A stretch of DNA of 27,603 nt from positions 1-27,603 of the IMG/VR virus record IMGVR_UViG_3300035670_001044, one strand, 5' to 3'. A program made the position numbers and the translations under genes. Source of the stretch: a virus. Within the stretch, counting starts at the first letter, position 1, and each line of letters starts with the position of its first letter. The notes under the pieces are model-generated. The model ran no database searches and was not told the origin of the DNA. It saw only the letters and a program-made list of their open reading frames with translations. This document shows positions 1-27,603 of this stretch, piece after piece.

Positions 1-1
1 T

Positions 2-628
2 GCCTCGTATATCGGGTTGGAGAACCAATATCGGGAAACGCTTCGAGCGAACGGTATGCCAGCCAACTTCTATGACCAGAACGATGACTTCACCGCGTTG
101 CTCGAAGGTGATGTTTCGCCATCCGAACTGAATGAGCGTGTCCAGTCTGGGTATCGTGCGGTTGCTGACGCCGACCCTGAGGTGAAGCGCCAGATGCAAC
201 AGTTGTACGGGGTGGGTGAGGCTGAGTTGGCTGCCTACTTCCTTGACCCTGAACGTGCTGCACCGCTTCTGACTCGTCAAGCTCGTGCTGCTCAGATCGC
301 TGCCCGTGGAGCCGAGCAGGGTGGCATCCAGTTGACTGGTGCGCTCGCTGAGGATTTGGCTCGACGCGGTATCACCGAGGCCGAGGCTCAGCGAGGGTTC
401 GCTGAGATCGGTGCGCTGGGTGAGTTGCGTCAAGCGTTTGCTGGCGAAACAGAGTTGTCCACCGAGGAGCTGGTAGGTGCGCAGTTCAGCCAGAACGTTC
501 AGGCTCAGCAGGAGTTGGAGCGTCGTCGCCGTTTGCGTACCGGTGAGTTCGCTGGCGGAGGTCAGTTCACTCGCACCACCGGAGCCACATCAGGCTCGAT
601 TGAGACAGGTGTCGGCACCGCACAGTAA
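2..628 (+). CDS. Phage virion-associated protein, 3' part (5' end outside window)
   Basis: The frame is open to the left edge (codons from base 2), so this is the C-terminal part of a longer protein. A TTG at 17 is internal rather than a convincing start, because no Shine-Dalgarno precedes it. The visible part is about 208 residues, mostly helical and rich in Ala, Glu, Gln and Arg, with a Gly/Thr/Ser-rich tail after an arginine cluster (ELERRRRLRTGEF). It lies just before the scaffold and capsid genes, where portal, internal-core or ejection proteins usually sit. I do not recognise a named family. A structural or internal virion role is inferred from position only. Confidence 0.8.
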   Translation, partial: ASYIGLENQYRETLRANGMPANFYDQNDDFTALLEGDVSPSELNERVQSGYRAVADADPEVKRQMQQLYGVGEAELAAYFLDPERAAPLLTRQARAAQIAARGAEQGGIQLTGALAEDLARRGITEAEAQRGFAEIGALGELRQAFAGETELSTEELVGAQFSQNVQAQQELERRRRLRTGEFAGGGQFTRTTGATSGSIETGVGTAQ

Positions 629-645
629 CCACCGATAGTGGTTTG

Positions 646-654
646 TGCTACACT
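646..654 (+). promoter_or_regulatory. Extended -10 promoter for the scaffold-capsid transcript
   Basis: TGCTACACT matches an extended -10 element (TG-n-TANNNT). No good -35 is present 17 bases upstream, as is usual for extended -10 promoters. The same nine bases recur at 2286-2294. Predicted transcription start is near 661, giving a leader of about 108 bases before the scaffold gene. Confidence 0.55.
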
Positions 655-658
655 TCGA

Positions 659-749
659 GTGTTCCAACAGGGACACCATCGGAACCCCCCGATTTCGATG
701 TGAAAACAAGGGTGAGACTTTGCAGCCATCTGGTCCCTCCGTCCAGATG
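659..749 (+). promoter_or_regulatory. Structured 5' leader of the scaffold-capsid mRNA (three hairpins)
   Basis: Three consecutive hairpins fill the leader. GTGTTCC (659-665) pairs with GGGACAC (670-676) across an AACA loop. ATCGG (678-682) pairs with CCGAT (689-693). CATCTGG (727-733) pairs perfectly with CCAGATG (743-749). The Shine-Dalgarno AAGGAG (758-763) stays free. None has a U-tract, so they are not terminators. mRNA protection or translational tuning of capsid genes is an inference. Confidence 0.5.
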
Positions 750-768
750 TGGGCAGAAGGAGTGAGCC

Positions 769-1212
769 ATGTCAGAAGCAAACTTTGAGTTTGATGAGGA
801 CGCGGTAGAGCAACAGCCGAAGGATCCCGTTAGGGCACATCTGCGGAAACTCGAAGCCGAAAATAAGGCTTTGAAAGAGCAGGTCGCAGCCAAAGCGGAA
901 GCCGAACGAAAGCTGGCGTTTGTGGAAGCAGGCATCGACCTGTCAGCCCCAGGTGCCAAGTATTTCGTGAAGGGCTATGACGGTGAACTTTCACCGGAAG
1001 CAATCCGACAGGCGGCCGAGGAAGCAAGTCTCATTCGTAAGCAAGACACGTCTGGTGAACAGCAGGCGTGGAACAGGGTGGCTCAGGCTGCTCGTGCGGG
1101 TGACACAAGCGAACCGGTTGTTGACTACGCGACCAAGATCAAGCAGGCCCGTTCAGCCGACGAGGTGATGCAACTGCTGGCTCAGGCGAGAGCCGAAGCA
1201 AGTACTTTGTAA
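769..1212 (+). CDS. Capsid scaffolding protein
   Basis: A 147-residue acidic protein. Residues about 18-60 form a charged helix with coiled-coil character (KLEAENKALKEQVAAKAEAERKL), followed by a short YFVKGYDGELSPEAIRQAA segment and a helical, Gln/Ala-rich C-terminus. Small acidic coiled-coil proteins immediately before the major capsid gene are typically assembly scaffolds, which shape the procapsid and then leave or are degraded. The ATG at 769 has a good Shine-Dalgarno (AAGGAG, 5-base gap), and 30 bases separate it from the capsid gene. The call rests on size, composition and position; there is no catalytic motif to confirm it. No separate prohead protease is visible. Confidence 0.75.
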   Translation: MSEANFEFDEDAVEQQPKDPVRAHLRKLEAENKALKEQVAAKAEAERKLAFVEAGIDLSAPGAKYFVKGYDGELSPEAIRQAAEEASLIRKQDTSGEQQAWNRVAQAARAGDTSEPVVDYATKIKQARSADEVMQLLAQARAEASTL

Positions 1213-1242
1213 ACCCCTCCACAAGAAAAGGAAAACAAGAAG

Positions 1243-2220
1243 ATGGCCTACACAGAGGTTTCTTCGCTCAACACCGTTCAGGCGGCGTATGAGCAACTCG
1301 CATACTTCGCGTTGCGCTCCGAACTGTTGTTCGATCAGGCAGCCGATGTCCAGCCAACCAACCAGTCGATGCCAGGAAGCTCGGTGGTGTTCACCAAGTT
1401 TGCTGACCTTTCGGCAGCAACCAGCACCCTCGCTGAGACGACCGATGTCACCCCAGTCGCGATGAGCGACAGCCAGGTGACGGTCACGCTCGCTGAGTAC
1501 GGCAACGCGATCAACACGACCGCCAAGCTCCGTGGCACCTCGTTCATGGATGTGGACGCAGCCGCAGCGAACATCATCGGCTACAACGCTGGTGACTCGC
1601 TTGATCAGGTTGTCCGCGACGTTCTCGCCGCTGGCACCCAGAACATCTTCTACGGTTCGGGTGGCGCTTCGCTCCCGACGAGCCGTGCGACGGTCGGTTC
1701 TGACGACATCATCACCGCGAACGATGTCCGCAAGATGACCGCTTCGCTCCGCAAGAAGAACGTTGCCACGTTCAACGGCTACTACATGGGTTTCATTCAC
1801 CCAGACGTGTCGTACGACCTTCGTCGTGAAACCGGCAACGCTTCGTGGAACGCTCCGCACGTCAACGTGGATGTCGCAGGCATCTACAACGGCGAGATCG
1901 GAATGTTCGAGTCGGTGCGCTTCATCGAAACGCCACGCGCGAAGATCTTCGCAAACGCTTCGGACGGGTCGGGTTCTTCGACCGGTTCCAGCGCAACCGT
2001 GGACGTGTACTGCACCCACGTCATGGGCCGTCAGTCGCTTGCAAAGGCGTACTCGATTGTCGATGGCAACGGCGCGTTCCCGAAGATCGTGGAAGGTCCA
2101 GTTGTGGACGTTCTGCGCCGCTTCAACCCAACCGGCTGGTACTGGCTGGGTGGCTACGGCCGCTTCCGTGAGGAAGCACTCGGACGCATCGAGTCGTCGT
2201 CCAGCATTGGTGCCAACTAA
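1243..2220 (+). CDS. Major capsid protein, N4-gp56 family
   Basis: A 325-residue protein that I recognise as an N4-gp56-family major capsid protein (HK97 fold). Features include an N-terminal arm (MAYTEVSSLNTVQAAYEQLAYFALR), the PGSSVVFTKFADLSAATSTLAETTDVTP segment followed by VTLAEYGNAINTTAKL, a central FIHPDVSYDLRRETGNASW stretch, and a C-terminal GRQSLAKAY and GWYWLGGYGRF. Length is close to the lower end usual for the family. It shares a transcript with the scaffold and is closed by a strong terminator at 2239-2280. The very regular codon use, with many C-ending codons, creates long antisense frames that should be ignored. This is the best marker for the virion type: podovirus-like phages often carry this family, but it is not exclusive to them. 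Confidence 0.92.
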   Translation: MAYTEVSSLNTVQAAYEQLAYFALRSELLFDQAADVQPTNQSMPGSSVVFTKFADLSAATSTLAETTDVTPVAMSDSQVTVTLAEYGNAINTTAKLRGTSFMDVDAAAANIIGYNAGDSLDQVVRDVLAAGTQNIFYGSGGASLPTSRATVGSDDIITANDVRKMTASLRKKNVATFNGYYMGFIHPDVSYDLRRETGNASWNAPHVNVDVAGIYNGEIGMFESVRFIETPRAKIFANASDGSGSSTGSSATVDVYCTHVMGRQSLAKAYSIVDGNGAFPKIVEGPVVDVLRRFNPTGWYWLGGYGRFREEALGRIESSSSIGAN

Positions 2221-2238
2221 CTAGTTGGTTCTCCGCAG

Positions 2239-2280
2239 AGCGGGGATCGGTGGGTGTATGCCTGCTGATCCCCGCTTTTT
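2239..2280 (+). terminator. Rho-independent terminator after the major capsid gene
   Basis: A perfect 10-bp stem, AGCGGGGATC (2239-2248) with GATCCCCGCT (2267-2276), encloses an 18-base loop and runs into TTTTT (2276-2280). It lies 18 bases after the capsid stop, and the next promoter starts at once (2286). It isolates abundant capsid mRNA from downstream genes. Confidence 0.9.
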
Positions 2281-2285
2281 GCGTT

Positions 2286-2294
2286 TGCTACACT
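2286..2294 (+). promoter_or_regulatory. Extended -10 promoter producing a leaderless mRNA
   Basis: TGCTACACT is identical to the element at 646-654. The last base of the -10 is followed by seven bases and then the ATG at 2302, so transcription should begin at or within a base of the start codon. No Shine-Dalgarno is possible here, since the terminator lies just upstream. Confidence 0.65.
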
Positions 2295-2301
2295 TGTCGC
2301 G

Positions 2302-2664
2302 ATGTCAATTTCTAACTACGCCGAGAACGCACTTCTTGACACTTTGAGGAATCAGTCGTTTGCTGTCACCACCACCTACGTCAAGTTGCACACTGGCGAC
2401 CCTGGTGAGGCTGGTACGAGCAACGCTGCGACTGAGACGACTCGTAAGGCTGTTACGTGGTCGGCTGCTTCGTCGGGTTCGATGGCTTCTTCTGCGACTC
2501 TTGAATGGACCAACGTCTCGACAACTGAAACGTACTCACATTGGTCGCTTTGGGACAATGCTTCTGCGGGTAACTGTTTGTGGTCTGGTGCTCTGTCTTC
2601 TTCCGCTGCTGTTACCGCTGGCGACACGTTCCAGATCACTACTCTTACGCTGTCTCTCGACTAG
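2302..2664 (+). CDS. Small virion protein, Gp80-like / tail-fibre-associated
   Basis: A 120-residue Ser/Thr-rich, beta-rich protein beginning MSISNYAENALLDTLRNQSF, then TYVKLHTGDPGEAGTSNAATETTRKAVTW, and ending FQITTLTLSLD. This layout (short helix naming an edge, LHTxDPGEAGT, alternating Ser/Thr strands, final L-SLD) matches a widespread family of about 120-residue phage proteins often annotated as tail fibre or Gp80-like. Its exact place in the particle is uncertain: decoration, head-tail or fibre. It follows a terminator and is probably translated from a leaderless message. Third codon positions favour T and G, unlike the C-rich capsid gene next to it. Confidence 0.7.
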   Translation: MSISNYAENALLDTLRNQSFAVTTTYVKLHTGDPGEAGTSNAATETTRKAVTWSAASSGSMASSATLEWTNVSTTETYSHWSLWDNASAGNCLWSGALSSSAAVTAGDTFQITTLTLSLD

Positions 2665-2669
2665 CTGAA

Positions 2670-2683
2670 AGGGGATAACCCCT
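2670..2683 (+). promoter_or_regulatory. Shine-Dalgarno locked in a hairpin
   Basis: AGGGG (2670-2674) and CCCCT (2679-2683) form a perfect 5-bp hairpin with an ATAA tetraloop, ending one base before the ATG at 2685. The only Shine-Dalgarno (AAAGGGG) is inside the stem, so initiation here should depend on unfolding, for instance by ribosomes arriving from the upstream gene 20 bases away. Confidence 0.5.
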
Positions 2684-2684
2684 G

Positions 2685-3680
2685 ATGGCCAGAACAGCGG
2701 TAATCGGGTTTACTGAACCGTTTGTTGGTACCAGAAGGTTTTATGTTGGTACTCCTGTAGCGCGTACTGCTACGGGTTCTGGTACTGGTTCTGCGTCTGC
2801 TGCTGAAGTTCTTGTTGCTATTCGTACCGCTACGGGTTCTGGCACTGGAACAAGTTCTGCTGTTCGTGTCGTTATCAGGTTCCGTACCGCGACTGGTGCT
2901 GGTGCCGGTGCTGGGTCTGCGGATCGTGTCATTGTCAAGTTGCGTACAGCAACAGGTTCAGGGGCGGGTGCTGGGTCTGGTGATGGGTTGGTTACTCGTG
3001 CGAGAACCGCAACTGGTTCTGGTGCTGGGGCTGGTTCTGCATCAAAACTGCATATTGCCCCGCGTACTGCGACTGGTTCTGGAGCAGGTTCTTCTTCGAG
3101 TGAGGAGCAACTGTTCACTGCGAGAACCGCTACAGGTTCGGGCACAGGTTCGGCGTCGGTTGATGGTGATTACATTCGGGTGCGCACCGCTACAGGATCG
3201 GGTGTCGGTTCTGCTGTAACGGTCATTGTTCGTGTGCCGATCAGAACCGCGACAGGTTCGGGTACTGGTTCGGGGTCGGGTGTTGATCTTGTCATCACTT
3301 TGCGTACCGCCACAGGATCGGGTGCTGGTACGGCTGTTTCGGTTGGTGCTCGCGTGGTCCGCAAGTCAGGCACTGCGTCTGGTGCTGGTTCAGGGACCGC
3401 TCTTTGGGTGAAGTCACGCATTTTCCGTATGCCAGCCGATGACGAATATCCTGGTGGCCTGTTCGCCAACTTCGACACCAACCAGCGTTTGCGTTCGTAT
3501 GACCGTTCTGGTCGCCGTGCACGAAACCTATACAAGCTGACCGATGGCACCTACACCACCACCGAGCAACGAGATCAGGGTCAGGTGGAGAAAGTGTATT
3601 TGGGGTCGCATAGTAATTTTCTTACCGATACCGAGGTGTCCGAGTTGACAGCAGCCGGATACGGGAGTTACATAACCTGA
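2685..3680 (+). CDS. Repeat protein with ten 20-residue RTATGSG repeats, probable virion appendage
   Basis: A 331-residue protein in three parts. Residues 1-26 are a short beta-like lead. Residues 27-226 are ten consecutive repeats of exactly 20 residues, each starting RTATGSG or RTATGAG, followed by T/A-G-rich positions and then an alternating hydrophobic half (for example EVLVAI, RVIVKL, DLVITL). An eleventh, degenerate copy spans 227-246. Residues about 247-331 form a C-terminal domain (NFDTNQRLRSYDRSGRRARNLYKL ... GSHSNFLTDTEVSELTAAGYGSYIT) that is homologous to the next gene product. Regular Gly/Ser/Thr turns alternating with strands suggest a beta-solenoid-like rod or spike, which is inferred. 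No enzyme motif is seen. The stop overlaps the next start (TGATG). Confidence 0.75.
   Translation: MARTAVIGFTEPFVGTRRFYVGTPVARTATGSGTGSASAAEVLVAIRTATGSGTGTSSAVRVVIRFRTATGAGAGAGSADRVIVKLRTATGSGAGAGSGDGLVTRARTATGSGAGAGSASKLHIAPRTATGSGAGSSSSEEQLFTARTATGSGTGSASVDGDYIRVRTATGSGVGSAVTVIVRVPIRTATGSGTGSGSGVDLVITLRTATGSGAGTAVSVGARVVRKSGTASGAGSGTALWVKSRIFRMPADDEYPGGLFANFDTNQRLRSYDRSGRRARNLYKLTDGTYTTTEQRDQGQVEKVYLGSHSNFLTDTEVSELTAAGYGSYIT
2763..3362 (+). repeat. Ten tandem 60-bp coding repeats
   Basis: Ten units of exactly 60 bases without any insertion encode RTATGSG-type 20-residue repeats; a degenerate eleventh unit extends to 3422. Synonymous codons vary freely between units (for example cgtactgctacg, cgtaccgctacg, agaaccgcaact), so the periodicity is kept at protein level and the array is not a recent expansion. 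Confidence 0.93.
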
Positions 3681-3976
3681 TGGCTACTTTTCGTCCACCG
3701 ACCGACAACTTCGTTACCCAAGCCCCGACGACCCGTGACAGTGTGCTTGGTGTGCTGTCCCGTGATGAGCGTCTTCGACGCAGGCTCGCCCAGTTTTATC
3801 CAGCCGCCCCTAGAGGCAGGAACGTGTACTGGCTTCTGAACGGCACCTTTACCGAGAACGACCCAGCGGACCCTGCCGACATTCGCACCGTGTTCTATGG
3901 TGGGCACGATAATGTGGTGACAGCAGAGGAAGAAGCCGCGTTGATCGCGGCGGGATACGGGAGTTACATCACGTGA
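3680..3976 (+). CDS. Small protein paralogous to the C-terminal domain of the repeat protein
   Basis: A 98-residue protein. Its core (LSRDERLRRRLAQFYPAAPRGRNVYWLLNGTFTEND ... DIRTVFYGGHDNVVTAEEEAALIAAGYGSYIT) aligns without large gaps to the last 85 residues of the preceding protein: QRLRSYDRSGRRARNLYKLTDGTY, VEKVYLGSHSN-LT-EV-LTAAGYGSYIT. The two genes therefore share a domain after duplication, with or without the repeat stalk. The start ATG overlaps the previous TGA, and its own stop overlaps the next GTG start, so the genes are translationally coupled. The shared YGG/YLGSH-N-LT-xE core ending in GYGSYIT suggests a docking or trimerisation cap for a virion appendage. This is an inference; the family has no name known to me. 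Confidence 0.75.
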   Translation: MATFRPPTDNFVTQAPTTRDSVLGVLSRDERLRRRLAQFYPAAPRGRNVYWLLNGTFTENDPADPADIRTVFYGGHDNVVTAEEEAALIAAGYGSYIT

Positions 3977-4275
3977 TAAAGCATCAGGAGACACATCCTT
4001 CGTTGGATGTGGAGGGTTGTTTCGGTTGCAAGATTGCTTGGGTGGGTGTCGCCCCATCAGCTGCACCTACCCGTGGTGGCGGGGCAAGGGTCGCCCAGAT
4101 CGCTGCGAAAGACAAGGTGTTGGAGAAGGACTTGGATGCGTATAAGCGTTTGCGTGATGAGGGGTTGCAGCCTCATAACGTGGATGGTTCAGCGAAGATT
4201 GAGCAGATCGCTGAAACCAAGTTTCAGGTTGAGACAGGGATTATCAACCCGACTCTTGATGCGATTGTCAAGTGA
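3973..4275 (+). CDS. Small phage protein with GCFGCK zinc-knuckle-like motif
   Basis: A 100-residue protein starting from GTG at 3973, which overlaps the preceding stop. The N-terminus reads KHQETHPSLDVEGCFGCKIAW, where two His and a CxxC pair could hold one metal ion. A linker with a GGGAR turn follows, then a helical region (KDLDAYKRLRDEGLQPHNVDGSAKIEQIAETKFQVETG). I recall HPxxDVxGCFGCK-type small proteins in many actinobacteriophage virion modules, without a known role. It sits between the appendage genes and the glycosyltransferases and overlaps the latter by the ATGA/TGATG junction. Function unknown. Confidence 0.75.
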   Translation: MIKHQETHPSLDVEGCFGCKIAWVGVAPSAAPTRGGGARVAQIAAKDKVLEKDLDAYKRLRDEGLQPHNVDGSAKIEQIAETKFQVETGIINPTLDAIVK

Positions 4276-4976
4276 TGCTTCTCACTATTTACATCCCCAC
4301 CTACAAGCGTGTCGAGCTGGCTGACTGTTTGGATAGCATCGTTCCACAGTTGACGGATCAGGTTGAGGTGATCGTCAGCGATAACGATGGGTCGGCAAAA
4401 GAAATTGTGTCCCGTTTTCCGAAGGTGACATACACCCGCAGGTATTTCAATATTGAGGGCGACCCGAATGTGGTGCGCGGTTTGGTGTGCGGTACCGGTG
4501 AATATGTTTGGGTGTTTGGGGATGACGACACGATGCTTCCAGGCACCATCAAACAGTTGTTGCCGATGCTCACTGGGGTGGATCGGGTGATTCACTGGTC
4601 GCCAAACTCGATGGAGGTAAATCCGGGGTTTTTCGGGCCGATGCCTGACTACATCAAGAGTCTGGAGGACAAGTCGATTCTTGTTGCTTCAACTTTGATT
4701 ACTGCGAACGTGTGGCGTAGAGCAGCGATGGATGTTGCGTCTGGCTTACGAATGGTTGACACCAAGTATCCGCTGTTTTGGGCTGGGTTGAACACGAAGA
4801 CGGTGAAAATAATGCCGGTCCCAACCGTCACCGTTGGTTATGTCCATACGAATGTGTTCGGGTTCTTCAACAAGGTTATTGACCAGTATTTGAAGGCGCT
4901 GATGGATGCCAACGGTTTGCCACACATCGATCTGTTTGATGCGTTGCGTTGGAACTTCGTCAACGTATCCAAATGA
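4275..4976 (+). CDS. Family 2 glycosyltransferase (GT-A fold)
   Basis: A 233-residue GT2-like protein. The N-terminus LLTIYIPTYKRVELADCLDSI is the typical first strand and donor-binding loop, SDNDGS (35-40) is the next nucleotide-binding segment, and FGDDDTMLPG (81-90) contains the metal-binding D-x-D equivalent. It should transfer a sugar from a nucleotide sugar in the cytoplasm. The acceptor is unknown: virion protein, the Thr/Ser-rich surface protein encoded downstream, or DNA bases are all conceivable. I chose ATG 4275, which overlaps the preceding stop; GTG 4272 is the alternative. The stop overlaps the start of a GT4 enzyme, so the two form a pair. At 233 residues it contains only the catalytic domain. 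Confidence 0.85.
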   Translation: MLLTIYIPTYKRVELADCLDSIVPQLTDQVEVIVSDNDGSAKEIVSRFPKVTYTRRYFNIEGDPNVVRGLVCGTGEYVWVFGDDDTMLPGTIKQLLPMLTGVDRVIHWSPNSMEVNPGFFGPMPDYIKSLEDKSILVASTLITANVWRRAAMDVASGLRMVDTKYPLFWAGLNTKTVKIMPVPTVTVGYVHTNVFGFFNKVIDQYLKALMDANGLPHIDLFDALRWNFVNVSK

Positions 4977-6061
4977 ATACGCAGCATTGGCACGGCTTTA
5001 CCGATGGCAGGTTCGGTTACGGCTCGATGCTCAACGGGTTTCTGAACCATGTGCCTGATGGGGTGACATTGGATGAGATGTCAAGCGTGTCGGTTCATAT
5101 GGGTGTGCCGTTCTCTTGCAAGGGTTGGTATGAGAAGCAGCATCGTGTCTGTTTCACGATGTGGGAAACATCGGTTGTGCCGATCAGGTTTGTGCGTTGG
5201 CTTGCCCAATACGACCAGATCCTTGTCCCTTGTAAGCACAATGTTGAGACTTTCAGTAAGCATCATCCGAATGTGAACTATGTGCCGTTGGGGGTGGATC
5301 GTACGATTTGGATGCCGCAGCAACGGGCAGAGAACAAGGTGTTCAGGTTTATGGCTGGCGGTTCGCTGTGGGAACGCAAAGGTATTGATGCCGTGGTGAA
5401 GGCGTTTCTGAAACTGGATTTGCCTGACGCCGAACTGCATCTGAAGATGGCTCCCCATGCGTCCGATGTGCCACAGGATATTCGTGACCCGCGCATCATC
5501 TTCCACCGGACTTGGATGACTATGAGTGAGCAGGTCGAGTTCTTCAACTCTGCTGATTGTTGGGTGGCTCCTGCCCGTGGCGAGGGTTTCGGGTTGATCC
5601 CGTTGCAGGCGATTGCGTGTGGTGTCCCAACGATTGTTAGCGCTTCGTCTGGTCAGGCACAGTTTGCGCATCTTGCCAGTTCGATAGTGAAATCCACACC
5701 GAAACCGTCACCTCATGGCGGGAACTGGGATGAGCCTGATCTGAACGATTTGGTGCGTTTGATGCGTCACCATTATGAGAATCGTTCAGCGTTGCGGGTG
5801 GATGCCCGTGAACGTGCCGTGTTGACTGACGAGTTCTCGTGGGACAAAGCAGCGCAACGGTTGGTTGAGGTGGTGCCGAAAGGCAAGAAACTGCCAGCGT
5901 CAGCGAAATGGACTTCTCCAAAACCTGTGGTCCCTGCACAAGTCAAGAGGGCAACCACGGTCGAGATCAACGGGAAAGCACAACGCTTTGAGCCTGGGGT
6001 ACAGTATGAGGTTGAAGAAAACGTGCAAGACATCCTTTACGCAGCAGGAGCATTGGTATGA
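4973..6061 (+). CDS. Family 4 glycosyltransferase with a C-terminal phage domain
   Basis: A 362-residue GT-B enzyme. Residues 1-110 form the acceptor half (FTDGRFGYGSMLNGF, MWETSVVP, NYVPLGVD). The donor half includes MAGGSLWERKGID (128-140) and APARGEGFGLIPLQAIACGVPTI (199-221). The usual E-x7-E pair is E204 and Q212 here, so the second Glu is replaced by Gln, which may alter donor contacts. After the enzyme core a 60-residue tail (AKWTSPKPVVPAQVKRATTVEINGKAQRFEPGVQYEVEENVQDILYAAGAL) looks like the small phage domain seen in head-tail proteins, so the enzyme may be tethered to the virion. The ATG at 4973 overlaps the GT2 stop (ATGA) and is preferred over an upstream TTG at 4949 inside the GT2 gene. 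Confidence 0.85.
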   Translation: MNTQHWHGFTDGRFGYGSMLNGFLNHVPDGVTLDEMSSVSVHMGVPFSCKGWYEKQHRVCFTMWETSVVPIRFVRWLAQYDQILVPCKHNVETFSKHHPNVNYVPLGVDRTIWMPQQRAENKVFRFMAGGSLWERKGIDAVVKAFLKLDLPDAELHLKMAPHASDVPQDIRDPRIIFHRTWMTMSEQVEFFNSADCWVAPARGEGFGLIPLQAIACGVPTIVSASSGQAQFAHLASSIVKSTPKPSPHGGNWDEPDLNDLVRLMRHHYENRSALRVDARERAVLTDEFSWDKAAQRLVEVVPKGKKLPASAKWTSPKPVVPAQVKRATTVEINGKAQRFEPGVQYEVEENVQDILYAAGALV

Positions 6062-6210
6062 AGAAGCAGTTCTGGGATAAGAAGAACCCGAAGAAGAAGT
6101 CCACCCCGCTGTCGGCTTCTCAGAAGAAGGCTGCTCAGGCTCGTGCGAAGAAGGCTGGTCGCCCATACCCGAACCTTGTGGATAACGCTTGGGCTTCCCG
6201 TAATGGCTAA
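6058..6210 (+). CDS. Small basic protein, KKAGRPYPNLVDN family
   Basis: A 50-residue lysine-rich protein (11 Lys, 3 Arg): MKKQFWDKKNPKKKSTPLSA, then helical SQKKAAQARAKKAGRPYPNLVDNAW. I recall the AGRPYPNLVDN ending in many small actinophage proteins next to structural genes, with no assigned function. The ATG overlaps the glycosyltransferase stop (ATGA), and its own stop overlaps the next gene. First of five small basic proteins in a row. DNA binding or packing is possible but unproven. Confidence 0.75.
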   Translation: MKKQFWDKKNPKKKSTPLSASQKKAAQARAKKAGRPYPNLVDNAWASRNG

Positions 6211-6463
6211 GACACCGGCATGGCAACGCAAAGAGGGCAAGGATCCGAAGGGCGGGTTGAACGCGAAAGGTCGAGCGTCAGCGCGAGCGCAGGGGATGAA
6301 TCTGAAGCCACCTGTGTCTGCGGCGCAGGCAAAGCGTTCACCGAAGGCGGCTGCACGGAGAAAGTCGTTTTGCGCAAGGATGAGTGGGGTATCTGGGCCG
6401 ATGAAAGACTCGAAGGGTCGTCCGACCCGCAAAGCGCTGGCTTTGCGTAAGTGGGATTGCTGA
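6203..6463 (+). CDS. DUF6321-like small basic protein
   Basis: An 86-residue protein with the conserved string WQRKEGKDPKGGLNAKGRAS, then NLKPPVSAAQAKRSPKAAARRKSFCARMSGVSGPMK and the end KGRPTRKALALRKWDC. This matches, from memory, the DUF6321-type family found in cyanophages and other marine phages. The pattern is highly conserved although function is unknown; a virion-internal nucleic-acid-binding role is plausible from the charge. The ATG at 6203 lies within the end of the previous gene and gives the expected MAKTPAW start. Longer upstream starts would read through the previous gene and are not needed. Confidence 0.82.
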   Translation: MAKTPAWQRKEGKDPKGGLNAKGRASARAQGMNLKPPVSAAQAKRSPKAAARRKSFCARMSGVSGPMKDSKGRPTRKALALRKWDC

Positions 6464-6466
6464 GAG

Positions 6467-6475
6467 TGGTATTCT
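6467..6475 (+). promoter_or_regulatory. Extended -10 promoter, second probable leaderless start
   Basis: TGGTATTCT is an extended -10 element that ends eight bases before the ATG at 6484. No Shine-Dalgarno lies between 6464 and 6483. The geometry is almost the same as at 2286-2302 (seven bases), so the mRNA probably begins at the start codon. Confidence 0.55.
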
Positions 6476-6483
6476 GAGCGTCT

Positions 6484-6669
6484 ATGAAAAAGTCGATGAA
6501 GCTCGGTGGTGGTGGTCGTTTCGCAAAGTTGGAAAAGTCAATCGCCGCAAGAGGCGGGGTGAAGGATCCTGCCGCTGTCGCTGCTGCGGTTGGGCGTAAG
6601 AAGTACGGCGCTAAGAAGATGGCGAAGATGGCTGCCGCTGGTCGCAAACGAGCAAAGAAGGGAAAGTAA
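6484..6669 (+). CDS. Small basic protein, GGGGRFAKLEKSIAARGG type
   Basis: A 61-residue protein, MKKSMKLGGGGRFAKLEKSI, then AARGGVKDPAAVAAAVGRKKYGAKKMAKMAAAGRKRAKKGK. The VxDPAAVAAxVGRKKYGxKKMxKMAAxGRKR pattern is common in phage structural regions, and I know it only as hypothetical. It has a Gly-rich lead, an Ala/Val helix and a cationic tail. It is likely translated from a leaderless message off the promoter at 6467-6475. Confidence 0.75.
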   Translation: MKKSMKLGGGGRFAKLEKSIAARGGVKDPAAVAAAVGRKKYGAKKMAKMAAAGRKRAKKGK

Positions 6670-6671
6670 CC

Positions 6672-6794
6672 ATGTCCATGAAGGGCGAGAAGTACAAGTC
6701 CAAGAAGGCGAAGATGAAGCATGAGCGTTCCGAGGGCAAGAAGGAACGCATGATGGAATACGGTTCCAAGAAGTCCAAGAAGAAGGGAAAGTAA
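6672..6794 (+). CDS. Very basic 40-residue protein
   Basis: The 40-residue product, MSMKGEKYKSKKAKMKHERS then EGKKERMMEYGSKKSKKKGK, has 15 Lys and 2 Arg. ATG 6672 follows the previous stop by two bases. The central ERSEGKKERMMEYG is a charged helix. Function unknown; it belongs to the basic cluster. Coding status is supported by tight spacing and the shared KKGK ending with its neighbours. Confidence 0.65.
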   Translation: MSMKGEKYKSKKAKMKHERSEGKKERMMEYGSKKSKKKGK

Positions 6795-6796
6795 TT

Positions 6797-6943
6797 ATGC
6801 CGATGGTCGGTGGCAAGGAATACCCGTACACGAAGGCTGGCATGGCTGCCGCTAAGAAGCAGGCCAAGAAGTCTAGCAAGAAGTTGAAGATGAAGGTCAC
6901 TGCTGCTGATAAGGCTGCGATGAAGGGCAAGAAGAAGAAGTAG
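6797..6943 (+). CDS. Small basic protein, MPxVGGKxYPYTKAGM type
   Basis: A 48-residue protein: MPMVGGKEYPYTKAGMAAAK, then KQAKKSSKKLKMKVTAADKAAMKGKKKK (16 Lys). The MPxVGGKxYPYTxxGMAAAK start is a recurring phage motif that I recognise but cannot tie to a function. The start is two bases after the previous stop, and the stop TAG shares a base with the next GTG start. Last of the five small basic proteins. Confidence 0.75.
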   Translation: MPMVGGKEYPYTKAGMAAAKKQAKKSSKKLKMKVTAADKAAMKGKKKK

Positions 6944-7827
6944 TGTCTACTGCTGGTGCGCTCCTTGACCGAGTTGCCCGTCAACTTCTTTCCGGCACCA
7001 TCGAGGAACGGAACAAGTTAGCGACATCGGTTGACTCTGATGACACGTCTTTTGTCATGTCATATGAGTTGGGTGCGTTGCGTACTGGCGCGGTCTTCGA
7101 GATTGATTCGGAGTTGTGCTATGTGTGGGATGCGACTATTGGGAATAAGACGCTGGTGGTTGAGCGCGGTTTTGCTGGTACTACTGCTACTTCTCATTCG
7201 TCGGGTGCTGTCGTTACGCTGAATCCTCGTTTCCCGAAGGCACAGATGTTGGATGCGTTGAATCAGGACATTGATGACTTGTCGAGTCCCGCGAACGGTT
7301 TGTTTCGTGTGGTGTCTACCGATGTGTCGTATAACGGGTCGGATCGCCAAATCAACATCACGGGTGCCACCTCGATTATCGATCTGATTGATGTGCGATT
7401 GCGTTACCTCTCGGACGATCATCCGGTGATTCGCCGTGTGCGTCTGTCACGGGATATGCCGACCACCGATTTTGCGTCGGGGTTCGCGCTCACGTTTGAT
7501 GAGGGGACGATGGCTGGCACTTTGCGTATCCGTTACAAGGCACCGTATACACGGGTTTCGGCGTTGACCGACAACATCCAAACCGTCTCGTATGTGCCAA
7601 TCAACATGGAAGACATTTTGGAGATGGGTGTGATGTCTCGTATGTTGTCAATGCGTGAAGTGAAGCGTAACTTTATTGAGTCGCAGGGTGATACTCGTCG
7701 ATCTGATGAGGTTCCGCCTGGTGCGATGCGTGACTCGTTCAGTAACATTTTGCGTTTGCGTAGGGATCGGATTGTCGCTGAGGCGGCACGTTTGGCGAGG
7801 CAGTATCCGCTAGTCATTAGGCAGTAG
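6943..7827 (+). CDS. Virion protein, probable head-tail adaptor
   Basis: A 294-residue protein starting at GTG 6943, which overlaps the previous TAG by one base. The N-terminal half (LLDRVARQLLSGTIEERNKL, DDTSFVMSYELGALRTGAVFEI, YVWDATIGNKTLVVERGFAGTTATSHSSGAVVTLNPRFPKAQMLDALNQDIDDLSSP) mixes beta strands and a helix. The VERGxxGTTATSHSSGAxVTxNPRFPxxxxLxAxNQDIDDLSSP block recurs in phage adaptor-like proteins in short-tailed and actinobacterial phages. The C-terminal half is strand-rich and ends in a long basic helix (REVKRNFIESQGDTRRSDEVPPGAM ... LRLRRDRIVAEAARLARQ). Position just before the large tail protein supports a connector role; this is inferred. No enzyme motif. Confidence 0.75.
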   Translation: MSTAGALLDRVARQLLSGTIEERNKLATSVDSDDTSFVMSYELGALRTGAVFEIDSELCYVWDATIGNKTLVVERGFAGTTATSHSSGAVVTLNPRFPKAQMLDALNQDIDDLSSPANGLFRVVSTDVSYNGSDRQINITGATSIIDLIDVRLRYLSDDHPVIRRVRLSRDMPTTDFASGFALTFDEGTMAGTLRIRYKAPYTRVSALTDNIQTVSYVPINMEDILEMGVMSRMLSMREVKRNFIESQGDTRRSDEVPPGAMRDSFSNILRLRRDRIVAEAARLARQYPLVIRQ

Positions 7828-7829
7828 CC

Positions 7830-9689
7830 GTGGCTGTTCTTACCGATTTCACTTTCCCGTTCAGGGGTGGCACAGCGTTCTATACGGGTACTGGTGCAAC
7901 GGAGCTTGTTCCGTACACGTTTCCTATTGCGATCAATGGTCGCCCGTATCTAATTGATACGAAGTCTGGTGATTTTGGTCGCCAGTTTGATGCTCGTGTT
8001 CGTGACTCGGTTGACCAATCAACGGAGCCTGGTGAATCTGCTATCAACCCACAAGGTTTGTGGCGTAGGTCGCAATCGTCTTGGCATTACGGGGCTGGGC
8101 AGGCGTATTCCGATACAGCCGATGCGGAGAACTATCGGTTCCGTTCCTCGAAGGGGATTGATGTTTGGAATCGTGGCGAACTGTCGTTGTTGTCTGATAC
8201 GACTCTGGCGTATCCAACATCAAACACGAACCTGTATATGTCCACGGCTGATGGTCGCATCTACGGTTCGGATGGCCAGAACGTCAAGTACACGAGTGAC
8301 TGGTCCACTTTCACCACGGTGACAAGCACGGCAGCGTCAAACATCTATTCGCTCACCTCGGACGGATACAACGTGTTCTTCTCGTATGCCAACGGGGATA
8401 TTGACCAGACGAACGCTGGCACTTCTGCGGCGTCTGCGTATATCACCGGTATCGAGGCTGGCACTTTGCGTTATGTGCGTGGCCGTTTGATGGTCGCTGG
8501 GCAGGGTACCGATAAGCACAAGATTTGGAACATCACCACTAGCCCAGGTTCTTCAGCGAACAATCCGTCAGCGTTATATACGCATCCGAATAGCAATTTC
8601 AACTGGGTTGGTTTTGCTGGTGGACAGAACCATATTTATTGCGCTGGTTATGCAGGTAACAAGAGCCTGATCTATAAGACCACGATCAAAGCTGACGGAA
8701 CCGCACTCGATATTCCCACGGTGGCTGGAGAACTACCACAGGGTGAGATTGTGTCTGGTATGGAGGCATATCTCGGTTACATCATCATCGGGCTAACCAC
8801 AGGGTTCCGTTTCTGTTCGGCTGATGACAACGGCAACTTGGTTATTGGACCGTTGATTGAGACTGGCACGACAGTGAATTCGTTTGCTGGTATCGGCAAG
8901 TTCGTGTATTTCGGTTGGACGAACTATGACTCCACCTCGACGGGTATCGGGCGCATGGATGTCTCGACGCAGGTGAGCACGAACCAGCCTGCTTACGCTT
9001 CGGATCTGATGGCGACAGGGCAGGGCACGATTGTTGATATTCACGAGTTTGATAACGAGCCTGTGTTCACGGTCGCTGGGTTGGGTGCGTACAGGGTGCA
9101 TCCAACGGACAAGGTTGCGTCAGGCACTTTAGAGACAGGTATTTACAGGTGGGGTGTTCCTGATGCGAAGTTTGTTCCGAAGTGGGATTTGCGCACCCAG
9201 CCGTTGAACGGGACTGTGGGTATTTCAGTTGCTTCAGATAGCGGATCGTTCCAATCTGTTGGTACCCAAACAACTGCGGGTTCGTTGGAGTCCACGTTTG
9301 ATGGGTTTGAAACGAAGGTGTTTGAGGCTGAGGCTCGGCTTACTTCGTCGCGTTCTGCGTCTGATGCCACGGTTGGTCCGGTGGTGACACGCTGGTTGGG
9401 TCGAGCGTATGCGGCTCCGTTGCGTTCCCAAATTTTCTCGGTGCCTGTCCTTTTGCATCATATGGTGCGTGACAAGAACGGTCGGGAGTTGTATGTGGAT
9501 GTGGATTATGAGTTGGCTGTGTTGCGGGATTTGGTGGAGAATCCGCGTGTTGTGACATATCAGGAAAACACGGACTCGTATTCTGTGGTGGTGGAGGATG
9601 TGCGTTGGCGACCGATTCAGGATGCCCGTAGCCACAACGAGTGGGATTGGAACGGCACCTGTACCGTCATCATGCGTAGTGTACGATAG
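7830..9689 (+). CDS. Large beta-rich tail protein, possible tail nozzle / beta-propeller
   Basis: A 619-residue protein from GTG 7830, two bases after the previous stop. Opening: VLTDFTFPFRGGTAFYTGTGATELVPYTFPIAINGRPYLIDT. The middle (about 100-400) is made of repeated strand-turn units of about 40 residues with aromatic and Asp-Gly turns (YMSTADGRIYGSDGQNVKYT, FFSYANGDIDQTNAG, IYCAGYAGNKSLIYKTTI, YFGWTNYDSTSTGIGRMD), as expected of a beta-propeller. The C-terminus has TRWLGRAYAAPLRSQIFSVPVLL and an all-beta end. Tail nozzle proteins of short-tailed phages contain such propellers, which fits the N4-gp56 capsid. The family assignment is inference; no homology search was possible. Confidence 0.75.
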   Translation: MAVLTDFTFPFRGGTAFYTGTGATELVPYTFPIAINGRPYLIDTKSGDFGRQFDARVRDSVDQSTEPGESAINPQGLWRRSQSSWHYGAGQAYSDTADAENYRFRSSKGIDVWNRGELSLLSDTTLAYPTSNTNLYMSTADGRIYGSDGQNVKYTSDWSTFTTVTSTAASNIYSLTSDGYNVFFSYANGDIDQTNAGTSAASAYITGIEAGTLRYVRGRLMVAGQGTDKHKIWNITTSPGSSANNPSALYTHPNSNFNWVGFAGGQNHIYCAGYAGNKSLIYKTTIKADGTALDIPTVAGELPQGEIVSGMEAYLGYIIIGLTTGFRFCSADDNGNLVIGPLIETGTTVNSFAGIGKFVYFGWTNYDSTSTGIGRMDVSTQVSTNQPAYASDLMATGQGTIVDIHEFDNEPVFTVAGLGAYRVHPTDKVASGTLETGIYRWGVPDAKFVPKWDLRTQPLNGTVGISVASDSGSFQSVGTQTTAGSLESTFDGFETKVFEAEARLTSSRSASDATVGPVVTRWLGRAYAAPLRSQIFSVPVLLHHMVRDKNGRELYVDVDYELAVLRDLVENPRVVTYQENTDSYSVVVEDVRWRPIQDARSHNEWDWNGTCTVIMRSVR

Positions 9690-9697
9690 GACCCCAA

Positions 9698-11323
9698 ATG
9701 GCTGCTTTTACTAGACGACAATACAAGGGTGCGGCGGTAGCAACTACCACCACGAACTCGTTGAATGTTTCGGATACTTCGGTCACTATCGCCTCGAACA
9801 CGGGTTGGCCTTCGTCGGCTGGTGTGCCGTTTTATGTGGTGATTGATCCAGGTACTTCGGCTGAGGAGAAGTGTTCGGCAACAATTTCTGGTACGACGCT
9901 CACGTTGACTCGTGCGCAGGATGATACGACTGCTTCAGCGCACTCATCTGGCGCGACTATCTATCCGGTGTTCACCGCGAATGATGCGGATGAGGCGAAT
10001 GAGCTTGTCTCGAAGCTGACCACGAAGGGTGACCTGCTGGTCACTGATGGGTCGGCGTTGAATCGTTTGGCTGTCGGTACGAATAATTATCAGTTGACTG
10101 CTGATTCGGCTGCGACGAATGGTGTGAAGTGGGCGTTGTCTCCTGAGACGGATTTGGTGACGACGAAGGGTGATTTGTTGGTGGGGACGGCTGCTGACAC
10201 GTTGGCTCGTCAGGGTGTGGGGTCGAATGGTCAGGTGTTGGTGGCTGATTCGGGGCAGACGAACGGTGTTGCTTGGGTTGATCCGTTGTCTAATCGTAAT
10301 GTGATTATCAATGGTGCGATGCAGGTGGCGCAACGAGGAACATCTGTAGCAGGAATTACCGGCAATGGATATAACACGGCAGACAGATGGCTATGTGACG
10401 CTAGTGGGTTAGGGACCTGGACTCAATCAGTTGAAAATGATGCGCCTACTGGTTCTGGTTTTCGTAAATCATTGAAGATGCTCTGCACGACCGCTGATGC
10501 CTCACCAGCATCGACTGATTTTTTCTATATCAGTCAAAGACTTGAAGGTCAAAATGTTCAACAATTTGCAAAAGGGACTTCTTCTGCAAAATCAATGACA
10601 GTTTCGTTTTGGGTAAAATCAAATGTAACTGGAACTTTTGTTGTCCGACTTCTTGACCAAGATAATTCAAATCGTATGGCTAGCGCACAATATACGGTTT
10701 CTGCTTCCGCTACTTGGGAGAAGAAAACTATTACGTTTACTGGAGATACAACTGGAGCCTTTGACAATGATGCTAATGCGTCTTTGTGGGTTTCGTTTTG
10801 GATTGGTGGGGGTTCTAATTTCACTTCTGGAACGACACAGGCTTGGGGTACTTATACGGCGGCGAATGAGGCACCTGGTCAAACCAATCTCGCTGCTGCC
10901 ACAAACAATTATTGGCAGGTGACGGGTGTGCAGTTGGAGGCTGGTGCGGTAGCAACCCCATTCGAGTTTGAGGACTACGGGGTGACGATTGCTAAATGTC
11001 AGCGGTATTATCTCAAGGTTGGTTCTGGAAGCGGCAATTATGCAACATTGAGCAGTTATGGGGTTGCTGCTTCTACGACGGTTGTGAACTTTTCTATTCC
11101 GCTTCCGACAAGAATGCGGAGTGTACCATCATCTGTTTCCTATGCGAATATTGAATTGAGTTCTGGTGGTGCTGTAGGTTCTTTGGCATTCTCTGCGAAT
11201 GGAATGTCGGATACTGTCTTGAATCTTGACGCAAACACAACTGGTGCAACATCTGGTGCGCTTCTGGTTCTACGAGCATTGAACAGTGTAAATGCCTATG
11301 TTGCTTATTCGGCGGAGTTCTGA
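9698..11323 (+). CDS. Tail fibre / receptor-binding protein
   Basis: A 541-residue protein with fibre organisation. Residues 1-105 form an attachment domain (MAAFTRRQYKGAAVATTTTNSLNVSDTSVTIASNTGWPSSAGVPFYVVIDPGTSAEEK ...). Residues about 106-200 are two stalk repeats: LTTKGDLLVTDGSALNRL-VGTNNYQLTADS--TNGVKW, then LVTTKGDLLVGTAADTLAR-GVGSNGQVLVADS-QTNGVAWVDP. From about 205 comes the tip domain, which starts NRNVIINGAMQVAQRGTS and NTADRWLCDASGLG, a signature of phage carbohydrate-binding fibre tips, and continues with jelly-roll-like strands to the end. The encoding DNA of the tip (about 10330-11310) is much richer in AT than the stalk, which points to a swapped domain. It overlaps the next gene by TGATG. 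Confidence 0.85.
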   Translation: MAAFTRRQYKGAAVATTTTNSLNVSDTSVTIASNTGWPSSAGVPFYVVIDPGTSAEEKCSATISGTTLTLTRAQDDTTASAHSSGATIYPVFTANDADEANELVSKLTTKGDLLVTDGSALNRLAVGTNNYQLTADSAATNGVKWALSPETDLVTTKGDLLVGTAADTLARQGVGSNGQVLVADSGQTNGVAWVDPLSNRNVIINGAMQVAQRGTSVAGITGNGYNTADRWLCDASGLGTWTQSVENDAPTGSGFRKSLKMLCTTADASPASTDFFYISQRLEGQNVQQFAKGTSSAKSMTVSFWVKSNVTGTFVVRLLDQDNSNRMASAQYTVSASATWEKKTITFTGDTTGAFDNDANASLWVSFWIGGGSNFTSGTTQAWGTYTAANEAPGQTNLAAATNNYWQVTGVQLEAGAVATPFEFEDYGVTIAKCQRYYLKVGSGSGNYATLSSYGVAASTTVVNFSIPLPTRMRSVPSSVSYANIELSSGGAVGSLAFSANGMSDTVLNLDANTTGATSGALLVLRALNSVNAYVAYSAEF

Positions 11324-11505
11324 TGTATTACTACATAGAAATTGGGTCTAAGGGGCAAACGACACGCCACATCCTGAAGCGTCTGCCTGATGGTGGCGTG
11401 CAATCGTTCCCCGATGTCGAATCAAACACAGGGCCAGAGCGTCAGGCTTATCTTGCTTGGGTTGCTGAGGGGAACACGGCTGAGGAATGGTCGCCTGAAG
11501 CGTAA
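11323..11505 (+). CDS. Small protein after the fibre, possible fibre chaperone
   Basis: A 60-residue acidic protein, MYYYIEIGSKGQTTRHILKR, ending AYLAWVAEGNTAEEWSPEA. AYLAWVAEGNTPE-like C-termini are common in short proteins encoded directly after tail fibres. Proteins of this position are often assembly chaperones, but this one is too short for a firm call. The start overlaps the fibre stop (TGATG), so the two are coupled. Confidence 0.7.
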   Translation: MYYYIEIGSKGQTTRHILKRLPDGGVQSFPDVESNTGPERQAYLAWVAEGNTAEEWSPEA

Positions 11506-11510
11506 GTGAT

Positions 11511-13004
11511 GTGCGTAACACACGCTGGCTGATCTTCGCACCCGTCGCATTTCTCGCCCTACTCCCACAACAAGTAAACGCTGAACCCCAACCAGGGTTG
11601 AACGCAGTCGGCTACACCATCGACCAAATCCCACCAGAGCGCTCAGATGATCTATACCCCATCTGCGGGTCCGAGGTAGAGAACAACATCAACCGTAACT
11701 TCAACGGTGAACCATTCCAAGAGTGCGGCTGGGATTTCTTCATGGTCCACTACACAGGGTTCATCAATCTGCCTGAGCACGAAACGATTGAGTTCATGGT
11801 GGCAGCTGACGATGGTGGCACGGTCAGTATCGCTGGGCAGGAGGTCGGTACTTGGGATTTGAAGGGTTGCTCTTGGTCGAGCACCATAACGCTTTCCGTT
11901 ATGCCTGGTTTGTATCCGTTGGATGGCTGGTTCTTTGAGGCTGGTGGCGGTACTTGTTATATGCTCGCTTGGAAGATTGACGACGCATATTGGGAGATCG
12001 TTCCAGAATGGGCATTTACAACAACATCCACCCCTGTGACGACGACCTCTACTTCTACTGTCCCACCAGAGACTGTCCCTGTCACGGACCCGCCTACTAC
12101 CACGACGCTTCAGGAAACCTCAACGACCGAGGAACCGACGACTAGTAGTTCTTCAACTCAGCCCACACCGCCAGCCACAACAACCCTGCCACCAGCAGAA
12201 GAACAAACGCAGTCGCCCCCCACAGGAACATCAACGTCCACCACAGCACCGTCAACATCTACTCCTCCTTCAACCGTCGCTGAACCATCCACCACAGTAA
12301 CAACTGAACCGGAAACAACAACCAGTTCATCTACGAGTACGTCGCCACCAGCCACGTCAACCACACCACAAGAGGAATCTCCACCGCCATCAGCCACGAC
12401 TGAACCTTCCACGACTGTGCCCCCAGTATCAACAACGGAAGCACCACAACCGCCAGTAACAGACCCAGAAGTTCCAGAAACCCAAACATCGGTGGACACG
12501 CTACCCCCGTTCGAGGACGATGTGGTGGAGGATCCGCAGGAACCAGCCGTAGACATACCTGTTGAGGATGCCCCCACAATCGACGCAGAGCCTCCTGTAA
12601 GCCCCGTAGACGAGAGCGAACCCCCTGTCAGCACTATTGATACCCCTGAAACGCTCCTAGAGGCTCTGGATGCGTCCTCCGAACCGACCCCTGCGCAAGC
12701 CGCCCAGCTTGCCACCAACCCGCAGGTGCTTGCAGTAGCAAGCGCAGAGCAGGCTGAAGCCATCTTCGAGGCGTTGAATGTTAGCGAATTAGATAACACT
12801 CAGGTCGCAGCCCTGATCGAAGCGGTACAGGATGCACCAGCCGAAGTACGTGAAGCGTTTGAGGACACCATTGACATTTTTGGTGAAGGCTTAGACGACT
12901 ATGTGCCCCTCGGATCCAACATCCCAGTCGGCACCAGACGCACACTTATCGCCGTAACAGCAGGAATAACGCTCGCAGCAGCAGGTACTAGAATACGGCG
13001 CTGA
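11511..13004 (+). CDS. Secreted, membrane-anchored PA14-domain protein with Thr/Ser/Pro stalk
   Basis: A 497-residue protein from GTG 11511. Residues 1-24 are a signal peptide (Arg/Trp, then LIFAPVAFLALL, cleavage after VNA). Residues about 30-160 are a PA14-like carbohydrate-binding beta domain, recognised from VHYTGFINLPEHETIEFMVAADDGG and the end PGLYPLDGWFFEAGGGTCYMLAW; it has several Cys (in CGSEV, QECGW, KGCSW, GTCYM) that could form disulfides. Residues about 165-345 are an unstructured Thr/Ser/Pro stalk, a good O-glycosylation target. Then come an acidic Pro-rich stretch, a helical domain (QAEAIFEALNVSELDNTQVAALIEAVQDAPAEVREAFEDTIDIF) and a C-terminal membrane segment (TLIAVTAGITLAAAG) with a basic end. 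It resembles an actinobacterial surface protein. A role in superinfection exclusion, lysis or cell-surface remodelling is inferred from the lysis genes beside it. Confidence 0.82.
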   Translation: MRNTRWLIFAPVAFLALLPQQVNAEPQPGLNAVGYTIDQIPPERSDDLYPICGSEVENNINRNFNGEPFQECGWDFFMVHYTGFINLPEHETIEFMVAADDGGTVSIAGQEVGTWDLKGCSWSSTITLSVMPGLYPLDGWFFEAGGGTCYMLAWKIDDAYWEIVPEWAFTTTSTPVTTTSTSTVPPETVPVTDPPTTTTLQETSTTEEPTTSSSSTQPTPPATTTLPPAEEQTQSPPTGTSTSTTAPSTSTPPSTVAEPSTTVTTEPETTTSSSTSTSPPATSTTPQEESPPPSATTEPSTTVPPVSTTEAPQPPVTDPEVPETQTSVDTLPPFEDDVVEDPQEPAVDIPVEDAPTIDAEPPVSPVDESEPPVSTIDTPETLLEALDASSEPTPAQAAQLATNPQVLAVASAEQAEAIFEALNVSELDNTQVAALIEAVQDAPAEVREAFEDTIDIFGEGLDDYVPLGSNIPVGTRRTLIAVTAGITLAAAGTRIRR

Positions 13005-13165
13005 TGCGTAAATTCTTGGATTTTCTGAGCGAGAACTCATGGACCTACGCCGGTTCTGGCATGGTGCTCATCACCTTGTCTGGGCCTACTCTCCGATCAG
13101 CCCTGTGGATAACTGGTGTAACATTGATCCTGCACTCAGCGTTATCCCTCTCCCAGAAAGACTGA
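13004..13165 (+). CDS. 53-residue two-segment membrane protein, holin-like
   Basis: A short protein (MRKFLDFLSENSWTYAGSGM, then VLITLSGPTLRSALWITGVTLILHSALSLSQKD) with two hydrophobic segments at about 15-27 and 33-49. It starts on the ATG that overlaps the previous stop (TGATG) and ends one base before the next gene. It sits between a surface protein and a holin/endolysin pair, so a holin or anti-holin is the natural guess. Within the coding sequence TGTGGATAA (a perfect DnaA box) occurs at about 13110-13118, probably by chance. Confidence 0.6.
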   Translation: MRKFLDFLSENSWTYAGSGMVLITLSGPTLRSALWITGVTLILHSALSLSQKD

Positions 13166-13166
13166 A

Positions 13167-13421
13167 ATGGACAAGCTCAAGAACATCATCTTCCGTATCT
13201 TCGCCCTGTTCGGCTCCTCGGCTTTGGCTGCGGTTGCTGGTGGCGCAATCATCGGTGTTGAACTGTGGAAGTCTGCTGCCCTTGCTGGCGTGATGGCTTG
13301 TGCACAGGTCGTTGAGAAGCTTCTCCGTTTCAGCGTGGATGGCACGTTGACGAAGGAAGAAATCGAAGCCGCGTTCTCTGGTGCTGGTGCAACGAAGAAG
13401 AAGGAAGAAGCGGCTGAATAA
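13167..13421 (+). CDS. Putative holin
   Basis: An 84-residue protein with a short basic N-terminus (MDKLKNIIFRI), two hydrophobic segments (FALFGSSALAAVAGGAIIGVEL at about 12-33, and AALAGVMACAQVVEKLL), and an acidic then lysine-rich tail (TLTKEEIEAAFSGAGATKKKEEAAE). This shape and its place directly before the endolysin are typical of small phage holins, which form the membrane lesion that times lysis. I recognise the IFRIFALFGSSAL...EKLLR layout from phages of actinobacteria. The stop overlaps the endolysin start by one base (TAATG). Confidence 0.72.
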   Translation: MDKLKNIIFRIFALFGSSALAAVAGGAIIGVELWKSAALAGVMACAQVVEKLLRFSVDGTLTKEEIEAAFSGAGATKKKEEAAE

Positions 13422-13981
13422 TGGCGAAGGTGGACATCGCCAAACTTCCGATCATCAAGGTGAAGTTGTGCTCACACCTCAAAGGGGTGGAGCCAGGTGA
13501 ATTGGATCCGAGCCTGCTTCGCAAGATTGAAGGCAAAGGTCAGTTGCATCATTGTGCGGCTGACGCATACGAGGCGATGGACGCTGCGGCTAACGCAGAA
13601 GGAATTGACCTCAGCCCGACTAGCCCAGCGGACACATATCGCTCGCTTGCGGTTCAGGAGTACGGATTCTTCCAGCGATACACCGACAACCCGAAGCCAG
13701 CCCTGATGAAGCAGAAACCACGCATCTACAAAGGCAAGGCGTGGTATCTGAAGAAGGGGATGGCCCAACTCGCGGTCCCTGGCACGAGCCAGCACAACTA
13801 CGGCATCGCAATCGATATTGCCAACGCTTCGGGTGCACGGCTGGAATGGCTTGCGAAGAACGCGACCTCGTTCGGTTTCTCATGGGAAGTCCTCCCATCG
13901 GAGCCGTGGCATCTGCGTTACGTTGCAGGCGATGATGTGCCTGAGCGTGTGAAGGCTTGGAAGGAATCAAAGGGAGCTTGA
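13421..13981 (+). CDS. Endolysin, M15-family D-Ala-D-Ala/L-Ala-D-Glu peptidase
   Basis: A 186-residue protein. The C-terminal half has the M15 (VanY/LAS) zinc peptidase signature: SQHNYGIAIDIA with H125 and D132, and EPWHLRY with E161 and H164, which give the zinc ligands and catalytic acid. SLAVQEYGFFQRY (75-87) supplies the usual upstream helix and ARLEWLAKNATSFGFSW the connecting helix. It would cleave peptide cross-links or stems in host peptidoglycan. The first 45 residues (KLPIIKVKLCSHLKGVEPGELDPSLLRKI) may be a small targeting or prodomain. No signal peptide, so export depends on the holin encoded just before it. No separate cell-wall-binding repeat is seen. Confidence 0.9.
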   Translation: MAKVDIAKLPIIKVKLCSHLKGVEPGELDPSLLRKIEGKGQLHHCAADAYEAMDAAANAEGIDLSPTSPADTYRSLAVQEYGFFQRYTDNPKPALMKQKPRIYKGKAWYLKKGMAQLAVPGTSQHNYGIAIDIANASGARLEWLAKNATSFGFSWEVLPSEPWHLRYVAGDDVPERVKAWKESKGA

Positions 13982-13982
13982 T

Positions 13983-14195
13983 GTGGACGCTGGGTGGGCT
14001 GTCTTTCTTAGTGCCGTTGTTGCTGGTGCTTTTTCTGTCATAGTCACCCTTCTCCAGAAGTTCAAGAAGGAGAACGCCTCAGATCATGAGGTTGTGATGG
14101 GGATGCTGAAGATGGTTTACAAGAAGCAGGGCAGCGTAGAAACCAAGATAGATAAGGTTTCTGAGAGGTTGACGGACCACATCGAAAACCACTAG
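13983..14195 (+). CDS. Single-span membrane protein with cytoplasmic helix, lysis-cassette member
   Basis: A 70-residue protein from GTG 13983, one base after the endolysin stop. It has a hydrophobic segment (WAVFLSAVVAGAFSVIVTLL) at the N-terminus and a charged amphipathic helix (KFKKENASDHEVVMGMLKMVYKKQGSVETKIDKVSERLTDHIENH). The format resembles second holins or spanin-like regulators, and position supports a lysis role. An ATG at 13981 is in another frame and leads nowhere useful. Confidence 0.65.
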   Translation: MDAGWAVFLSAVVAGAFSVIVTLLQKFKKENASDHEVVMGMLKMVYKKQGSVETKIDKVSERLTDHIENH

Positions 14196-14201
14196 GGTTT
14201 G

Positions 14202-14216
14202 CCTCTCTTAGGGAGG
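14202..14216 (+). promoter_or_regulatory. Hairpin covering the Shine-Dalgarno of the next gene
   Basis: CCTCTC (14202-14207) pairs with GGGAGG (14211-14216), including one G-U pair, across a TTA loop. GGGAGG is the ribosome-binding site for the ATG at 14226 (9-base gap). This would damp translation at the boundary between the lysis and DNA modules. There is no U-tract, so it is not a terminator. Confidence 0.45.
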
Positions 14217-14225
14217 TGCTAGACA

Positions 14226-14414
14226 ATGGCAAAGAACTTCAGTATGGTGGAGTTACGACTCATTCGCGACAGTCTTTTGAAGGTGACACCGGCAAGAGAT
14301 CAAGCTGATGCGTTGTGGGATGTAATCGAGAAAATCAACGCATTGATTGGAGAACAGCGTGAGCAAGACAAAGGGAAGTCTGCTAACCGAAATAAAAGAA
14401 GCGCAGGGAACTAG
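14226..14414 (+). CDS. Small helical protein of unknown function
   Basis: A 62-residue protein, MAKNFSMVELRLIRDSLLKV, TPARDQADALWDVIEKINALIGEQREQDKGKSANRNKRSAGN. Two predicted helices are followed by a polar, basic tail. I do not recognise it. It starts after a strong but probably hairpin-covered Shine-Dalgarno, and its 3' end overlaps the next gene by 56 bases. Such small helical proteins often accompany DNA-processing genes in phages, but nothing specific can be said. Confidence 0.65.
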   Translation: MAKNFSMVELRLIRDSLLKVTPARDQADALWDVIEKINALIGEQREQDKGKSANRNKRSAGN

Positions 14415-14607
14415 CGGTCGCAGACCGCTCATCTTCGGTATTGCCGAGGAGTTGCCTGAGGAAGATCGTGACGACTTTTGGGCGGCGATCAACGACCACA
14501 GCATCTCTGCTGGGGCGATAAGCCGAGCGCTCGCGAACAGGGGAATCAAGTTGACCGCTGGGGCAATCGGTACGTACCGTCGAAAGGAATACAGTCATGG
14601 CGCTTGA
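14359..14607 (+). CDS. Small HTH-like DNA-binding protein
   Basis: An 82-residue protein from GTG 14359, supported by GGAG six bases before it; a TTG at 14347 is weaker. The N-terminus is basic and flexible. The acidic helix LPEEDRDDFWAAINDHSISAGAISRALANRGIKLTAGAIGTYRRK looks like a helix-turn-helix: S-IxxGAISRAL-xxGxxL-xxxIxxYRR is a pattern I recall from small phage proteins proposed to bind DNA, sometimes as small-terminase-like proteins. It overlaps its neighbours at both ends, including 11 bases with the phosphoesterase gene. Confidence 0.65.
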   Translation: MSKTKGSLLTEIKEAQGTSGRRPLIFGIAEELPEEDRDDFWAAINDHSISAGAISRALANRGIKLTAGAIGTYRRKEYSHGA

Positions 14608-15604
14608 TCGAGAGATCCAGTTGGAAGCAGAGATCGCAGACCTTCGTGCAGCGTTGAAGACTGCACAGCAGAAGGAAGCTCGTGCGAAGAAGCGGTCCGA
14701 TGACATGGTGGAGGCGGTGTATCAGGCTGCGCGTGACGCGGCTCGTGCCACCCCAACCCGTAAACCTGTCCCGTTCAAGAAGGACACCCGCAAAGGTAAG
14801 ACTGAGGTTGCGTTGGTTCATGCTACGGACTGGCAGTTGGGTAAGCGCACCGTGTCGTTCGGTGTGTCCACACTGGCGAAACGGATCGAGCAGTTCACCG
14901 AGAAAGTGATGACGCTCACCGACATTCAACGCGCGGATCATCCCGTGAAGGAGTGCACTTTGATGTTTGGTGGCGACATGGTGGAAGGCATCGGCATCTT
15001 CCCAGGACAGGCGTACGAGGTTGAAGCACATCTGTTTGAGCAGTTGTTTGAGGCGACTTCGGTGATGGAAACGATGGTGGCTTCACTCGCTGGGTTCTTT
15101 GAGAAGGTTCATGTGGTGTGCGAGTACGGCAACCACGGTCGCTTGGGTCGCAAGGGTGATATGCCTGCTGGTGACAACATCGACCGTATGGCGTATCGCA
15201 TCGCGTCTGAGCGCACAGCCCATCTGAAGAACGTCAGCTGGCAGATGTCATCGAACTGGTATCAAATAGTGAACATCGGTTCCTATCGTGCACTGCTGGT
15301 GCATGGTGACGAGATCAACTCGTTCGGCGGGAACACGCCAGCGTTCGGCATCCTGCGCAAAGTAAACGCCTGGTCCACGGGTGTGGTCGAGGAGTTCCAA
15401 GACTGCTACATGGGGCACTGGCACACCCCGATGACACTCACGATGGCCAACGCTGGTCGCATCTTCGTGACCGGTTCACCGGAGTCACACAACGAGTATG
15501 CCCGTGCGTTTATCGCAGCAGTCGGCCAGCCATCCCAACGCCTGCATTTCGTGGATCCTGTGAAGGGTCGAACGACAGCCGAGTACACAGTCTGGTTGGA
15601 CTAA
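14597..15604 (+). CDS. Calcineurin-like metallophosphoesterase
   Basis: A 335-residue protein with an N-terminal coiled coil (residues 1-50, charged heptads) and a metallophosphoesterase domain. Motifs in order: HATDWQLGK (D78), GGDMVEG (D127), EYGNHGR (N179, H180), VHGDE (H236, D238) and GHWHTP (H274, H276). The first motif has D-W-Q where D-x-H is usual, so one metal ligand of the di-metal site is replaced; the remaining ligands are intact. These are typical of phage phosphoesterases related to the SbcD/Mre11 superfamily. A nuclease or nucleotide phosphatase in DNA metabolism is plausible given the exonuclease and annealase that follow. Stop TAA overlaps the next ATG by one base. Confidence 0.85.
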   Translation: MALDREIQLEAEIADLRAALKTAQQKEARAKKRSDDMVEAVYQAARDAARATPTRKPVPFKKDTRKGKTEVALVHATDWQLGKRTVSFGVSTLAKRIEQFTEKVMTLTDIQRADHPVKECTLMFGGDMVEGIGIFPGQAYEVEAHLFEQLFEATSVMETMVASLAGFFEKVHVVCEYGNHGRLGRKGDMPAGDNIDRMAYRIASERTAHLKNVSWQMSSNWYQIVNIGSYRALLVHGDEINSFGGNTPAFGILRKVNAWSTGVVEEFQDCYMGHWHTPMTLTMANAGRIFVTGSPESHNEYARAFIAAVGQPSQRLHFVDPVKGRTTAEYTVWLD

Positions 15605-15768
15605 TGAACCCTGATCCGATTACCACATTGACTGCTTCGTTGAAGAAGCTTCAGCAGGAAGTTGACCGTTGGAAGAACATCGCTGGCATCATGCACGAGT
15701 ATCTTCAGGAAGGCGATCCGAAGGGTGCGAAAGAACACTACGAGGAGAACGTCAATGTCTGGGGATAG
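15604..15768 (+). CDS. Small helical protein of unknown function
   Basis: A 54-residue protein: MNPDPITTLTASLKKLQQEV, DRWKNIAGIMHEYLQEGDPKGAKEHYEENVNVWG. A coiled-coil-like helix covers residues 8-36. It starts on the last base of the preceding stop, and its 3' end carries the ribosome-binding site (GAGGAG) and the start of the next gene. Function unknown; coupling to both neighbours supports real coding. Confidence 0.65.
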   Translation: MNPDPITTLTASLKKLQQEVDRWKNIAGIMHEYLQEGDPKGAKEHYEENVNVWG

Positions 15769-16027
15769 AACCATCGTGCTCGTCCAATGGGCCGACACCC
15801 ACATGAGTGACGCAGGCTGGCTCGACCTAGAAAAGTATGAAGACGATGGCGAAATGCTGGTGGACACCGTAGGATTCCTGATACCGGTAGGGGAACCAGG
15901 CTCCAAAGATCAGCACGTCACTGTCTGGCAAACCCTTTGCAAGGGCGAAGGTATCCACGCAATCCATATCCCAGTGGGGATGGTCCGAGACATCAAGGTT
16001 CTTGACACAGCCTCGTTACACCCCTAA
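15755..16027 (+). CDS. Small phage protein of unknown function
   Basis: A 90-residue protein, MSGDRTIVLVQWADTHMSDA, GWLDLEKYEDDGEMLVDTVGFLIP, then a Gly-rich turn and HVTVWQTLCKGEGIHAIHIPVGMVRDIKVL. The xxVQWxDTHxSxxGWLxLxxxxDDGExxVxTVGFLIP pattern followed by IHIPxxMVxxIxVL is one I have seen in phage hypothetical proteins with an SH3-like or small beta-barrel look. ATG 15755 has a Shine-Dalgarno (GAGGAG, 8-base gap), and upstream in-frame starts lack one. No function assigned. Confidence 0.7.
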   Translation: MSGDRTIVLVQWADTHMSDAGWLDLEKYEDDGEMLVDTVGFLIPVGEPGSKDQHVTVWQTLCKGEGIHAIHIPVGMVRDIKVLDTASLHP

Positions 16028-16058
16028 GGTAAACAGTCTGCAACGGAAGGAGAACCAT

Positions 16059-17006
16059 ATGCAGAACAGATACACCGAACCGAAACCACCGCACGGCAGC
16101 CAGGAGTGGCTGACAGCTCGATGGAAAAACAAGGACGGGGAAACCCGTGTGACCGCATCGGTCGCAGCGGTCGTCCACAACGAACACAAGTACACCACCC
16201 CAGCTGATCTCGCTGTTGAACTTCTCTCGGTGACACCCCCTGCACCGAAAGAACAGAACGATGCGATGCGACGAGGCACCATCCTCGAAGAACCACTACT
16301 CAGGTGGGCATCCGAAATCTTGGGCAAACCTATTACCGAACCCCATGTGCTGTACGCATACGACGAGGACGGTGTGCGGCTCCTGTCCACCATTGATGGG
16401 ATGGATCCGTTAGGGGAGGTGTACGAACTGAAAACCTATAACAAGCGTTGGCAGGGACAGTTGCCACGTTATTGGTATTGGCAGGGAGTACAGCAGGCGA
16501 TCTGCACTGACAGTCACGAAATCAATTGGATCGTGTTCGACTCGAATCTGGAACTGCATTTCCATACACAGACCGTGAGCAGTGACGAAAAGCAGATACA
16601 CATTGACGCAGTTCGCCGGTTCCTCAGCTTCATTGACATGGGCATGATGCCAGATATCGCTGATCCAACCTACGACAACGCCGCCACCTTGTACCCACAG
16701 GGCATAGAAAACACCGTCGTCTTGGGCCATGAGATCTACGACACTTTAGAACGGTTGTCGTTGGCTCGTGAACAGAAGCGTCAAGCCGAACAGTTGGAGG
16801 AACAGTTGAAGGGTGAGATCGCGATGATCTTGCAGGACTGTGAGTACGGTGCCGTGGATGGCACGGTGGTTGTGTCGTGGAAGAACAGCAAACGCACCTC
16901 GTTCGACACCAAGAGATTTGAGGCGGAGCATCCAGCGTTGGCCGCCAAGTTCAAGAAAGAAACAACATTCCGCACTATGCGGATCGTCGCAAAGGAGAGC
17001 AAGTAA
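16059..17006 (+). CDS. YqaJ-type recombination exonuclease
   Basis: A 315-residue protein with a YqaJ/lambda-exonuclease-like PD-(D/E)XK fold. It opens GSQEWLTARWKNKDGETRVTAS (substrate-binding start of the family), continues AMRRGTILEEPLLRWASEILGK (E77/E78), has STIDGM (D113) and the catalytic YELKTYNKRW (E123, K125), then QLPRYWYWQGVQQAIC and an aromatic beta strand. It would chew 5' ends of double-stranded DNA to make 3' single strands. The annealase gene follows with a one-base overlap, so the two form a classic recombination pair. ATG 16059 is chosen for its strong Shine-Dalgarno (GGAAGGAGAAC). The last 90 residues are a charged helix plus a small strand domain. Confidence 0.88.
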   Translation: MQNRYTEPKPPHGSQEWLTARWKNKDGETRVTASVAAVVHNEHKYTTPADLAVELLSVTPPAPKEQNDAMRRGTILEEPLLRWASEILGKPITEPHVLYAYDEDGVRLLSTIDGMDPLGEVYELKTYNKRWQGQLPRYWYWQGVQQAICTDSHEINWIVFDSNLELHFHTQTVSSDEKQIHIDAVRRFLSFIDMGMMPDIADPTYDNAATLYPQGIENTVVLGHEIYDTLERLSLAREQKRQAEQLEEQLKGEIAMILQDCEYGAVDGTVVVSWKNSKRTSFDTKRFEAEHPALAAKFKKETTFRTMRIVAKESK

Positions 17007-18148
17007 TGAGCAACCTCGTGATTGCACCAGACCAGCAAGGTTTCACCCCACAGCAGGTGGCAACCTTGAAGCAGTTGGGTGTGGACAAAGTATCGGACGG
17101 TGATCTCGCCGTGTTCTTCCACCAGTGTGTACGCACAGGGCTGGATCCGTTCGCAAAGCAGATCTACATGGTGGGTCGCTGGGATGGTCGCGCGAACGCC
17201 ACCCGCTACACCATCCAGACAGGCATCGACGGATACCGTTTGATTGCTGAACGCACCGGCAAGTACGCAGGCTCAGACGAAACCTGGGTCGAAGAAAACG
17301 GCAAGCCTGTCTCAGCGACGGTGACGGTCCGCAAGATCGTGGACGGACAGGTATGCAACTTCACTGCCACGGCACGTATCGAGGAGTATGTGCAGACAGG
17401 CAAGGATGGCAAGCCGATGGGGTTGTGGGCGAAGATGCCGCACCGTATGTTGGCAAAGTGTGCGGAGGCGCTCGCGTTGCGTAAAGCGTTCCCACAAGAC
17501 CTGTCCGGTTTGTACACGGCTGAGGAAATGTCGCAGGCTGATAACGCTCCAGCTGCACCACAGATGGCGGAGATCCGTGAGATCAACCCTGTCGTGTCGG
17601 CAGACAATTTGGCACGGTTCAAGGCTGCGTGTGACGCTGTACCGATCAGCCATATTGAAGTCATCAAGACTGCTGGGTTGGAAGGCAAAGAGATTCGTGA
17701 GTCGGATATGCCTGCGTTGCGGGCAGCGTTCAAGAAGGTGAAGGAGGACTTGTTCTCTCCTATCCAGGATGCCGAGATTGTGGAGCCGTTCCCGAGTCGC
17801 AAGGTCGTAGACGTGGAACCGGAACCCGAGTTCGTGGAGGGCTACCCGATCCGTACGGTCGCTGATGTGGAGGCTGAGTTGGTGGATATGTTCGGTGCGA
17901 AAGAGGTTCCGGTCGAAGCAATCCAGTCGCATCCTGCGAACGGTAAGCCGAAGATCAAGGATCCGTCCGCACCTGCAACCGCACCACAGTTGGGTGTGAT
18001 TCGCAAGATGGCACGGAACGTGAACATCATCACGAACGATGACCTTGCTTCACTGTGCACTGATGCGATTGGTCGCCCGATCAGCAAGCTGGATGACTTG
18101 ACGAAGGGTGAAGCATCACAGATCATCGACACCCTCAACCCGAAATGA
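17006..18148 (+). CDS. bet: Single-strand annealing protein, RecT/Bet family
   Basis: A 380-residue annealase. The conserved core spans about residues 20-175: LKQLGVDKVSDGDLAVFFHQCVRTGLDPFAKQIYMVGRW, then RYTIQTGIDGYRLIAERTGKYAGSDETWVEENG and LWAKMPHRMLAKCAEALALRKAFPQDLSGLYTAEEM, which is the Bet signature. It coats and anneals single-stranded DNA produced by the exonuclease encoded just before. The C-terminal 200 residues are unusual: an acidic linker with two similar segments (EIVEPFPSRKVVDVEPEP and FVEGYPIRTVADVEAEL) and a final small domain (APQLGVIRKMARNVNIITNDDLASLCTDAIGRPISKLDDLTKGEASQIIDTL) that may recruit partners such as SSB or the exonuclease. The stop overlaps a tiny membrane-peptide gene. 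Confidence 0.9.
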   Translation: MSNLVIAPDQQGFTPQQVATLKQLGVDKVSDGDLAVFFHQCVRTGLDPFAKQIYMVGRWDGRANATRYTIQTGIDGYRLIAERTGKYAGSDETWVEENGKPVSATVTVRKIVDGQVCNFTATARIEEYVQTGKDGKPMGLWAKMPHRMLAKCAEALALRKAFPQDLSGLYTAEEMSQADNAPAAPQMAEIREINPVVSADNLARFKAACDAVPISHIEVIKTAGLEGKEIRESDMPALRAAFKKVKEDLFSPIQDAEIVEPFPSRKVVDVEPEPEFVEGYPIRTVADVEAELVDMFGAKEVPVEAIQSHPANGKPKIKDPSAPATAPQLGVIRKMARNVNIITNDDLASLCTDAIGRPISKLDDLTKGEASQIIDTLNPK

Positions 18149-18231
18149 GTAACGACATAGTGCGCTTCGGGCACGAGATCATTCAGGATCTACTGCTGTT
18201 CCTGACATCGTTCTTACTGCTCAGGAGATAG
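18145..18231 (+). CDS. 28-residue hydrophobic peptide gene
   Basis: ATG 18145 overlaps the annealase stop (ATGA) and encodes MSNDIVRFGHEIIQDLLLF then LTSFLLLRR, a single hydrophobic helix with a basic end. Its 3' end carries AGGAG (18223-18227), which could be the ribosome-binding site of the next gene. It could be a membrane micropeptide or merely a translational-coupling leader. Short length keeps confidence modest. Confidence 0.45.
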   Translation: MSNDIVRFGHEIIQDLLLFLTSFLLLRR

Positions 18232-18237
18232 TGCGAA

Positions 18238-18732
18238 GTGACTTTGGAACAGAACAGAAAGGGAGAATGTGAAGGACGCAAAGACAAGTGCGCGATCGCT
18301 GGATGCCCCAAGTTTGGAACTTTGGGACGTGAAGGCCGTGACGGTAAACGACGGGTCAAGGGATGTGGCGACCCTGTTGCGAGGGGCAGGAACGCTAGGC
18401 GCAAGGGACTGAAAAAGCAAAGAGATGCTCGCAAGCGTTTAGGAGTTGCGCCATCACATAAGTTTGGTGACGCAAATGAGGAACGCTGGCAAGACGAAAT
18501 TTTTGCGAATGAGGTCAAAGCCGGTAAGCAGATACAAGCAGCGGTAAATGCTTGGTTGCGTATTGAAGCACAAGTAAAATCAAACGAAGCAGACTTTGGT
18601 TCTCGGCGCAAACCAGCGAGGGCAATACTCATGCCCGATGGCTGGGGAAATGAGGGATTGGTTATCGTGAGACTCTCTACGTGGGAAGATTTGGTTCGTC
18701 CCGCGATGGAGTGTTACTATCTAGAAAAATAA
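18238..18732 (+). CDS. Putative PD-(D/E)XK nuclease / resolvase-like protein
   Basis: A 164-residue protein from GTG 18238, ten bases after AGGAG. The N-terminal third has Cys at 11, 18, 23 and 43 (CAIAGCPKFG, KGCGDP) and could hold zinc; then comes a basic linker (RGRNARRKGLKKQRDARKRLGV). The core GDANEERWQDEIFANEVKAGKQI has a D/E cluster (E87) and E92-x-K94, as expected for a PD-(D/E)XK site, then a helix with AWLRIEAQ and a strand-rich end (RAILMPDGWGNEGLVIVRLSTWEDL). I recall this arrangement in actinophage proteins of resolvase type. DNA from about 18450 is AT-richer than its neighbours. A Holliday-junction or repair nuclease is an inference. Confidence 0.65.
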   Translation: MTLEQNRKGECEGRKDKCAIAGCPKFGTLGREGRDGKRRVKGCGDPVARGRNARRKGLKKQRDARKRLGVAPSHKFGDANEERWQDEIFANEVKAGKQIQAAVNAWLRIEAQVKSNEADFGSRRKPARAILMPDGWGNEGLVIVRLSTWEDLVRPAMECYYLEK

Positions 18733-18734
18733 AT

Positions 18735-18763
18735 ATCCCTGCACAGGTTCAGCTGCCAGGGAT
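18735..18763 (+). other. Intergenic hairpin between the nuclease-like and endonuclease VII genes
   Basis: ATCCCTG (18735-18741) pairs perfectly with CAGGGAT (18757-18763); the stem extends by CA/TG across one bulged C. There is no U-tract, so if it ends transcripts it does so weakly. It begins three bases after a stop codon and runs up to the first possible start of the following gene. Confidence 0.5.
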
Positions 18764-18786
18764 TGACCGAACGATTGGAGTTCGAT

Positions 18787-19290
18787 TTGAAGAAGTGTAG
18801 CAAATGCGGTTTGGATAAAGACAGATCCTTGTTTTACCAGCAACCATCAAAACCAGATGGCCTTCACAGCTGGTGTAAGTCGTGCAAAAAAGAATCTGAT
18901 GTTCTCTATCGAAGAAATAATCTTGAACTCATCAGAACGAAACAGCGGGAACAGCGAAAGATGAAACGGAAAACGCACCCTGATCTCGCTAAGGATATGA
19001 AATTGAAGGAAGTCCATAACATTTCTTTAGATGACTACAAGCGTGTCCTCAAAGAACAAGGGGGAGTGTGTGCTATCTGTGGCGACCAGAATGGGCGGGT
19101 TGACCCAAGAACGGGGAAAAGAATGATGCTTTCCGTTGACCACGACCATACCTGTTGTCCGAAAAAATACAGTTGTGGCGATTGTTTTAGGGGGCTACTG
19201 TGTAATCGATGCAACATGGGGTTGGGTCACTTCAATGATGATCCACAGCTGATGTTTCGTGCTATTTCGTACTTGACTCGGTTGTTGTAA
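18787..19290 (+). CDS. Recombination endonuclease VII / HNH endonuclease
   Basis: A 167-residue protein. An N-terminal zinc ribbon MKKCSKCGLDK ... WCKSCKK (C4, C7, C30, C33) and a basic helix (TKQREQRKMKRKTH) lead into an endonuclease VII-type core: YKRVLKEQGGVCAICGDQNGR (C95, C98), SVDHDHTCC (D118-H121), FRGLLCNRCNMGLGHFNDDPQ (C139, C142, N143). Such enzymes cut branched DNA or act as homing-type HNH nucleases. TTG 18787 is favoured because GGAG lies six bases before it; TTG 18763 or 18775 are alternatives with no good site. The gene is AT-rich (35 of 60 bases at 18901-18960), so it may be a mobile free-standing gene. Confidence 0.85.
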   Translation: MKKCSKCGLDKDRSLFYQQPSKPDGLHSWCKSCKKESDVLYRRNNLELIRTKQREQRKMKRKTHPDLAKDMKLKEVHNISLDDYKRVLKEQGGVCAICGDQNGRVDPRTGKRMMLSVDHDHTCCPKKYSCGDCFRGLLCNRCNMGLGHFNDDPQLMFRAISYLTRLL

Positions 19291-19346
19291 ATAGGCGTAA
19301 GGATCACGCAAAGGGAACCCACTGTCACTGGTGTAGGTGTGATTCT

Positions 19347-19412
19347 CCCCAGCCGATCTCAAAACCAGTTCAACCTGTTATCTATGCAACGGGTCGGACT
19401 GATCGGCTGGGG
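19347..19412 (+). other. Large intergenic hairpin (structured element)
   Basis: A perfect 12-bp inverted repeat, CCCCAGCCGATC (19347-19358) and GATCGGCTGGGG (19401-19412), encloses 42 bases. Inside, ACCTGTT (19373-19379) pairs with AACGGGT (19388-19394), with one G-U, around ATCTATGC. The surrounding sequence 19291-19467 has no gene. A promoter-like element (19426-19455) lies downstream, so this could be a terminator-like block, a protein-binding site or part of a longer RNA. Confidence 0.75.
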
Positions 19413-19425
19413 CGATACCCTTTAT

Positions 19426-19455
19426 TTGTAACCTGTTCGTCATCTTTGATATTCT
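19426..19455 (+). promoter_or_regulatory. Promoter before the muralytic enzyme and whiB
   Basis: TTGTAA (19426-19431), an 18-base spacer, then TATTCT (19450-19455) preceded by TGA, which makes an extended -10 element. Start of transcription is expected near 19462, only about six bases before the ATG at 19468. The GGGAGGG at 19456-19462 would then be partly excluded from the mRNA. Confidence 0.5.
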
Positions 19456-19467
19456 GGGAGGGAATCG

Positions 19468-20004
19468 ATGAGGATATTTACACGGCTTACAGCCGCACTC
19501 ACGGTAGGGCTGATCGCCTTCGGCAGCATCGTTTACGCAGCCGAAGCCCCAGCCAACCCCCCGTTCCAGACCTATACCCCTCTCAGAGAGGCTCCTATTG
19601 CGTCTGAGAGGCTTCTGGAGGCACCCATCGTGTTCCGTCACGGCGACATCTCCTGGCTTCCCCAGTTGGCGGCTGAGGCAGGTTGGCCTGAGCGAACCTG
19701 GAAACGCCTCGGACACATCATCCTCAGGGAATCAGGTGGCTGCCCAAACCGTCGAGGCGGGGACGCAGTAAACAAGTTCTGTGAGATCACCCACGTCACC
19801 GAATGGAACCATCGCTCCGACACCGGTTTGCTTCAAATCAACGGGGTCAATTACGATCTCACACGCAACAGATGGGCTGTTGTCTGCAACCAGATGGGAG
19901 TCTGCGAGCAGGAACCACTACTCGATCCCCTCACAAACCTAAAAGCTGGATATTTACTGTGGCAGGTGGCAGGATGGGGACCGTGGAAAAGGAACTCACA
20001 ATGA
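19468..20004 (+). CDS. Secreted lysozyme/transglycosylase-like (Rpf/SLT-type) muralytic enzyme
   Basis: A 178-residue secreted protein. Residues 1-24 are a signal peptide (MRIFTRLTAALTVGLIAFGS, then YAAEA). After a Pro-rich linker the catalytic domain has WKRLGHIILRESGGCPNRRGGDAVNKFC with the probable catalytic Glu E88, then HRSDTGLLQINGVNYDL (120-125 GLLQIN), the SLT-lysozyme motif, and a C-terminal LDPLTNLKAGYLLWQVAGWGPWKRN. Four Cys could form disulfides. It should cleave the glycan backbone of peptidoglycan outside the membrane without holin help, unlike the M15 endolysin. Its position next to whiB suggests action on the living host, such as wall loosening or resuscitation, rather than final lysis; this is inferred. 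The stop overlaps whiB (ATGA). Confidence 0.85.
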   Translation: MRIFTRLTAALTVGLIAFGSIVYAAEAPANPPFQTYTPLREAPIASERLLEAPIVFRHGDISWLPQLAAEAGWPERTWKRLGHIILRESGGCPNRRGGDAVNKFCEITHVTEWNHRSDTGLLQINGVNYDLTRNRWAVVCNQMGVCEQEPLLDPLTNLKAGYLLWQVAGWGPWKRNSQ

Positions 20005-20279
20005 TCCTCGCGGAGATGGATCCCCTATACGACAACGACACCAGTTTCTTCACTGACGCGAACTGTAAAGGTATGCCAGCCGACAAGTTCTTTATCGAGC
20101 CACGCACACCCCAACAGCACATCCTGATCGCTGAAGCCAAAAAGATCTGCGGTCTGTGCCCCGTACGGAAGCGTTGTCTAGAGTTCGCATTGAACAACTA
20201 CATCCATCACGGCATCTGGGGTGGGTACACTACGAGACAACGGAGAGGAATACGGCGTGACCGACGAGATCGAGTTTGA
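20001..20279 (+). CDS. whiB: WhiB-family Fe-S transcription regulator
   Basis: A 92-residue WhiB-like protein. Four cluster-binding Cys are at 22, 50, 53 and 59 (ANCKG, KICGLCPVRKRC), followed by GIWGG (71-75) and a basic end (TTRQRRGIRRDRRDRV) that contacts DNA. WhiB proteins are restricted to actinobacteria and their phages. They bind host sigma factor region 4 and redirect or repress transcription, affecting septation and sporulation. ATG 20001 overlaps the stop of the upstream gene and has AAGGAA before it; longer in-frame starts inside the previous gene are not needed. The 3' end overlaps the following gene by 23 bases. Confidence 0.92.
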   Translation: MILAEMDPLYDNDTSFFTDANCKGMPADKFFIEPRTPQQHILIAEAKKICGLCPVRKRCLEFALNNYIHHGIWGGYTTRQRRGIRRDRRDRV

Positions 20280-20472
20280 ACTAGAGGAATGGCAGAACCG
20301 TTGCGATGCTTTGCGTATTGCGAACGAGCGTCTGCGTGACGAACGAGACGACCTCAAAGACGTGGCAGAGGATCTGCACAACGAGCTGGAGGACACTCGC
20401 CGCCGTTTGAAAGAAGCAACGAGTGTGATCTCACGCCTGCGCACACACATCGCGCAAGGCATCGAACTCTAA
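20257..20472 (+). CDS. Small coiled-coil protein
   Basis: A 71-residue protein from GTG 20257 (AGAGGA seven bases before). It is almost entirely one charged heptad helix: EIEFELEEWQNRCDALRIANERLRDERDDLKDVAEDLHNELEDTRRRLKEATSVISRLRTHIAQG. It should dimerise. No enzymatic motif. It overlaps the end of whiB, and 18 bases later comes a strong ribosome-binding site for the next gene. A partner or adaptor role is only a guess. Confidence 0.7.
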   Translation: MTDEIEFELEEWQNRCDALRIANERLRDERDDLKDVAEDLHNELEDTRRRLKEATSVISRLRTHIAQGIEL

Positions 20473-20490
20473 ACAACTTCAGGAGGGGAT

Positions 20491-20835
20491 ATGACACCAG
20501 CGGAAATAGATCTCTTTGTGGACCGTCTCTGCTCATTCTGGCCGACTACGAACATCGCACGAAACACATTGAAGAACGGGTGGAAACACTCCGAAATCAT
20601 CATCGACGCAACCAGCGACCACGGCAAACAGGTACTCGCGGACTGCAAACCGTTACCAAAGTTTCCAGACCTGAACGCTATCGAAGCGATGTTTCGTAAG
20701 GTGATGAACCGCCAGCTCGCAGAGATCGGTTGCGACAAGTGCGGCAACACCGGCTTCATCGAAGGCACACCCATCCAACAGCTCGGCTTCACCTACAGAA
20801 CATCCCAATACTGCTCGTGCAGGAGAACACAATGA
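20491..20835 (+). CDS. Replicative helicase loader-like protein with C-terminal zinc motif
   Basis: A 114-residue protein with an excellent Shine-Dalgarno (AGGAGGGG). The N-terminal helical part (EIDLFVDRLCSFWPTTNIARNTLKNGWKHSEIIIDATSDHGKQVLADCKPLPKFPDLNAIEAMFRKVM) has the layout of phage helicase-loader/inhibitor domains: a helical block followed by KFPDLNAIEAMFRK. The C-terminus has a CDKCGNTG...YCSC zinc site (C81 and C84 by count, then two Cys near the end), typical of small phage replication proteins. It would help load the host replicative helicase, consistent with the DnaA boxes at 26.2 kb. The assignment is inferred from layout. Confidence 0.6.
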   Translation: MTPAEIDLFVDRLCSFWPTTNIARNTLKNGWKHSEIIIDATSDHGKQVLADCKPLPKFPDLNAIEAMFRKVMNRQLAEIGCDKCGNTGFIEGTPIQQLGFTYRTSQYCSCRRTQ

Positions 20836-22034
20836 AACCAACATTCGGATCCCTATTCGCTGGAGTCGGTGGCTTCGACATGGGCATGGAGGACGCAGGC
20901 TGGGAGTGCAAATTCCAGGTCGAATGGGACAAACACTGCCAACACATCCTCAACAAACACTGGCCCGACATCCCGAAATGGGGTGATGTATCCACAGTAA
21001 GTGGCACAGAGATCCCACCTGTGGACTGCATCATCTTCGGATCACCATGCCAAGACCTCTCCGTAGCAGGCAAACGAGCAGGTCTACAAGGGGAACGCTC
21101 AGGATTATTTTACGAAGCAGTACGAATCATAAAGGAGATGCGTCATGTCACAAATGGAACTTTTCCCCGATGGGCAATCTGGGAGAACGTCGCCGGAGCC
21201 TTGTCCTCCAACAACGGAAGGGATTTTGCAGCAGTCATCAGTGAAATGGCTGAAGCAGGGGCGGTTCTCCAAGAATACGCTCTCTTGGATGCGCAGTACT
21301 TCGGAATCCCCCAGCGACGACGTCGGGTTTTCTTGGTCGCTTGCTTCGATCCTGCAATCGCCCGCAACTGTCCCGACCCGCTACTACCTGTCAGCGAAAG
21401 CTTGCGAGGGAATACTGCGAAGGGCAAACCGAAGGGGAAAGTTGCTTCCAGAAAGATTGCGAACTGCCTTAGAGTCGGTAGTGGTGTTGGCGAAAGAGGC
21501 GACGGAACCGACAATCTCGTAATAGGATTTTCTCACACTCAAGGGTTATCGGCACAACCATCCGAAGTGGCATTTCCGACGTTGCGGACTGAGGGTTCAG
21601 GAATGGCTGTCGCATACGACGAATACAACGACACAATCAGCCCCGTACATCATGCGCTACGAGCAGGAACCAAACAATCCACAGGCGTACTCGTTGAGAA
21701 TGAATATGAAGAACCAACAGTGTTTCAACCTGGAACGATGGTGCGTTTGGGTGGTGGAGTTTGGGAAGGTACTGTTCCGACCCTTCGAGCAGAAGCCAAA
21801 CGCGGCGACAACGAACCGCACATTCACATTCACAACGCCGAACCGACAATGGCAGTACGCAGACTCACCCCCCTCGAATGTGAACGTTTGATGGGATGGC
21901 CCGATGACCACACCCGCTGGAAAGCAGACGGCACAGAACAAGCAGACACGCACCGTTACAAACAGTGCGGCAACGGGGTCGCATCACCAGTCGCCAAATG
22001 GATCGCATCCCACATCCTGAAAGCGCACCAATGA
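20832..22034 (+). CDS. DNA (cytosine-5-)-methyltransferase
   Basis: A 400-residue C5 methyltransferase with motif I SLFAGVGGFDMG, motif IV FGSPCQDLSVAG with catalytic C73, motif VI WENV (117-120), motif VIII IPQRRRRVFL (159-168), motif IX RRLTPLECERLMGWPD and motif X YKQCGNGVASPVAKWI. It methylates host-type target sites in phage DNA, and the target is unknown. A region of about 130 residues between motifs VIII and IX is the target-recognition part and contains inserts. ATG 20832 has AGGAGA five bases upstream and overlaps the preceding stop. A complete second gene is encoded in another frame within 21145-21522, so motifs VI-VIII are dual coding. Confidence 0.93.
   Translation: MKPTFGSLFAGVGGFDMGMEDAGWECKFQVEWDKHCQHILNKHWPDIPKWGDVSTVSGTEIPPVDCIIFGSPCQDLSVAGKRAGLQGERSGLFYEAVRIIKEMRHVTNGTFPRWAIWENVAGALSSNNGRDFAAVISEMAEAGAVLQEYALLDAQYFGIPQRRRRVFLVACFDPAIARNCPDPLLPVSESLRGNTAKGKPKGKVASRKIANCLRVGSGVGERGDGTDNLVIGFSHTQGLSAQPSEVAFPTLRTEGSGMAVAYDEYNDTISPVHHALRAGTKQSTGVLVENEYEEPTVFQPGTMVRLGGGVWEGTVPTLRAEAKRGDNEPHIHIHNAEPTMAVRRLTPLECERLMGWPDDHTRWKADGTEQADTHRYKQCGNGVASPVAKWIASHILKAHQ
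21131..21144 (+). promoter_or_regulatory. Shine-Dalgarno inside the methyltransferase gene
   Basis: AAAGGAG (21131-21137) lies seven bases before ATG 21145. It is an optimal ribosome-binding site placed within the methyltransferase frame, where it encodes Ile-Lys-Glu-Met, and it serves the overlapping gene. Confidence 0.75.
21145..21522 (+). CDS. Overlapping gene inside the C5 methyltransferase (YYLSAKACEGILRRA family)
   Basis: A 125-residue frame lying wholly within the methyltransferase gene, shifted by +1. Protein: MSQMELFPDGQSGRTSPEPC, PPTTEG, then SSVKWLKQGRFSKNTLSW, STSESPSDDVGFSWSLASILQ, and the C-terminal VPTRYYLSAKACEGILRRAN-RRGKLLPERLRTALESV. That C-terminus (YYLS-KAC-GILRRA-RRG--LP--L--AL) I recall from phage proteins encoded beside cytosine methyltransferases. 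The frame has its own near-perfect Shine-Dalgarno. The N-terminal SGRTSPE and the SESP/LSxIL features also look conserved. It is probably a real, co-expressed partner of the methyltransferase. Function unknown. Confidence 0.75.
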   Translation: MSQMELFPDGQSGRTSPEPCPPTTEGILQQSSVKWLKQGRFSKNTLSWMRSTSESPSDDVGFSWSLASILQSPATVPTRYYLSAKACEGILRRANRRGKLLPERLRTALESVVVLAKEATEPTIS

Positions 22035-22183
22035 AACAAACCTACCGATGCCCCAAATGCCGGCGCACCTGCACCGTCTACATCAAACTAAGTGAACCAC
22101 CCATCTGCTCAAACCCCAACAAACATCGACTCATGCCCGCATACATGGAACCAACCAGAAAGAACACCAATGAACCTTCTTGA
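22031..22183 (+). CDS. Small zinc-ribbon protein
   Basis: A 50-residue protein, MKQTYRCPKCRRTCTVYIKL, SEPPICSNPNKHRLMPAYMEPTRKNTNEPS. A CPKC pair plus C14 and C26 can bind one zinc; PPICSNPxKHRLMxxM is the second half. The start overlaps the methyltransferase stop (ATGA). The tail overlaps the next gene by 14 bases. Small ribbons of this type occur widely in phages; the role is unknown. Confidence 0.75.
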   Translation: MKQTYRCPKCRRTCTVYIKLSEPPICSNPNKHRLMPAYMEPTRKNTNEPS

Positions 22184-22493
22184 CATCATCGCCGCTACCG
22201 AAGCCAAAGAACAAGCCATCCAACAGGTCGCTACCAACACCAACCCACAATGGGCCGCACAATGCCGCACCATCATCCAACAAATCGCTACCACTACCAA
22301 CACCTTCACCACCGACGACATATGGCAAGCACTCCACGACGCTGACCTACCGACACCACACGAACCACGCGCGATAGGTGCGATCCTGACCGCTATGGCC
22401 CGCGAAAACCTGATAACCGCCACCGACACCTATCGCCCATCGGCTCGCGCAGCTTGCCATGCTCGCCCGATACGTGTGTGGACAGCACGATGA
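22170..22493 (+). CDS. Phage protein with FTTDDIW...HEPRAIGA winged-helix-like domain
   Basis: A 107-residue protein. It starts MNLLDIIAATEAKEQAIQQVATNTNPQW and has IQQIATTTNTFTTDDIWQALHDADLPTPHEPRAIGAILTAMARENLITATDTYRPSARAACHARPIRVWTAR. The FTTDDVW-(10-15)-HEPRAIGA-(5)-A-xxLI-xTxxYRPSxRxxCHARPxxVW pattern is a recurring phage family of helix-turn-helix look, frequent in actinophages. A DNA- or RNA-binding role is plausible. ATG 22170 begins inside the preceding gene. No catalytic residues are visible. Confidence 0.75.
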   Translation: MNLLDIIAATEAKEQAIQQVATNTNPQWAAQCRTIIQQIATTTNTFTTDDIWQALHDADLPTPHEPRAIGAILTAMARENLITATDTYRPSARAACHARPIRVWTAR

Positions 22494-22618
22494 ACGAACA
22501 CACACTATTCGACTATCCGGATCCCCTCACACCAGGCGACACACCGTTAGCCGAACACACCGACAGCCAGCTCGCGGAAATGATCCGTGAATGGAAACAC
22601 TTGACAACCGACGAATGA
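22490..22618 (+). CDS. Short acidic protein
   Basis: A 42-residue acidic protein (MNEHTLFDYPDPLTPGDTPL, AEHTDSQLAEMIREWKHLTTDE) whose ATG overlaps the previous stop. The N-terminus looks like the short FDYPDPxxPGDxP stretches of phage proteins; the rest is one helix. Its last codons carry the -35 (TTGACA) of the promoter that drives the next operon. Function unknown. Confidence 0.55.
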   Translation: MNEHTLFDYPDPLTPGDTPLAEHTDSQLAEMIREWKHLTTDE

Positions 22619-22629
22619 TCCGTTATCTT
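22601..22629 (+). promoter_or_regulatory. Sigma-70-type promoter of the early operon
   Basis: TTGACA (22601-22606), a 17-base spacer and TATCTT (22624-22629). A consensus -35 with ideal spacing is unlike the extended -10 promoters of the virion region. Transcription should start near 22636, just before a leader hairpin at 22640. Confidence 0.75.
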
Positions 22630-22639
22630 CACTTGTAAC

Positions 22640-22676
22640 CCCGCAATACGGCGGGTCTAACAAGGAGAAACCAGTG
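22640..22676 (+). promoter_or_regulatory. Leader module A: hairpin, AAGGAG, GTG start
   Basis: CCCGC (22640-22644) pairs with GCGGG (22651-22655) around AATACG, followed six bases later by AAGGAG (22662-22667) and the GTG at 22674. The string AGGAGAAACCAGTGAAA is found again at 24556-24572, and a close relative at 25184-25202. Confidence 0.7.
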
Positions 22677-23267
22677 AAACAGATAACGGTATCGCGTACC
22701 GTGTTCACGCTCGATGAGCTTGAGCCGGCCGCAAGAGAGAAAGCAATACAAGCGTTACGTGATGACGCTTGGGAAACGCTCGACAGCGACATGATCGCAG
22801 AAGATCTCGCCGGACGATTCGTACAGATGGCGACCGGCGAATGGGTCGGCGCAACCAGCAAGAAACAGATACAAGACAAGTACGGGATCGTCATCTATTG
22901 GAGTGTGTCCTACACACAGTCCGATGACGCACAGATCAGCGGCACACTTGACGCAGAAACATCCCCAAACCTTGACTGGCCCGATGGTGTACGCATGATC
23001 GCTATCCGATCAAACAACTACACCGGCAGCACCGTCACCTGGGTCGATACCGACGACGACGAACGCCACTATGACGGTCAGGCGCTCGCGGACGCGCAAC
23101 AGATGGTGAACAACCTGAACAACCAGCTGTATCGCGATGTTCGCATGATCGTGGAGTCATACATGACCGACGGATGGGTAGTCAGCGAATACGAAACCCA
23201 TGAACTACAACGCCGATTCGATGAGAATGGCAAGTACGCGCCAGCAATGTTTTGGGCGGAGGCGTAA
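22674..23267 (+). CDS. Phage protein related to the ISGTL/FSGFxSQGDG family
   Basis: A 197-residue acidic protein from GTG 22674. After an N-terminal helix (FTLDELEPAAREKAIQALRDDAWETLDSDMIAEDLAGRFV) comes YGIVIYWSVSYTQSDDAQISGTL, which resembles the xIxFSxxYSQGDGAxFxGxL core of a common phage family of unknown role, sometimes labelled antitoxin-like. A strand-rich middle (GVRMIAIRSNNYTGSTVTW) and a C-terminal helical region follow. First gene of the operon driven by the promoter at 22601. It is preceded by the hairpin/AAGGAG leader. Function unknown; it is an expected early, host-facing gene. Confidence 0.75.
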   Translation: MKQITVSRTVFTLDELEPAAREKAIQALRDDAWETLDSDMIAEDLAGRFVQMATGEWVGATSKKQIQDKYGIVIYWSVSYTQSDDAQISGTLDAETSPNLDWPDGVRMIAIRSNNYTGSTVTWVDTDDDERHYDGQALADAQQMVNNLNNQLYRDVRMIVESYMTDGWVVSEYETHELQRRFDENGKYAPAMFWAEA

Positions 23268-23269
23268 CC

Positions 23270-23482
23270 ATGACTATTACCGAAACACCACGACGTACAT
23301 TCTGGAACGTCGCGTTCTTCTACCGTTCGTTCACGATCACCGACACCATCGCCGCCATCGACGCCGATGACGCGATCACGCTCGCAGCAAACCGTATTTG
23401 TGACTATCTCGACATAGACGTAGATACTTTTGACGCCCAGGCCGACGACACCGGCGAACCAGCAGGGAGCGACGACGAATGA
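23270..23482 (+). CDS. Small acidic protein
   Basis: A 70-residue acidic protein, MTITETPRRTFWNVAFFYRS, FTITDTIAAIDADDAITLAANRICDYLDIDVDTFDAQADDTGEPAGSDDE. Two strands, a helix and a flexible acidic tail give it a DNA-mimic-like charge, but nothing is demonstrated. ATG 23270 is two bases after the previous stop; the upstream ATG at 23252 would only add six residues inside that gene. The stop overlaps the next start (ATGA). Confidence 0.7.
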   Translation: MTITETPRRTFWNVAFFYRSFTITDTIAAIDADDAITLAANRICDYLDIDVDTFDAQADDTGEPAGSDDE

Positions 23483-23751
23483 ATATCAACACACTGATCC
23501 ACGAACTAGCCCAAACCCGTGACCCGATGAACGATTACGCACCGAAAGCTATTTGGGTGGATACGTTCACCGGCACATATGGCGGCGTAGACAGCCTCGC
23601 GATCATCGACATAACCGCATGGTCCGAAGATGACGACGACACTTGGGAAACGATGACGGACAGCCAGCGAAACAACTACGCCCTGGGCTACAAGTGTTGC
23701 GACGGCGACTACTACGGACCCGCACTATGGATGGAGAGGTACGCACAATGA
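23479..23751 (+). CDS. Small acidic protein of unknown function
   Basis: A 90-residue protein, MNINTLIHELAQTRDPMNDY then APKAIWVDTFTGTYGGVDSLAIIDITAWSEDDDDTWETMTDSQRNNYALGYKCCDGDYYGPALWMERYAQ. The first half suggests a helix plus a strand pair; DDDDTW and CCDGDYYGP are distinctive. I do not recognise the family. It overlaps both neighbours by four bases (ATGA), so it is part of a tightly coupled chain of small genes. Confidence 0.7.
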   Translation: MNINTLIHELAQTRDPMNDYAPKAIWVDTFTGTYGGVDSLAIIDITAWSEDDDDTWETMTDSQRNNYALGYKCCDGDYYGPALWMERYAQ

Positions 23752-23984
23752 ATATCATGCGCACCTACAACGCCCATTTCACTGGCGCACTTGTAGCAGA
23801 GTGCCCCGCTTGCCACCGTGTGTGCGCGGGATGGGATGACGATGACCTGAACGACGACGGACAGCTCGAATGTTCGTGCGAAGAATACGGATCATGCGAC
23901 ATATGCGACGGCCCCTACCTACTAGGTGGCGACGGACACAACACCGAAACCGGCAACCACTATGAGTGTGAGGCAGCACAATGA
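23748..23984 (+). CDS. Cys-rich zinc-ribbon protein
   Basis: A 78-residue acidic protein with eight or more Cys in pairs: ECPACHRVC, LECSCEEYGSCDICDGPY, YECEAAQ. Two zinc ribbons are likely. The start is ATG 23748, which overlaps the previous stop (ATGA); in-frame upstream starts fall inside the previous gene. Such small early zinc proteins can target host regulators, but no evidence here tells which. Stop and next start overlap (ATGA). Confidence 0.7.
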   Translation: MNIMRTYNAHFTGALVAECPACHRVCAGWDDDDLNDDGQLECSCEEYGSCDICDGPYLLGGDGHNTETGNHYECEAAQ

Positions 23985-24151
23985 CTAACCACATCGTGTT
24001 CAGATCCCTCATGGCCACCACCGCTATCGCTATCGGTATCACCGCCGCAACCCGCGGACCGAACGCCGGCATAACATGGTGGATCACCCTCTACGTCATG
24101 GTGTACCCGTTCACCCATCTCGCGAACAGGGCTACCGAACGCAACAAGTAG
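23981..24151 (+). CDS. 56-residue membrane protein
   Basis: The product MTNHIVFRSLMATTAIAIGI, TAATRGPNAGITWWITLYVMVYPFTHLANRATERNK has two hydrophobic segments (residues about 8-22 and 31-46) separated by a short polar turn. It overlaps the previous gene by four bases and ends 157 bases before the next clear gene. Function unknown; it is typical of the small membrane proteins of early phage operons. The following stretch to 24308 holds no gene I can support. Confidence 0.6.
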   Translation: MTNHIVFRSLMATTAIAIGITAATRGPNAGITWWITLYVMVYPFTHLANRATERNK

Positions 24152-24308
24152 CAGCTCGCCACACCTACCGATCCCTGGCATGGTGTGGCAGCACCGCTAC
24201 CGAACCCGCAACCATCACGCCTGCCACCGAACCCAGGCGCGCCGCCTTCGCCGGTAATCTTCGCCGGATCTCTTTACACCGAGACACCGAACACGGCTCT
24301 AAATAGGT

Positions 24309-24989
24309 ATGCGATACACGATCGAACTACACACCGCCGCCGGCGCTCTACTTGCTGGCATATTCGACACACTGGAAACAGCCCGCACCGCCGCCACCGG
24401 TCATCGTTGCGCGATCCGCCCCATTATCGCCGCCGATGATCTCGCCGCCCTCATCGCAGCCCCAACCGCCGCAGCCCTCAAAAAATTGGTACTTGACGAA
24501 CCCGCCACCCATGCCCTAAATTACTTAGTAGGCGCAACACCGCGCCCCACAAACCAGGAGAAACCAGTGAAAGCACACGAATACGCCGAAACCATCGCGG
24601 AGGAAATCCGCGCATTAGAAACCGCACTCGATGGCCCTAGCCGTTCGTTTGATCCGGATGACGCAACCCAAGACGACGAACAGGACACGGACTATCGCGC
24701 CGCGCTCGACGTGTTGGAGTATGCCCACGACATTGACCCGACGGACATTCTCACCACCTACGAAAACGAAACCATTCTCGAACTCATCTACTGGCACGGA
24801 TCAAACCACACCACCCGCACCGAATGGCTGCGCACCTACGGCGGCCCCACTTGTCGGATCTTCTTCGAGGGAGACAGTTACGCCCAGATCGAGAGCACTG
24901 GCGACGACAACAACACCGCCCGCGTGAGTGTGTACGTGCCAACGCTCGCGAACATGGTCGATGAACTCGCAGAAATGGCCCGCGCATGA
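24309..24989 (+). CDS. Unknown protein; probable internal start at 24567
   Basis: The frame from ATG 24309 gives 226 residues, but two products are possible. Residues 1-86 (MRYTIELHTAAGALLAGIFD ... ) look like a small beta-alpha protein without a stop of its own. At 24567 a GTG follows the leader hairpin and CAGGAGAAACCA, and a promoter lies at 24493-24522, so a 140-residue protein (KAHEYAETIAEEIRALETALDGPSRSFDPDDATQDDEQDTDYRAALDVLEYAHDIDPTDIL ... ANMVDELAEMARA) is probably made as well or instead. The second part has an acidic linker and a beta-rich C-terminus. I do not recognise either part. The frame may be a fusion of a small gene with the leader region of the next. Confidence 0.55.
   Translation: MRYTIELHTAAGALLAGIFDTLETARTAATGHRCAIRPIIAADDLAALIAAPTAAALKKLVLDEPATHALNYLVGATPRPTNQEKPVKAHEYAETIAEEIRALETALDGPSRSFDPDDATQDDEQDTDYRAALDVLEYAHDIDPTDILTTYENETILELIYWHGSNHTTRTEWLRTYGGPTCRIFFEGDSYAQIESTGDDNNTARVSVYVPTLANMVDELAEMARA
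24493..24522 (+). promoter_or_regulatory. Internal sigma-70-type promoter
   Basis: TTGACG (24493-24498), an 18-base spacer and TAAATT (24517-24522). The start is expected near 24529, just before the leader hairpin at 24531. Its geometry with respect to the hairpin and ribosome-binding site repeats that of the promoter at 22601 (38 and 39 bases from -35 to stem). Confidence 0.6.
24531..24569 (+). promoter_or_regulatory. Leader module B: hairpin, AGGAG, GTG start
   Basis: GGCGC (24531-24535) pairs with GCGCC (24542-24546) around AACACC. Nine bases later comes AGGAG (24556-24560), then GTG 24567. The sequence from AGGAG to the third codon is the same as in module A. It decides the likely real start of the downstream protein. 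Confidence 0.7.
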
Positions 24990-25102
24990 TCGACCACCCG
25001 AACCCACTTGTCCGGCTCGCAGCCGCCGTCGTCATCGTCGGCCCCGCCATACTTGCGATGGAACTATTGACCCGCGCACAGAAACGAAACCGCCGCCGCT
25101 AA
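24986..25102 (+). CDS. 38-residue single-span membrane peptide
   Basis: MIDHPNPLVRLAAAVVIVGP, AILAMELLTRAQKRNRRR: a hydrophobic helix (LAAAVVIVGPAILAMELL) with a strongly basic C-terminus, so the N-terminus would face out. The ATG overlaps the previous stop (ATGA). Too short to name. A stretch of 95 bases after it (25103-25197) contains leader module C. Confidence 0.5.
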   Translation: MIDHPNPLVRLAAAVVIVGPAILAMELLTRAQKRNRRR

Positions 25103-25159
25103 CCACGGCCCCGCGCAGCCCCACCAGAGGCCACCACGAGCAAGACGTGAACGCGGACA

Positions 25160-25200
25160 CCCGCACAAGCGGGCAACCAAACAAGGAGACAAACCCAGTG
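25160..25200 (+). promoter_or_regulatory. Leader module C: hairpin, AAGGAG, GTG start
   Basis: CCCGC (25160-25164) pairs with GCGGG (25169-25173) around ACAA, nine bases before AAGGAG (25183-25188), which leads through ACAAACCCA to GTG 25198. The stem is the same as in module A, but no TTGAC-type -35 is found upstream, so this copy is probably within the operon transcript. Confidence 0.65.
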
Positions 25201-25791
25201 AACACACAAACCCAAACAACCACCCTCACAGCAACACTGCCAGACCTCACCGAGCTATTCAGAGTGGCAGCCCTATACACCAGCACCGACAAACCAGCAC
25301 TGGCAAGCGCCCTGATCGAACCAGCAGCAGAACACACCACAGCCACAGCCACGGACAGCACCGCCGCGATTATCTACGCCACCCAGTTAGTCAGTGGCAC
25401 AGGTCCAGCCATCCACTTGCCCGCCCGCGAAATCGCAAAGCACCTGGCAAACGCCGGCAAAACCATCGGCAAACGCCACACCGCAAACATGGGCGCAATA
25501 ATCACCGCCACCGCCGACACATGGAGTATCGAGATCCCCGCCGCAGGGATCACCAGCAGCGGCACACACCAACAACCCGCACACTGGCCCAACATGGCAC
25601 CACTATTCACCACACCAGAAGAACCCAGCACCACCCCCTACCGCATGGCAGCCGAACAACTCGACCGCCTCACCCGCACCGCCGACTACATCACCCACAC
25701 CCACAGCAACCCCACCAAACCCAACCACTACACCACCACCAGCAACCACGGCCACAGCCAAATAATCGTCATGCCTTGCCGCATGAACTAG
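25198..25791 (+). CDS. Sliding-clamp-like protein (short)
   Basis: A 197-residue protein that looks like a shortened DNA polymerase III beta clamp. Signs are LFRVAALYTSTDKPALASALIEPA (clamp-type helix and strand with the DKPAL turn), TATATDSTAAIIYATQLV (the ATDS strand), IHLPAREIAKHLANAGK, and a C-terminal end HSQIIVMPCRMN that resembles the LMPVRL-like clamp terminus. Bacterial clamps have about 370 residues in three domains; at 197 residues only two fit, so it would need to trimerise like PCNA. The composition is extreme: Thr-rich and C-rich codons. Last gene of the early operon, closed by a terminator. The assignment is by pattern and uncertain. Confidence 0.55.
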   Translation: MNTQTQTTTLTATLPDLTELFRVAALYTSTDKPALASALIEPAAEHTTATATDSTAAIIYATQLVSGTGPAIHLPAREIAKHLANAGKTIGKRHTANMGAIITATADTWSIEIPAAGITSSGTHQQPAHWPNMAPLFTTPEEPSTTPYRMAAEQLDRLTRTADYITHTHSNPTKPNHYTTTSNHGHSQIIVMPCRMN

Positions 25792-25828
25792 AGCGCACCC
25801 CAGCGCAACGCCCACCGAGGCGCAAATC

Positions 25829-25863
25829 GAGACCCCGCCCGCAACCCCCGCCGGCGGGGTCTC
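25829..25863 (+). terminator. Strong hairpin terminator of the early operon
   Basis: GAGACCCCGCC (25829-25839) and GGCGGGGTCTC (25853-25863) form a perfect 11-bp GC-rich stem with a 13-base loop. No U-tract follows, as is common in actinobacteria. It lies 38 bases after the last gene of the operon. Confidence 0.7.
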
Positions 25864-26022
25864 ACCATTCCCGCCCACCGAGGCCGAGCGCAACCACGCC
25901 GACACAACAACACCACACAGCACCACGACGTAGGCGACACACCGCGCCCGATACATTCCGCCGCCCTTAGCCCCGTTGCCGAGCGTGTCCCAGTGGGTAG
26001 GTGGGGGTCCGTGTGTGTGATC

Positions 26023-26037
26023 GAGTGTCGAACACTC
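26023..26037. promoter_or_regulatory. Palindromic operator-like site
   Basis: GAGTGT (26023-26028) and ACACTC (26032-26037) form a perfect inverted repeat around CGA. Size and symmetry suit a dimeric repressor. It does not match the actinobacterial LexA box layout. No regulator can be assigned. Confidence 0.4.
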
Positions 26038-26176
26038 TCACCAGCGCACAACACGACACCCGCCACATGCCAAACAGCCGCCACGATGACCGGGAGTATG
26101 CCGAGGCAGCCCTGCCGCAAGATATCTATAAGCGTTTCTGTACGTGTGTGGTTTTGTGTCGCGCTGCGACCGTGGG

Positions 26177-26219
26177 TTGTCCACAGGCTGTGGATAAGTT
26201 GGTTGGGGTCTGTGGATAT
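26177..26219. promoter_or_regulatory. Cluster of three DnaA boxes
   Basis: TTGTCCACA at 26177-26185 (the preferred actinobacterial box), TGTGGATAA at 26189-26197 (reverse of the exact consensus TTATCCACA) and TGTGGATAT at 26211-26219 (reverse of ATATCCACA). The first two face each other across three bases, forming a palindrome. It lies in a gene-free region at the skew switch, as expected for an origin using host DnaA. Confidence 0.7.
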
Positions 26220-26521
26220 GTTTGTGTTCGTGTGTGTACACACGCTGCTCGATGTATCTGTTTGAGTGTGTGTGTTGTTAGCTCCCCCCACGCTTCGCTC
26301 CTTTTTGGAGCAGGTGGCCGTAGCCAATGATTTTTAGCCGACACCTTCGATTGATTTGTTTACCCCTGTGAGTATCACCGTGGCTAGGTGGCTCTGTTGA
26401 CATATTGGGGTCGATCCCCGTTTCCGGTCACGTTTCGCGTTCCCACCCTGCTGTCACGATGTGTGGGGTCTAGCGCATGGTTGCCTCGCCTGCTTCCCAG
26501 CGGTGAGGGCTTGCTCGGTTG

Positions 26522-26689
26522 TTAGTTGGAGTGTAGCACACCTTTTTGTTTTTGTGCTGTCCAGCGGTCTGCTTGTTTTTGTGCGGAGCGGAGAAGTTGT
26601 TCGTCGGTGAGAGGTCGGGCTGGTTTCAGGTGTTTGCGTTTGATGATGCGTCCTGATGTTCCGAGTTTGCGACCCATAGCCGATAGCAT
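26522..26689 (-). CDS. Small basic protein on the minus strand (divergent to the adenine methyltransferase)
   Basis: A 55-residue frame on the minus strand, MLSAMGRKLGTSGRIIKRKH then LKPARPLTDEQLLRSAQKQADRWTAQKQKGVLHSN. Codons ending in C and A, and the balanced Lys/Arg/Gln/Leu composition, match the early operon genes and look like real coding rather than an antisense shadow. It is the only probable minus-strand gene in the window, divergent from the methyltransferase with eight bases between start codons. Start could also be ATG 26677 (MGRKLG). Function unknown; no clear Shine-Dalgarno. Confidence 0.45.
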   Translation of the reverse strand: MLSAMGRKLGTSGRIIKRKHLKPARPLTDEQLLRSAQKQADRWTAQKQKGVLHSN

Positions 26690-26696
26690 ATCTTGT

Positions 26697-27212
26697 ATGA
26701 GGGGTTTCGGGCATGAAAACGTTGTCAATAAGTCGGTTGAATGGTTTACGCCGCCACATATTTTTGAGGCGTTGAACATTGATTTTGATTTGGATCCGTG
26801 TTCACCGGTGGGTGGCGGGGATTGTGTTCCTGCGGTAACGAAGTTTTGTTTACCTGAGAAGGATGGTTTGGTGGAGCCGTGGTTTGGTCGGGTGTGGGTG
26901 AATCCGCCGTACGGTCGGGAAACTGGTGTGTGGCTTCGCAAACTTGCTGATCATGGTGATGGGGTGGCTTTGGTGTTTGCTCGTACTGGTACGAAATGGT
27001 TTCAGGATGTTGCTTCGCGGGCTTCGCTGGTGTGTTTTGTTGCTGGTCGGGTGCGGTTCATTTCTGGGGAAACTGGTGAGGTTGGGGATTCCCCTGGTGC
27101 CGACTCGATGCTGTTGGCGTTCGGTGAGCATTGTGCAGTGAAACTGTCGTTGTCTGGTTTGGGGGTGTTTGGGCGTATGGCCGCGTTGGACCCAAAAATC
27201 GTTTTACGTTGA
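26697..27212 (+). CDS. Phage DNA adenine-N6-methyltransferase (Dam-like)
   Basis: A 171-residue protein of the phage N-6-adenine methyltransferase type. Key parts: VNKSVEWFTPPHIFEALN (11-27), FDLDPCSPVGGG (30-41), a substrate loop, and the catalytic VWVNPPYGRETGVWL (67-80) with NPPY (69-72), then GVALVFARTGTKWFQDV and VCFVAGRVRFI. It methylates adenine, likely to protect against restriction or to mark the genome. The frame is open further upstream, but ATG 26697 gives a normal start. That upstream extension crosses the region used by the minus-strand gene and is not supported. G-rich, T-rich codons differ from the C-rich operon to the left. Confidence 0.9.
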   Translation: MRGFGHENVVNKSVEWFTPPHIFEALNIDFDLDPCSPVGGGDCVPAVTKFCLPEKDGLVEPWFGRVWVNPPYGRETGVWLRKLADHGDGVALVFARTGTKWFQDVASRASLVCFVAGRVRFISGETGEVGDSPGADSMLLAFGEHCAVKLSLSGLGVFGRMAALDPKIVLR

Positions 27213-27217
27213 TTGGT

Positions 27218-27278
27218 GTGTTGGTGGGCGGGGAGAAACCGGAGCGGAGGGGGTGCTCGACGGCACACCCACCAACAC
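27218..27278. promoter_or_regulatory. Large inverted repeat before the terminase
   Basis: GTGTTGGTGGG (27218-27228) and CCCACCAACAC (27268-27278) form a perfect 11-bp repeat around 39 bases. Inside, GTGC and GCAC (27253-27266) make a second small hairpin with loop TCGACG. The structure begins six bases after the methyltransferase stop and ends 18 bases before the terminase ATG. It may be a terminator, an operator or a packaging (pac/cos) site. Confidence 0.65.
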
Positions 27279-27296
27279 GTTTATGATGGTAACACG

Positions 27297-27603
27297 ATGA
27301 GTGCTGGACGGAGTGGCAGGCGGCAGGTTCCGCCACAAGATGTTGCCCGTTTCTGGCAGGCCCGCGCATCAGGCATGACGATCAAGGAAGCAGCGAAGAT
27401 TGCTGGGGTGCATTACAACACTGCACAGGGGTGGGATGCGCGGAAACGTAAAGCGAAAGCAGAGTTGGAGATCGCCAAGCTTGATGGGGCGAAGATCAGG
27501 AAGGGGGAGGGTGGGGTTCAGCATGATGCGTGGCAGAAGGTTATGGATGTGTCTGATTTGCCACCGGTTATTCCGCATGATCGTTTGTCGGAGGATGCGA
27601 AAC
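27297..27603 (+). CDS. terL: Large terminase subunit, N-terminal part (truncated at window end)
   Basis: Open to the right edge; 102 residues visible. The N-terminus has an HTH (VARFWQARASGMTIKEAAKIAGVHYNTAQGWDARKRKAKAE, residues about 15-55), a basic acid-rich linker, and DLPPVIPHDRLSEDAK, a string that starts the ATPase region in many actinophage large terminases (LPPVIPxDRLSEEARRAL...). It would package DNA into the capsid with the portal. A small-terminase-like HTH fused at the front may recognise the packaging site. No Shine-Dalgarno is visible; TATGAT (27282-27287) nine bases before the ATG suggests a very short leader. The rest of the gene and the portal should lie beyond the window. 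Confidence 0.7.
   Translation, partial: MSAGRSGRRQVPPQDVARFWQARASGMTIKEAAKIAGVHYNTAQGWDARKRKAKAELEIAKLDGAKIRKGEGGVQHDAWQKVMDVSDLPPVIPHDRLSEDAK

Follow-up and report, generated by a model that had tools for sequence, protein, structure and literature searches.

The open reading frame at 25198-25791 of the window (the whole stretch of DNA analysed here, a viral record 27,603 bases long) is confirmed as a real gene, and its 197-residue product is best read, from sequence alignments and a predicted fold, as a sliding clamp of one and a half domains consisting of DnaN domain II and the C-terminal half of domain III. The protein truly belongs, as a strongly divergent member, to the short phage clamps, a class apparently uncharacterised in the literature searched; no description of phage clamps of one and a half domains was found in the titles and abstract openings listed by searches of the open-licence PMC literature. 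The main interest lies in this class and in its pocket-keeping architecture. Various phages have short clamps, and PHROGs lists these as resolvases, so that likely replication proteins are easily overlooked. A pocket-only clamp, if true, would separate the docking function of clamps from the encircling function, and it makes the takeover of a host replisome by a small phage a testable question.

The gene and its flanking elements are as follows:

25198-25791, plus strand: short clamp-like coding sequence of 197 amino acids with a GTG start, from the open reading frame and its translation
25183-25188, plus strand: AAGGAG ribosome-binding site, 9 nt 5' of the GTG, read from the sequence
25829-25863, no strand assigned: hairpin directly 3' of the clamp stop codon, an inverted repeat with 14-nt arms

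The preliminary description of this DNA had reported an open reading frame with a C-terminal VMPCRM at this place, and both are present. The composition of the protein is odd, being rich in Thr, Ala and His. A search of IMG/VR returned a single close relative, a protein of equal length with 84% identity in the record L002. The two genes differ at 21, 16 and 45 sites in codon positions 1, 2 and 3, respectively, and dN/dS was 0.105/0.327 by the NG86 method and 0.081/1.14 by YN00, a comparison which supports purifying selection on the clamp gene. The near relatives L005, L008 and L009, whose records are possibly fragments, gave no match to the gene, which seems dispensable for that reason. The hairpin likely marks the end of the clamp transcript. 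A hairpin is also found in the same place in L002 (6631-6665), where the arms are changed between the two phages yet still pair; it has no T-run.

Taken alone, the 197-residue protein matched no family in Pfam, PHROGs (none at E up to 10) or NCBIfam, and no sequence in the PDB. A tblastn search against phages gave no usable match at E up to 1, and with the L002 protein added only two rows at chance level appeared at E up to 10. Genome contigs from GTDB likewise gave no usable match, either for this protein or with the actinophage clamps described below as queries, and hhalign assigned a probability of 0.3% when the two-row alignment of the protein with L002, which is a thin profile, was compared with the actinophage clamps. 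With E. coli DnaN as the query 404 phage records were matched; among the 60 matches listed, eight partial ones were opened, and seven of these encode short proteins (six of 171-204 aa and one of 258) and one a full-length clamp (382 aa). A profile of those seven together with the window protein revealed further short clamps among the open reading frames of loci that had been fetched by their RecT genes.

The score of the window protein depended on the members of the profile. It was 2.4 bits with seven proteobacterial-phage clamps alone and 8.4-12.1 bits after actinophage members had been added, and the main profile, built from 34 short phage clamps with the window protein and L002 left out, gave 13.8 bits (E 2e-6 for one sequence). 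None of 1000 residue shuffles and none of 1000 block shuffles reached this score, so the clamp-like strings noted in the preliminary description are indeed above chance. Among 9435 six-frame open reading frames from 49 loci and the window, the same profile gave the protein an E of 0.05 and ranked it above all non-clamp frames; the frames ahead of it were L002 and seven other clamps, six of which belong to the profile. The signal is mostly in the C-terminal part of the protein: residues 124-197 alone scored 10.1 bits, which 0 of 1000 shuffles reached, and residues 1-123 alone scored 2.3 bits, a value that was reached by 55 of 1000 shuffles and is not significant. For alignment and modelling the 34 clamps were combined with the window protein and L002 into 36 rows (alignment A9). 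Of 80 kept pattern-scan loci (see below) 34 were inspected and 25 used, near-duplicates being dropped; a further short clamp, L042, was left out, and L058, which was also looked at, has a full-length clamp. Identity between the window protein and the 34 other members is 10-19%, and it aligns collinearly with the short-clamp family over its full length.

AlphaFold2 run on these 36 rows predicted a fold with pLDDT 91.0 and pTM 0.88, a result that depends on an alignment assembled within this analysis; a run on the protein and L002 alone gave pLDDT 32.4 and was discarded. In a Foldseek search of the PDB the best 50 of 234 matches at E <= 0.001 were all DnaN. VIA-align paired the model with 8dj6_A at Z 17.4 (174 residues, 2.6 A) and with 8dt6_D at Z 16.6 (185 residues, 3.1 A), and with archaeal PCNA at Z about 15.4 (1rxm_A, 173 aligned residues). 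The preliminary description had proposed a bacterial-type clamp of about half the usual length and had let that idea stand or fall with a clamp-like fold in structure prediction; the predicted fold is clamp-like, and together with the profile it supports a homologue of the DnaN-type sliding clamp. As the 50 VIA-align rows were split between DnaN domains I-II (28), DnaN domains II-III (14) and PCNA (8), the structure comparison cannot tell which of the DnaN domains are present. The following division, in which the parts are best read as belonging to domains II and III, comes from the sequence alignments:

25219-25566, plus strand: complete clamp domain, the equivalent of DnaN domain II, residues 8-123 (model, family alignment, PF02767)
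25567-25617, plus strand: WPNM segment, residues 124-140, joining domain II to the half-domain (alignment of E. coli DnaN and the family)
25618-25788, plus strand: C-terminal half of DnaN domain III, residues 141-197, with the end VMPCRMN (model, PF02768 match of the relative L051, shuffles)

In the model, residues 8-123 form two complete beta-alpha-beta-beta-beta units, and domain II keeps its second inner helix (residues 76-90). After this domain there is one further unit, with a helix at 152-161 and strands at 164-168, 176-181 and 186-191, so that three long helices are predicted in 197 residues. Thus the earlier idea of a two-domain sliding clamp holds for the clamp and fails for the domain count, which by the model and the alignments of the relatives is one complete domain and a half. 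In the linker, WPNM is aligned with FPDY of DnaN, and P131 takes the place of DnaN P242. Among the short relatives, PF02767 (domain II) scores above PF00712 (domain I) where both match, with nearly all scores below the curated cut-offs; neither model matched L050, L021 or L042. The relative L051 matches positions 67-121 of the 121 in PF02768, which make up the latter half of the C-terminal domain, and the short-clamp profile aligns its final 62 positions to E. coli DnaN 311-366. As domain III is built of two repeated halves, local searches may extend into its first half as well, and the assignment to the second half therefore rests on the FN..YL motif of the relatives and on the C-terminus. 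A further idea, that short clamps of the proteobacterial type are too tightly spaced in domain II to hold its second inner helix, was discarded in view of the spacing between the positions of T172 and P242 (58-99 residues in 25 members vs 71 in E. coli).

To locate the partner-binding pocket we used the 18 DnaN residues listed in the accessible text of PMC11139829, which places T172 in subsite I, names I78, F106, I272 and L273 as the dimer core, and describes the pocket as conserved in DnaN generally. Two pocket elements of the window protein are assigned by alignment to this list:

25351-25356, plus strand: T52-D53, aligned with DnaN T172-D173
25771-25782, plus strand: M192-P193-C194-R195, aligned with DnaN M362-R365

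All 18 of the listed residues belong to the retained parts (E. coli 152-247 or 320-365), and all four dimer-core residues named in that text are within the lost parts, domain I and the N-terminal half of domain III. The alignments and the model thus support that the segments bearing both sides of the DnaN dimer interface are missing. In the 34-member family, pocket residues make up six of the seven most conserved columns (hypergeometric 4e-6), and the window protein has the family residue at all six: L35, T52, P131, M192, P193 and R195, identical to E. coli L155, T172, P242, M362, P363 and R365. Over all positions, residues identical to E. coli are found at 6 of 18 pocket positions and at 11 of 152 others (Fisher p 0.004), and the commonest residue of the family at 7 of 18 and 28 of 152 (p 0.049), a marginal enrichment. 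It appears from these comparisons that the most conserved residues of the predicted pocket are retained. The changed positions include R152 to K, H175 to T, R176 to A, R246 to P, N320 to A and Y323 to Q, and since only 6 of the 18 equal those of E. coli, the pocket may have changed or lost its affinity or specificity. Because the pocket is conserved in DnaN generally, its conservation is compatible with a ring, too.

The extent of the short-clamp class was estimated in two ways. A pattern scan of IMG/VR gave 476 stretches, 418 of which were confirmed as relatives of a Hafnia phage yong1 protein; 80 of these were kept and 34 inspected, all 34 being short (168-216 aa from the match start), and the other 384 may include full-length clamps. 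When 46 records with related RecT genes were searched whole, eight matches were obtained, seven short clamps and one of full length (L026), where the seven are rows of the alignment used as the query and the records may be fragments; the count is a lower bound, having missed the short clamp of L042 and a clamp in L027. Five of the seven actinophage short clamps found near RecT are upstream of it and two downstream, and the window gene is about 7 kb downstream of its RecT. PHROG 3007 or 12598 takes in all ten short clamps scanned, and both families are labelled RusA-like Holliday junction resolvase. This label is apparently wrong, because nine of the ten clamps also match PHROG 947, four of four scanned match TIGR00663 (below cut-off), PF02767 is matched as well, and no RusA match was found for any of 14 clamps scanned in Pfam. 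The DnaN-like proteins of two RefSeq phage records, NC_048067 and NC_005887, have the same RusA-like label. Members of PHROG 12598/3007 (L039, L064, Klebsiella phage 6991 and Hafnia phage yong1) share with the window protein domain II, the C-terminal half of domain III, the pocket residues and the phage setting; unlike them, the window protein is missed by the PHROG models, and its homology is seen only with the profiles built here.

Actinophage members also have a C-terminal tail, which is lacking in the window protein. The tails are rich in lysine and alanine in some of ten actinophage relatives, with K+R vs D+E counts of 18/7 of 68 residues in L039, 15/4 of 63 in L033 and 11/5 of 43 in L064. 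The basic character is weaker in L037, L035 and L060, the tails of L032 and L070 are not basic, and that of L042 is acidic. L021 (13567-14694) encodes a fusion of a short clamp with a DNA-binding FtsK gamma domain (PF09397, E 1.8e-17). Basic tails and this fusion weakly suggest DNA tethering in the actinophage branch. Shortly after the C-terminal pocket strand, L037, L035, L039, L033, L064 and L032 have a W..(F/L)L.P string, absent from the window protein, which could be a docking or self-blocking motif.

Twenty other open reading frames of the window were scanned with Pfam and/or PHROGs, and they include a major head protein, a tail fibre protein, an exonuclease, a RecE-like exonuclease, RecT, an endonuclease VII-type gene, a WhiB-type regulator, a cytosine methylase and a Dam-type methylase. 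No DNA polymerase was seen among the window genes scanned, and a scan of 37 chosen open reading frames for clamp-binding motifs turned up no more than two weak strings. The RecT protein has matches in 145 phage records, most often of Gordonia phages, and the capsid protein in 51, mostly of Streptomyces phages, all at less than 60% identity. Downstream of the clamp gene there is a possible replication origin of the phage (26177-26219), with sites scored against the DnaA-box consensus:

26177-26185 and 26189-26197: perfect inverted pair of DnaA-box-like sites, about 390 bases downstream of the clamp gene

GC and AT skew both switch sign at this pair, and the window has five exact sites vs 0.58 expected; at one mismatch there is no excess in the window (15 vs 13.7 expected). 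A near match to the site is found beside the pair. The same inverted pair with the same spacing is present in L002 and L008, and two sites are present in L009. L008 and L009, which have these sites and whose records are possibly fragments, gave no short clamp; the putative origin therefore does not seem to need the clamp.

As to function, we lean, with somewhat better than even confidence, towards a divergent clamp of one and a half domains that presents the pocket without forming a canonical ring and recruits or diverts host proteins that bind clamps. The pocket would bind host proteins with clamp-binding motifs, such as polymerase III alpha (DnaE1), the clamp-loader delta subunit and others, and these would be recruited to the phage DNA as it replicates and undergoes RecE/RecT recombination; alternatively, the protein may compete with the host clamp for its partners. 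A redirecting of the host polymerase by the phage, as put forward in the preliminary description, is plausible in this putative form. In the available part of PMC3022782, the authors describe that they failed to obtain a clone of the I272A-L273A clamp, a monomer whose cleft still works, and they read this as a dominant-negative effect; according to the accessible text of PMC11139829, the binding of delta to this monomer is about 50-fold better than to the dimer. From these effects, as far as the two excerpts describe them, a ringless pocket protein could seize host clamp-binding proteins. The same two excerpts speak for a pure inhibitor, a decoy that titrates the host clamp-binding proteins and halts host replication, which is a subset of the pocket-presentation reading and in our judgement unlikely. 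It would mean self-harm for a phage using the host polymerase, unless timing or pocket specificity protects it, and the basic tails and the FtsK gamma fusion of L021 hint at DNA tethering, though the tail of L042 is acidic. Recruitment is ranked above pure inhibition because no DNA polymerase is among the scanned window genes and the host enzyme is presumably needed. The apparent dispensability of the clamp gene counts against pocket presentation. It also fits a decaying, functionless remnant of a captured dnaN, as do the extreme divergence and the odd Thr/Ala/His-rich composition. Such a remnant is improbable considering that dN/dS is below 1, that third-position changes are in excess relative to L002, that the open frame and the pocket residues are kept in both phages, and that other phages have the same architecture. 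Even more improbable is a protein that is no clamp at all, whose likeness would be an effect of its composition or of the alignment supplied to AlphaFold: the lack of a family match for the protein alone, the weak residues 1-123 and the failed two-sequence model would agree with this, but 0 of 2000 shuffles, the collinear full-length alignment and the pLDDT of 91 do not.

A real processivity ring with a new geometry, in its most natural form made of four protomers and six domains, is a minority possibility in our view. The arithmetic is in its favour, one and a half domains times four being six, and a clamp domain consists of two repeats with a pseudo-twofold axis between them. The half-domain should expose a surface that would normally lie under the missing half, domain II retains its second inner helix, and the domain II spacing in the family is like that of E. 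coli. Against a ring, the canonical interface segments are missing. The specific arrangement, in which a partner-docking arc rebuilds the ring by pairing half-domains across four protomers into six domains, we consider doubtful. The homotrimer resembling PCNA that the two-domain idea had implied is highly improbable. A shortened E. coli DnaN comprising domains II-III, beta*, was reported to form a trimer, and VIA-align does pair the model with PCNA, but three copies of the window protein would supply only 4.5 domains and not the six of a PCNA or DnaN ring. Moreover, there are three long helices and a single unit after the first domain in 197 residues, and the half-domain with I272 and L273 is missing.

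Compared with DnaN (TIGR00663, PF00712/PF02767/PF02768), the window protein appears to have in common the fold, domain II, the pocket elements and the C-terminal MPxR, and to differ in having one and a half domains rather than three, with no domain I and no N-terminal half of domain III, hence no dimer interface. The model shares the clamp fold of PCNA and T4 gp45 (Z about 15 for PCNA), which the available part of PMC4858162 describes as two clamp repeats per protomer in homotrimeric rings; in the model, half of the second domain is missing and three long helices are predicted. Among predicted viral structures, the second-best match of the model (E 1.6e-10) was the "DNA polymerase III, beta subunit" of Rhodococcus phage REQ2 (BFVD G9FGZ4), a 266-aa protein with 15% identity and a TM of 0.81 by the length of the window protein. 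Adephagia gp35 (L003 2360-3568) is called a sliding clamp in the accessible text of PMC11373665 and was set aside as a lead, several of its matches being annotated as Mre11-type nucleases or exonucleases. Finally, the Campylobacter phage A18a record MG065686.1 contains at 113831-114928 the dnaN gene of E. coli with 100% protein identity, possibly by contamination.

Follow-up and report, generated by a model that had tools for sequence, protein, structure and literature searches.

In the IMG/VR viral record IMGVR_UViG_3300035670_001044 (27,603 bases, the whole of which was analysed and is called the window here), the plus strand changes its base composition within a region that contains DnaA boxes and no genes, and this raises the question of whether the replication of this virus starts there. 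The site is likely a replication origin: in the reading favoured here, to which a probability of roughly 0.6 is given, the region at 26.09-26.30 kb would be an origin fired in theta mode by the host replisome, assisted by DnaA and paired with an RNA control unit. An origin had been proposed by the initial annotation, and this proposal gains from the position of the skew minimum and from the boxes of the closest relatives, whereas the loader and clamp genes cited in its favour fell away and the most conserved feature of the region, an RNA, had been missed.

Regarding its content, the record is a fragment that lacks most late genes, and no terminal repeat was found along its 27,603 bases. Pfam and PHROGs profiles recognised genes for the major capsid protein, a WhiB-like protein, a YqaJ exonuclease, RecT, endonuclease VII and two DNA methyltransferases; an actinobacterial host is suggested by the WhiB gene, together with the capsid, which resembles those of Streptomyces phages, while a search of bacterial genomes with the capsid protein gave no match. 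The features of the right end of the window are the following, with the evidence for each in brackets.

25792-26696, no strand assigned: gene-free region (ORF list and sequence; frame-breaking indels with respect to the relatives).
25829-25863, no strand assigned: hairpin GAGACCCCGCC...GGCGGGGTCTC, which probably terminates transcription from the genes upstream (sequence; stem changes are compensated in the relative L090).
26097-26157, no strand assigned: box A, made of TGCCGAG, 21 bp, TATAAG and then GTGTGTGGTTTTGTG (profile hits in the family; it includes the keto minimum at 26131).
26177-26185, plus strand: DnaA box TTGTCCACA (actinobacterial consensus, PMC4285127).
26189-26197, minus strand: DnaA box TTATCCACA, facing the first box across a 3-bp gap (face-to-face pair kept in L089, L090 and L093).
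26211-26219, minus strand: DnaA-box-like sequence ATATCCACA (one mismatch).
26220-26243, no strand assigned: alternating GT/AC stretch forming an inverted repeat, GTGTGTGTACACAC (alignment; kept in close relatives).
About 26284-26523, minus strand: structured RNA of ~240 nt or longer (covariance model, covariation, GNRA loops).
26318-26346, minus strand: nearly invariant core hairpin of the RNA, 29 nt, GGUGUCGGCUAAAA-n5-UGGCUACGGC (exact matches, alignment).
26530-26538, minus strand: extended -10 promoter element TGCTACACT, upstream of the RNA (sequence; the -35 of the window is weak).
26697-27212, plus strand: Dam-type N6-adenine methyltransferase (Pfam PF05869, E 9e-16).
27297-27603, plus strand: N-terminal helix-turn-helix (HTH), small-subunit-like part of the terminase, cut at the record end (phrog_4102, E 0.004).

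The plus-strand ORFs stop at 25791, with the last ORF of the leftward arm, and the next one is the methyltransferase that begins at 26697; no recognisable protein gene was found within 25792-26696, and ARAGORN detected no tRNA or tmRNA. A minus-strand ORF at 25788-26327 was ruled out as a gene by the frame-breaking indels of the relatives, where changes of 1, 2 and 25 bases interrupt the minus-strand ORFs across the region.

As for the composition switch, the plus strand turns from C/A-rich to G/T-rich at 26.09-26.13 kb, and the base counts initially reported on its two sides are exact (33 C and 3 G at 25681-25740; 26 G and 11 C at 26881-26940). Over all 27,603 bases of the record, keto skew reaches its minimum at 26131, and the strongest switch between adjacent 1-kb segments is at 26086, with a score of 738 (mean 10, sd 155) against 302 for the next best. 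Exactly at this switch lies box A, a conserved bipartite element whose family form is TGCCGMG, ~21-23 bp, and TATAAG or TATTAT, the spacing of the divergent members having been judged by eye; its AGATATCTATAAG / TATATATGTATTA element is short and modestly AT-rich in the window. Relatives were collected through the N-terminus of the terminase (60 loci), the capsid protein (80 loci) and the methyltransferase (6 loci), and a profile built from six sequences located a two-part module, with box A on the left and part of the RNA on the right, in nearly all of them. Imperfect palindromes of the type CCACTCTGGGTGGT / CACTGTGTGTGG occur near box A in L089, L092, L096, L118, L155, L156 and L160; from their sequence, they could be operator or initiator sites.

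The RNA belongs to a structured family whose presence on the minus strand is near certain from sequence comparison; judged in the same way, the family is new and is the feature of the region that evolution has kept best. A covariance model built without the window sequence detected the copy of the window at 26384-26285 on the minus strand (59.7 bits, E 2e-12), and the 20 near-complete genomes searched with it each contained a single copy, while the 29-nt core has exact matches in 106 stretches of viral contig DNA. In the alignment of 41 members, all from outside the subgroup of the window, nine of the 24 consensus pairs have compensatory changes, standard pairs account for 97.7% of the cells, and covariation scores 0.394, compared with 0.120 for shuffles (0/500); covariation was lost when the partner was slid by one to three columns. 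An RNA on the plus strand was ruled out by two counts: the variable pairs read on the minus strand comprise 101 G-U against 5 A-C, and, among the small hairpins, 131 of 394 have a GNRA loop on the minus strand and 22 of 716 on the plus strand.

Of 66 non-redundant members, 36 have the consensus TTGNNA-N16..18-TANNNT ahead of the RNA on the minus strand, compared with 4 on the plus strand and 5.7 in mononucleotide shuffles, and the promoter of the relatives often carries TGCTACACT. The 5' end of the RNA was placed from this predicted promoter, while 26284 is the limit of the conserved part and not necessarily the 3' end of the transcript. The conserved part ends at its 3' side with GUGGGGGG, which is turned toward the origin; this end is ~65 bp from the nearest DnaA box, and the 3' side is 154 bp from the keto minimum. 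Rfam gave no match up to E 1 for the window or for the more distant relative L003, and a single chance-level hit (E 1.1) among ten further loci; blastn returned no match for the window region in isolated phages or plasmids, nor for two divergent members in isolated phages, the exact core pattern had none in the bacterial genome collection (genome_contigs), and no specific earlier description was found in the literature. Annotation pipelines now treat the place of this RNA as empty space.

What this RNA does is the point at which the favoured reading has its most serious competitor: the RNA might be a stand-alone or leader-type regulator of transcription, for instance one acting by antitermination or by binding RNA polymerase, unrelated to replication and adjoining the origin at the divide between early and late genes. 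This is tentatively held as the second choice, with about one chance in three. The RNA has its own predicted promoter, in the second clade of relatives the genes on its left run mostly leftward, as a leader needs, and in L155 and L171 a minus-strand hairpin followed by a T-rich run was seen by eye downstream of it, while no hairpin with a T-run was seen between the RNA and box A in the window. In addition, the second clade has the same RNA and box A without the skew minimum, so that the RNA is not tied to the skew. However, the genes on the left run mostly rightward in the window and in the genomes G003, G013 and G020, therefore the RNA cannot be their leader; moreover, its place beside box A is kept in both clades, which also speaks against this option.

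A bolder version of the origin reading would put the RNA within the initiation machinery: its G-run would form an R-loop on the C-run of the template, priming or licensing leading-strand synthesis by the replisome of the host, and the DnaA boxes would be a later addition of some lineages. The direction of the RNA, the G-run that it turns to the origin and the neighbourhood that it always keeps make a role in initiation or in its control plausible; the R-loop itself is a doubtful proposition which, if true, would define a new kind of phage origin. The known parallel is the ColE1 origin, where the structured RNA II primer is transcribed toward the start site, the primer is made by RNase H and the antisense RNA I provides control. 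As in RNA II, the RNA of the window is structured, it runs toward the start site and its 3'-side G-run is opposite to a C-run of the template strand; unlike ColE1, DnaA boxes and box A lie between the RNA and the switch, the sequence is unrelated, and no RNA I was identified here.

The DnaA boxes had been described as three, two of them facing each other, and they are indeed so, at 26177 (plus), 26189 (minus) and 26211 (minus), packed into 43 bp. The first of them, TTGTCCACA, is listed for M. tuberculosis and S. coelicolor as a high-affinity box (PMC4285127). Of 74 non-redundant origin spacers, 8 contain a close pair, with starts ~9-12 bp apart, where shuffles give 0.02, and the 8-mer core TRTCCACA gives 19 boxes in the same 74 spacers against 2.7 expected; the two boxes are face-to-face in the window, L089, L090 and L093, and head-to-tail in L092, L169, L188 and L192. 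Regarding their conservation in relatives, the DnaA sites are kept amid diverged flanks in all of the five closest terminase relatives, four of which have the pair (L089, L090, L092 and L093), while the fifth, L091, is cut at that place; G012, the nearest circular near-complete relative (40,040 bp, circular because its ends overlap each other), has them as well. Farther away, the boxes are mostly absent: 64 of the 74 related origin spacers have no exact box, and L003 keeps the switch and the other conserved blocks with no DnaA box. The boxes are thus specific to some lineages and do not define the family, and the origins of the members devoid of them must be opened in some other way.

DnaA is described as a transcription factor as well (PMC8203912), and it was considered that the boxes control a promoter or titrate the DnaA of the host instead of being initiator sites, an option that finds support in the majority of relatives doing without them. 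This is rather unlikely for the window, given that no more than 50-90 bp separate the pair from the skew minimum and that pairs recur at the same location in at least three further lineages (L169, L188 and L192).

The proximity of the terminase suggests another option, namely that the region is the start of DNA packaging (pac or cos), marked by the RNA and box A. In all the loci, the site is 0.5-2 kb upstream of the terminase; in G012 the small-subunit-like HTH and the large terminase form a single ORF of 686 aa, 546-2606 bp to the right of the RNA core, and L090 lacks the Dam-type methyltransferase upstream of the terminase. The closest isolated phages by capsid are Beephvirinae (Streptomyces phages Immanuel3 and Zeigle, 42-45% identity), which have the terminase at the same relative place, with the ends of their genomes just upstream of it; contig ends are also commoner just to the left of the RNA core, with 7 of 138 within 60 bp and 0 to the right. 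The 138 loci with the RNA core include L091, L123, L183, L217, L220 and L233, and the excess possibly derives from shared sequence or from DNA ends. Contig breaks are, however, also expected where strains have conserved sequence in common, the contigs G002, G010 and G012 run through the site and have their closure points at unrelated positions, and a packaging site alone does not make a composition switch that is independent of gene direction; packaging is therefore an improbable explanation of the region.

This switch is a property of the window clade. The local keto minimum is -131 to -419 bp from the 3' end of the RNA in 46 of 48 terminase-clade loci, which share ancestry and do not count as independent events, and the circular detrended minimum is -170 to -535 bp from the RNA core in 7 of 7 near-complete clade genomes, which were scored by pattern and of which one, G012, closes into a circle. 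The initial proposal would have been refuted by a minimum located elsewhere in a full genome; in G012 the genome-wide keto minimum coincides with the homologous site and is 326 bp away from the RNA core. To the left of the switch, the plus-strand keto skew at third codon positions is negative for genes of both orientations (-0.053/-0.205 in G012 and -0.113/-0.151 in G014, with simple non-overlapping ORFs taken as genes, so that some short leftward ones are possibly false); this excludes a simple effect of transcription in the window clade, and a skew independent of orientation is the expected sign of replication strand bias. That transcription or codon usage made the switch is hence very improbable, even if the skew does track gene direction in Immanuel3, Zeigle and the second clade, because the window-clade genes of both directions on the left share its sign.

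The origin reading also has its counterpoints, which are the 64 of 74 spacers without an exact box, the skew of the second clade and the unequal arms. In the second clade, the skew tracks gene direction and there is no minimum at the RNA; in G005 (L261/L262) its sign is even inverted and the RNA sits at the maximum. Because of this second clade, an origin is claimed for the window clade only. As for the arms, the keto maximum is -11.4 to -14.6 kb from the RNA core in the seven near-complete clade genomes, therefore the arms differ in length, at about 13 kb and 26 kb. A maximum ~11-15 kb to the left of the RNA occurs in the window (at 12017) and in G003, G006, G008, G012, G013, G014 and G020, and the two arms do not meet opposite the origin.

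An initiator of their own is usual in tailed phages of such size. For the loader-like and clamp-like genes that had been proposed for this virus, no Pfam or PHROGs profile gave support; the same profiles gave no match for an initiator, a helicase loader, a clamp or a DnaB-type helicase among the window proteins scanned, and DnaB_C was absent in 8 genomes, while the phage recombination set (YqaJ exonuclease, RecT and endonuclease VII) is present. With no recognisable initiator, loader, DnaB-type helicase or clamp in the phage, the host replisome is expected to serve the origin. Replication would start at or near box A, at about 26.13 kb, and proceed in both directions, and this bidirectional copying would make the leading strands G/T-rich over time on either side. 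In the lineage of the window, the DnaA of the host would probably sit on the face-to-face pair, and on the third box, and help to open the adjacent TATAAG/AT-rich stretch, after which the helicase and the polymerase of the host would be loaded. The RNA, made from its predicted promoter on the opposite strand and running toward the origin, would most likely be part of this control system, either regulating initiation or serving as the precursor of a primer. A family that lacks an initiator, has sites for that of the host placed at a clear skew minimum and keeps the folded RNA alongside would be a clean case of phage replication run by the host, with the origin and the RNA unit in a defined 0.5-kb fragment.

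Compared with known systems, the region resembles the chromosomal oriC of actinobacteria (Streptomyces, Mycobacterium) in the TTGTCCACA box, in being non-coding and in its location at the minimum of strand skew; it differs in that it has three boxes instead of a large cluster, it is not flanked by dnaA and dnaN, and most of it is taken up by the structured RNA and box A. Like a lambda-type origin, it presumably initiates theta replication through the replisome of the host; unlike it, neither an O-like initiator gene containing iterons nor a P-like loader was found here, and the site is outside genes, beside the terminase. Immanuel3 and Zeigle, unlike the family of the window, encode their own primase and a DnaB-like helicase; the covariance model found no copy of the RNA in them, they have no DnaA pair, and they depart from the window clade in the skew, as seen above. 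Among phage RNAs, GOLLD and ROOL are longer than the RNA described here, of which at least ~240 nt are delimited. GOLLD and ROOL are presented as large ornate phage RNAs (PMC12286853); the RNA of the window is similar to them, being a structured non-coding phage RNA that has GNRA loops and several stems, and differs in having no Rfam match.

Finally, some minor observations concern the genes of the window. Its two DNA methyltransferases are orphan enzymes, a C5-cytosine one at 20730-22034 and the Dam-type adenine one at 26697-27212, the latter adjoining the origin region. The last ORFs before the origin, at 24309-25791, have coding strands very rich in A and C, and encode a protein C-terminus made almost entirely of T, H, N, P and S, while the protein encoded at 2685-3680 consists of repeated RTATGSGTGSAS-like units and is apparently a repeat-rich structural protein.
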